The position numbers and the translations under genes were made by a program. A DNA stretch of 37,813 nt. Origin: Methanocella sp. PtaU1.Bin125. Its GTDB lineage: Archaea; Halobacteriota; Methanocellia; Methanocellales; Methanocellaceae. Below the pieces are notes generated by a model. The model was not told the DNA's origin and did no database searches. It saw only the letters and a program-made list of their open reading frames with translations. Positions 1 through 37,813 of the stretch are shown in pieces (positions within the stretch are counted from its first letter, which is position 1; every line of letters starts with the position of its first letter). The stretch is from positions 1 through 37,813 of the forward strand of contig MVRA01000079.1 in the NCBI GenBank assembly GCA_002067315.1, in the 5' to 3' direction.

Positions 1-88
1 GATCATTATAAGACTCGCAAGAGATACGTACTTGGGGAGGCTTAGTGCATAATGTCCTTACGTTCGCGGCTCGTTGTGTTTTGGAATA

Positions 89-736
89 TTATTTGTTGCT
101 TACTGCAACGAGTTTTTTGAGCGCCTTTGCCGCGGCGCCGGAATCAATGGCTTTTACCGCGATTTTCACGCCTTTGGCGATGTCGGCTGCCTTGTCCGCG
201 ACAGCCAGCGCCGCTGCCGCATTGAGAACCGTAATGTCGCGGGCCGGGCCTTTCTCACCGGCCAGCACGCCGCGGATAATCTCCGCCGACTGCTGCGGCG
301 AGTCGACGGTGATATCTTTCATCAACGCCCGGGTCATGCCGAAGTCTTCCGGCTGAACCCAGAACGTGCTCACTTTTCCGCCGGCAAACTCCGAGATTTT
401 CGTCGGTGTGGTTATCGAAATTTCGTCCAGCCCGTCTTCGGCGTGGACGACCATCGCCCTCGTCGCGCCGAGCGAGCCGAGAACGGTCGCGATTTTCTCT
501 GTAATATCTTCGTCGGCCACGCCCATGATCTGCCGTTTGGCGCCGGCCGGGTTCGTCAGCGGCCCGAGCACGTTGAAAATGGTCCGCACGGCGAGCTGCC
601 TTCGCACGCCCGCGGCGTATTTCATCGCAGGGTGGCAGCGGACGGCGAAACAGAAGCACACGTTCGCCTCGGCGAGGCATTTTGCGACGACGGTCGGCGA
701 GGTATGGAACAGCGCGCAGCCATCAAAGAACAACAT
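89..736 (-). pseudogene. trpD: Anthranilate phosphoribosyltransferase, C-terminal fragment
   Basis: TrpD joins anthranilate to PRPP in tryptophan synthesis. The reading frame carries the C-terminal part of the family: HPAMKYA, the conserved [12 protein letters not shown] segment and [12 protein letters not shown], ending in a normal TAA at 89-91. Family members are about 340 residues; only about 203 recognisable residues remain, starting near TSPTVVAKC at position 700. The N-terminal helical domain and the GTGGD PRPP-binding loop are missing. The first dozen codons (736 down to about 701) overlap the opposing beta-propeller gene and do not look like TrpD. The gene cannot make a complete enzyme as it stands. 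It is either a true truncation by rearrangement or the edge of an assembly join. The identification is secure; the cause of truncation is not. Confidence 0.85.
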
Positions 737-1685
737 TTACGTGCTGGACGACGGCATGAAGACGGTCGGCAGGCTGGAAGACCTGGCCCCCGGCGAGAAG
801 ATCTACTCCTGCCGGTTCATGGGCGACCGCGGCTACCTGGTGACGTTCAAGAAAGTCGACCCGCTCTTCGTCCTCGACCTGTCGGTCCCGCAGAGCCCGA
901 AGGTGCTGGGCAAGCTGAAAATACCCGGCTACAGCGACTACCTGCACCCGTACGACGAGACGCACATCATCGGCATCGGCAAGGACGCCGTCGACGCCAG
1001 CGAAGGGGAGATCTCGTCCCGGGGCCTGGACTTCGCCTGGTACCAGGGCGTGAAGATGGCGATCTTCGACGTCAGCGACGTGGAGCACCCGAAGGAAATG
1101 TTCAAGGAGCTCATTGGCGATCGGGGCACGGACTCGCCTGTGCTGTCCGACCACCGGGCGTTCCTGTTCGACCGGGAGAAAGGCCTGCTGGTGCTGCCGA
1201 TCACCCTCGCCGAGGTCACCGGGCCCCGGACCAGCCCGTACCAGTACGGCGACTACGTGTTCCAGGGCGCCTATGTCTATAAGGTCGACCTGGACAGCGG
1301 CTTCACGCTGCGGGGCAAGGTCACCCAGTACGACAGCGACGAGGTCTTCAAGAAGAGCGGTTTCTACTTCTACGGGGACCGCTCGATTACCCGGAGCCTG
1401 TATATCGGCAACGTGCTCTACACGCTGTCGAATACCCGGCTCCAGGCGAACGACCTGGACACGCTGGCGAAGATCAAGGCGCTGGATCTCAGCTCGTCCG
1501 CGACGCCGACGCCGAAGCCGACGGTAACGCCGACTCCGGCACCGTCGCCCACACCGACGCCGGAGCCTTCCGTTACTCCGACGCCGACGCCGTCGCCCAC
1601 TCCAGAGCCTACCCCGACGCCGACGCCGACCCCCACGCCCGCGCCTGAGCCCACAGAAACGCCCACGGAGACACCGGAGCCTTAG
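723..1685 (+). pseudogene. Beta-propeller surface protein, C-terminal fragment with Thr-Pro tail
   Basis: From position 723 the frame reads like the late blades of archaeal secreted beta-propeller proteins: NNIYVLDD, then ATFKK-type strands such as [18 protein letters not shown] and [18 protein letters not shown]. There is no signal peptide or start; upstream the frame runs antisense through trpD and loses all resemblance. The last 60 residues or so (about 1501-1682) are almost only Thr, Pro, Ser and Glu with TPTP repeats, a stalk common in S-layer-associated proteins, and then the gene stops at TAG without a PGF-CTERM or transmembrane anchor. It is probably the back half of an exported protein of more than 500 residues. 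The family call is by eye and the propeller assignment is moderately secure. Confidence 0.7.
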
Positions 1686-1739
1686 CCAGGCGGCTGAAAA
1701 GCTAAATAGGACCAGGACGCATAGTTGATCGTGAACGCC

Positions 1740-2411
1740 ATGAACGACTATGCCGCCCTGACGGGCGCGCTCATGAGGAGGCTCGGCCTCACCCATGCCC
1801 CTGTCGCTATATCGCTGTTGCCGGAGCTGCCTGCGTCGGCCCGGATGACGGAGCCCCTGAGCTTCTGCGCGATGTGGACCGCGGCCATGGGCGGCGAAGT
1901 GGTCTACGCCACCGCGAAAGAGGAGGCATGCGGGGGAGGCGCGTATTTCATGGGCCTGACGGAGATCACCCCCGAGATGCGGAACGGCGTGCTCCTGTCC
2001 CATACCCTCCACCTGCACCGGACGCCCATGGCTGCGGTCAGGACGATGCAGGCCAGCCCGGCCATCCCGTACGGGACCGGCGCGGCCGTGGTCTGCGCCC
2101 CGCTGGAGAAGGCTGGCTTCGACGTCGACGTGGTCCTCATCGTCTGCACCCCGGCGGCCGCCATGAAGTTCGCGGACGCCGTCTCATTCGACACCGGCGG
2201 CTACCTCGCGGGCAAGACCGGCCCCGCGACGTGCTCGGTCGCCGTCGCCGGCCCCTACCTGTCCGGCCAGCCCACCTTCTGCGTGGCCGACAGCGGCGCG
2301 CGGGAATACATGAAGCTGGAAGACGGCGAAATGATCATCAGCTTCCCCGGCGATCGGCTGGTCGCGATCGTCAGGAACCTCGAGGAGATGGCGCAGCATC
2401 CCGTCCCTTAA
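1740..2411 (+). CDS. DUF169 family protein
   Basis: About 223 residues resembling the DUF169 family of archaea and anaerobes, for which I know no biochemical function. Visible family traits are the N-terminal APVAISLL strand, a Cys-containing FCAMW segment followed by ACGGGAYFMGL, and a C-terminal ISFPGDRLVAI segment. Cys residues near positions 46 and 64 could bind metal or haem, which is inference. I chose ATG 1740 over TTG 1725 because GTTGATC at 1724-1730 then acts as a Shine-Dalgarno at suitable distance. No signal peptide is seen, so it is likely cytosolic. The MBL-fold gene follows in the same direction, its true start probably overlapping this stop codon, so the two are likely co-transcribed. 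Confidence 0.75.
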   Translation: MNDYAALTGALMRRLGLTHAPVAISLLPELPASARMTEPLSFCAMWTAAMGGEVVYATAKEEACGGGAYFMGLTEITPEMRNGVLLSHTLHLHRTPMAAVRTMQASPAIPYGTGAAVVCAPLEKAGFDVDVVLIVCTPAAAMKFADAVSFDTGGYLAGKTGPATCSVAVAGPYLSGQPTFCVADSGAREYMKLEDGEMIISFPGDRLVAIVRNLEEMAQHPVP

Positions 2412-2424
2412 GATCGTCTGCCTG

Positions 2425-3216
2425 GTGGACAACACGCCCTCGCCCGGATACCGGGCCGAGCACGGGATATCGTTCTTCCTTGAATCCCACTGCCTGCGCA
2501 TGTTGTTCGACACCGGTCAGAGCGGCGACGTCCTGCTGGACAACGCGAAAAAGGCCGGCATCGACTTCGGCTGGCTGGGCATGATCGCGCTCAGCCACGG
2601 CCACTACGACCACACCGGCGGCCTGATGAAGGCGCTGGAGAAATCGGGCATCGTGAAGCTGCTGGCCCACGAGGACGCGTTTAACCAGAAATATTCCCTG
2701 AAGGACGGCAAGACCAAAGACATCGGCATCCCGTTCAACGTGAAGGCCCTCTGGCACCACTGCGACGTAATGCTCAAGCGCGAGCCCGTCATGATCTGCG
2801 ACTGCATCTGGACCACCGGGGAAATCCCCCGGGTGACCGCGTTCGAGAAGCCGTACAGCGGCTTCCTGGAAGAACACAAGGGCGTCATGAAGCTCGACTG
2901 GCTGCTGGACGACCAGTCGCTCGTCGTGCTGGCCGACGATAAGCTGATGCTCGTCTGTGGCTGCTGCCACTCGGGCATCGTCAACACCATCGAGCATGTT
3001 CAAACCCTGTTCGGGCGCTACCCGGAGACGATCGTCGGGGGCCTGCACATGGAGAGCGCCGACGACGCGCGGATCTGTGCGACCGTCGAGGCCTTTAAAG
3101 CGGCCGGGGTGAAAAAGCTCATTCCCGGGCACTGCTCGGGCAAAAAGATCGGCGATGCGGCGAAAGCGGCCGGCATCGAGGTCGTGCCGCTACATGCGGG
3201 CATGGTTATACTGTGA
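2425..3216 (+). CDS. MBL-fold metallohydrolase (dihydropterin/beta-RFA-P synthase-like)
   Basis: A metallo-beta-lactamase-fold protein of the branch often annotated as 7,8-dihydropterin-6-yl-methyl-4-(ribofuranosyl)aminobenzene phosphate synthase; the substrate is unproven. From GTG 2425 the metal motif SHGHYDH lies at residues 57-63. Later family motifs are CGCCHSGIVNT, GGLHM and IPGHCSG. The first beta strand of the fold, KIVCLVDN, is encoded from about 2410, upstream of the GTG, and joins it without a stop. No ATG, GTG or TTG lies in frame before 2425. The real protein is therefore probably longer, starting at a non-standard codon or reached by +1 movement from the DUF169 frame at its TAA (2409). 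A sequence error is also possible. Confidence 0.8.
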   Translation: MDNTPSPGYRAEHGISFFLESHCLRMLFDTGQSGDVLLDNAKKAGIDFGWLGMIALSHGHYDHTGGLMKALEKSGIVKLLAHEDAFNQKYSLKDGKTKDIGIPFNVKALWHHCDVMLKREPVMICDCIWTTGEIPRVTAFEKPYSGFLEEHKGVMKLDWLLDDQSLVVLADDKLMLVCGCCHSGIVNTIEHVQTLFGRYPETIVGGLHMESADDARICATVEAFKAAGVKKLIPGHCSGKKIGDAAKAAGIEVVPLHAGMVIL

Positions 3217-3381
3217 TATATTCCGCCTGGCGCCGGGCGTTCCCGGATGACCGGGGCTCCGGTCGGGCATTGGCGATGAAAAACGGGCAGGGCTGTCGTC
3301 GTTTGCTCGCCCATGACCACGCGTGCGCGCGCGATGACGCCCGCCGCCAGTGCCTGTCAACGCCCGCCACAGTCTTATCGA

Positions 3382-3975
3382 TCATTCTAGTAACAGCAGC
3401 GTATAAGTCGGCAGCGTCTCGGGCTTCAGGACGATCTTGTCCTTGATCACCGTCGTCGGGATGCCCGCGTTCTTTGCGGTCGCGAACACGTCGATGCCCG
3501 CGGATTCCAGCGACGGCCGGGCCTCCACCGGGAACTTGCACTTCGTCCTGCCTTCGTCCAGCGCGCATACCGCACAGCGCCGGCACCGGTGGGCGCCGTA
3601 GGAGAACGCTTTGTAGTACCCGGCCAGGAACGCGTGGCGCTCCATGTTGAAAACCGCGTCGCAGACGTGCATGGTCAGCTTATCCATCGCTCCGGTCAGG
3701 CTCTCCGGGGGATAGCTGTCCAGGCCCGCGAAGCCATCGTACCGGATCAGGTACGCGGCCTCGTACTCGTCCAGCACCTGCCGGGTTGCCTCCGGGGTGG
3801 GACTATACGGCGGGCAGGTCAGCCGCGTGCCGTAATTTTTGCACCCGAACTGGCACCGCAGCCGGACCCAGTGGGCCGTGACGACCTGCGACGGCTTAAC
3901 CGGCACGAATGCCGACGCGCCGCTTTCCTTTGCCATTTTCTCCAGCTCTGCCTCGATATGTTTCCGGGCCATCAT
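3382..3975 (-). CDS. DUF2284 Cys-rich predicted metal-binding protein
   Basis: About 197 residues with the two cysteine clusters of DUF2284: CQFGCKNYGTRLTCPPYSPTP near residues 62-82 and CRRCAVCALDEGRTKCKFP near 132-150. Family members are small soluble proteins of anaerobes and methanogens and are presumed to bind an iron-sulfur cluster or zinc. Function is unknown; the metal role is inferred from cysteine spacing. The start at 3975 (ATG, with a second ATG next to it) is preceded by CGTGAT on the coding strand, a weak Shine-Dalgarno. It is convergent with the MBL gene; the 165-bp spacer between them is GC-rich with short palindromes and no gene. Confidence 0.75.
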   Translation of the reverse strand: MMARKHIEAELEKMAKESGASAFVPVKPSQVVTAHWVRLRCQFGCKNYGTRLTCPPYSPTPEATRQVLDEYEAAYLIRYDGFAGLDSYPPESLTGAMDKLTMHVCDAVFNMERHAFLAGYYKAFSYGAHRCRRCAVCALDEGRTKCKFPVEARPSLESAGIDVFATAKNAGIPTTVIKDKIVLKPETLPTYTLLLLE

Positions 3976-4108
3976 ATCACGAAACTCTTGATGGCATCGT
4001 GTCCTGAAATAGCTATTCCTTAATGTTCCATGCTATCAACTGACAGGGATTTTCAGTTTTTTAGGGGAGCATAGAGTATATGTAGTTGAAGGATTATTGA
4101 TCGGCTGT

Positions 4109-4339
4109 ATGGTCGACGCCCGCAGTCTTTTCAAGGACATGGTCAAGCAGCGCAGGGTACAGGCAGCGACAGGCGTAGTGGCCATCCTCGGCGTCACCAT
4201 GTGGCTGATGTGCATCCCCCTGGGCGAATATCTCGCGGCGGGGGCTGTCATACTCTTTGCTGTGGCCACGATTCGCTGGATCGATGACGAGGAGAAAATC
4301 AAAGAAGAGCAGCTCCAGCAGCCAGTCGGCAAGAAATAG
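4109..4339 (+). CDS. Small two-TM membrane protein, unknown
   Basis: A 76-residue protein with a basic N-terminus (KQRR), two hydrophobic spans at about residues 18-38 and 45-62, and a charged C-terminus (DDEEKIKEEQ). This layout suggests a small integral membrane hairpin with both ends in the cytosol. No family is recognised. ATG 4109 is preferred to the in-frame TTG 4097 because a TATA-like AGTATATG stretch at about 4074-4081 would place transcription start just before it, giving a near-leaderless message. An overlapping minus-strand frame (4036-4413) was rejected because it lacks any domain-like pattern. Reality of the gene is likely but unproven. Confidence 0.55.
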   Translation: MVDARSLFKDMVKQRRVQAATGVVAILGVTMWLMCIPLGEYLAAGAVILFAVATIRWIDDEEKIKEEQLQQPVGKK

Positions 4340-4348
4340 CCCATTATT

Positions 4349-4420
4349 GTGAAGGAGACTCTGCCGGGCGGCCTCGCGCGCGTGCATGTGCCCGGTCGCC
4401 GGGCGGTTCCCATTATACGT
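4349..4420. repeat. Family C GC-rich repeat, reverse copy
   Basis: Read on the minus strand, this stretch contains a 19-nt segment GCGCGCGAGGCCGCCCGGC identical to one in the copy at 25764-25856, with weaker flanking similarity (AATGGGAA...CCCGG...CACATGC). It lies in a 335-bp gene-free spacer directly before the family A element. No ORF. The exact borders are uncertain and the GC-richness makes chance similarity easier, so this is a moderate call. Confidence 0.4.
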
Positions 4421-4472
4421 TTTCCATAGATGCCCTGCCCGTCCTATGCATGCGACCCGGGATACGGGAAAT

Positions 4473-4618
4473 GGTTAAAGGCTGCAGAGAATGCAGAGGA
4501 GCGCAGAGAGCGCAGTTCCTTTTTAGATATCGAATAGCGTTAAACTAAAAGAAGCCGCGTTCTCTGCGCCCTGCAGCGTGCTATGCACGCTCCTCTGCGG
4601 TCTCTGCGGTCTTTTACC
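4473..4618. repeat. Family A interspersed inverted repeat, complete copy
   Basis: A 146-bp element. Its left arm begins GGTTAAAGGCTGCAGAGA at 4473 and runs to about 4519; the right arm, 4559-4618, is the imperfect reverse complement and ends TCTTTTACC. Both arms are built from CGCAGAGA/GCAGAGGAG steps. The right arm carries an internal perfect hairpin GCGTGC-TAT-GCACGC (4576-4590). The AT-rich loop is about 39 bp. No ORF. Related copies lie at 25894-25995 and, split by an insertion, at 27438-27833. Such GCAGAG-rich intergenic repeats occur in many prokaryotes; mobilisation is not shown. Confidence 0.8.
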
Positions 4619-4674
4619 GTCCTGCAGTGCCGTCATGCTTAGCGCAGAGACAATATATTTCCGGTCTTGATATA

Positions 4675-5268
4675 CTACTCCCGCGACTTCTCGCGGGGCA
4701 TGCACACGATCTCCATGACGTGCAGGTCGAAGAAGTTGTTCGCGTGGGCCGGCCGGATCACGCAGGCCGTGTCGGCGCCGCTCCACGTGCCGCCGATCGC
4801 GATGATCTCGGTCCTGCCGTCCACCGGCACGAGGCCCGCGTCGGCCGCCATGACGCTGATCTCGACCGCGACCTTGGTGCCGACGCTGATCACGGTCCTC
4901 AACGCCTCGGCGATCGCCTCTACCCGGGACGCGCCGCCCAGCCGCCGGGTGATGGACCGTTCCACCCCGGACAGCGCGTGGGACGCCTGCAGGACGGTGA
5001 CGCCCATCGCTTTTAGCTGCCGGGAGTATTGCTCCTCGAGGTCCTGCTGCCCGGGCCCGGAGAAGCCGACGTGGTGGCCGACGACGATGACTTTAATGCC
5101 CGTGCCCTGGAACGCTTTCGCCGCCAGGAGGCCCGTCGCGCCGCTGCTGCTCGCCACGACGACGTGCCCGATGGCCAGCTCTTTCGCGCGCGCGAGGGCG
5201 AGCCGGACGGTGTCCTCCGTGTTCTGGCTGCCCGCTTTCTCGAAGTAGACGATATCCCGGTGTATCAT
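4675..5268 (-). CDS. Pyruvate kinase alpha/beta (C-terminal) domain-like protein
   Basis: A stand-alone protein of about 197 residues resembling the C-terminal regulatory domain of pyruvate kinase (PF02887-like), without the catalytic barrel. Visible features are ALARAKELAIGHVVVASSSGATG, a switch-like segment found where the domain senses effectors, and a second alternating alpha/beta half with IIAIGGTWSGADTACVI. Family members are widespread in archaea and may bind a small phosphorylated ligand; that is inference. I chose ATG 5268 over the in-frame TTG 5274 because GTTGATC stands just before it as a Shine-Dalgarno. The gene is divergent from the DUF2797 gene with a 77-bp shared promoter region. 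The family A repeat lies just downstream. Confidence 0.75.
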   Translation of the reverse strand: MIHRDIVYFEKAGSQNTEDTVRLALARAKELAIGHVVVASSSGATGLLAAKAFQGTGIKVIVVGHHVGFSGPGQQDLEEQYSRQLKAMGVTVLQASHALSGVERSITRRLGGASRVEAIAEALRTVISVGTKVAVEISVMAADAGLVPVDGRTEIIAIGGTWSGADTACVIRPAHANNFFDLHVMEIVCMPREKSRE

Positions 5269-5345
5269 GATCAACAGGACGCCCTGCAGTGCGATAAACG
5301 TTGCCGACGGAGGGTATTTGTACGTCCGATGCGTCAGAGTATCAC

Positions 5346-6107
5346 GTGAGGATCATCGGCTATTCTTCCCTCGATAAAGCGCTTCTCGTCTCCACCTGGC
5401 CGCTGGCCAGAGGGCCTGTGGCACTCGATATCTCGGGCGAGGTAGCGCTGGTGCTCGGCAAGAGGGGCTGTGCGGGCCGGTGGGACGGCGAGACCCACGT
5501 GCCCTGCGGCAGCGATCAGGCTCCCGTCTGTGACTCGTGCGGAGCGGAGGCGGTAGACCCCTGTGTCATGTGCCGTGGCGTCTGCCGGAAGCTGGAGAAG
5601 ACCTGCCTGCAGGAACATTCGGTCTACCTCGCCGCGTTCGCGCCAGGGCGGATCAAGGTGGGGGTCTCGAGGGCTTTCCGGCTGGAACGGCGGCTGGCGG
5701 AGCAGGGGGCGGACGCCGGGTTCGAGATCGCCCGGCTGCCGGACGGCGAGGCGGCGCGGCAGATGGAGGCGAGCCTGCGGGCGTTGTACCCGGATCGCAT
5801 GGCCTTCGAGGACAAGCTGGCGACCGGCACGGCCGACGGCGCGATCGACACGATCTTGAAAAACTATGCAGTCATCCGCTCGCTCCGGTTCCGTCATTTC
5901 TCCCGGGAGCTGTGGATGCGGCCCATCGTTATCAAGCCCGGGGAAGGCATGGCAATCAGCGGTGCCACGGTCGGCATCAAGGGCAAGGCCCTGGTCATCG
6001 AGAAGCGGGGCACGCTGTACGCGCTGAACCTGGACAGCCTCGCCGGGTATGACTGCGAGCTAAAAAAAGGGCGCGCGAGCCTGCAGTCGTCGCTACTTAC
6101 TTACTAG
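5346..6107 (+). CDS. DUF2797 protein, zinc-ribbon plus GIY-YIG-like half
   Basis: About 253 residues. The N-terminal third has cysteines spaced as zinc ligands (CDSC near residue 59, CVMCRGVC near 71, then C at about 82), followed by EHSVYLAAFAPGRIKVGVS, which resembles the two first strands of GIY-YIG nucleases and defines DUF2797 in my reading. Function is unknown; nucleic-acid contact is plausible. GTG 5346 (VRIIGYSS) is the likely start: the in-frame ATG at 5301 adds 15 residues without family resemblance. The gene ends convergent with the winged-helix gene only 12 bp away. Confidence 0.7.
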   Translation: MRIIGYSSLDKALLVSTWPLARGPVALDISGEVALVLGKRGCAGRWDGETHVPCGSDQAPVCDSCGAEAVDPCVMCRGVCRKLEKTCLQEHSVYLAAFAPGRIKVGVSRAFRLERRLAEQGADAGFEIARLPDGEAARQMEASLRALYPDRMAFEDKLATGTADGAIDTILKNYAVIRSLRFRHFSRELWMRPIVIKPGEGMAISGATVGIKGKALVIEKRGTLYALNLDSLAGYDCELKKGRASLQSSLLTY

Positions 6108-6119
6108 TATACTCGCCTG

Positions 6120-6587
6120 TTAGCGCGACTGCAGCTCGGGCTGTTGCACCGGGGCCCCTTCCAGGTGCGGCTCGATCGAGGCGATGCGGTATTGTCTCTC
6201 GACCTTGTTACCCCGCCTGGTGAGGAAACCTTCTTTGTGCAAACGGGAGAGGTATGTAGATACGGTGCTGATCTTGATCTCTTCGCCGTACTGTCTCTCG
6301 TAGCGGTCTTTGACGTCGACGGTGCCGAACCACGCGTCGCGGTACTCGTACTTGAGGAAAAGCGTCAGTCGTTCTTTGATCGTCAGCTTTTCTGCCGACC
6401 GGCTGACGATGTCTTCGGCCGTGACGGGCGCTGGCTTCTGGACGCTCCTGTCGCTCTCGCCGAATTTACTCTTGACAAAGCGTAAAACCTGCTCCATCGA
6501 TTGAGCGTTCAGGTCCTCTCCGATGACTGAGAACGCGGTAATCTTCCCGCTTTTCTCGTCCATATTGATCTTGATTTCCATCGGCAT
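6120..6587 (-). CDS. Winged-helix DNA-binding protein
   Basis: A 155-residue protein. The N-terminal 30 residues form a short basic/acidic beta-like region (MEIKINMDEKSGKITAFSVIG). The C-terminal half reads as a winged helix: LTLFLKYEYRDAWFGTVDVKDRYERQYG, then ISTVSTYLSRLHKEGFLTRRGNKVERQYRI, where STVSTYLSRL is the recognition helix and RRGNKVERQYRI the wing. It is most likely a sequence-specific transcription regulator; the target is not known. ATG 6587 follows AGGGGATGA on the coding strand, a good Shine-Dalgarno. The upstream 370 bp hold repeated GGGATGG boxes and several hairpins, which suggests autoregulation or leader control. No ligand domain is recognised. Confidence 0.7.
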   Translation of the reverse strand: MPMEIKINMDEKSGKITAFSVIGEDLNAQSMEQVLRFVKSKFGESDRSVQKPAPVTAEDIVSRSAEKLTIKERLTLFLKYEYRDAWFGTVDVKDRYERQYGEEIKISTVSTYLSRLHKEGFLTRRGNKVERQYRIASIEPHLEGAPVQQPELQSR

Positions 6588-6599
6588 TCATCCCCTGAA

Positions 6600-6960
6600 C
6601 CTCTTATGATATTAAGCGCAAGAGCGGCGGCCCCCCACCGGAGCCGCCGTTCATAGCGTTTTTCCAATCCATCCCATTTTAATGCCGTTTTCAAACGTTT
6701 TGCCGTTTTGCGTTTTTCAATCCATCCCCTTTTTCATGCCGTTTTCTAGATGATTATAAGCTGCCCCCCGGCAGCACTTTCCAATCCATCCCTTGTGTAG
6801 TTGCCGCTTTCTCGCAACGACCCATCCATCCCCTTCGGATCGCCTTGATCGGTGTCATATGACCCATCCGTATCGGATGGGCGCCGTCCATCTCTGATGG
6901 TAAGCGGTGAATCACCGCAGCATACCACGAGATAATAGTAGTATCTCTTATTATATAAGC
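6600..6960 (-). promoter_or_regulatory. Hairpin-rich repeat region upstream of the winged-helix gene
   Basis: On the minus strand GGGATGG occurs four times (6669-6675, 6722-6728, 6786-6792, 6826-6832), three of them extended to GGGATGGATTG. The first two copies sit in 34-bp near-identical units that also share a TGCCGTTTTC segment (top strand 6659-6692 and 6713-6746). Inverted repeats follow one another: 6625-6631/6643-6649, 6760-6765/6770-6775, 6863-6870/6874-6881 (CCCATCCG/CGGATGGG), 6888-6892/6896-6900, 6904-6910/6912-6918 and 6929-6934/6942-6947. A TATA-like stretch at 6950-6959 would, on the minus strand, start a leader of about 340 nt containing all of them. It may act as structured RNA or as an operator array; which one is unknown. 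Confidence 0.55.
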
Positions 6961-7627
6961 CTTTCGTGAAAAACCGCTCTTTTAATCAGTCTTATTGGCT
7001 TAAGCACACTTTAGCACAATTATAAGCCTATGTTGTGAATGGTTTTTTAGTATTTAAGCGTTTATACACTCACAGACATCGGCGCTATTCCATGTGTAAT
7101 CAATTAAAAAAGGTTAAAAATTGAATATATGGCAAATATAATCATATTTTTTGAATGTAATAGCGTTTCGTTGACCGTTCGGTAAACGCATGTATAATCG
7201 ATGATTACGGTTATTGTGCCAGCAGGGTTTACACTTGTTCACAATAATGATTACCAGTGAATATGTCAATGAATAATGTCACTCTCAGCGCTACGCCATC
7301 ATCATAAAGACGTCCGTGAGAAAGGGCGCAAAGACTATGACGCTGTCTTATTTTTTAAAGTTTCACGCGCTGATACTGCCCTTGTTATGGCATTCACATA
7401 ATCGCCATCTATTCACAGTGTATGTTTCAAGAACGGCCTGCAGTGGCCACTCTTATCGCGACGCCGGATACTGTATGAACACTGTGAACCCTGTGTGAAC
7501 CATCGGCCCGGACAGAATATTATGATAGAAAAACGCCTGCGTCTTTGTGATGAAGGCAGAGTGAAGCCGTGCAGACTGGTTTACAATGTGGTCACAGTAT
7601 AGCCTGTGAATCACAGCTTCACAGGCT
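6961..7627. other. AT-rich gene-free region with TTCACA/TGTGAA motif cluster
   Basis: No convincing gene. A 60-codon frame at 7316-7498 has no family pattern or clear ribosome site. TGTGAA or its complement TTCACA appears at 7034, 7238, 7393, 7412, 7483, 7494, 7605 and 7618, against well under one expected in this length at random. Base composition is clearly more AT-rich than the genes on either side. It could be a regulatory array for the downstream end of the DRTGG gene region or a decayed element; no origin-binding protein gene lies nearby. Confidence 0.5.
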
Positions 7628-8629
7628 TCACTTCGTCAGGATCTTCGACAGGTCCACGTTGCGGGCGACCTCTTCCTTGATCGTCTTGATCTTCTTCTCG
7701 TCGGTGGGGTCGATGCGCGCGATCATCTTTTCGACGATGTCCGAAGCGGACAGGGTGTCCTCCTTCACCGATATCATCGGCACCCCGAGGAACCGGGCGC
7801 GGTTGATCGCCTCCTGCGCGGGGAGCAGCCCGCCGGTCAGGATGATGCACGACGTGGATGTGTTCAATGCGGACAGGATGATCTCGTTGCGGTCGCCGCC
7901 GGTGATTACGGCCTTATTCGGGACCCGCTCGAAGTACTTGAGCGCCGACTCCTGCGACATAGCCCCGATCAGCGTCTTCTCGACGAGGTTGTTCAGGTTG
8001 TCGTTGCCGGTGAGCACGATGCCGTTCAGCTCCTCGACGATCTCGAACACGTGCAGTGTCCGCAGCGAGGGCGTGTAAGGCATCATGCCGATGATGGGGA
8101 TGCCCTTACCTGTCAGATAGTTCCCGATGCCCACGTCGTTGCAGAGGTTCAGGATGACGCCTTTCAGCGGGATGCCCCGGTAGTCGAGATAATGCTTGAT
8201 CATGGCAACCCTGTCCAGCGACTCAGGCCTCGCGTCGGAAAGCAGGATCAGGTCGGAGCCGAGCTTTTCGACCATGTCGTAGGTCGACAGCCCGTAGAGA
8301 AAGCCCACGGTGCTGTTCTCGAGGCCTTCGATGATCATCAGCTCTTTGCCTTTGCTCACTTTATTATAGGCGTCCATCACCTGGGCCATGGTGAGCACCG
8401 GGAGCTTTTCCTTCGAGAACGGGCAGAGCTCGCCGGGGTTCGCCTCGAAGTCGAGGAGCGACTGCATGAGATAGGCGTCTTCCTCGACGCGCTGGCCGTT
8501 CACAGTGATCATCTTCTCCTGGAAAGGCTTGAAGAAACCCGTGTAGACCCTGGAGTTAAGCGCGATGCCCAGCGTAATCACAGTCTTACCGCTGCGCGCA
8601 TTGATCGAGCTAATGAAAATCGACTTCAT
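7628..8629 (-). CDS. BioD-like P-loop ATPase with DRTGG domain (COG0857-like)
   Basis: A 333-residue cytosolic protein. Residues 1-200 resemble the dethiobiotin synthetase/cobyrinate synthase-like P-loop fold found at the N-terminus of some phosphotransacetylases; the nucleotide loop is SSINARSGKT (residues 7-16) and LILLSDARPES is the later strand. Residues about 210-310 match a DRTGG domain, with ITGGDRNEI and CIILTGGLLP. The transacetylase domain itself is absent, so this is a free-standing sensor-like or regulatory form; its role is unknown. ATG 8629 follows GAAGGTACGGG on the coding strand. Both flanks are long non-coding regions rich in the TTCACA motif, so it may be transcribed alone. 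Confidence 0.75.
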   Translation of the reverse strand: MKSIFISSINARSGKTVITLGIALNSRVYTGFFKPFQEKMITVNGQRVEEDAYLMQSLLDFEANPGELCPFSKEKLPVLTMAQVMDAYNKVSKGKELMIIEGLENSTVGFLYGLSTYDMVEKLGSDLILLSDARPESLDRVAMIKHYLDYRGIPLKGVILNLCNDVGIGNYLTGKGIPIIGMMPYTPSLRTLHVFEIVEELNGIVLTGNDNLNNLVEKTLIGAMSQESALKYFERVPNKAVITGGDRNEIILSALNTSTSCIILTGGLLPAQEAINRARFLGVPMISVKEDTLSASDIVEKMIARIDPTDEKKIKTIKEEVARNVDLSKILTK

Positions 8630-9150
8630 CCCGTACCTTCACACAGATAGATGTAATCATACTCCTATTAAACGTTTTTCTCGTTACGCCTCCGGCTACC
8701 CGTTTTCCTTGCATCCTCCTTGCGTGTGATATATGAAAACCGTGGTATTCTGAACACTGTATCCGTCCTTTGTGAAATGTGTGTATGCTGCGTCGCAGCC
8801 CTAACATCACGTACCCGATAGTACCGCCGCACATAACGATGAAAAAATGCTCCGGTCGAAGGGTCGTATAAACGTATGTCCGGTCATTCGCTCGCGTTGC
8901 GTCTACAGCGCATTCACAACGTTACGACAATGATTGTGAATGAGAATGTGAACATGGGTCCAATCGCGTGATGTCCGCGGGAACACAGATTTTTTGAATA
9001 GCGGATTCGCGACCGGTGTCAGGTACTGAGCTGTTAACAGGCAGTGCGCAAATTTCCACGACCGTTTCGTGTCCTTTTTCATGTAATAACTCGTATTTAT
9101 CGTTTATTTTTAGAAACGAGACTAATAATACCGTTTTTCGCCATTTAATA
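8630..9150. other. Gene-free region with TTCACA inverted repeat
   Basis: A divergent intergenic region between the DRTGG ATPase and the exported repeat protein. TTCACA/TGTGAA occurs at 8638, 8771, 8913, 8935 and 8947. A perfect inverted repeat CATTCACAA (8911-8919) / TTGTGAATG (8934-8942) with 14-bp spacing is operator-like; the same nine bases TTGTGAATG occur at 7033-7041. No gene, tRNA or box-type small RNA was recognised. Confidence 0.5.
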
Positions 9151-9153
9151 TCC

Positions 9154-9203
9154 TAATATATTTAACAAGGCTGACCGACTTTCTTCACGAACCACAAAGG
9201 AGG
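9154..9203 (+). promoter_or_regulatory. TATA box and Shine-Dalgarno of the Val-Pro repeat protein gene
   Basis: TAATATATTTAA at 9154-9165 is a strong archaeal TATA box; transcription would start near 9187. AAAGGAGG at 9196-9203 is the best Shine-Dalgarno in the window, suggesting high expression of the exported protein that follows. Confidence 0.6.
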
Positions 9204-9214
9204 CTTAGTTGAGC

Positions 9215-10048
9215 ATGATGAAGAAAATCTTAATCGTAGCGATAGTCGCGGTGACCGCGGCTATGTTCGCGGTACCGGCGTTAGCCCAGATCGGCTACGG
9301 CGGCCTGGGCTACGGCGGCGTCGGTGCTGCGGCAGCCGGCGGTCAGGCAATGGTCGGTGCCCCGCAGGATTGCATGGCTACCGTGTCATGCAATGTCCCG
9401 GTGACCCAGATGGTCCCCTACATGACCACTCAGACCCAGATGACCTCGGTCCAGAGACCAGTCGTCGTCCCGCAGCAGTCTTCTGTGACTGTGCCCAAAG
9501 CGGTCACTGTCCCGGAGCAGGTGACTGTGCCCAAGGCAGTCTGTGTGGAGGAGCAGGTGACTGTGCCCAAGCAGGTTATCGTGCCCGAGCAGGTGACTAT
9601 CACGGTCCCGAAGGCAGTAACAGTACCGGAGCAGGTGACTGTGCCCAAGCAGGTTATCGTGCCGGAGCAGGTGACTGTGCCCAAGCAGGTTATCGTGCCG
9701 GAACAGGTTCCAGTGACCACCTATACGACGACTTGCGTAGAAGAACAGGTACCGGTACAGGTGCCGGCAGTCGCGTACCAGCCATGCACGACCATGGTCC
9801 CGCAGACCCGGACGATGGCACTCAGCAGCGCTGACGTAGCCGGTATGGCTGGCGGAGCCGTCTGCCCGCCGGCAGGCGCAGGTACGGGCATCGGAGCTGC
9901 AGGGATTGCACCGGCAGCCGTGGGCGCTGCTGGCGCTGGCGCCGGTATTGGCGCGGGCGCGGGCGCGGGCGCAGGTGCTGCAGGGATGGCTCCCGCAGCC
10001 GGGACAGCCGGCGCAGCGGGTGCCGGGGCCGGACAGGCCGCACGATAA
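9215..10048 (+). CDS. Exported Val-Pro-Glu/Lys repeat protein, unknown
   Basis: About 277 residues. A signal peptide ([22 protein letters not shown]) ends at an ALA-Q cleavage site. After a Gly/Tyr stretch, the middle (roughly residues 90-175) consists of six-residue units of the form V-x-V-P-E/K-Q/A, for example [12 protein letters not shown], partly encoded by adjacent 36-bp repeats at 9635-9670 and 9671-9706. The C-terminal 70 residues are almost only Ala, Gly and Pro. Cysteines are few and spaced ([25 protein letters not shown]). No anchor is seen, so it may be secreted or wall-associated. The pattern recalls low-complexity exported proteins of planctomycetes, which is only a resemblance. 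The start may be TTG 9209, ATG 9215 or ATG 9218; the SD fits the first two. Family not recognised. Confidence 0.8.
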
Positions 10049-10075
10049 GCAGGCCGGATGAACGATTAAAACGAA

Positions 10076-10158
10076 GGCCGCTACAGTCCCGCCACCCATA
10101 ACTACTACCCTGAACCGGAACTGCTGCGGGGCGGCAGCGGCCCTCATTTTTCATTTTT
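10076..10158 (+). terminator. Probable terminator with T-rich tracts
   Basis: GGCCGCT (10076-10082) pairs with AGCGGCC (10136-10142), followed at once by two runs of five T (about 10147-10157). T-tracts are the main archaeal termination signal; the distant pairing may be incidental. It lies 30-110 bp after the repeat-protein stop codon. Confidence 0.5.
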
Positions 10159-10222
10159 GCGATCTCGCATTTATAATATCTCATTTAGATATTGTCTACA
10201 CTTCGCCCGGGATAGCGTAAGG

Positions 10223-10230
10223 TATAAAAA
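10223..10230 (+). promoter_or_regulatory. TATA box of the small acidic protein gene
   Basis: TATAAAAA at 10223-10230, 47 bp before ATG 10270, predicts transcription from about 10250 and a leader of about 20 nt with a weak GAAGGG ribosome site. Confidence 0.5.
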
Positions 10231-10269
10231 GGGAAAGCTGATAGTAAGTAAAAAGCTTGAAGGGTCGCT

Positions 10270-10515
10270 ATGTATATCCCTATCGCCATTTATAAAAATA
10301 ATGTCGTCCTGATCGACAGCATGGACACGTTCGCCCTTTATTTTTGCTCCAGCGTAAAGCAGCGGATGAGGCCCACAGTGCCCGACGCCCAGGTGGACTA
10401 CGACGCCGACGGCATGCCGATCGTGACCGATGGCGAAGACGAGTTCGGCGGCTCCGGCTCTACGGCTGACGAAATGTTCATCGAGTCCGGCATGGATGAC
10501 GACGACGACTTGTGA
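10270..10515 (+). CDS. Small acidic protein, unknown
   Basis: An 81-residue protein. The first 35 residues are mixed (MYIPIAIYKNNVVLIDSMDTFALYF), while the second half is strongly acidic and Gly/Ser-rich, ending in five Asp residues and Leu. It has no signal peptide, membrane span or cysteine pair. No family is recognised. Support for a real gene is a clear TATA box at 10223-10230, a suitable leader and typical GC-rich third positions. It is convergent with the MTH865-like gene, 45 bp away. Confidence 0.5.
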   Translation: MYIPIAIYKNNVVLIDSMDTFALYFCSSVKQRMRPTVPDAQVDYDADGMPIVTDGEDEFGGSGSTADEMFIESGMDDDDDL

Positions 10516-10560
10516 GTCGGACGATTTGTTGGTCTGGTGACCGATAAACCGTTACCTCTT

Positions 10561-10893
10561 TTACTGTCGTCTTGGGCTTGATGCTCCCGGCGTGATTTCG
10601 CACCTGCTGGCCAGCAGCGTCGCCGCGTCACCAGCGTTCTTTATGGGGAAATCGCTATCGCTCAGGTCCTTGATGATGTCGTGGATGGACGTGTCCCTGC
10701 CCCGGTACCGGCACTTGATCGGGGTGCCGAAGGGGTAAATGTCCGACAGCTCTCGCTTACTATTGATCGGGAACTTGACGCCGCACTCGGTGAGCTGCCT
10801 GACGATCGTGGCTTTCATCTCGTCGATCTCTTCGATACCCTCCGGGGTACCGGCAGGCGCGCCCAGTAAAGTCGTGCTTTCTCTCTCGCTCAT
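10561..10893 (-). CDS. MTH865-like family protein
   Basis: About 110 residues. The centre matches the MTH865 family as I know it: an N-terminal helix, FPINSKRELSDIYPFG, a polar turn with TPIKCRYRGRDTSIHDIIKDL, and the closing DFPIKNAGDAATLL. Family members in methanogens are about 80 residues, structurally known and functionally unknown; this one has short extensions at both ends. ATG 10893 is favoured over the longer frame at 10905 because GGTGAT sits 5 bases before it on the coding strand. The function stays unknown. Confidence 0.65.
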   Translation of the reverse strand: MSERESTTLLGAPAGTPEGIEEIDEMKATIVRQLTECGVKFPINSKRELSDIYPFGTPIKCRYRGRDTSIHDIIKDLSDSDFPIKNAGDAATLLASRCEITPGASSPRRQ

Positions 10894-11010
10894 GCATATC
10901 ACCAACAGATATTTTCTTATTTTTATATAATTATAAGGCTTGCCGGAGGATATGCGTAAAAAAACAGAAAAAGAATAGTCCCGGTGCGACAGCGCCCGGG
11001 GCGTCGGGGC

Positions 11011-12306
11011 CTAGTCCATCCGGACCGGATCGACTTTCATATACTCCCGGAGCACCGTGGTGGCATAGCTTCCCTTGCGCAGGAAGAATTTTGCCCGGAG
11101 GGCGGTCTCTTCCGGCACGATCACGGGGCTCACCGGGGTGACTGCCTCGCGCCACCGGCCCGCGGAGGTCAGCTCTGGCAGCTGCTCTATCTCGAAGCCT
11201 TCCAGGGCCACGCCTTCGGCTTCGAAGACCGTCCTGGCCGTCTCGTCGATCATTTCGGGCTTTGTGTCCCGGCCCGCCAGCGGCAACACCAGGAACGCGC
11301 GTCTCCGCTTTTGCAGGTACAATACGTCCGGCCTGTTCTTCGCGGTCACCAGCTCGATCTTTGCCGGGTCCGGCTCGCCGCCCGGCCCGGAAAAGCACAC
11401 GACGTCCCCGGTGCCCGGCACGGTCAGGGACAGCCCTGTTTTCATCCGCTGGCTCAATATACGGTTGAACAGGTACGACTGGTAGGCATGCACGAACATG
11501 CTGATCAGGTTGCCGGGCAGCGCCCGGAAGGCGCCCGCGTAGTCGCCCGGGCGTTCGACCAGCCTGTGCATCATGGCGCGCTCGTAGCGCAAATTCAACG
11601 GGTACGTCTCGAGGCCGCTCCGGAAGTCGCGCGTCTTCCAGACGGCGTCCCGCACTTCCCGGCTGGCCTGAGACTCCCACGGGAACGAGCGGGCGATATA
11701 GGTCATGGCGGCGCCTTCGATGTCGCCTTTGACGATCCGCTCCCCCACCAGGTGGGTGACCGGCCGGCGGATGCCGAACCGCTGGTAGCCGAAAAAGTTC
11801 GGGACCCCGCCCGCGGCCGCGATGCCGGCGGAGATCCCGGACACGCGCTTTTCCATCTCCTGCCGGCCGATGTCGATGTCGCTGATCAGGATATCGAAAT
11901 CGTTGCCCTTCAGGTCGCCCGGCGCGATGTCCTTGTTCGAGCGGCCCAGCGGCGTAACGCTGACGCGGGGCAGGGTGATCCTGCTCAGGTCCTCCGCGGC
12001 GGCGCCCCGGATGCTCATGAGCTGGGACGTCACCGCCCGCTTGTCCTTGATCCCGGCGATGCCGATGCGGTCGTCGCTGATGCCCAGCTGCCGGGCCATG
12101 TCCCGCAGCAGGTGGTGGGTCTCCCAGTTCTCCTTGACCACGCGGACGATCAGGCAATCTCCCGTCTCGCCTGCCTTAACGTCGGAAATCTCGTCCACGA
12201 CGAAATCTGCGACGTCGTTGCGCAGCCGGCCGCCGATACCGTCCGCGTCCGTCAGGTAGGCCCCGATGCCCATGAGCCGCTCGAGCTCGTAGGGGCTGTC
12301 TCTCAT
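11011..12306 (-). CDS. truD: tRNA pseudouridine(13) synthase TruD
   Basis: A 431-residue TruD-family enzyme, which isomerises uridine 13 in tRNA. The catalytic motif GIAGIKDKRAVTSQ is at residues 82-95 with the catalytic Asp at about 88. Other family blocks are GVPNFFGYQRFGIRRPVTH, GNLISMFVHAYQSYLFN and a C-terminal SPVIVPEE/ FFLRKGSYATTVLREYMK block. The length suits the archaeal type. It is last of three minus-strand genes; its ATG lies 4 bp after the stop of the preceding gene, with TGTGATCGC as ribosome site. The order pth2 - unknown - truD indicates one operon for tRNA maintenance. Confidence 0.95.
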   Translation of the reverse strand: MRDSPYELERLMGIGAYLTDADGIGGRLRNDVADFVVDEISDVKAGETGDCLIVRVVKENWETHHLLRDMARQLGISDDRIGIAGIKDKRAVTSQLMSIRGAAAEDLSRITLPRVSVTPLGRSNKDIAPGDLKGNDFDILISDIDIGRQEMEKRVSGISAGIAAAGGVPNFFGYQRFGIRRPVTHLVGERIVKGDIEGAAMTYIARSFPWESQASREVRDAVWKTRDFRSGLETYPLNLRYERAMMHRLVERPGDYAGAFRALPGNLISMFVHAYQSYLFNRILSQRMKTGLSLTVPGTGDVVCFSGPGGEPDPAKIELVTAKNRPDVLYLQKRRRAFLVLPLAGRDTKPEMIDETARTVFEAEGVALEGFEIEQLPELTSAGRWREAVTPVSPVIVPEETALRAKFFLRKGSYATTVLREYMKVDPVRMD

Positions 12307-12310
12307 GCGA

Positions 12311-12763
12311 TCACACGTAGGGCTGGTCGAACTTGTCCTCGCGCGGCCGGGTCTCGCCGGGCTTCTGGAAGTTGATCACCGGCAGCGGCACGGCGGGCGG
12401 CAGGCTCAGGTTCTGCGCCAGCAGCATGGCCAGCGGCACGATGCGGGCGACCATGTTGTTGGCGATCTCGTTCTGTATGACCGGGTCCGCGCGCCCCGCG
12501 TCCCACTCCTCCTTCGCCTTCCCCGCGTCGCCACCGGCGCGGTCGCAGTAGCCCTCGAACCGGATGAAGCCGATGGACGGGTTCAGGTAGTTGATGGCGA
12601 CGGTAAATTCGACCCTCAACAGGTCCCCGGCCGGGCCGCGGACGGCGGACGGGTTCCGCAGGTTGATGTCGTAGTTGACGTTGATGTTCCTGTATTTAGC
12701 GAGCTCTTCCAGCGGCACGTGCCGGGCCGTCTCTATCTTGCTGATGCTGAAACCGACAAACAT
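12311..12763 (-). CDS. Conserved unknown between pth2 and truD (possibly SecB-like fold)
   Basis: A 150-residue soluble protein. It has alternating hydrophobic strands (NINVNYDINLR, LLRVEFTVAINYLNPSIGFIRFEGYC) followed by a helix IQNEIANNMVARIVPLAMLLAQNLSLPPAVPLPVINF. Four long strands followed by a helix ending in LPP-PLP resemble the SecB chaperone fold; this is a weak, by-eye comparison. It starts 8 bp after the pth2 stop and ends 4 bp before truD, so it is surely co-transcribed and may serve translation or nascent-chain handling. I do not recognise a named family with certainty. Confidence 0.75.
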   Translation of the reverse strand: MFVGFSISKIETARHVPLEELAKYRNINVNYDINLRNPSAVRGPAGDLLRVEFTVAINYLNPSIGFIRFEGYCDRAGGDAGKAKEEWDAGRADPVIQNEIANNMVARIVPLAMLLAQNLSLPPAVPLPVINFQKPGETRPREDKFDQPYV

Positions 12764-12771
12764 AATGATAC

Positions 12772-13125
12772 CTACATGAGCTTGAGCTGGCCGACGATCT
12801 TGTCCAGCGTCGTCGCGTCCGCCGGGCCCATGCCCAGCGCGGTGATCGTGCCCGGCGGCACAGTGGTGAGGCCGGCGTCCTGGATGAGCGCGGTGGGGAT
12901 GTCCATGCGGCGCGCTTCCTCCTTGTACCTGAAGAGTTCCTGGAGCGAGTTCACCTTGAGGACGATCTTCTTCTGCCCCTCCCGCTTCCACTCCTCCTGC
13001 ACGGCGGGCTTCGCCCACTCGTAGGCCGAGATCGCCGCGTGCGCCACCTGGACGCACATCTTGCCCTTCGGCAGCTTGAGGTCCTCCCGGACCAGAATGC
13101 ACTGTTTATACTCTGTCATCGTCAT
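12772..13125 (-). CDS. pth2: Peptidyl-tRNA hydrolase Pth2
   Basis: A 117-residue protein, the normal length of archaeal Pth2, which frees tRNA from prematurely released peptidyl-tRNA. Family motifs are KQCILVREDLKLPKGKMCVQVAHAA at the N-terminus, the LVxxxxEL-like helix SLQELFRYKEEARR, and the C-terminal IQDAGLTTVPPGTITALGMGP. ATG 13125 gives the usual start a few residues before KQCILVR; a second ATG at 13119 is possible. It is the first gene of the pth2 - unknown - truD operon. Confidence 0.95.
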   Translation of the reverse strand: MTMTEYKQCILVREDLKLPKGKMCVQVAHAAISAYEWAKPAVQEEWKREGQKKIVLKVNSLQELFRYKEEARRMDIPTALIQDAGLTTVPPGTITALGMGPADATTLDKIVGQLKLM

Positions 13126-13323
13126 TACCGGCTATAACGTCATGAGGCTCTCATTGTATTTATTGACTATTACAGGCCGGCGTGGGCGATGAGGCAGCAG
13201 CCGCATACTTTATCCCGGGAACGTGCTCGACCTGTACGAGGTGGTAAAAATGATCGACAAAAAAGGATATGATTAAAGAGCTGTAGCATAGTAATAAGAA
13301 TCATCATATCTTTGTCTGCTTAT

Positions 13324-13369
13324 TATATCTACAGATATACAGAATATTGACAGATATACGGTATATCTG
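13324..13369 (+). promoter_or_regulatory. Double palindromic operator upstream of the reductase gene
   Basis: Two palindromes lie 34-80 bp before the GTG start: TATATCT-AC-AGATATA at 13324-13339 and CAGATATAC-G-GTATATCTG at 13351-13369, their centres about 28 bp apart. Both share AGATATA half-sites, and an AGATAT-like remnant follows at 13371. They overlap the likely TATA region, a position suited to repression. The protein that binds is unknown. Confidence 0.6.
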
Positions 13370-13402
13370 CTGATATGTGGAATATGCGGAGGGCCGGTCT
13401 TC

Positions 13403-14599
13403 GTGGAAAAAAAGGATTACGACGTCGTGGTGGTGGGCGCGGGCCCTGCCGGCTCGATAGCCGCCAAATACGCCGCGAAATATGGCGCGAAGACGCTTTT
13501 GATCGAGGAGCACGGGCAGGTCGGTTCCCCGGTCTCGTGCACGGGCCACATCAGCCGGAAGGCCCTTCTCGAGTGCGAGCTGCCCGAGGACGGCAGCTAC
13601 GTTAATAAAAAAATCCGGGGGGCGTTTGTCTATGCGCCCGACGGCCGGTCCATTGTCCTGGACGGGAAGCGCACGATGACCTACGTCGTCGAGCGCAAGA
13701 TCTTCGACCGGGAGCTGGCCAGGCAGGCGGTCATCGGGGGCGCCGACATTACCATCAGCACCAGGGCCGAGCGCCTGCGTCAAGTAGAGGGTGGCGTGCA
13801 GATCGATACTGAAGGGCCCGAGGGTCCGGCTGCGATAAACGCAAAGGTGGTCATCGGGGCGGACGGAGTGAAGAGCAAGGTCGCCCGCGCGGCCGGGCTG
13901 GGACGGCTGCCGCACGTGTGCTCGGCCATCCAGGTGGAGTCGGAATACGAGCCCAGGGACCCCGAGTTCGTGGAGATGTTCGCCGGCCGCTCCTATGCGC
14001 CCGGCTACTTCGCCTGGTCGGTGCCGACCTCGGGGGACTGCTGCAGGGTCGGGCTCATCGCCGACGAGAACGCCCACGTCTACCTCGATCGCCTGCTGAA
14101 GGAGCATCCGGTCGTGTCCGGAAAGGCGCGCTCGGCGGTCGACCTGATCGTAGGCGGCATCCCGGTGGGCACGCTCAGGCAGACGGTCGCGGACGGTGTC
14201 ATGATCGTCGGAGACGCGGCCGGCCATGTCAAGCCTATCTCCTACGGCGGCATCTATGCCGGAGCGCGGTGTGCCAGGATCGCCGGGGAGGTGGCAGCGA
14301 AGGCCGTGCAGGAGGGCGACACGTCCGCCCGCCGCCTGGGCGAGTACGAGAAGCGCTGGCGCGCCGACCTCGGGCTGGAGCTCGCCTTCGGCATGCGGTT
14401 CCGGCGCATGTATGGCCGGATGACCGACGCGGAGATGAACGAGGCGATACGGCTGCTGGACGATCCTGACATCGCCGAGGTCATGACCCGTTACGGCGAC
14501 ATCGATCGCCCGTCGGCGCTGGCCGTGGAGCTGCTCAAGGTCACGAAAAGCAAGGGCATCTGGCGGCTGATGGCCCTGCTGGCCCGGCTCATCATCTGA
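13403..14599 (+). CDS. Geranylgeranyl reductase family flavoprotein
   Basis: A 398-residue FAD protein of the geranylgeranyl reductase family; archaeal members saturate the isoprenoid chains of membrane lipids. It has the dinucleotide motif VVVVGAGPAGSIAAKYAAKYG near residues 7-27, the family segment GSPVSCTGHISRKAL, and the second FAD motif GVMIVGDAAGHVKPISYGGIYAGARCA. Several lipid-reductase-like paralogues exist in methanogens, so exact substrate (di-geranylgeranyl lipid or other polyprenyl) is inferred. GTG 13403 is preceded by GCGGAGGG. It stands alone, downstream of a clear palindromic operator, which suggests regulated expression. Confidence 0.85.
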   Translation: MEKKDYDVVVVGAGPAGSIAAKYAAKYGAKTLLIEEHGQVGSPVSCTGHISRKALLECELPEDGSYVNKKIRGAFVYAPDGRSIVLDGKRTMTYVVERKIFDRELARQAVIGGADITISTRAERLRQVEGGVQIDTEGPEGPAAINAKVVIGADGVKSKVARAAGLGRLPHVCSAIQVESEYEPRDPEFVEMFAGRSYAPGYFAWSVPTSGDCCRVGLIADENAHVYLDRLLKEHPVVSGKARSAVDLIVGGIPVGTLRQTVADGVMIVGDAAGHVKPISYGGIYAGARCARIAGEVAAKAVQEGDTSARRLGEYEKRWRADLGLELAFGMRFRRMYGRMTDAEMNEAIRLLDDPDIAEVMTRYGDIDRPSALAVELLKVTKSKGIWRLMALLARLII

Positions 14600-15098
14600 C
14601 GGACGCGTATTCGCGTTGTCCGGCAACCAGTGAATGGCATGCCGGGTGGCCGGCCACGATATTGCTTTCAGATAGCCCGGTCAGCGGTCGTCCACCGATC
14701 TTTTACGGATACGACAACCGGCTTGCATTCCTGTAATTTGTCAATCCTAATTGGAAGCTAAATACTTACAATTATAAATACTATCAATTCATTGACCAAT
14801 AATTATAAGCGTATTTAGGGCTTGAAAAGCAATTTCAATCCTGTAATTGCTCTCTAATAACAAAAAGGCCCTGAAATGCGATAATAAATAAAAACGGTTT
14901 GAGAGATACGGTCTAAAACGGATATTCCGCAATCCGTATACCGGGCTGCGGGGGAAAAACGGTCTCTACAGAGCCAGAGACAGGTTTTTCTCGCATGGGC
15001 TTCCCGCAAGAACCGCCGCTCTCGGTAAACCTGATGTATCATCCGTAGTTTCAGAAAGCGATTGGCATTCGAGTGCGATCGCTATCGGAGGGGTAGTC
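14600..15098 (+). other. 499-bp upstream region of the chemoreceptor gene
   Basis: No gene. The centre (about 14750-14900) is AT-rich with several TATA-like stretches (ATTATAAATA near 14771, AATTATAAGC near 14801, ATAATAAATAAAAA near 14881). CCTGTAATT occurs twice (14730-14738 and 14840-14848). ACGGTCT repeats at 14909 and 14960. CGGAGGGG at 15087-15094 is the ribosome site of the MCP gene. The long leader suggests regulated transcription. Confidence 0.45.
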
Positions 15099-17927
15099 AT
15101 GGGTAAAAAACTGAACACGCAAAGTATAACTGTACAGCTGATAGCTCTCGGCCTGATCTTATCTATCGTGCCGATCGTAATTCTTACTTATATGAACGTA
15201 TCGTCGACCTCGCAGTCCTACGATACCATGACCGAGAAAATAAGCGTGGGCGCCGCTGCGGCAGCCAGGAACCAGTTCGATACTGCGCTGCTCAAGCAGG
15301 AAAGCTCAGTCATCGCGGTCGTCGCGGACATGAGGGTGCTCCATAGCCTGGAAAGCAGCGATAAAGCTGCCCTGAAGAGACTCGTGGACGAGTACAAGGC
15401 GAAGGACGCCAACTTTGACGTCATCACGATAAGCGATGCCAGCGGCAACGTGCTGGCCAGCAGCGCGTCCGGCGCGAACGGCGCCGGCTCTGCATCGAAG
15501 GGGATACAGGCCGCCCTTGCCGGCTCGGCCTACCTGGGCCTCGAGGTCATACCTGAAACAGCCGTAGCTGCCGACAACCTGCAGAAAGATGTCGCCGATT
15601 CCGGGACTAAGGAAGGGCTCATGATCGCCTGTGCCCGGCCCGTCCGGGATGAGGACGGTAAAGTGATCGGGGCCATCGTCGGCTCGAAGCTGCTCAACAG
15701 CGACAGCGGGATCGTCGACGATATCGCGAAGAGCACGAACACTGACGTCACAATTTTCATGGGCGACACCCGCATTACGACGACGCTGAAGAACGAGAAG
15801 GGCGACCGGAACGTGGGCACGAAGGGCAGCGCGTCCGTGGTCGAGACCGTCGTCGGCGACGGCAAGGACTACATGGGCAAGCTGACGCTTTTCGAGAAAC
15901 CGTACTTCGTGTACTACGAGCCGCTGGTATCGATCGACGGCAAGAACGTGGGCATGCTGTTCACGGGCGTGGACATTTCGGCGGAAACCGCGCAGATGAA
16001 CGGGATTATCATGCAGTCCATGATCATCGGCGTCGTGATCGCCGTCCTGGCCATCGGGGCCTCGTTGTTTGTGACGTTCCGCATCACGAAGCCGATCAAG
16101 AAGCTGGTCGCGGCTGCAAACGACGTCGCGGGAGGCAACCTGAACACGGCCATCGAGACGGGCGCGACCGGCGGCGAAGTCGGGCAGCTGACCGACGCGA
16201 TCAGGGCGATGGTCGCCAACATCAAGGACCGCATCGTATACAGCGAGTCCATCCTCAAGGGCGTCCCCGATCCGATGTTCGTCGTGGACACGGACGCGAA
16301 GATCACGTACGTCAACGAGGCCGGTGCCAGGCTATACGGCACCAGCGTCACCGAGATCATGGGCAAGAAGCTCGGCGAGTCTTCGGGCGCCCGGGGCGCG
16401 GCGGCGGACGACGCCCGCATCGTGAAGTGCCTGCAGACCGGCGATGCCGTGAGCAACTTCGAGACCAGCGTTCAGATGAAAGGCGGCAAAGAGGTCTGGG
16501 TCCGGGGTAACGTCGCCCCGATCCGGGACATCAACGGCCGGGTGACCGGCGCGATCGAGCTGATGCAGGACATCACGGAGGCCCGGAACGCCCAGCAGAA
16601 GATCGAGCAGGCGGAGAAAGACGCCCGCGAGAAAGCCCTGTTCAGCGACAGTGTCCTCAAGTCTATTACGGACGCGCACATCGTCACGGACATCAACGGC
16701 AACGTGATCTACATCAACGAGGTCGCCCTGCGGATGCTCGGCTGGAGCGAAAAGGAGGCGCTGGGGCGCTCCGTCGACGACGTGATCGGCGTCAAGAACA
16801 ACAACACACGGAAGGCGCTGACTGAGCAGCGGGACATGCATAACGTGGAAGGCCACTTCATCACCCGCAACGGCCGGGACATCCCGGTGCTGGTGAACAC
16901 CACCATGATGAAGGACGTCCACGGCAACGTCACGGGCGTCAACGCGATGTTCAAGGACATCACGAAGGAGAAAGAGGCGAAGCGGCAGCTCGCCGAGATC
17001 ACCGCCTCCGCGAACAAGATCGCCGAGCGGGTGACCGGGGCGAGCGGCAACGTGCTCGACAGCGTGCAGCAGGTAATGTCGGCGTCCAGGCAGATCAGCG
17101 AGAGCATCTCGCAGATCGCTTCCGGCAGCCAGACCCAGGCGAAGAACATCGAGAACATCAACACCCTGATGCATGACATGAGCAAGAGCATCTCCGAAGT
17201 GAACGTCGGCGCGAGGCAGACCAGCGAAGACGCCATCAAGGTCAACCTCGAGGCCCGGAAGAGCGGCGAGAACGCCCGGATAGCGATTAAGAAGATGGAC
17301 GAGCTGCACGTCGCCGTCAACGACAGCGCGAAGATCGTCGCCGACCTGGGCGAGAAGAGCAAGAAGATCGGCCAGATCGTCGACATGATCACGGCGATCG
17401 CCGGGCAGACCAACCTGCTTGCGCTGAATGCCGCTATCGAAGCGGCGAGGGCCGGCGACGCGGGCCGCGGGTTCGCGGTGGTCGCGGAAGAGGTCCGGAA
17501 GCTGGCCGAGGAATCAGCGAAAGCCGCCGAGGAGATCAACAGCCTCATCGGCGAGGTCCGGGACCAGACGGCCCGGGCGGTCGAATCCATGAGCCGGGGC
17601 ACGAAGGAAGTGGACGAGAGCAACCGGATCGTCGCCGAGTCCCTCAAGAGCCTGGAGGACATCAGCCGGATGATCGACACTACGGCCGCCAAGGCACAGG
17701 AGATTGCGGCCATGACGGAAAAGCAGGCCGCGAACACCGAACGCGTGGTCAAGGACGTGGAGGACATGGCCTCGGTCATCGAGGAAAGCGCCGCGGGCGC
17801 CGAAGAGGTGAGCGCGTCGTCCGAGGAGGCGACGGCGACCGCCGAGCAGGTGTCCGGGATGGCGTCGGAGCTGGCGAAGATCGCGGTCGAGCTGAAGACC
17901 GAGGTAGGCAAGCTCAAGGTGGAGTAA
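15099..17927 (+). CDS. Methyl-accepting chemotaxis protein, Cache-HAMP-PAS-PAS-MA
   Basis: A 942-residue transducer. Residues 10-32 form TM1; about 33-300 are an extracytoplasmic double-Cache-like sensor; 304-326 form TM2; a HAMP domain follows (about 326-378). Two PAS domains come next: one near 384-490 ([26 protein letters not shown]) and one near 517-625 ([22 protein letters not shown]). The signalling domain fills 634-940, with the conserved hairpin tip [19 protein letters not shown] near 768-786. No C-terminal pentapeptide for CheR docking. It signals through CheW/CheA; cheW follows 31 bp later, while cheA, cheY and methylation genes are not in the window. The ligand is unknown; the PAS domains may sense redox or an internal ligand. 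Confidence 0.95.
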
Positions 17928-17958
17928 TCCTCCGCCTTCCCTGTTCAGGGGGTTTGAA

Positions 17959-18426
17959 ATGGCAGACAACGTTTCGAGGGACATGCAGCTGGTGGTATTC
18001 CGGCTGGGCAACGAGGAGTACGGCGCCGACATCTCCCAGATCCGGGAGATCATCCGGGCCGGGGATATCACGAGCATCCCCCAGGCGCCGGACTACGTGC
18101 ACGGCGTGATCAACCTCCGGGGCCAGGTGACCACCGTGGTCAACCTGCGCCGGCGGCTGAGCATGCCGGATAAGGAAAAGGACAGCAACTCGCGCATCGT
18201 CATCGTCGAGGTGGACCATACCACCGTGGGCATGATGGTGGACAGCGTGACCGAGGTCAAGTACATCAGCGGCAGCCAGGTCGAGCCGTTCTCCGGCCTG
18301 CTGGCGGCCGGCCAGGAGCAGAACTACATCCTGGGCGTGTGCAAGCTCAAGGACCACCTGCTCATCCTGATCGACCTGAAGCACGTGCTGGCGGAGGTCG
18401 TCAGCAGCCCGGCCACGGCCATGTAA
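17959..18426 (+). CDS. cheW: Chemotaxis coupling protein CheW
   Basis: A 155-residue single-domain CheW, linking chemoreceptors to the CheA kinase. Family traits: LVVFRLGNEEYGADISQIREIIR at the N-terminus, the VINLRGQVTTVVNLRRRL block near residues 49-66, and VGMMVDSVTEVKYISGSQVEP, closing with LLILIDLKHVL. AGGGGG at 17946-17951 acts as ribosome site. It is co-directional and adjacent to the MCP, so the two form a dedicated pair. A palindrome with T-run follows as terminator. Confidence 0.95.
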   Translation: MADNVSRDMQLVVFRLGNEEYGADISQIREIIRAGDITSIPQAPDYVHGVINLRGQVTTVVNLRRRLSMPDKEKDSNSRIVIVEVDHTTVGMMVDSVTEVKYISGSQVEPFSGLLAAGQEQNYILGVCKLKDHLLILIDLKHVLAEVVSSPATAM

Positions 18427-18486
18427 AACGGGTCGTACGGCACCGGTTGATAAAGCCGGCCGTATGATTTGATCGCATCAGGGTAA

Positions 18487-18518
18487 CGGTGCCTCGAGAG
18501 GCACCGCTCTTTTTTTTA
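18487..18518 (+). terminator. Hairpin-plus-T-run terminator after cheW
   Basis: CGGTGCCTCGAGAGGCACCG (18487-18506) is a perfect 20-bp palindrome, followed by CTC and then an unbroken run of eight or nine T. It looks like an intrinsic terminator of bacterial form, which is uncommon in archaea where T-tracts alone suffice. Confidence 0.75.
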
Positions 18519-18563
18519 ACGGGCAGATCACCCCGGCGCCCGCGCGGGCACGGTTCGGAAACA

Positions 18564-18573
18564 TTATTATACA
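18564..18573 (+). promoter_or_regulatory. TATA box of trm1
   Basis: TTATTATACA at 18564-18573 lies about 27 bp before ATG 18595, so transcription would begin at or next to the start codon: a leaderless message. Confidence 0.5.
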
Positions 18574-18594
18574 GTGCGCCTATTTTAGCCTCTG

Positions 18595-19692
18595 ATGGCG
18601 CAGATCAGGGAAGGCCGGGTCACCGTCGAGATGGGCGAGGGCGTGTTCTACAATCCCCGCATGGAGATGAACCGTGACATTAGCGTGGCCTGTGTCGCCT
18701 GCCTGCCGGGAGTGAAGACCTACGTCGACGCCATGGCCGCGTCGGGCATCCGGGGCATCCGGGTGAAGAAAGAGGTGCCGCGGGAACTGGACGTTACGGT
18801 GAACGACTGGGACGCGGACGCTTACCGGCTCATCCAGCAGAACGCGGCGCTCAACGATGTCGCGGTGAACGCGTCCAACCGGGGGGCGAATACGCTGCTG
18901 TCCTGCACCCAGTTCGATTACGTCGACCTCGATCCCTTCGGCACCCCGGCGCCATACATCGACTCGGCCTGCCGGTCGGCGAAAGTGGCTATGGGCGTCA
19001 CGGCCACGGACACCGCGCCGCTGTGCGGGGCCCACCTGCGCGCGGGAATGCGGCGCTACGCCGCCCGGCCGCTTAAGACTGACTACTATCACGAGGTCGG
19101 GCTGCGCGTCCTGCTGGGCAAGGTAGTGCGGGAGCAGGCGAAGTACGATAAGGCGGTCCGCCCGCTGCTCTGCCATGCGACCGAGCACTACGTGCGCCTC
19201 TACCTCGAGGTGCAGCACGGCGTGATCTTTGCTGACCGGATGGTCGATCGGATGGGTTACCTGCTCCACTGCTTCAAGTGCCATCACCACGAATTGCACC
19301 CGGGCATGGCGATCACCACACCATACGCCTGCCCGGTGTGTGGCGCGAAGGCGCAGATCGGCGGGCCCCTGTGGCTGGGCGACACGAAGGACGACGCCTT
19401 CGTCGGCCACGTGATCGAGACGATCGGGGCGGGGCCCTTCGGCAAAAAAGAGCGGGCGCTGCGGATGCTGCAGACCATCCGGGACGAGATCGACGTGCCC
19501 ATGTACTACGACCAGCACATCCTCTGCCGGGACCTGAAAGCGACGCCGACGGCGATCGGCGTACTGATCGACGCGCTACGGGCGCGGGGCTACCGTGCGT
19601 CACGCACTCATTACTCGGGGATCGGCTTCAAGACGGACGCGCCCGTCAACGACATCAAGGCCACGATTCTACGTCTCTCACCCCCTCGCTGA
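18595..19692 (+). CDS. trm1: tRNA (guanine26-N2)-dimethyltransferase Trm1
   Basis: A 365-residue SAM-dependent enzyme making N2,N2-dimethylguanosine at position 26 of tRNA. Motifs: GVFYNPRMEMNRDISV near the N-terminus, the Rossmann strand and LDPFGTPAPYIDSACR with DPFG at 113-116 (catalytic motif IV), and a zinc site CFKCHHHE...CPVCG near residues 224-248. The C-terminal domain has YYDQH and the TRA-like YRASRTHYSGIGFKT. Length is normal for archaeal Trm1. The near-leaderless promoter and the terminator upstream indicate a single-gene unit, or one reading into the next gene through a 200-bp spacer. Confidence 0.95.
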   Translation: MAQIREGRVTVEMGEGVFYNPRMEMNRDISVACVACLPGVKTYVDAMAASGIRGIRVKKEVPRELDVTVNDWDADAYRLIQQNAALNDVAVNASNRGANTLLSCTQFDYVDLDPFGTPAPYIDSACRSAKVAMGVTATDTAPLCGAHLRAGMRRYAARPLKTDYYHEVGLRVLLGKVVREQAKYDKAVRPLLCHATEHYVRLYLEVQHGVIFADRMVDRMGYLLHCFKCHHHELHPGMAITTPYACPVCGAKAQIGGPLWLGDTKDDAFVGHVIETIGAGPFGKKERALRMLQTIRDEIDVPMYYDQHILCRDLKATPTAIGVLIDALRARGYRASRTHYSGIGFKTDAPVNDIKATILRLSPPR

Positions 19693-19939
19693 GCCAAAAA
19701 AATAGTAGTTTTCCTGCCCGTAAAGATTCGGGAATATTATTTTCTCTAATATGCCGATATATCGAAAATTTTGTGACGTATAAGGAAATATTTTTTCCAA
19801 TAGCTGCGGTAACTTTGTGACAAAAATGTAATTACAATCGCCAAATTTTCTCACGATCTATACGAAAGTTTATTTAAGGTTAGCGACTGAATATATGACA
19901 TTTATCATATTAGGGCATACTGACAGTCTCGGTGAGTGT

Positions 19940-20971
19940 ATGCAGGTGGATAACGGAATAACGATATTGCGGGTAATCGAGGTTATTCTCGTATTATTAT
20001 TATCGGTCATCATTGTCCTTGTCGTCCCTAAGGTACGGGAGATCAAGAACAACGGCGTGAAAACGTCTCTGTACATTTTCCTCGGCATCGTCCTCTTCAT
20101 TCTGGTGGGCATGGGGTATAATGTCATCCAGGACATCAGCGCGTCCGGCCAGGACCCCAATATAGCGATCCTGTACCCGTACACGCAATTTTTCCCGCTG
20201 CTGGTGCTGTCCATAGCGCTGGCGGGCGTCCTGCTGGTCACCTACATGGAGGGCGAAAAGTACGGGCTCATCATGGCGGGCACCGGCTTCCTCGTGATGG
20301 CGCCGGATATCCTGAAGTACATGAGCAGCGGGCGGTTCGACCTGTTCCTGCTGGGCTGTGTGGTCTGGGCGTTGATACCGGTCGTCTGGGTCCTGCTGTT
20401 CCGGCGGATCATCTACGACGACACGACCATGAGGGAACGTATCTGGGCGGCGGTCAGCGCATCGCTCATCTCGTACCTCATCTACGTCTGCACGGCCCTG
20501 GTCGCGGTCTTCGGCGAGAGCACGAGGACGATCGGCGCCGACGTGATGGCCAGCATCACGGCGAACAGCAGCGACATGCTCCGTTTCGTCGTCATCTCGC
20601 TCTGGTTCTTCATCCTCCTCACGGTCATCGTCATCTCCCTCATGTTCGTCATCCATGACCTGGCGCTGCACACGTTCAACGTCCGGCGCGTCGTGAAGAA
20701 CCACAAGGAGATCGACTACGTGTCGGCCCATCCCGTGGAGGCGATCGTGAAGGACATCGAGCCCAGGATCGACGCATACAAGGGCCTGGTCGAGGAGATG
20801 CAGGTCTTCCACCAGTACATCGACAAAGTCGACCGGCTCCGGGCGGCGTCGACGATCGCGAGGTTCAAGCAGGAGTACCTGACGCTGGCCGCCCGGCACA
20901 CCGAGGGCTCCAAGGCGGAGGCGGAACGCCTGATCAAGGTCATCGACCAGGAATTCAAGAATAGGTATTGA
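19940..20971 (+). CDS. Seven-TM membrane protein, first gene of MoxR/VWA cassette
   Basis: About 343 residues with seven hydrophobic spans at roughly 8-28, 43-62, 84-104, 107-122, 132-155, 167-190 and 213-238, and a cytosolic C-terminal tail of about 100 charged, helical residues (KNHKEIDYVSAHPVEAIVKDIEPRIDAYKGLVEEM onward). No known family or catalytic motif is seen; a 7-TM fold with a cytosolic signalling-like tail could be a membrane sensor. ATG 19940 with GGTGAG before it is preferred; ATG 19895 lies before the start point predicted by TATA-like TTTATTTAA at 19869-19877. The MoxR gene follows after 10 bp, so they are co-transcribed. Confidence 0.7.
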   Translation: MQVDNGITILRVIEVILVLLLSVIIVLVVPKVREIKNNGVKTSLYIFLGIVLFILVGMGYNVIQDISASGQDPNIAILYPYTQFFPLLVLSIALAGVLLVTYMEGEKYGLIMAGTGFLVMAPDILKYMSSGRFDLFLLGCVVWALIPVVWVLLFRRIIYDDTTMRERIWAAVSASLISYLIYVCTALVAVFGESTRTIGADVMASITANSSDMLRFVVISLWFFILLTVIVISLMFVIHDLALHTFNVRRVVKNHKEIDYVSAHPVEAIVKDIEPRIDAYKGLVEEMQVFHQYIDKVDRLRAASTIARFKQEYLTLAARHTEGSKAEAERLIKVIDQEFKNRY

Positions 20972-20981
20972 GGAAGGTTAT

Positions 20982-21860
20982 ATGGTACTGTTCAAGCGAG
21001 ACGACATCATCAAGGTCATTGAGACGTGCCAGATCAAGGGCCAGGACGAGGCGATCATCCGGGCGCTGATGTACATCAACCTCGGCTACCCGATCATGCT
21101 CTACGGGCCGCCGGGCAACGGCAAGACGACGATCGCCGAGCATATCCTGCGGTACGTCTCAAAGGGAGACAACTACTACCGCATCGAGGCGACGGAAGGC
21201 ATGACGGAGTATCACACCATCGGCGGCTTCCACCCGCTGTCCATGTCGGGCAATCCCGAGCTCTCGAAGCAGTTCATCTACAAGGACGGTGTCATCACCC
21301 GGGCCCTGCAGGAGAATAAGAACATGCTCATCGACGAGTTCACCCGTGCGCCCACCACCGCCTACTCGGGCCTGTTCATGCTGCTCTCCACGGGGCAGCT
21401 CGTCCTGGAGCACCGGGAGATGGTGCTCAAGCGCCCGAACAACTGGGTCCTCATGGTCACGGCGAACCTCGGCGACGAGGGCACGTTCAAGATGAGCGCC
21501 GCCCTGAAAAGGCGCTTCATCCCCATCTTCATCGGCTACACCAGCCGGTATACCGAGGAGAAAGTCCTCAAGGAATACACCCCGAAACTGAGCCCGGAGA
21601 TCGTGCGCGCGATCCTGGACTTCGCCGAGGAGACCCGGCGCCTGTGGCAGGAGGAAAAGTCGCTGCCCCAGGGGCTGTCCACCGACGGTGTCATCAAGAT
21701 GGCCCGGTACTGCGACATCTCCATCGACGAGGGCCTGGACGCGAAGACGGCGTTTACCGACGCGGCCATGCACCAGGGCGTGATCATCGCCGACGAGACG
21801 GACTACGTTTCGCTCCAGACCGTCAACGAGCTGGCGTTGAAGATCGGCAGCCGGTTGTGA
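20982..21860 (+). CDS. MoxR-type AAA+ ATPase
   Basis: A 292-residue AAA+ ATPase of the MoxR/CbbQ/NorQ/GvpN group, which remodel partner complexes together with VWA proteins. Walker A GPPGNGKT is at residues 42-49, Walker B MLIDEF at about 115-120, sensor 1 in VTAN near 158-161, and the arginine-finger segment ALKRRF near 175-180. RALMYINLGYPIMLYGPPG resembles GvpN in the lead-in, but no gas-vesicle gene is nearby. The C-terminal lid (about 195-292) is helical. It lies 10 bp after the 7-TM gene and 28 bp before the VWA gene, so the three form an operon. The remodelled target is unknown. Confidence 0.9.
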   Translation: MVLFKRDDIIKVIETCQIKGQDEAIIRALMYINLGYPIMLYGPPGNGKTTIAEHILRYVSKGDNYYRIEATEGMTEYHTIGGFHPLSMSGNPELSKQFIYKDGVITRALQENKNMLIDEFTRAPTTAYSGLFMLLSTGQLVLEHREMVLKRPNNWVLMVTANLGDEGTFKMSAALKRRFIPIFIGYTSRYTEEKVLKEYTPKLSPEIVRAILDFAEETRRLWQEEKSLPQGLSTDGVIKMARYCDISIDEGLDAKTAFTDAAMHQGVIIADETDYVSLQTVNELALKIGSRL

Positions 21861-21888
21861 AGCCTCCGGGGCATCGGGCGGTGTGAGT

Positions 21889-22797
21889 ATGGCGATATTC
21901 GCGGACGAGAACAGGGTACGGGAAGCGTGCGCCAAATGCATGGTCAATCCGGCCAGCGTGCACGCCTACGACGACCTGCTCACCGGCTGCCGGTCCATCG
22001 GCCGCAATTTTTTGAGGATCTACAACATCGTGCCCCCGACCATGACGCACATGGTCTACAACTCGTACCAGGGCATCGGCATTATCAACTACAACAAGTC
22101 GATCGCGGAATTCTGTAACAAGGGCAAGAGCCTGGAAGGGATGATCGCGCGCGAGCGCCGGCGGGACATCAAGAAGATCCGCTTCGCGGTCGTGTACGAC
22201 GACTCCAACTCGATGACCTCCTGGTGGCGCAACCAGACCATGTCCGAGACGATCAACGAGGCCGACTCGCCCCAGACGTACGCCAAGGTCGCCTGTATCT
22301 CCCTCATGGAAGGGCTCGGGAGAGACACCGAGATCACCCTGTGGAAATTCGGTACGGAGGCGCGGGGCCCGTACAACCTGACGACCAACATGTACCGGGA
22401 GCTGATCGCGAGCAACGGCTCCGGCGGCTCGCGCCTCGACCTCGCGCTGCAGTCGATGCTCGACAACGGGTGGGACAAGCGCAGCGGCGCGAAGATCGCG
22501 ATCATCATCACCGACGGCATCCCCGAGCACGGCCGCAGCATCTACGCGGAGGACGTCATCGCCACGGTCAACACGCTGGACATGCTCAAGCAGCTGGTCC
22601 GGCATAAGGTCCACGTGCTGTACCTGCAGCTGACCACGGACGAGTCGCGGAAGTACAGGAAGATCGGCGGCTACACGATGGTCGAGTTCGGCGAAGAGGT
22701 GCAGCGCCTCGGGTGCATCTACATGAGCGTCAAGACCAAGGACAAGATCGAGGCCTCCATGTACAAGGGCCTCAACTCGGTCATGAGACGCATTTGA
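21889..22797 (+). CDS. VWA-domain partner of the MoxR ATPase
   Basis: About 302 residues. The N-terminal 95 residues are helical without a recognised fold; the rest is a von Willebrand A domain with a complete-looking MIDAS: DDSNS (D-x-S-x-S) near residue 104, the GGSRLDLAL segment near 184-192 (Ser in place of the usual Thr), and IIITDG near 205. There is no signal peptide or membrane span, so it is cytosolic, as in the NorD/CbbO-type partners of MoxR ATPases. GTG 21883 is an alternative start. It is third in the 7-TM - MoxR - VWA operon and probably adapts the ATPase to its substrate. Confidence 0.85.
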   Translation: MAIFADENRVREACAKCMVNPASVHAYDDLLTGCRSIGRNFLRIYNIVPPTMTHMVYNSYQGIGIINYNKSIAEFCNKGKSLEGMIARERRRDIKKIRFAVVYDDSNSMTSWWRNQTMSETINEADSPQTYAKVACISLMEGLGRDTEITLWKFGTEARGPYNLTTNMYRELIASNGSGGSRLDLALQSMLDNGWDKRSGAKIAIIITDGIPEHGRSIYAEDVIATVNTLDMLKQLVRHKVHVLYLQLTTDESRKYRKIGGYTMVEFGEEVQRLGCIYMSVKTKDKIEASMYKGLNSVMRRI

Positions 22798-22831
22798 TCG
22801 GCCAAAAACAAATCGAGTCGCCGGCGACCGG

Positions 22832-22851
22832 GCCCGCGCGCGTGCGCGGGC
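22832..22851. other. GC hairpin between the VWA and tldD genes
   Basis: GCCCGCGC-GCGT-GCGCGGGC is a perfect 8-bp stem with a 4-nt loop. The preceding CGGCGACCGGGC (22822-22833) also appears in the reverse copy of family C at 4349-4420, so this may be a degraded copy. There is no T-run after it, so termination is uncertain. Confidence 0.45.
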
Positions 22852-22942
22852 GGGCGCAGTGCCGGGCGCGTCTAAGCCGCCCGCGCCGGCCGCATTTCTT
22901 CGTGGCATAGCTATAAGCCGTTGTCGCCGTAATATCTCTACG

Positions 22943-24325
22943 GTGATTTTTCTGATACGCGCGGTCAGCGACGCACTGGACGGACGGGCCGACTACTACG
23001 ATGTGCGCATCCTGCACGTCACGACGACGAGCATCGAGATGAAGAACGGCGGAGTGACGAGGGCCGTCGCCGGGACCGAGTCGGGGGCCTGCGTCCGGGT
23101 GCTGTTCCGCGGCGCCTGGGGATTTGCGAGCGCTCCCGAATCGGGGAAGGCGGCGCTCGGGGAAGCGGCCGACCGCGCGGCACGGATCGCGAAGGGCATC
23201 AGCGAGACCGTGGGGGAGAAGTCGGAACTGGCGGACGTGGAGCCCGCCGTCGACGACGTGACCGTGCCCATGAAGAAAAATTTTATGGACGTGCCGATCG
23301 GCGAAAAGGTCGACCTGATCAGGGCCGCGCACGACATGATCAAAAAGTACGAGTTCGTCACGAACGATCTGATCACCTATAAGGATACGTATACGGTCGG
23401 GGAGCTTTACTCTTCCGAGGGCGCATCCGTCATTACCCGTATGCCGCGGGTGTTCTGGCAGCTCGAGCTGGCCGGGCGCAAGGACGGCCAGGCGCAGTCG
23501 GTCCGCCGGCGGATCGGCCGGACCTCCGGCCTGGAGGCGCTGGATGACGACGCGCCGCTAAAGATGGCGGACAGCGCTGTCGCTTCGCTCATCGCCCTCC
23601 TGAACGGCAAGTCGCCGCCTTCCGGGCCGATGCCCGTGATCGCGGACCCTGACCTCGCCGGCGTCTTCGCCCACGAGGCGGTCGGCCATGCGGCGGAGGC
23701 CGACCTGGTCGCGACCGGCAACTCCTGCTTCGCGGGCCGGATCGGCGAGCAGATCGGCAGCGACATGGTCACCATCCGGGACGACGCCACCCTGCCGGGG
23801 ATGAACGGCAGCATGGTCTACGACGACGAGGGCGTGAAGGCGGGCAACAAGGTGCTCATCCGGAACGGGATACTCAACGACTTCATCCAGAGCCGCGAGA
23901 CCGCGGCGAAGCTCGGCATGGCCCCCAACGGCGGGGCGAGGGCCGAGTCCTATCACGGGCGCCCGCTGGTGCGCATGAGCAACACGCTCTTCGAGGCGGG
24001 TGACCGCGACTTCAAGGAGATGATCGAGGGCGTCAGGCTCGGCGTGTACGCGAAGGGCACCCGCGGCGGGCAGGTGAATACTGCGCAGGGCTTTTTCCAG
24101 TTCAACGCGCAGGAGTCCTACCTGATCGAGAACGGCGAGATCACGAAGCCGCTGCGCGACGTCTCGCTCTCCGGGCGGACGCTGGACATCCTGAAGCTGA
24201 TCGACGCCGTGGGAGCGGACGCGGACACGGCCGGCGTGGGCATTTGCGGCAAGGGCCAGCAGGTGCCCGTGGGCCAGGGGGGCCCGCACATACGCATATC
24301 CCGGTGCGTCGTGGGAGGACGATAA
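22943..24325 (+). CDS. tldD: TldD metalloprotease subunit
   Basis: About 460 residues of the TldD family. The zinc motif HEAVGH (HExxxH) is at about residues 244-249, preceded by PDLAGVFAHE. Other family blocks are MVTIRDDATLPGMNGSMVYDDEGV, NGILNDFIQSRETAAKLGM and the C-terminal GQQVPVGQGGPHIRI. TldD and TldE form a heteromeric protease; in bacteria it matures microcin B17 and degrades the CcdA antitoxin; substrates in archaea are unknown. GTG 22943 (VIFLIRAVSDAL) is the likely start; the longer frame upstream runs through the GC hairpin. tldE begins 1 bp after its stop codon. Confidence 0.95.
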   Translation: MIFLIRAVSDALDGRADYYDVRILHVTTTSIEMKNGGVTRAVAGTESGACVRVLFRGAWGFASAPESGKAALGEAADRAARIAKGISETVGEKSELADVEPAVDDVTVPMKKNFMDVPIGEKVDLIRAAHDMIKKYEFVTNDLITYKDTYTVGELYSSEGASVITRMPRVFWQLELAGRKDGQAQSVRRRIGRTSGLEALDDDAPLKMADSAVASLIALLNGKSPPSGPMPVIADPDLAGVFAHEAVGHAAEADLVATGNSCFAGRIGEQIGSDMVTIRDDATLPGMNGSMVYDDEGVKAGNKVLIRNGILNDFIQSRETAAKLGMAPNGGARAESYHGRPLVRMSNTLFEAGDRDFKEMIEGVRLGVYAKGTRGGQVNTAQGFFQFNAQESYLIENGEITKPLRDVSLSGRTLDILKLIDAVGADADTAGVGICGKGQQVPVGQGGPHIRISRCVVGGR

Positions 24326-24326
24326 T

Positions 24327-25688
24327 ATGAAGGAAGAGCTATTGCGCGTGGCCGCCCGCGTGGTGGACACGGCGGCATCGATGGACATCTGCTGCGAGGC
24401 CTTCGTCCAGAAGAAGCGTCACACTTCGATCATCATCGAGTCCGGCAAGGTCACCTTCGGTTCCATGGACGGCGACTACGGCATCGGCATCCGGGTGATC
24501 AACGGCCGCAACACCGGCTACGCGTACTGCGACGAGCGTTCGATCGAGTTCGGGCTGAAGCAGGCGCTTTCCGTGGCCCGGCTCAGCGCCCCGGGCTGCT
24601 ACGGGTTCCAGGACGACCGGAACTACGCAGGCACCCGGTCGATCTACGACAACAGGGTCGCGACCCTGGTCACGGAAGACGGCATAGACCTGGCCCGGGA
24701 CATCATCGAGGGCGCGTGCTACGACCCGCGGGTCACGCCGTCCCGCGGCGGCCTGTCGTTCGGGACGCTGGCCTATGCGGTGGCCAACAGCAACGGCGTC
24801 TCCGTCTATGACGAGGGCACGTTCCTCAGCGGGTCGGTCATGACAGTGCTCAAAGAAGACGGCGTCATGGTGAACGGCGACGACTCGCAGGTGTCGCGCA
24901 GCCGGGACTTCAGCTTCGAGGAGATCGGCCGGAAGGCCACGGAGAAGGCGATCGGGCAGCTCGGGCAGCAGGGCATCGAGACGGCGACGATGGACGTCAT
25001 CCTGCGGCCCGACGCGGCTTTCGACATCCTCTCGAACACCGTCCTGCCGTCCTTAAACGGCGACGCCGTCCGTAAGGGCGATTCGGTGTACGTGGATAAA
25101 ATGGGCAAGCCCGTGGCGGCCGGCGGCATCACCATCGTGGACGACGCCCGGCACCCGAAAGGCCTGAACACGTTCGCCACCGACGAAGAGGGCTATCCCA
25201 GCCGACGCACAGTGCTGGCCGACAACGGCGTCCTGACCGGGCTGCTCTACGACACGTATGCGGCCATCGAGGCCGGCGCGAAGCCGACCGGCAACGCCAT
25301 GCACGGGGATCGCATGGAAACCGGTACCACCTACAAGGTGTCGCCCTCGACCTGCGCCCGTAACTTCATCCTCGAGGGTGAGACGATGCCGGAAGAGGAG
25401 ATGATCCGCGGCGTGAGGAACGGCATCCTCGTCGACAACGTGCTCGGGGCCCACACCGCCAACAAAATTAGCGGCGACTTCTCCGTGGCCATCTATGCCG
25501 GCCACGCGATCCGGGATGGCGAGATCGCCTTCCCGCTCAAGGGCGGCATGATCGGCGGCAACATGCCCGCCATGCTCCTGCAGGCGGCCCTTGCGGACGA
25601 CTACCGGCTGGTCGAGTCCGGGTTTTCCCCGGCTTCCGGCTACATCCCCAGCATCAAGTTCTCCGGTGTGCGGGTCTCAGGTGGATGA
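24327..25688 (+). CDS. tldE: TldE/PmbA protease partner
   Basis: A 453-residue PmbA/TldE-family protein, the non-zinc partner of TldD. It has the paralogous N-terminal half (IIIESGKVTFGSMDGDYGIGIRVINGRNTGYAY), the central DVILRPDAAFDILSNTVLPSLNGDAV, and GLLYDTYAAIEAGAKPTGNAMHG, but no HExxxH, as expected for this subunit. Its ribosome site GGAGG lies inside the end of tldD and the gap is one base, so translation is likely coupled. The pair is complete, suggesting an active peptidase. No small precursor peptide gene was recognised beside it. Confidence 0.95.
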   Translation: MKEELLRVAARVVDTAASMDICCEAFVQKKRHTSIIIESGKVTFGSMDGDYGIGIRVINGRNTGYAYCDERSIEFGLKQALSVARLSAPGCYGFQDDRNYAGTRSIYDNRVATLVTEDGIDLARDIIEGACYDPRVTPSRGGLSFGTLAYAVANSNGVSVYDEGTFLSGSVMTVLKEDGVMVNGDDSQVSRSRDFSFEEIGRKATEKAIGQLGQQGIETATMDVILRPDAAFDILSNTVLPSLNGDAVRKGDSVYVDKMGKPVAAGGITIVDDARHPKGLNTFATDEEGYPSRRTVLADNGVLTGLLYDTYAAIEAGAKPTGNAMHGDRMETGTTYKVSPSTCARNFILEGETMPEEEMIRGVRNGILVDNVLGAHTANKISGDFSVAIYAGHAIRDGEIAFPLKGGMIGGNMPAMLLQAALADDYRLVESGFSPASGYIPSIKFSGVRVSGG

Positions 25689-25763
25689 GCGCCGCCCCGG
25701 CCCCCGGGACAACGTAGCGGCGCATCGGGCACGATTTCTTGCCGGGAGGCGGCAGGCAAGGGG

Positions 25764-25856
25764 CGTTCAATGAGAGTTCCCGGGCCGGTCACTCATGCGC
25801 GCGCGAGGCCGCCCGGCCGCCGCCCTGGATACTCCAGGACCTGTCAGGGACGACTA
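25764..25856. repeat. Family C GC-rich repeat, forward copy
   Basis: Shares CGTT-AA-GAGAG at its left end, GTCA...CATGC, a GGCCGC...GGCCGC core and GGGACGACTA at its right end with the copy at 34717-34809, and a 19-nt identical core with the reverse copy at 4349-4420. About 93 bp, no ORF. It is followed 38 bp later by a family A half-element, as the 4.4-kb copy is also followed by a family A element. Confidence 0.5.
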
Positions 25857-25893
25857 TAGATATGCCCGGTGATATAAACCATAAATGAACTGT

Positions 25894-25995
25894 GTTCTCT
25901 GCGCCCTGCAGCATGCTACGCACGCTCTGCAGCATGCTACGCACGCTCTGCAGCATGCTACGCATGCTCCTCTGCAATCTCCGGGGCCTTTTACT
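25894..25995. repeat. Family A half-element with a triple 21-bp tandem repeat
   Basis: Matches the right arm of the 4473-4618 element (GTTCTCTGCGCCCTGCAGC...CTCCTCTGC...CCTTTTAC) but has no left arm. The internal hairpin segment is expanded to three tandem 21-bp units at 25906-25926, 25927-25947 and 25948-25968, which differ at one or two positions only. Each unit holds a GCATGC-TAC-GCACGC-type hairpin; the third is a perfect AGCATGC-TAC-GCATGCT. Confidence 0.75.
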
Positions 25996-26069
25996 GTTCC
26001 TTGCTTTCAACTGCCCGGAGTAGCAATTAAAGTAATCAATAAATATATTTCTATTGCCATGTAAACATA

Positions 26070-26096
26070 TTAATATATACCAATCATATAATATAT
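26070..26096 (+). promoter_or_regulatory. Two overlapping TATA-like boxes
   Basis: TTAATATATAC (26070-26080) and ATAATATAT (26088-26096) precede the exported-protein gene. The first fits transcription starting near 26098-26105, giving a very short leader to ATG 26110 or a leaderless start at GTG 26098. Confidence 0.5.
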
Positions 26097-26109
26097 CGTG
26101 GATTGTCCG

Positions 26110-27294
26110 ATGCGCGCTCTCTATAGCCTTATTGCCGTTGCCTTTCTGGCCTTCATATTATTCAGCGCATCCGCGTCGGCCGCCGGTACCGGCGTGAAGG
26201 TGTATGCCCCGTCAGAATCTTCGGTCACGGGTGACGTCCTGCCGCTATCCTACAACGGCTCGTTTATCGTGATGAACGACGGGCTGCTGGACGCCGTCTA
26301 CGTCATCCGCGTGGCTGTCGACGACCCCCTGGTGATCACGTGGGTCAACGTCTCGCCGTCAGGCTTTACGCTGGCCCCCGGCGAGACACGTGTCGTATCG
26401 TTCAGCCTGAACGTCGGCTATGATCAGGCCATTCCCGGCACGTACCATATCAACTTCATGCCCGCCCGTCTGCCGCCGGCCGTGGAGCCTTACCTGGATA
26501 CCTTCGCCAATTATGTCTCGTACGTGGACAGCTACAACTTCACGGTCGAGATACCGGCAAGCCTGGAGGAGTCCTTTGCCTACAACGAGCAGCGGCCGGT
26601 GGTCTTCGGCGACGAAAACGGCCGGCTCAATCTCGTGCAGTACGCGCAGCCGGCGGGCAGCGGCCGTTCCCTGGTACAGATCGACCGGGCCGTCAGGGTC
26701 AACGTGCCGTCTGGCGTTCCCGTCAACCAGCCAGTCAATATCTCGCTCTCGGTGTTCGGCGACCTGAGCAGCCGGGGCATCGAGCTGATGGCCATCGACC
26801 CGGACGGCGTCTTCTATCCGGTCACCGGCGGCAATTTCACCTTCGGCCGGATGGGCCGCTGGGGCGTGATCGCCCTGATCGGCGACGAGGTCCTGCTGGG
26901 CAGGCCCGTGGACGTCACGGCGGGCGGCATCCAGCTCGTGATGCCGGGGATCGGCACCATCCTGGCCGCCATAGCGCTGATACTCCTGCTGGCCGTCGTG
27001 CCCATCTGGCTTTCCGGCCGGGGCGTGGCAAGGGAAGACCCATATGACGATATTGCCTATAAGGCCTACGTCATCAGGAAATACATTAACCAGTTCGACC
27101 GCCCCAGGCTGCTGCGGGCCGTCAGCCAGCTCCGGCAGGAATACGACGGCCTCGTCGCCAGCAAGGTCCGCGGCCGCCGCGCGAACGCGCGTGCCGCGCT
27201 GGAAGAGCTCGAGACCCTGACCCGCCTCGAGATGCTCCCCGAAGGACGCGATGTCACCGGCGAGGAACAAGAGGCCAGCGGGCCTGTATCTTGA
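26110..27294 (+). CDS. Signal-anchored exported protein with C-terminal TM and cytosolic tail
   Basis: About 394 residues. It has an N-terminal signal peptide (MRALYSLIAVAFLAFILFSASASA), a beta-rich extracellular part with Asn-linked glycosylation sites (NGSF, NVSP, NFTV, NISL) and an NEW/CARDB-like strand pattern (FTLAPGETRVVSFSLNV), then TM near 281-304 (GIGTILAAIALILLLAVVPIWL), and a basic helical tail of about 90 residues in the cytosol. The layout resembles a type I membrane protein. No named family is recognised. GTG 26098 would add four residues. It is likely transcribed alone. Confidence 0.7.
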   Translation: MRALYSLIAVAFLAFILFSASASAAGTGVKVYAPSESSVTGDVLPLSYNGSFIVMNDGLLDAVYVIRVAVDDPLVITWVNVSPSGFTLAPGETRVVSFSLNVGYDQAIPGTYHINFMPARLPPAVEPYLDTFANYVSYVDSYNFTVEIPASLEESFAYNEQRPVVFGDENGRLNLVQYAQPAGSGRSLVQIDRAVRVNVPSGVPVNQPVNISLSVFGDLSSRGIELMAIDPDGVFYPVTGGNFTFGRMGRWGVIALIGDEVLLGRPVDVTAGGIQLVMPGIGTILAAIALILLLAVVPIWLSGRGVAREDPYDDIAYKAYVIRKYINQFDRPRLLRAVSQLRQEYDGLVASKVRGRRANARAALEELETLTRLEMLPEGRDVTGEEQEASGPVS

Positions 27295-27437
27295 ATTGTT
27301 GATGTATCTTTATTGCTACGGGGTCTCGCGTGAAGGAACGCAAACGTGGTTGAAGGCAACAGAGAGTCGGCGGATGACCGGGGTCCTTGTCAGGTACAAG
27401 ATAATGAAAATCGGATGGTCGTCATGCTATGCGTGAA

Positions 27438-27833
27438 GGAACGGCAGCACAGTAAAAGGCCGCAAAGACCGCAGAGGAGCGTGCATGGCACGCTGCAGAG
27501 CGCAGAGAACTCGTATATGAAAATGGGTATTTTCATGTATAGGCTGATGAAAATACGGCCTTATCGATGCAATGCGACCACTGTCACGCTCGCCAAGGGC
27601 GCCAGGTAGCCAAGGGCGCCAAGGACTAAAAATCGCTATATACTAAAAAACATCTTGGCGCTCTTAGCCCCATGGCGCTCTTGGCGGGCGTGACAGTGGT
27701 CGCATAGCTTATACAAGGACTATTTTCATGGAAAGCAGTTATTATTTAGATTTCCACATGCAGTGTCTAAAAGGGGAACTGCGATCTCAGCGCTCCTCTG
27801 CGCTCTCTGCGGCCTTTAACCATTTCCTGCATT
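27438..27833. repeat. Family A element split by a family B insertion
   Basis: The left part (27438-27511) is the reverse complement of the right arm of the 4473-4618 element (AGTAAAAGGCCGCAAAGACCGCAG onward, with hairpin GCGTGC-ATG-GCACGC). The right part (27778-27833) is the reverse complement of its left arm, including the loop edge AAGG(GG)AACTGCG and the end CCTTTAACCATTTCC. The loop, about 39 bp in the intact copy, is here about 266 bp and contains a whole family B element. This is a complete inverted A element with a second element nested in its loop. Confidence 0.75.
27548..27730. repeat. Family B long inverted repeat, nested copy
   Basis: Core arms 27572-27624 and 27653-27705 are near-complementary: ATGCGACCACTGTCACGC at the outside, then GCGCCA(A/G)G-rich steps inside. 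Outer flanks (GATGAAAATAC...CCTTAT and its partner near 27713-27730) extend the pairing. The loop is about 28 bp and AT-rich. A second small hairpin, ATGAAAAT-GGGT-ATTTTCAT (27517-27536), lies just to the left. No ORF inside. As RNA or single-stranded DNA it would form a stem of more than 50 bp. Confidence 0.75.
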
Positions 27834-27866
27834 TTTTACGACCCCTATCTACTATAGATATCCTAT

Positions 27867-29231
27867 TCATTTTTCTATCTTCTTCAGGATGCCTTCGGCG
27901 GCTTCGATGCCGGTCGCCGCTGCCGGGACAATCCCGCGCGTCAGCCCGGCCCCGTCACCGGCGACGAACAGGTTGTCGACGACGGCGGTCTCGAAGTGCT
28001 CGCGGGTCTCGGGGCGTATGGCGGCGAACTTGATCTCCGGGGCGTAGAGCAGGGTGGCGTCCGACGCGACGCCCGGGACTACGCGGTCGAGCATGTCCAG
28101 GCCCTCGATGATGTCCACGACGACCCGATGAGGCATCGCCATGGAGATGTCGCCGGGCGTGACCGCCTTCAGCGTGGGCTCCACGTAGCTGCGGCGGAGG
28201 CGTTCCCAGGTCGACCGCCGGCCGCGGGTCAGGTCGCCCAGCCGCTGCAGGATCGGCCTGCCGCCGCCGATGGTGCGGGCCTGGTGGGCGATCGTCGACC
28301 CGTACTCGTTCGTGTTTTCCAGCGGCTCGGTGAGCGCGATCCGGGCCAGGAAGGCGAAGTTGGTGTTTTGCGAGCGGCAGTTGCGCTGGGAGTGGCCGTT
28401 CGCCCCCACGCCCGACTCGTACGTGTCCTGCACCACAAAGCCATAGGGGCAGGTGCAGAAGGTCCTCACTAAATCGTCGTGCGTGGGCGTGTACATGCGG
28501 AACTTCGGGTCCCAGTTGGTCCGGACCGCCTCCTCGTAGACCACTGCCGGCACCTCGACGCGCACCCCGACGTCGATGGGCATGTACCGGATCGGGACGC
28601 CGTAATGCTGCATCTGCTCGCCCAGCCAGGTGCTCGCGGACCGGCCCGGGGCCAGCAGCACGTAGTCGGCCTTGATCCGCTTTCCGTCAGCGATCACGCC
28701 CGTAGCCCGGCCGTTCTCCACGATCACACTCTCCACGCGGGTGTTGAGCCGGAACTTCACGCCCCTCGCCTTGAGGTCGCGCTCCATGGAGCCGATCACC
28801 CGGGGCAGCATGTCGCTGCCGATGTGCTTCTGGCGGATGGGGATGAACTCGATGCCGTTCGCCGCCGCGCGGGTGGCCAGGTCCGAGCCTCCGACGTGCG
28901 GGTCTTCCGGCGGGGCGCCGTGCCCGACGAAGTAGCGGTCGACCTCATCGATCAGCTCGTCGGCCCGCTGCGGGCTGACGAACTCCGCCCAGTCTCCGCC
29001 GATCACCGGGCTGAAATTGAGCTTGCCGTCCGACATGCCGCCGGCCCCGCCCACGCCGGCCGTGACGTGGCAGACGTTGCAGTAGATGCATTCTTTGCCT
29101 TTGATGACCTGGCAGCTTCGCTGGCTGATGTCCCTGCCGCGCTCGATGATGGTGACGTCGAGGCTGCCGGCGAGCTTGTGCGCGGCCATCAGCCCGGCCG
29201 GGCCCGCCCCCACGATGATTGCCTTCTTCAT
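27867..29231 (-). CDS. FAD-dependent oxidoreductase (COG2509-like)
   Basis: A 454-residue flavoprotein with N-terminal dinucleotide motif AIIVGAGPAGLMAAHKL (residues 4-20), then ERGRDISQRSCQVIKGKECIYCNVCHVTAGVGGAGGMSDGKLN, whose GGAGGMSDGKL block marks the uncharacterised FAD-dependent dehydrogenase group. The CIYCNVC cysteines could bind a metal or be redox-active. The closing GDGAGLTRGIVPAAATGIEAAEGIL is the C-terminal FAD motif. The substrate is unknown. The start at 29231 is ATG with GGAGTGTG upstream on the coding strand. It stands alone between repeat-containing spacers. Confidence 0.85.
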   Translation of the reverse strand: MKKAIIVGAGPAGLMAAHKLAGSLDVTIIERGRDISQRSCQVIKGKECIYCNVCHVTAGVGGAGGMSDGKLNFSPVIGGDWAEFVSPQRADELIDEVDRYFVGHGAPPEDPHVGGSDLATRAAANGIEFIPIRQKHIGSDMLPRVIGSMERDLKARGVKFRLNTRVESVIVENGRATGVIADGKRIKADYVLLAPGRSASTWLGEQMQHYGVPIRYMPIDVGVRVEVPAVVYEEAVRTNWDPKFRMYTPTHDDLVRTFCTCPYGFVVQDTYESGVGANGHSQRNCRSQNTNFAFLARIALTEPLENTNEYGSTIAHQARTIGGGRPILQRLGDLTRGRRSTWERLRRSYVEPTLKAVTPGDISMAMPHRVVVDIIEGLDMLDRVVPGVASDATLLYAPEIKFAAIRPETREHFETAVVDNLFVAGDGAGLTRGIVPAAATGIEAAEGILKKIEK

Positions 29232-29389
29232 CTTTCACACTCCCCAGCAAGATCAGGGCATCCGCTCGTTTTACTATCCGAACGGCCCGGGAAAATCAAT
29301 GCTAATAGAAAGTCCGGCACAGGGTTATAAATAATTTCTCGCGGTATTTCTTTGAGATCGGCGGCACGGGCGGCAGGTGCTTCAGATAG

Positions 29390-29614
29390 ATGTACGTGCG
29401 CTTCCTGCAGGAGGCCGCAAAGATCGCCGGGGACAGGAAGCGGGGGAACGCGTCTGTACAGATCGACCGGTCGGGGCGGATGTTCTCGGAGATCGGCCAG
29501 ATGTTTATAAATTTTGAGGATAAAACCCGGGTAAGCGGGCGTATAGCGAAGGCCTCAGAAATTTTCCGCCGTATTTCGGATACCGAAGAACAGGCTTTCC
29601 GATCGATCGCGTAG
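29390..29614 (+). CDS. Small basic protein, unknown
   Basis: A 74-residue protein, basic and helical (FLQEAAKIAGDRKRG, GRIAKASEIFRRISDTEEQAFRSIA), with no cysteine, signal or membrane span. Support for a real gene is a TATA box TATAAATAA at 29326-29334 and an AGGTG motif about 15 bp before the ATG. No family is recognised. It could be a DNA- or RNA-binding small protein, but that is a guess from composition. Confidence 0.4.
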   Translation: MYVRFLQEAAKIAGDRKRGNASVQIDRSGRMFSEIGQMFINFEDKTRVSGRIAKASEIFRRISDTEEQAFRSIA

Positions 29615-29669
29615 AATAACCATTAATATACTCCGGCAGTGATAGCGGCTTAATTGTTGTATATGTGAA

Positions 29670-29809
29670 GCGACTCCTGTCACGCTCGCCATGGGCGCCA
29701 GGTAGCCAGGAGCGCCAAGAATTTTTTAGGTTAGGACATTGCCCCATGATCTGAAAAACGTTGGCGCTCCTGGCTACCTGGCGCCCTTGGCGCTCGTGAC
29801 CGTAGTCGC
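29670..29809. repeat. Family B long inverted repeat, free copy
   Basis: The left arm 29670-29718 and right arm 29761-29809 are 49 bp each and nearly complementary throughout, including an unbroken segment GGGCGCCAGGTAGCCAGG. The loop of 42 bp is AT-rich and has TTTTTTA. The arms match those of the copy at 27548-27730 in the same order (GTCACGCTCGCC, GGGCGCCAGGTAGCC). No ORF. It fills most of the 289-bp spacer between 29615 and 29903. Confidence 0.8.
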
Positions 29810-29903
29810 ATTGCCAATGCAATAATTGCGATGTATATCATGACCAGGTATTAGGTATCTTAGTATCGATAAGTTCATCCCGCCGGCCACGTATCTTATA
29901 GCC

Positions 29904-30560
29904 ATGGATCGCAGGCGGCTACTGCTCTCGTTGCTGTTGCTGTGGTTCATGGGCATCGTGGTCATATTTTTCTTCTTCGGCAACCGGAGCGCTGCCGTAT
30001 TCGCTTTCGCGTATACAATTATCTATGGCGGCATCTGTTACCGGTACAGAGATTGTATCCGGTCTCTGCTAAATGGCATACGTCTACCCGTCGTTATCAA
30101 ATTTTTCGGCATCGCCTTCCTCGTTGCGGCAGCCGAGGAAGTCTTCTGCTATCTCACCGGCAACCGCATCGCGCTGCCGGTATTGTGGGCCGATATCCTG
30201 TTCTGCGGCCTGGCCTGGTTCGGCTGGTTCGGGGCGTGGTACTTCTTCCTTTCGAAGAAATACCGTTATAGTGCGACAGAAGCGTTGCTGCTGGCAGGTA
30301 TGGCAGGTATTCTCTACGAAGGCATCGGCCCTGTCCTGGCGAATCCTGTCGCCGTCCTGCCTGTCCTAGTCATCGCCCCGTTCATTTTCCTGGTCTATGC
30401 GGCGATCTTCGTGGTGCCCATGCAGCTGATCAGCTTTACCGGGACGAAGGAGGGCCTCTGGAAATATCCGGTAAGCATCGTGCTGCCGTACCTCGCTTCC
30501 CTCCCGATCGTCCTGGTATTGTTCCTGTTTTTCACCTTCGCGGAGGTGCCCCTGTATTGA
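29904..30560 (+). CDS. Polytopic membrane protein, unknown
   Basis: A 218-residue protein with about six or seven hydrophobic spans and few charges. AAAEEVFCYLTGNR near residues 72-85 has an EE pair at the edge of a membrane span, as in CPBP-type intramembrane proteases (EExxxR), but the full motif set is not present. No family is recognised. ATG 29904 follows CTTATAGCC with no strong ribosome site. Its stop overlaps the TTG start of the next membrane-protein gene, so the pair is translationally coupled and may form one complex. Confidence 0.65.
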   Translation: MDRRRLLLSLLLLWFMGIVVIFFFFGNRSAAVFAFAYTIIYGGICYRYRDCIRSLLNGIRLPVVIKFFGIAFLVAAAEEVFCYLTGNRIALPVLWADILFCGLAWFGWFGAWYFFLSKKYRYSATEALLLAGMAGILYEGIGPVLANPVAVLPVLVIAPFIFLVYAAIFVVPMQLISFTGTKEGLWKYPVSIVLPYLASLPIVLVLFLFFTFAEVPLY

Positions 30561-31546
30561 GTCTGCGGTCGCTGTTCCCGCCATGGCTCGCGCTGCTGCT
30601 CGTGTCCCCGGCCATCGGCGAAGTGCTCTCCGGCTCCTCGCCCCCGCCTGAGCTGCTCAACCCGGTCGCGCTTGCGTTTTTAATCGGCCTGTACGGCTGC
30701 GGCGCCCTGCTAGTCCGGGAGCTGACGGTACGATGGCACAGGGGGTGGCCGACGATCCTGGCCCTGGGCGCGGCTTATGGTATTATCGAGGAGGCGCTGA
30801 TGACGAAGAGCTTCTTCGACCCGGGCTGGATGGACGTGGGCCTGCTGGGCAGCTACGGGCGGTGGCTGGGCGTGAACTGGATATGGTCGCTGGAGCTGAC
30901 GCTATTCCACATGGTCTTCAGCATCGCGATCGCGATACTGCTGGTGCAGCTTGCCTATCCTGGCCGGAGCGGCCGGCCATGGGTAGGCCGCAGGGGCCTG
31001 ATAGCGTCGGCCGTGGTGCTCGTGTTCGTCGTCGTCTTCGGCTACCTGTTCCTGACGCCGTACCGGCCGGACATGGTCCTGTATTCCCTGGCCGTTATCG
31101 TTACCGCGGTCATCGTCCTGATAGCCAGACAGCTGCCAGCCACATTCGTTGTGAGATTCCGGGGCGGAATCATGAAGGCACGATGGCTGACCCCGGCGGG
31201 CTTCCTCTGGACGTTCTCGCTCTTCTTCATCGTGTGGGTGCTGCCACAGACCGGCATCCCGTCGTATGCCGTCTTCTTGATCCTGCTGGCACTGGGCCTT
31301 GCGGGCATATTTGCGCTGGCCCGGCTGTACGGGAAAGGCATGCAGTTCACGGACGTCCATAAGCTCGCCCTCGCTTCCGGGGCCCTCGGGTTCTTCATCC
31401 TGCTGTCGCTGGTGCTTGAGATCGGGGGCGCCAGGGGCATGGGGCTGGCAGGTGGCATTGCCGCTGTCCTGCTTATCCTGCTCTGGCGATCGTTAAGGTC
31501 GCGGGCAGGCAACAGAATTATTATCGACCGGACACATACCTCTTAA
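30557..31546 (+). CDS. Polytopic membrane protein with conserved-looking EE motif
   Basis: A 329-residue protein with about eight hydrophobic spans. SPAIGEVLSGSSPPPELLNP near the N-terminus, LLVRELTVRW, then AYGIIEEALMTKSFFDPGW near residues 73-91 and ELTLFHMVFSI near 114-124 look like fixed functional segments: an EE pair and an FH pair in successive spans recall CPBP proteases, but Arg of EExxxR is missing. Function is unknown. The TTG start overlaps the TGA of the upstream gene by four bases (TTGA); no better start is near the first TM span. It probably works with the upstream protein. Confidence 0.65.
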   Translation: MSLRSLFPPWLALLLVSPAIGEVLSGSSPPPELLNPVALAFLIGLYGCGALLVRELTVRWHRGWPTILALGAAYGIIEEALMTKSFFDPGWMDVGLLGSYGRWLGVNWIWSLELTLFHMVFSIAIAILLVQLAYPGRSGRPWVGRRGLIASAVVLVFVVVFGYLFLTPYRPDMVLYSLAVIVTAVIVLIARQLPATFVVRFRGGIMKARWLTPAGFLWTFSLFFIVWVLPQTGIPSYAVFLILLALGLAGIFALARLYGKGMQFTDVHKLALASGALGFFILLSLVLEIGGARGMGLAGGIAAVLLILLWRSLRSRAGNRIIIDRTHTS

Positions 31547-31564
31547 TTATCAGGGCGGATCACT

Positions 31565-31969
31565 TTGGTAAAACTATGGCAGATTCTGGTGCTGGTCGCG
31601 CTGACGGCAGCGGTCAGCGGGTGCTGTTCGGTGTGCAACTTCAGCACGGGCTTTAACACGGGCTTTGATAAGTCGACCTTTACGCTTTCCAGCTACGAGT
31701 ACGAGGTCAAAGAAATGACGCTGGGCAGCGATAGCAAGCTATCGTATACAGTGACGGCGAATGGCGGTTCAGTCGACATTTACCTCCTGGACGAGGCGAA
31801 CTACGAAGACTACGCCGACAATGGCATGGACTGGGATACCGATTACTACGATGAAGCGAACCCCTCTGTTTCCGGGACGTTCTCTCCCGGGAAAGCGGGT
31901 ACCTATTACTTCGTGGTCGAGAACCTAGGTGACGAGGACGTGCAGGTAACGTGGGATATCAGCTGGTAA
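31565..31969 (+). CDS. Small lipoprotein-like exported protein
   Basis: A 134-residue protein. A hydrophobic leader ends in a lipobox-like AVSGC (Cys at residue 20), so it is likely a lipid-anchored or exported protein. The mature part is acidic and Tyr-rich with beta-strand pattern (KLSYTVTANGGSVDIYLLDEANYEDY, TFSPGKAGTYYFVVENLGDEDVQVTWDI), similar in outline to PPC-type beta-sandwich domains. The start is TTG 31565, with GGGCGGATCAC before it; no ATG or GTG gives a full leader. It lies 18 bp after the membrane-protein gene and may belong to its operon. Confidence 0.65.
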   Translation: MVKLWQILVLVALTAAVSGCCSVCNFSTGFNTGFDKSTFTLSSYEYEVKEMTLGSDSKLSYTVTANGGSVDIYLLDEANYEDYADNGMDWDTDYYDEANPSVSGTFSPGKAGTYYFVVENLGDEDVQVTWDISW

Positions 31970-31980
31970 GGCTTATTAAG

Positions 31981-32022
31981 ATCGGCTTCCCGTGGCCTCT
32001 GTGATTTCCACGGGAAGCCGAT
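31981..32022 (+). promoter_or_regulatory. Perfect 15-bp inverted repeat ahead of the Mg-ATPase gene
   Basis: ATCGGCTTCCCGTGG (31981-31995) pairs perfectly with CCACGGGAAGCCGAT (32008-32022) across a 12-bp loop. The right arm overlaps a direct repeat: GTGATTTCCACG at 32001-32012 and again at 32023-32034. It lies 12 bp after the lipoprotein stop and 84 bp before ATG 32106. It has no T-run after it, so it may be a regulatory hairpin of the ATPase leader rather than a plain terminator. Confidence 0.6.
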
Positions 32023-32105
32023 GTGATTTCCACGAGCTATAAGAAACCTCAGAAGCTTCTAATCCACTCCCAACGCTTTTGTGTAGACAGCCGAAACATC
32101 CTGAT

Positions 32106-34640
32106 ATGCAGCACCCCGGCCAGCCTCCCGGAGAACAGCCATTCTGGAGCGTGCCCTTGCCGGGACTGTACCGGCGCCTGACGACGGGCACGGACGGGCT
32201 GTCAGAAGATGCGGCCCGCAGGTTGCTCGCGCAGTACGGCCCGAACCAGCTACGGCCGAAGCGGCATGTCGACGCGGCCACGCTGTTCATCAAGCAGTTC
32301 ACCAGCCCGATCATCCTCATTCTACTGTTTGCCGCCGTCCTCTCATCCTTTCTCGGCGACCCGACCGATGCAGTCATCATCATGGTCATCGTGCTCTTCA
32401 GCGGCGTCCTGGGATTCTGGCAGGAGTACGAGGCGTCCGGCGCGGTCGAAGACCTGATGGCGCTGGTACAGTTGAAAGCGATGGTCCTCCGCGATGGGCA
32501 TGAGATCGAGATATCCTTCGAGGAAGTAGTGCCCGGGGACATCGTCGTCCTGAACGCCGGGGACGGTGTGCCCGGGGACTGCCGGGTCATCGACTCGAAA
32601 GACCTGTACGTGGACGAGGCCGCGCTCACCGGCGAATCGTACCCCTCGGAAAAGGAGCCGGCCGATCTGCCGGTCGATACGCCGCTCGCGAAGCGCACCA
32701 ACGCGCTGTTCATGGGCACCCACGTCGTGAGCGGCTCAGCAAAGGCACTTGTGGTTCGTACCGGCAGAGCGACTGAGTTCGGCCAGGTTTCCCGGCAGCT
32801 CACGTTCAGGCAGCCGGAGACCGAGTTCGAGCATGGCGTACGCCGGTTCGGCTACCTGCTGATGGAGGTCACGATGCTGCTGATCTTCGCCATCTTTGCC
32901 ATCAACGTGTTCCTGCACCGGCCCGTGCTGGAGTCCTTCATTTTCGCGCTGGCGCTCGCCGTGGGCCTGACGCCCCAGCTGCTGCCGGCCATCATCAGCG
33001 TTAACCTGGCCAAAGGCGCCCGGCGCATGGCGGGCAAAAAGGTCATCGTCAAACAGCTCTCCTCCATCGAGAACTTCGGCAGCATGAACGTGCTATGCTC
33101 GGATAAGACGGGCACGATCACCGAGGGCACGGTCCGTGTACATTCGGCCGTGGACGTCGATGGCCGTCCGAGCAAGAAGGTGATGCTCTACGCCTACCTC
33201 AACAGCTATTTTGAGAAGGGTTTCACAAGCCCCATCGACGAGGCTATCAAATCATACGAAAAAATAGACGTGTCCCGATACCGTATGCTGGACGAGGTAC
33301 CTTACGATTTCACGCGGAAGCGCTTGAGCATTCTGGTCTCCGACGGGCAGACGAGCACGATCATCACCAAAGGCGCGATGCAGAAAGTGCTCGAAACGTG
33401 CGCGATGGCGGAGATGCCCGGCGGCGAACGCGTGCCCATCGGCCGCGCCGCCGCACAGATCGACAGCCTGTACCGCGATCTGAGCAGTAAAGGACTGAGG
33501 ACGCTGGGACTGGCCTGCAAACCCGTCGATAAAAAGGAAACCATCCTGAAGGACGACGAGATCGCCATGACGTTCCTCGGTATCATTGTCCTGTACGACC
33601 CCCTGAAACCCGGCATCGCGGAAACCGTACAGGATCTCAAGCGGCATGGCGTATCGCTGAAAATCTTCACCGGCGACAACCGGCTGGTGGCAGCCAGTAT
33701 CAGCCGCCAGCTCGGGCTGCGGGCCGGGATCATCACCGGCCCGGAAATGTACCACATGGGCGACGAAGCGCTCTGGGCCCGGGTCAACGACGTGGATGTC
33801 TACGCCGAGGTCGAGCCCAACCAGAAGGAGCGGATCATCCACGTGCTGAAGAGGGCCGGCAACGTGGTCGGTTACCTGGGCGACGGGATCAACGACGCGC
33901 CGGCGCTCCACACGGCAGACGTGGGTATTTCGGTGAACAGCGCCGTGGATGTCGCCAAGGCGGCGGCAGCCATCGTGCTGCTGGAGAACGATCTCAACGT
34001 GCTGATCGACGGCGTGGAAGAAGGCCGGGTTACCTTCGCCAATACGCTGAAATACGTGTTCATGGCCACCAGCGCCAACTTCGGCAACATGTTCAGTATG
34101 GCTGGCGCATCCCTTGTTCTGCCCTTCCTGCCCCTGCTGCCCAAGCAGATATTGCTGACCAACCTGCTCACGGATATGCCGGAGATGACCATCGCAACGG
34201 ATAGCGTGGACGAAGAGCTCGTCGAAGTGCCCCGGCGCTGGGACATCAGCTTCATCCGCAAGTTCATGATCACGTTCGGGCTCGTCAGCTCGGTGTTCGA
34301 CTACGCCACGTTCGCCGTCCTGCTCTGGCTGATGCACGCGTCCGTGGACCAGTTCAGGACCGGGTGGTTCGTGGAATCCGTCATCTCGGCCAGCTTCATC
34401 GTGCTGGTCATCAGGACCCGCCGGCCGTTCTATCAGAGCAAGCCTGGAAAATATCTCGTCATGGCGACGGCTTTTGTCGGGCTGCTGGTCATACTGCTGC
34501 CGTACTCGCCGCTCGCGGGACTGCTGGGCTTCACCCCGCTCCCGCCGTTGTTCCTCGTCGCCCTGGCGCTTATCATGAGCGCATACGTGACGATGGCCGA
34601 GGTGGCGAAGGCCTTCTTCTACCGCAGGGTCCGGTATTAA
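32106..34640 (+). CDS. mgtA: Magnesium-type P-type ATPase (MgtA-like)
   Basis: An 844-residue P3-type cation ATPase in the plasma membrane, resembling Mg2+ importers. N-terminal cation ATPase domain with GLSEDAARRLLAQYGPNQL; actuator loop ALTGES; membrane spans around 55-100 and 235-290; phosphorylation motif CSDKTGTITEG with Asp at 333; nucleotide domain with NSYFEKGFTSPIDEAI, typical of the MgtA branch; hinge GDGINDAPALHTADVGI; C-terminal six spans. ATG 32106 is chosen over an upstream TTG 32079, which adds only polar residues. A perfect inverted repeat just upstream may control expression. It could also carry another divalent cation, but the motif set favours magnesium. Confidence 0.9.
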   Translation: MQHPGQPPGEQPFWSVPLPGLYRRLTTGTDGLSEDAARRLLAQYGPNQLRPKRHVDAATLFIKQFTSPIILILLFAAVLSSFLGDPTDAVIIMVIVLFSGVLGFWQEYEASGAVEDLMALVQLKAMVLRDGHEIEISFEEVVPGDIVVLNAGDGVPGDCRVIDSKDLYVDEAALTGESYPSEKEPADLPVDTPLAKRTNALFMGTHVVSGSAKALVVRTGRATEFGQVSRQLTFRQPETEFEHGVRRFGYLLMEVTMLLIFAIFAINVFLHRPVLESFIFALALAVGLTPQLLPAIISVNLAKGARRMAGKKVIVKQLSSIENFGSMNVLCSDKTGTITEGTVRVHSAVDVDGRPSKKVMLYAYLNSYFEKGFTSPIDEAIKSYEKIDVSRYRMLDEVPYDFTRKRLSILVSDGQTSTIITKGAMQKVLETCAMAEMPGGERVPIGRAAAQIDSLYRDLSSKGLRTLGLACKPVDKKETILKDDEIAMTFLGIIVLYDPLKPGIAETVQDLKRHGVSLKIFTGDNRLVAASISRQLGLRAGIITGPEMYHMGDEALWARVNDVDVYAEVEPNQKERIIHVLKRAGNVVGYLGDGINDAPALHTADVGISVNSAVDVAKAAAAIVLLENDLNVLIDGVEEGRVTFANTLKYVFMATSANFGNMFSMAGASLVLPFLPLLPKQILLTNLLTDMPEMTIATDSVDEELVEVPRRWDISFIRKFMITFGLVSSVFDYATFAVLLWLMHASVDQFRTGWFVESVISASFIVLVIRTRRPFYQSKPGKYLVMATAFVGLLVILLPYSPLAGLLGFTPLPPLFLVALALIMSAYVTMAEVAKAFFYRRVRY

Positions 34641-34716
34641 AGCTATTGCTTAAAGGTTTTGATAGAGTAGTTTTCCTGAGAGAACCGTGGCAAACGGGGG
34701 CGTGGCAGGCCGGGGT

Positions 34717-34809
34717 CGTTGAAAGAGAGGCCGCCTGGCCGATTAGTCATGCTCGTGCGGGGCCGCGGGGCCGCTGCCCGGGACCATAGGGCCTTTCCGG
34801 GACGACTAC
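34717..34809. repeat. Family C GC-rich repeat, forward copy
   Basis: Aligns over about 93 bp with the copy at 25764-25856: CGTTGAAAGAGAG at the left, AGTCATGC, a GGCCGCGGGGCCGCTGCCC core, and GGGACGACTA at the right. It lies in the convergent spacer between the Mg-ATPase and siroheme-protein genes. No ORF. Confidence 0.5.
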
Positions 34810-34866
34810 AAAGGTAGCCCTCATGCGACGAACGCCTTGTCGTGTCCCGGTGTGGCAGGCTCTACA

Positions 34867-35532
34867 TCAGCCCAGCACGTCCTGCCTGAACTTCTCCCAG
34901 CCGATGCGGTCGATGAACACGCCGATGCGTTCCCGCTCTCTGGCGTTGGCCCGGTAGTACTGGATCACCTTTTCGGCCAGCGCTTTCGCGTGCTCGACGT
35001 CCAGGTCGGCCGCCAGCTCCTGCCCGATTCGCGGCGTCCGGCCCGCATCCCCGCCGACGATGCACTTGAACCCTCTGGCCGTGCCGAGGAAGCCGAGGTC
35101 CTTCAGCCATGACTCCCCGCAGCTGTTGGGGCAGCCGGAGACGCCGATCTTGAACTTCGACGGCGTGGTCAGGCCGTGATAGGCCGCGTCCAGGGCCAGG
35201 CCCAGGCCGACGCTGTCCTGTACCCCGCGCTTGCAGAACGTGGTGCCGGGGCAGACTTTTATGCTGCGCACGCACATGCCTACGGCGGCGCCAGGCTTGA
35301 TGCCGAGGTCGGCCCACGCCTTATCGATGTCCTCCTCCTTGAGGCCGACGATCGCGATGCGCTGCGCGCCGGTGATCTTCAGGGCGGCAGCGTGATATCT
35401 CTCCGCGACGTCCGCCAGCTTGCGTAACGTGCCGGGATCGCAGATACCGCCGGCGATATGTGGCGCGATTGCGAACGTCGTTTTGTCCCGCTGGAGGATC
35501 GCTCCTTTATCAAGTAAATCTCTGGTAGCCAT
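34867..35532 (-). CDS. Small siroheme/4Fe-4S sulfite-nitrite reductase-like protein
   Basis: A 221-residue protein made of one sulfite/nitrite reductase half. The siroheme-cluster ligands are present as CPGTTFC (Cys 94 and 100) and CPNSC (Cys 134 and 138), the C-x5-C-n-C-x3-C pattern. It lacks ferredoxin or flavin domains and is much shorter than assimilatory enzymes (about 500 residues); methanogens carry such small Dsr-like proteins, whose role is debated (sulfite, nitrite or another tetrapyrrole-linked reaction). ATG 35532 follows GGAGTGAT on the coding strand; the longer frame to 35586 adds residues without family similarity. It is likely cytosolic and fed by ferredoxin or F420; the donor is unknown. 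Confidence 0.85.
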   Translation of the reverse strand: MATRDLLDKGAILQRDKTTFAIAPHIAGGICDPGTLRKLADVAERYHAAALKITGAQRIAIVGLKEEDIDKAWADLGIKPGAAVGMCVRSIKVCPGTTFCKRGVQDSVGLGLALDAAYHGLTTPSKFKIGVSGCPNSCGESWLKDLGFLGTARGFKCIVGGDAGRTPRIGQELAADLDVEHAKALAEKVIQYYRANARERERIGVFIDRIGWEKFRQDVLG

Positions 35533-35583
35533 GTCATCACTCCGCCCGGCCGGTGATCGGCGAGCAATAGCAATATGGCTGAA

Positions 35584-35597
35584 CATTTATATAATTG
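35584..35597 (-). promoter_or_regulatory. TATA box of the siroheme-protein gene
   Basis: On the minus strand AATTATATAAAT lies about 55 bp before ATG 35532, predicting transcription from about 35562 and a 30-nt leader with the GGAGTGAT ribosome site. Confidence 0.5.
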
Positions 35598-35615
35598 TTA
35601 TTAAATAAATATAGC

Positions 35616-35636
35616 AATGCCCCGGTACAGGGCATT
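35616..35636 (-). terminator. Hairpin after the 48-aa ORF
   Basis: AATGCCC (35616-35622) pairs with GGGCATT (35630-35636), loop 7 nt, starting in the stop codon of the small minus-strand ORF and followed on that strand by an A/T-rich TATATTTATTT stretch: a plausible terminator. Confidence 0.5.
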
Positions 35637-35782
35637 TATACGCCGTGGATCGTCTTCTCGCTGACAATATCCCCGTTCTTGAGCTCGTAAACATAGGTCC
35701 TGTTGGTGTTCACGCAATAGTTCACCGATACGCTCACGTTCTCATCCACGGGGATGGTTTTGATCGCCTGTGTCTGCTCCAT
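35636..35782 (-). CDS. 48-residue protein, unknown
   Basis: A short ORF encoding 48 residues, starting MEQTQAIKTIPVDENVSVSV and continuing with a single Cys (NYCVNTNRTYVYELKNGD) to HGV and TAA. The alternating pattern suggests a small beta-rich protein. Support for reality is a GGTGAG ribosome site 5 bases before the ATG, a palindrome TTGTATACAA at 35817-35826 in its promoter, and a hairpin directly after it. No family is recognised. It may be co-regulated with, or lead into, the siroheme-protein gene 104 bp downstream on the same strand. Confidence 0.55.
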   Translation of the reverse strand: MEQTQAIKTIPVDENVSVSVNYCVNTNRTYVYELKNGDIVSEKTIHGV

Positions 35783-35816
35783 GGTACTCACCGTTTATTT
35801 TTTAAAACGTAAAACC

Positions 35817-35826
35817 TTGTATACAA
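35817..35826 (-). promoter_or_regulatory. Palindrome upstream of the 48-aa ORF
   Basis: TTGTATACAA is a perfect 10-bp palindrome 35 bp before the minus-strand ATG at 35782, in an AT-rich setting next to TTTTTTAAAA. Possible operator or TATA region; the 35783-35971 spacer otherwise shows only AT-rich tracts and a GCATATGCATAT stretch near 35939. Confidence 0.35.
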
Positions 35827-35971
35827 AACGAATTATTTAATTGTGGCTATAATATAATGCCGGATTTTCGAGAAAAAGGCGAAATATAAACGGCCTGCGG
35901 GCCCATATCGTTCCCGTGCGCGGGCATAGGTGGTTATTGCATATGCATATAATGCACATGGGCAGGCGGTT

Positions 35972-36952
35972 TCACCGGATCACGGCCGGGTCGATGAACA
36001 CGTTCAGCGCGCCGACCTCATCCATGCTCCCGTCCGACGGGCAGAAGCCGAGCGTCGCACGTCCGTCCTCTGTGACCTCTCTCAGGTCTTCCTTGCGGCC
36101 CCCGAACGCCAGCAGCATCCCGCGGTCGCCTTTCAGCCTGATCGCCACCGAGACGAACGCGCAGGACGGGTCCGCCACGCTGGGATTGGCCTGGCTGAAC
36201 ACGGCCTCGATCTGTCCGCCGGTGCTGGCCTCGAAGACGTCCCGGGCGTCCTGCGGGCTCACGTAGACCATGATGCGGCCCGGCTCGAACGAGGCGCCGT
36301 CGTTGACCACGATATAGGGCGTCTTCTTCCAGTCGATGACCTGGCACATCGCCTGGATCTCGAACATCGCCTGCTCGAAGATCAGGCCGCTTTCCGTGCT
36401 GCCGTTAAACAGGTAGTCGCGCACGATTGCCCTGAGCTGGTCTTTGTTCACCGCCCGGAGCAGGGTGTAGATGAACTTCATGTCCGTACGCTGGAGGTTC
36501 GAATAGTAGATCGTCTCCACGGAATCGTAGATCACCGAGGTGATCATCGCCTCCCGGTCAACGGCCATGACCGTATGGCCGGGCACGGAAAAGATTTTAC
36601 AGTGCCTGACGCCATCGCTGACCGCGTGCTTGTTGATCAGCGCCTTGATTTCCTCCGCGGTCTGGCCCGGCTTCAGCACTGGGAACAGGCGGCACATGAG
36701 CGGCTTAAACGCGTGCACGATGCAGCCGTCGGCGAAAAACGGGCACGACTGGCCGTTGATCTGCAGGTAGAGCCGCGGCGACTTGTTGCCTCCGGCCCGC
36801 GCGAAAACGACGCTATACCGCTCGATGAACTGCGGGACCGACATCTTCAGGTGCTCTGCCATACGGAAGATGTCCTCGGTATTCAGCAGAATGAGCCGCT
36901 GAGTGCAGCAATGCCCGCATCGCGCACACTCGAACGCTACCTCGTCGCCCAC
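35972..36952 (-). CDS. YkgJ-type Cys-cluster protein with C-terminal extension
   Basis: A 326-residue protein. Its N-terminal 105 residues show the YkgJ zinc/iron cluster pattern: FECARCGHCCTQRL (residues 8-21), then CPFFADGCIVHAFKPLMCRLFPVL. The role of the family is unknown; cysteines probably hold an iron-sulfur cluster or zinc. The remaining 220 residues have no recognised domain and about double the usual length of the family. GTG 36952 is the start. It is transcribed away from the glutaredoxin region. Confidence 0.75.
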   Translation of the reverse strand: MGDEVAFECARCGHCCTQRLILLNTEDIFRMAEHLKMSVPQFIERYSVVFARAGGNKSPRLYLQINGQSCPFFADGCIVHAFKPLMCRLFPVLKPGQTAEEIKALINKHAVSDGVRHCKIFSVPGHTVMAVDREAMITSVIYDSVETIYYSNLQRTDMKFIYTLLRAVNKDQLRAIVRDYLFNGSTESGLIFEQAMFEIQAMCQVIDWKKTPYIVVNDGASFEPGRIMVYVSPQDARDVFEASTGGQIEAVFSQANPSVADPSCAFVSVAIRLKGDRGMLLAFGGRKEDLREVTEDGRATLGFCPSDGSMDEVGALNVFIDPAVIR

Positions 36953-37076
36953 GAACGTTCCCCCCGGGTAATGAGCCTATATCGCCGAAGCCATATAACC
37001 CTTCCCGATAATACTGACGGCACAGCGTGCACGCAGGGCAGAAAGGCGATGAACGTATAAAAATGTTTAGATGACG

Positions 37077-37313
37077 TTACAGCCCGGCCAGCAGCCTGTC
37101 GACCTCGGCAGGGTCGAAGCCGATGACCTTCTTATCGCCCGCGATGAGCAGCGGCGTGACGCGTACCTTATGGACCTTGATCATCTCGTCGAGCGCCTGC
37201 CGGTCCGCCGTGACGTCCCTGTCCTCGAAGTCTGCGCCTTTCTTTTTGAGGTACTCTTTCAGCTCGTTGCACGCCGGACAGGTCGGTTGTGAAAACACCA
37301 TCAGCCTGGTCAT
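37077..37313 (-). CDS. Glutaredoxin-like protein
   Basis: A 78-residue glutaredoxin/thioredoxin-fold protein with active site CPAC (Cys 12 and 15), cis-Pro segment VRVTPLLIAG near residues 50-59 and the GFDPAEVDRLL helix that is typical of NrdH/glutaredoxin-like proteins. It would act as a cytosolic dithiol carrier; partner unknown, as archaea of this type mostly lack glutathione. ATG 37313 has a GAGAGAC ribosome site upstream. Length is normal for the family. Confidence 0.9.
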   Translation of the reverse strand: MTRLMVFSQPTCPACNELKEYLKKKGADFEDRDVTADRQALDEMIKVHKVRVTPLLIAGDKKVIGFDPAEVDRLLAGL

Positions 37314-37588
37314 AATGTCTCTCTCGATTCTAATCGCTCTTACGATAAATTCTTATCGGGCAGGTTTCCGGGCGCGTTCCGGCGATGACCCTGGCGCTGC
37401 CCCGGTAACGTATGACTCGCAGCCCGGGACCGGCGGGTCCCCGGCCGCTCCCCCCTTTTATCTGATCACTTGATGGCCTTTGCGTCTCGTGATTTATACG
37501 GGACAACGTTTTATGATGGCCCGTGATTTTTTCACATGACGGGCGTTCCCGGCGTGATGAGCCGCACTGCCCGACAAGAGGTGATGAG

Positions 37589-37762
37589 ATGGCTGAGAAA
37601 AAGGGCGAGATGACGGTGGAAGAGGCCGGCCGCAAGGGCGGCCACAAGGGCGGAGAGAAGGTGAAGGAGAAGTACGGCCCTGAGTTCTACTCCAAGATCG
37701 GCCACAAGGGCGGGCAGAAGGTCAAGGAGCTCATCGAGAAAGGCAAGGAAGAGGAGCGATAA
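37589..37762 (+). CDS. KGG-repeat stress protein (YciG/Em-like)
   Basis: A 57-residue, highly charged protein with KGG motifs: EAGRKGGHKGGEKVKEKYGPEFY and KIGHKGGQKVKELIE. This is the YciG/LEA-Em type short stress protein of bacteria and some archaea, thought to be disordered and stress-related. The start is ATG 37589, directly after GAGGTGAT (37578-37585), one of the best ribosome sites in the window; the longer frame from 37523 is not needed. A TATA-like TTTATA at 37493-37498 would start transcription near 37520. Confidence 0.85.
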   Translation: MAEKKGEMTVEEAGRKGGHKGGEKVKEKYGPEFYSKIGHKGGQKVKELIEKGKEEER

Positions 37763-37785
37763 TCCGGGCAGTTGCCGGTGTTTCG

Positions 37786-37813
37786 CCCGCCGGTACCCCG
37801 CGCTACCGGCGGG
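37786..37813 (+). terminator. Perfect hairpin at the window end
   Basis: CCCGCCGGTA (37786-37795) pairs perfectly with TACCGGCGGG (37804-37813) across an 8-nt loop, 24 bp after the KGG-protein stop codon. It may be a terminator; the sequence ends here, so a T-run cannot be seen. Confidence 0.5.

Follow-up and report, generated by a model that had tools for sequence, protein, structure and literature searches.

A 7-TM membrane protein, a MoxR-type AAA+ ATPase and a VWA-domain protein are encoded side by side in a Methanocellaceae genome (G000, from a methane-making archaeon), and the same triad was found in 38 archaeal genomes of nine families, all of them Halobacteriota and, as relatives, not independent of one another. 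That the 7-TM protein and the MoxR-VWA pair make up one system is well supported. On balance, and with some reserve, we favour reading the triad as one membrane-tethered MoxR-VWA remodelling machine, in which the 7-TM protein serves as the obligate partner in the membrane and is docked by its cytosolic tail. An earlier note on this DNA had suggested a new type of system. The set is better regarded as a MoxR-VWA variant. Searches of Pfam, NCBIfam, PADLOC and the literature outside most subscription journals turned up no described family spanning all three genes, one of the two findings by which the note would have been refuted. New here is a Methanocellaceae block that extends the triad to a second tldD-tldE pair and to an Ig-like protein whose tail is probably homologous to that of the 7-TM protein.

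Gene order and distribution

The window, by which we mean the whole stretch of 37,813 nucleotides analysed, carries the triad as a tight operon on the + strand. The 7-TM gene (19940-20971), the MoxR gene (20982-21860) and the VWA gene (21883-22797) are separated by gaps of 10 nt and 22 nt respectively, confirming the earlier proposal of three co-directional genes in one operon. The 7-TM reading frame opens at 19895 too, and ATG 19940 is preferred as the better start because a BRE/TATA-like motif, CGAAAGTTTATTTAAGG, lies about 70 nt upstream of it. The element that contains this motif (19860-19885, + strand, read by eye) is probably the promoter element of the operon, as a similar motif stands at a similar distance in loci L007 and L008. 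For the VWA protein, ATG 21889 is the more likely start than GTG 21883. Elsewhere in the window, at 15099-18426, a large chemoreceptor with Cache, HAMP and two PAS domains is followed by CheW, apart from the other chemotaxis genes.

Profiles for each of the three families were run against 394 Halobacteriota genomes. Strong matches to the 7-TM, VWA and MoxR (E<=1e-60) profiles fell in the identical 12 genomes, representing six families, and not one of the 394 had a strong match to a single triad family only; relatives that carry this MoxR-VWA pair without the 7-TM gene, the second finding that would have refuted the earlier note, were thus not found. The remaining matches were weak (E > 1e-7), and TM and VWA matches at that level in f3, f4 and f5 were set aside as unrelated. 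A second search, covering the 238 genomes in the class of G195, recovered the 7-TM gene from 29 genomes and so added 26 to the set. At every one of these 26 loci MoxR directly follows the 7-TM gene, and VWA follows MoxR at 25, the exception being a contig that stops within MoxR. The order TM-MoxR-VWA holds in 37 of the 38 triad genomes where contigs permit, with gaps mostly of 0-50 nt. In the 38th, a GC-rich metagenome genome of f32 (G238), the triad is spread over three contigs (L043, L016 and L044) with no gene lost, two of the three lying inside their contigs between unrelated flanks. The 7-TM gene of G516 is divided over two contigs, and one further member of f28 has a split 7-TM frame, from mutation or sequencing error. 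Since the same order recurs across nine families, the arrangement is not due to chance.

Carriage is nevertheless patchy, the 7-TM gene being missing from near-complete genomes of f30 and f39. When neighbouring genes were clustered, only the three triad genes recurred across families; other common neighbours were limited to one family or to a two-family pair. Mirror correlations stand at 0.96, a value to which shared descent contributes. An initial contig scan with VWA alone gave no match, a two-pattern scan of all GTDB species returned four loci, all in Halobacteriota, with patterns that miss f30 and probably others, and candidate plasmid-borne relatives were rejected as remote MoxR proteins only, below 30% identity. 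As a separate observation, a multi-pass membrane protein that by eye resembles AI-2E transporters adjoins the VWA gene at eight f39 loci and in one f3 genome (L149:2664-3797).

Anatomy of the three proteins

The 7-TM protein had been described in the earlier note as unrecognised, with a long cytosolic tail. Neither Pfam nor NCBIfam has a model that it matches above cut-off, and a fold search of the PDB and of viral structures gave no match at E<=0.001; matches to GPCR and transporter folds were dismissed as noise. An AlphaFold2 model (pLDDT 78.9, pTM 0.64) predicts seven long helices followed by a beta hairpin and a C-terminal tail of three helices, and the charge distribution places the N-terminus outside and the tail, 66 residues encoded at 20771-20968 on the + strand, inside. 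Likeness across families is 0.30 for the tail versus 0.24 for the TM part.

The MoxR protein scores above cut-off for Pfam AAA_5 (E 2.9e-20) and AAA_3. Across 34 MoxR sequences the Walker A, Walker B (LIDE) and sensor 1 motifs, KRRF and a GGFHPL.MS insert show no or almost no variation, and on a reading of the alignment the insert (GGFHPL.MS...F.YK.G) occupies the helix-2 position, between helix 2 and Walker B. Searched against PDB sequences, the MoxR profile matches midasin (MDN1) best (E 2.7e-44), with CbbQ and NorQ also among the best. It is, however, distinct from NorQ and CbbQ, having GGFHPL.MS in place of their GRXLL/IXXXXT insert motif (PMC13036017) and falling short of the CbbQ_C Pfam cut-off (19.6 vs 20.6 bits). 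It likewise scores below the curated MadB cut-off, and an identity as the gas-vesicle protein GvpN was rejected at 47.9 bits against an NCBIfam TIGR02640 cut-off of 266.8.

The VWA protein is under the cut-off for Pfam VWA (E 0.002), and its assignment comes from an AlphaFold2 model (pLDDT 86) with which Foldseek retrieved 90 PDB matches at E<=0.001, including the NorD VWA (9qh8_G) and the MDN1 MIDAS (8ql1). It has no signal sequence and is predicted to be cytosolic. Ahead of the MIDAS strand, at about residues 46-92, the model shows a finger-like element, with strands at 51-59 and 62-67, a helix at 72-77 and a strand at 85-94; model confidence is lowest here (pLDDT 52-66). The pore-entering finger of NorD occupies the corresponding position (PMC9976466, PMC13036017). 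The source protein has an intact MIDAS (DDSNS / S / D), as do all nine VWA sequences of f1, f15, f28, f32 and f34 (D.S.S-T/S-D), whereas the site is degenerate in 24 of the 24 scored sequences of f3, f30 and f39 (L139-L165, L040-L042), where the MoxR motifs are intact. It follows that in a large clade the adaptor must function without this metal site, that a NorD-type MIDAS contact is not general and that metal-dependent binding is not universal.

The Methanocellaceae block and its shared tail

All four Methanocellaceae genomes have, in order, trm1, the 7-TM, MoxR and VWA genes, tldD, tldE and a gene for an Ig-like membrane protein, and in G003 this block is kept although the gene order around it has changed. 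The trm1 gene, which has no evident relation to the triad, is kept likewise. Identity to the source-genome proteins within this family is 80-88% for MoxR, 53-65% for VWA and 43-61% for the 7-TM protein. The earlier note saw no client next to the triad, overlooking both the second tldDE pair and, further downstream, the Ig-like protein that shares the cytosolic tail.

The TldD-like metallopeptidase is encoded at 22943-24325 on the + strand (Pfam PmbA_TldD, E 8e-69); its frame opens at 22859, and GTG 22943 agrees with relatives. A TldE/PmbA-like partner follows at 24327-25688 on the same strand. As in E. coli TldD/E, the cluster TldD retains its HExxxH (here HEAVGH) and the partner is without one; unlike the E. 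coli proteins (PMC5810440), these form a second and divergent pair. Every Methanocellaceae genome carries the tldDE pair twice (four PF19289 matches), compared with at most two matches in other triad genomes, which carry one pair or, in one incomplete genome, none. Identity between the cluster pair and the other pair is about 40% for TldD and 32% for TldE, and the tree placement of the cluster pair is poorly supported. Because the pair lies near the triad in Methanocellaceae alone, and may have its own promoter, we regard it as a lineage-specific addition; the idea of TldD/E as a core part was dropped, as no other family carries tldDE near the triad. Literature searches for TldD together with MoxR, or for ANME with MoxR, returned nothing relevant.

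The Ig-like protein (26098-27294, + strand), the sixth gene when the 7-TM gene is taken as the first, is a type-I membrane protein with a signal peptide, one TM helix and no Pfam match. Its tail (27037-27219) resembles the last 66 residues of the 7-TM protein, and aligning the two with hhalign gave a probability of 95.5 and a score of 43; none of 200 column shuffles scored above 20.9, and no stretch of MoxR or VWA above 11.3. In whole-genome searches with the 7-TM tail, the Ig-like tail was the sole other match in two genomes, G000 (E 0.0013) and G002 (E 0.2). In G001 the search instead returned, at E 0.005, a helix from a protein resembling initiation factor 5B, which was rejected as a third tail and marks the noise level, so the 7-TM-tail search operates near noise. 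In the opposite direction, searching G000, G001 and G002 with the Ig-like profile recovered the tail of the 7-TM protein in all three (E 1.4e-4 to 3.6e-4), and a profile of the Ig-like tail, run over 2,250 open frames, ranked seven 7-TM proteins above all unrelated frames. From these sequence comparisons the two tails are probably homologous. An Ig-like relative in a triad genome of f28 (L108:4259-5173) is unlinked to the triad, adjoins two secreted repeat proteins and ends without a tail, and the tail on the Ig-like protein therefore looks like a Methanocellaceae feature.

A candidate machine and its alternatives

The structural template for the machine that we favour is NorQ-NorD, in which the VWA protein inserts a finger into the MoxR ring, where it meets the helix-2 insert (PMC13036017, PMC9976466), and ATP turnover turns the VWA domain, straining the client (PMC13036017). 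By this template, MoxR would form an ATP-driven ring and the VWA protein would plug it, its finger contacting the helix-2 insert. The 7-TM protein would be held through its three-helix cytosolic tail, and ATP turnover would rotate the VWA adaptor and so alter the state of the 7-TM protein (assembled, opened or released) or of a partner bound to it. We take the 7-TM protein as the strongest candidate for client or actuator, and its tail as the strongest candidate for the handle, because it is the sole partner that never leaves MoxR-VWA; the tail could alternatively serve dimerisation or sorting. In Methanocellaceae the machine would have acquired another membrane protein that bears the tail, this one with an Ig-like ectodomain, and the TldD/E proteases encoded between the triad and the Ig-like gene would perhaps trim loosened chains. 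E. coli TldD/E cleaves unfolded chains threaded through a narrow pore (PMC5810440), an activity that would suit a remodelling partner.

The likeness to NorQ-NorD and CbbQ-CbbO lies in the MoxR ATPase, presumably a ring here too, the cytosolic VWA protein and the low-confidence finger-like element before the MIDAS strand. It is limited by a VWA protein of about 300 aa that lacks the NorD N-terminal domain, by the obligate 7-TM gene and by the loss of the MIDAS in a clade. Midasin/Rea1 (MDN1), the best PDB sequence match for MoxR and among the best fold matches for VWA, differs in joining six AAA modules and a VWA domain in one huge chain for eukaryotic ribosome assembly, whereas here the genes are separate and include a membrane protein.

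Other readings of the triad deserve consideration. The 7-TM protein might be a sensor or switch for a ligand or for membrane state, its tail signalling to MoxR-VWA and from there to an unlinked cytosolic target. The N-out/C-in layout and conserved cytosolic tail would suit this, as would the lack of any other fixed gene partner, which means that the target could be anywhere. However, no known sensor domain or fold was found in the protein among Pfam models and PDB folds, it has short loops on the extracellular side, and no nameable ligand pocket emerges from its conserved TM positions; we consider this reading unlikely. Somewhat less likely still is that the triad is a cofactor insertase or enzyme-maturation chaperone of the NorQD, CbbQO or CoxDE kind, with the 7-TM protein as an anchor only and an unlinked metalloenzyme as client. 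The closest characterised structures are indeed NorQ/CbbQ and NorD, and several carriers are anaerobic archaea with abundant membrane metalloenzymes. Against it, across families no enzyme gene remains beside the triad, MoxR falls below the curated cut-offs for GvpN, MadB and CbbQ_C, and the VWA protein has no NorD-type N-terminal client domain and has lost its MIDAS in three families.

To a similarly low degree, the triad may assemble a surface structure or act in secretion, in the manner of the arCOG01314 systems that Makarova and colleagues predicted (PMC5898192). Those too are archaeal MoxR-VWA pairs with membrane and Ig-like proteins, and the tail shared by the Methanocellaceae Ig-like protein and the position of the f28 relative beside secreted repeat proteins point the same way. 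Yet those systems have a secreted VWA-Ig protein, and arCOG01314 itself is a membrane-anchored flavodoxin-like protein; neither was found in the triad block, the VWA protein being predicted cytosolic without a signal peptide, and in other families no Ig-like gene lies near the triad. A defence role of the MoxR-VWA ternary kind (PMC7159879) is very improbable. The plan of MoxR, VWA and a fixed third protein is alike, but in the conflict systems the third is a VMAP, iSTAND, FtsH or beta-propeller protein, whereas here it is a 7-TM protein; turnover of the third component, effector domains and effector swapping are all absent. PADLOC yielded weak generic AAA matches only, with none for TM or VWA; each of the four Methanocellaceae carries one copy of the triad only, at one locus, and no relatives were seen on viral contigs.

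A bolder version of the remodelling machine would make it a separate AAA+ class, in which MoxR-VWA acts solely on a dedicated 7-TM protein by way of a three-helix cytosolic tail, which can be transferred and then turns other membrane proteins into clients, with TldD/E as a linked peptidase in Methanocellaceae; we hold this to be doubtful.

MoxR-VWA pairs are widespread and clients are known for few of them. The triad provides a membrane partner that is small, fixed and never apart from the pair, and so a testable minimal system, and the recurrence of its tail on a second membrane protein makes that tail a direct candidate docking handle. The families whose VWA protein has lost its metal site, with the ATPase left intact, amount to a natural experiment. 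More broadly, the triad marks a conserved, unnamed gene set in methanogenic archaea and their relatives.
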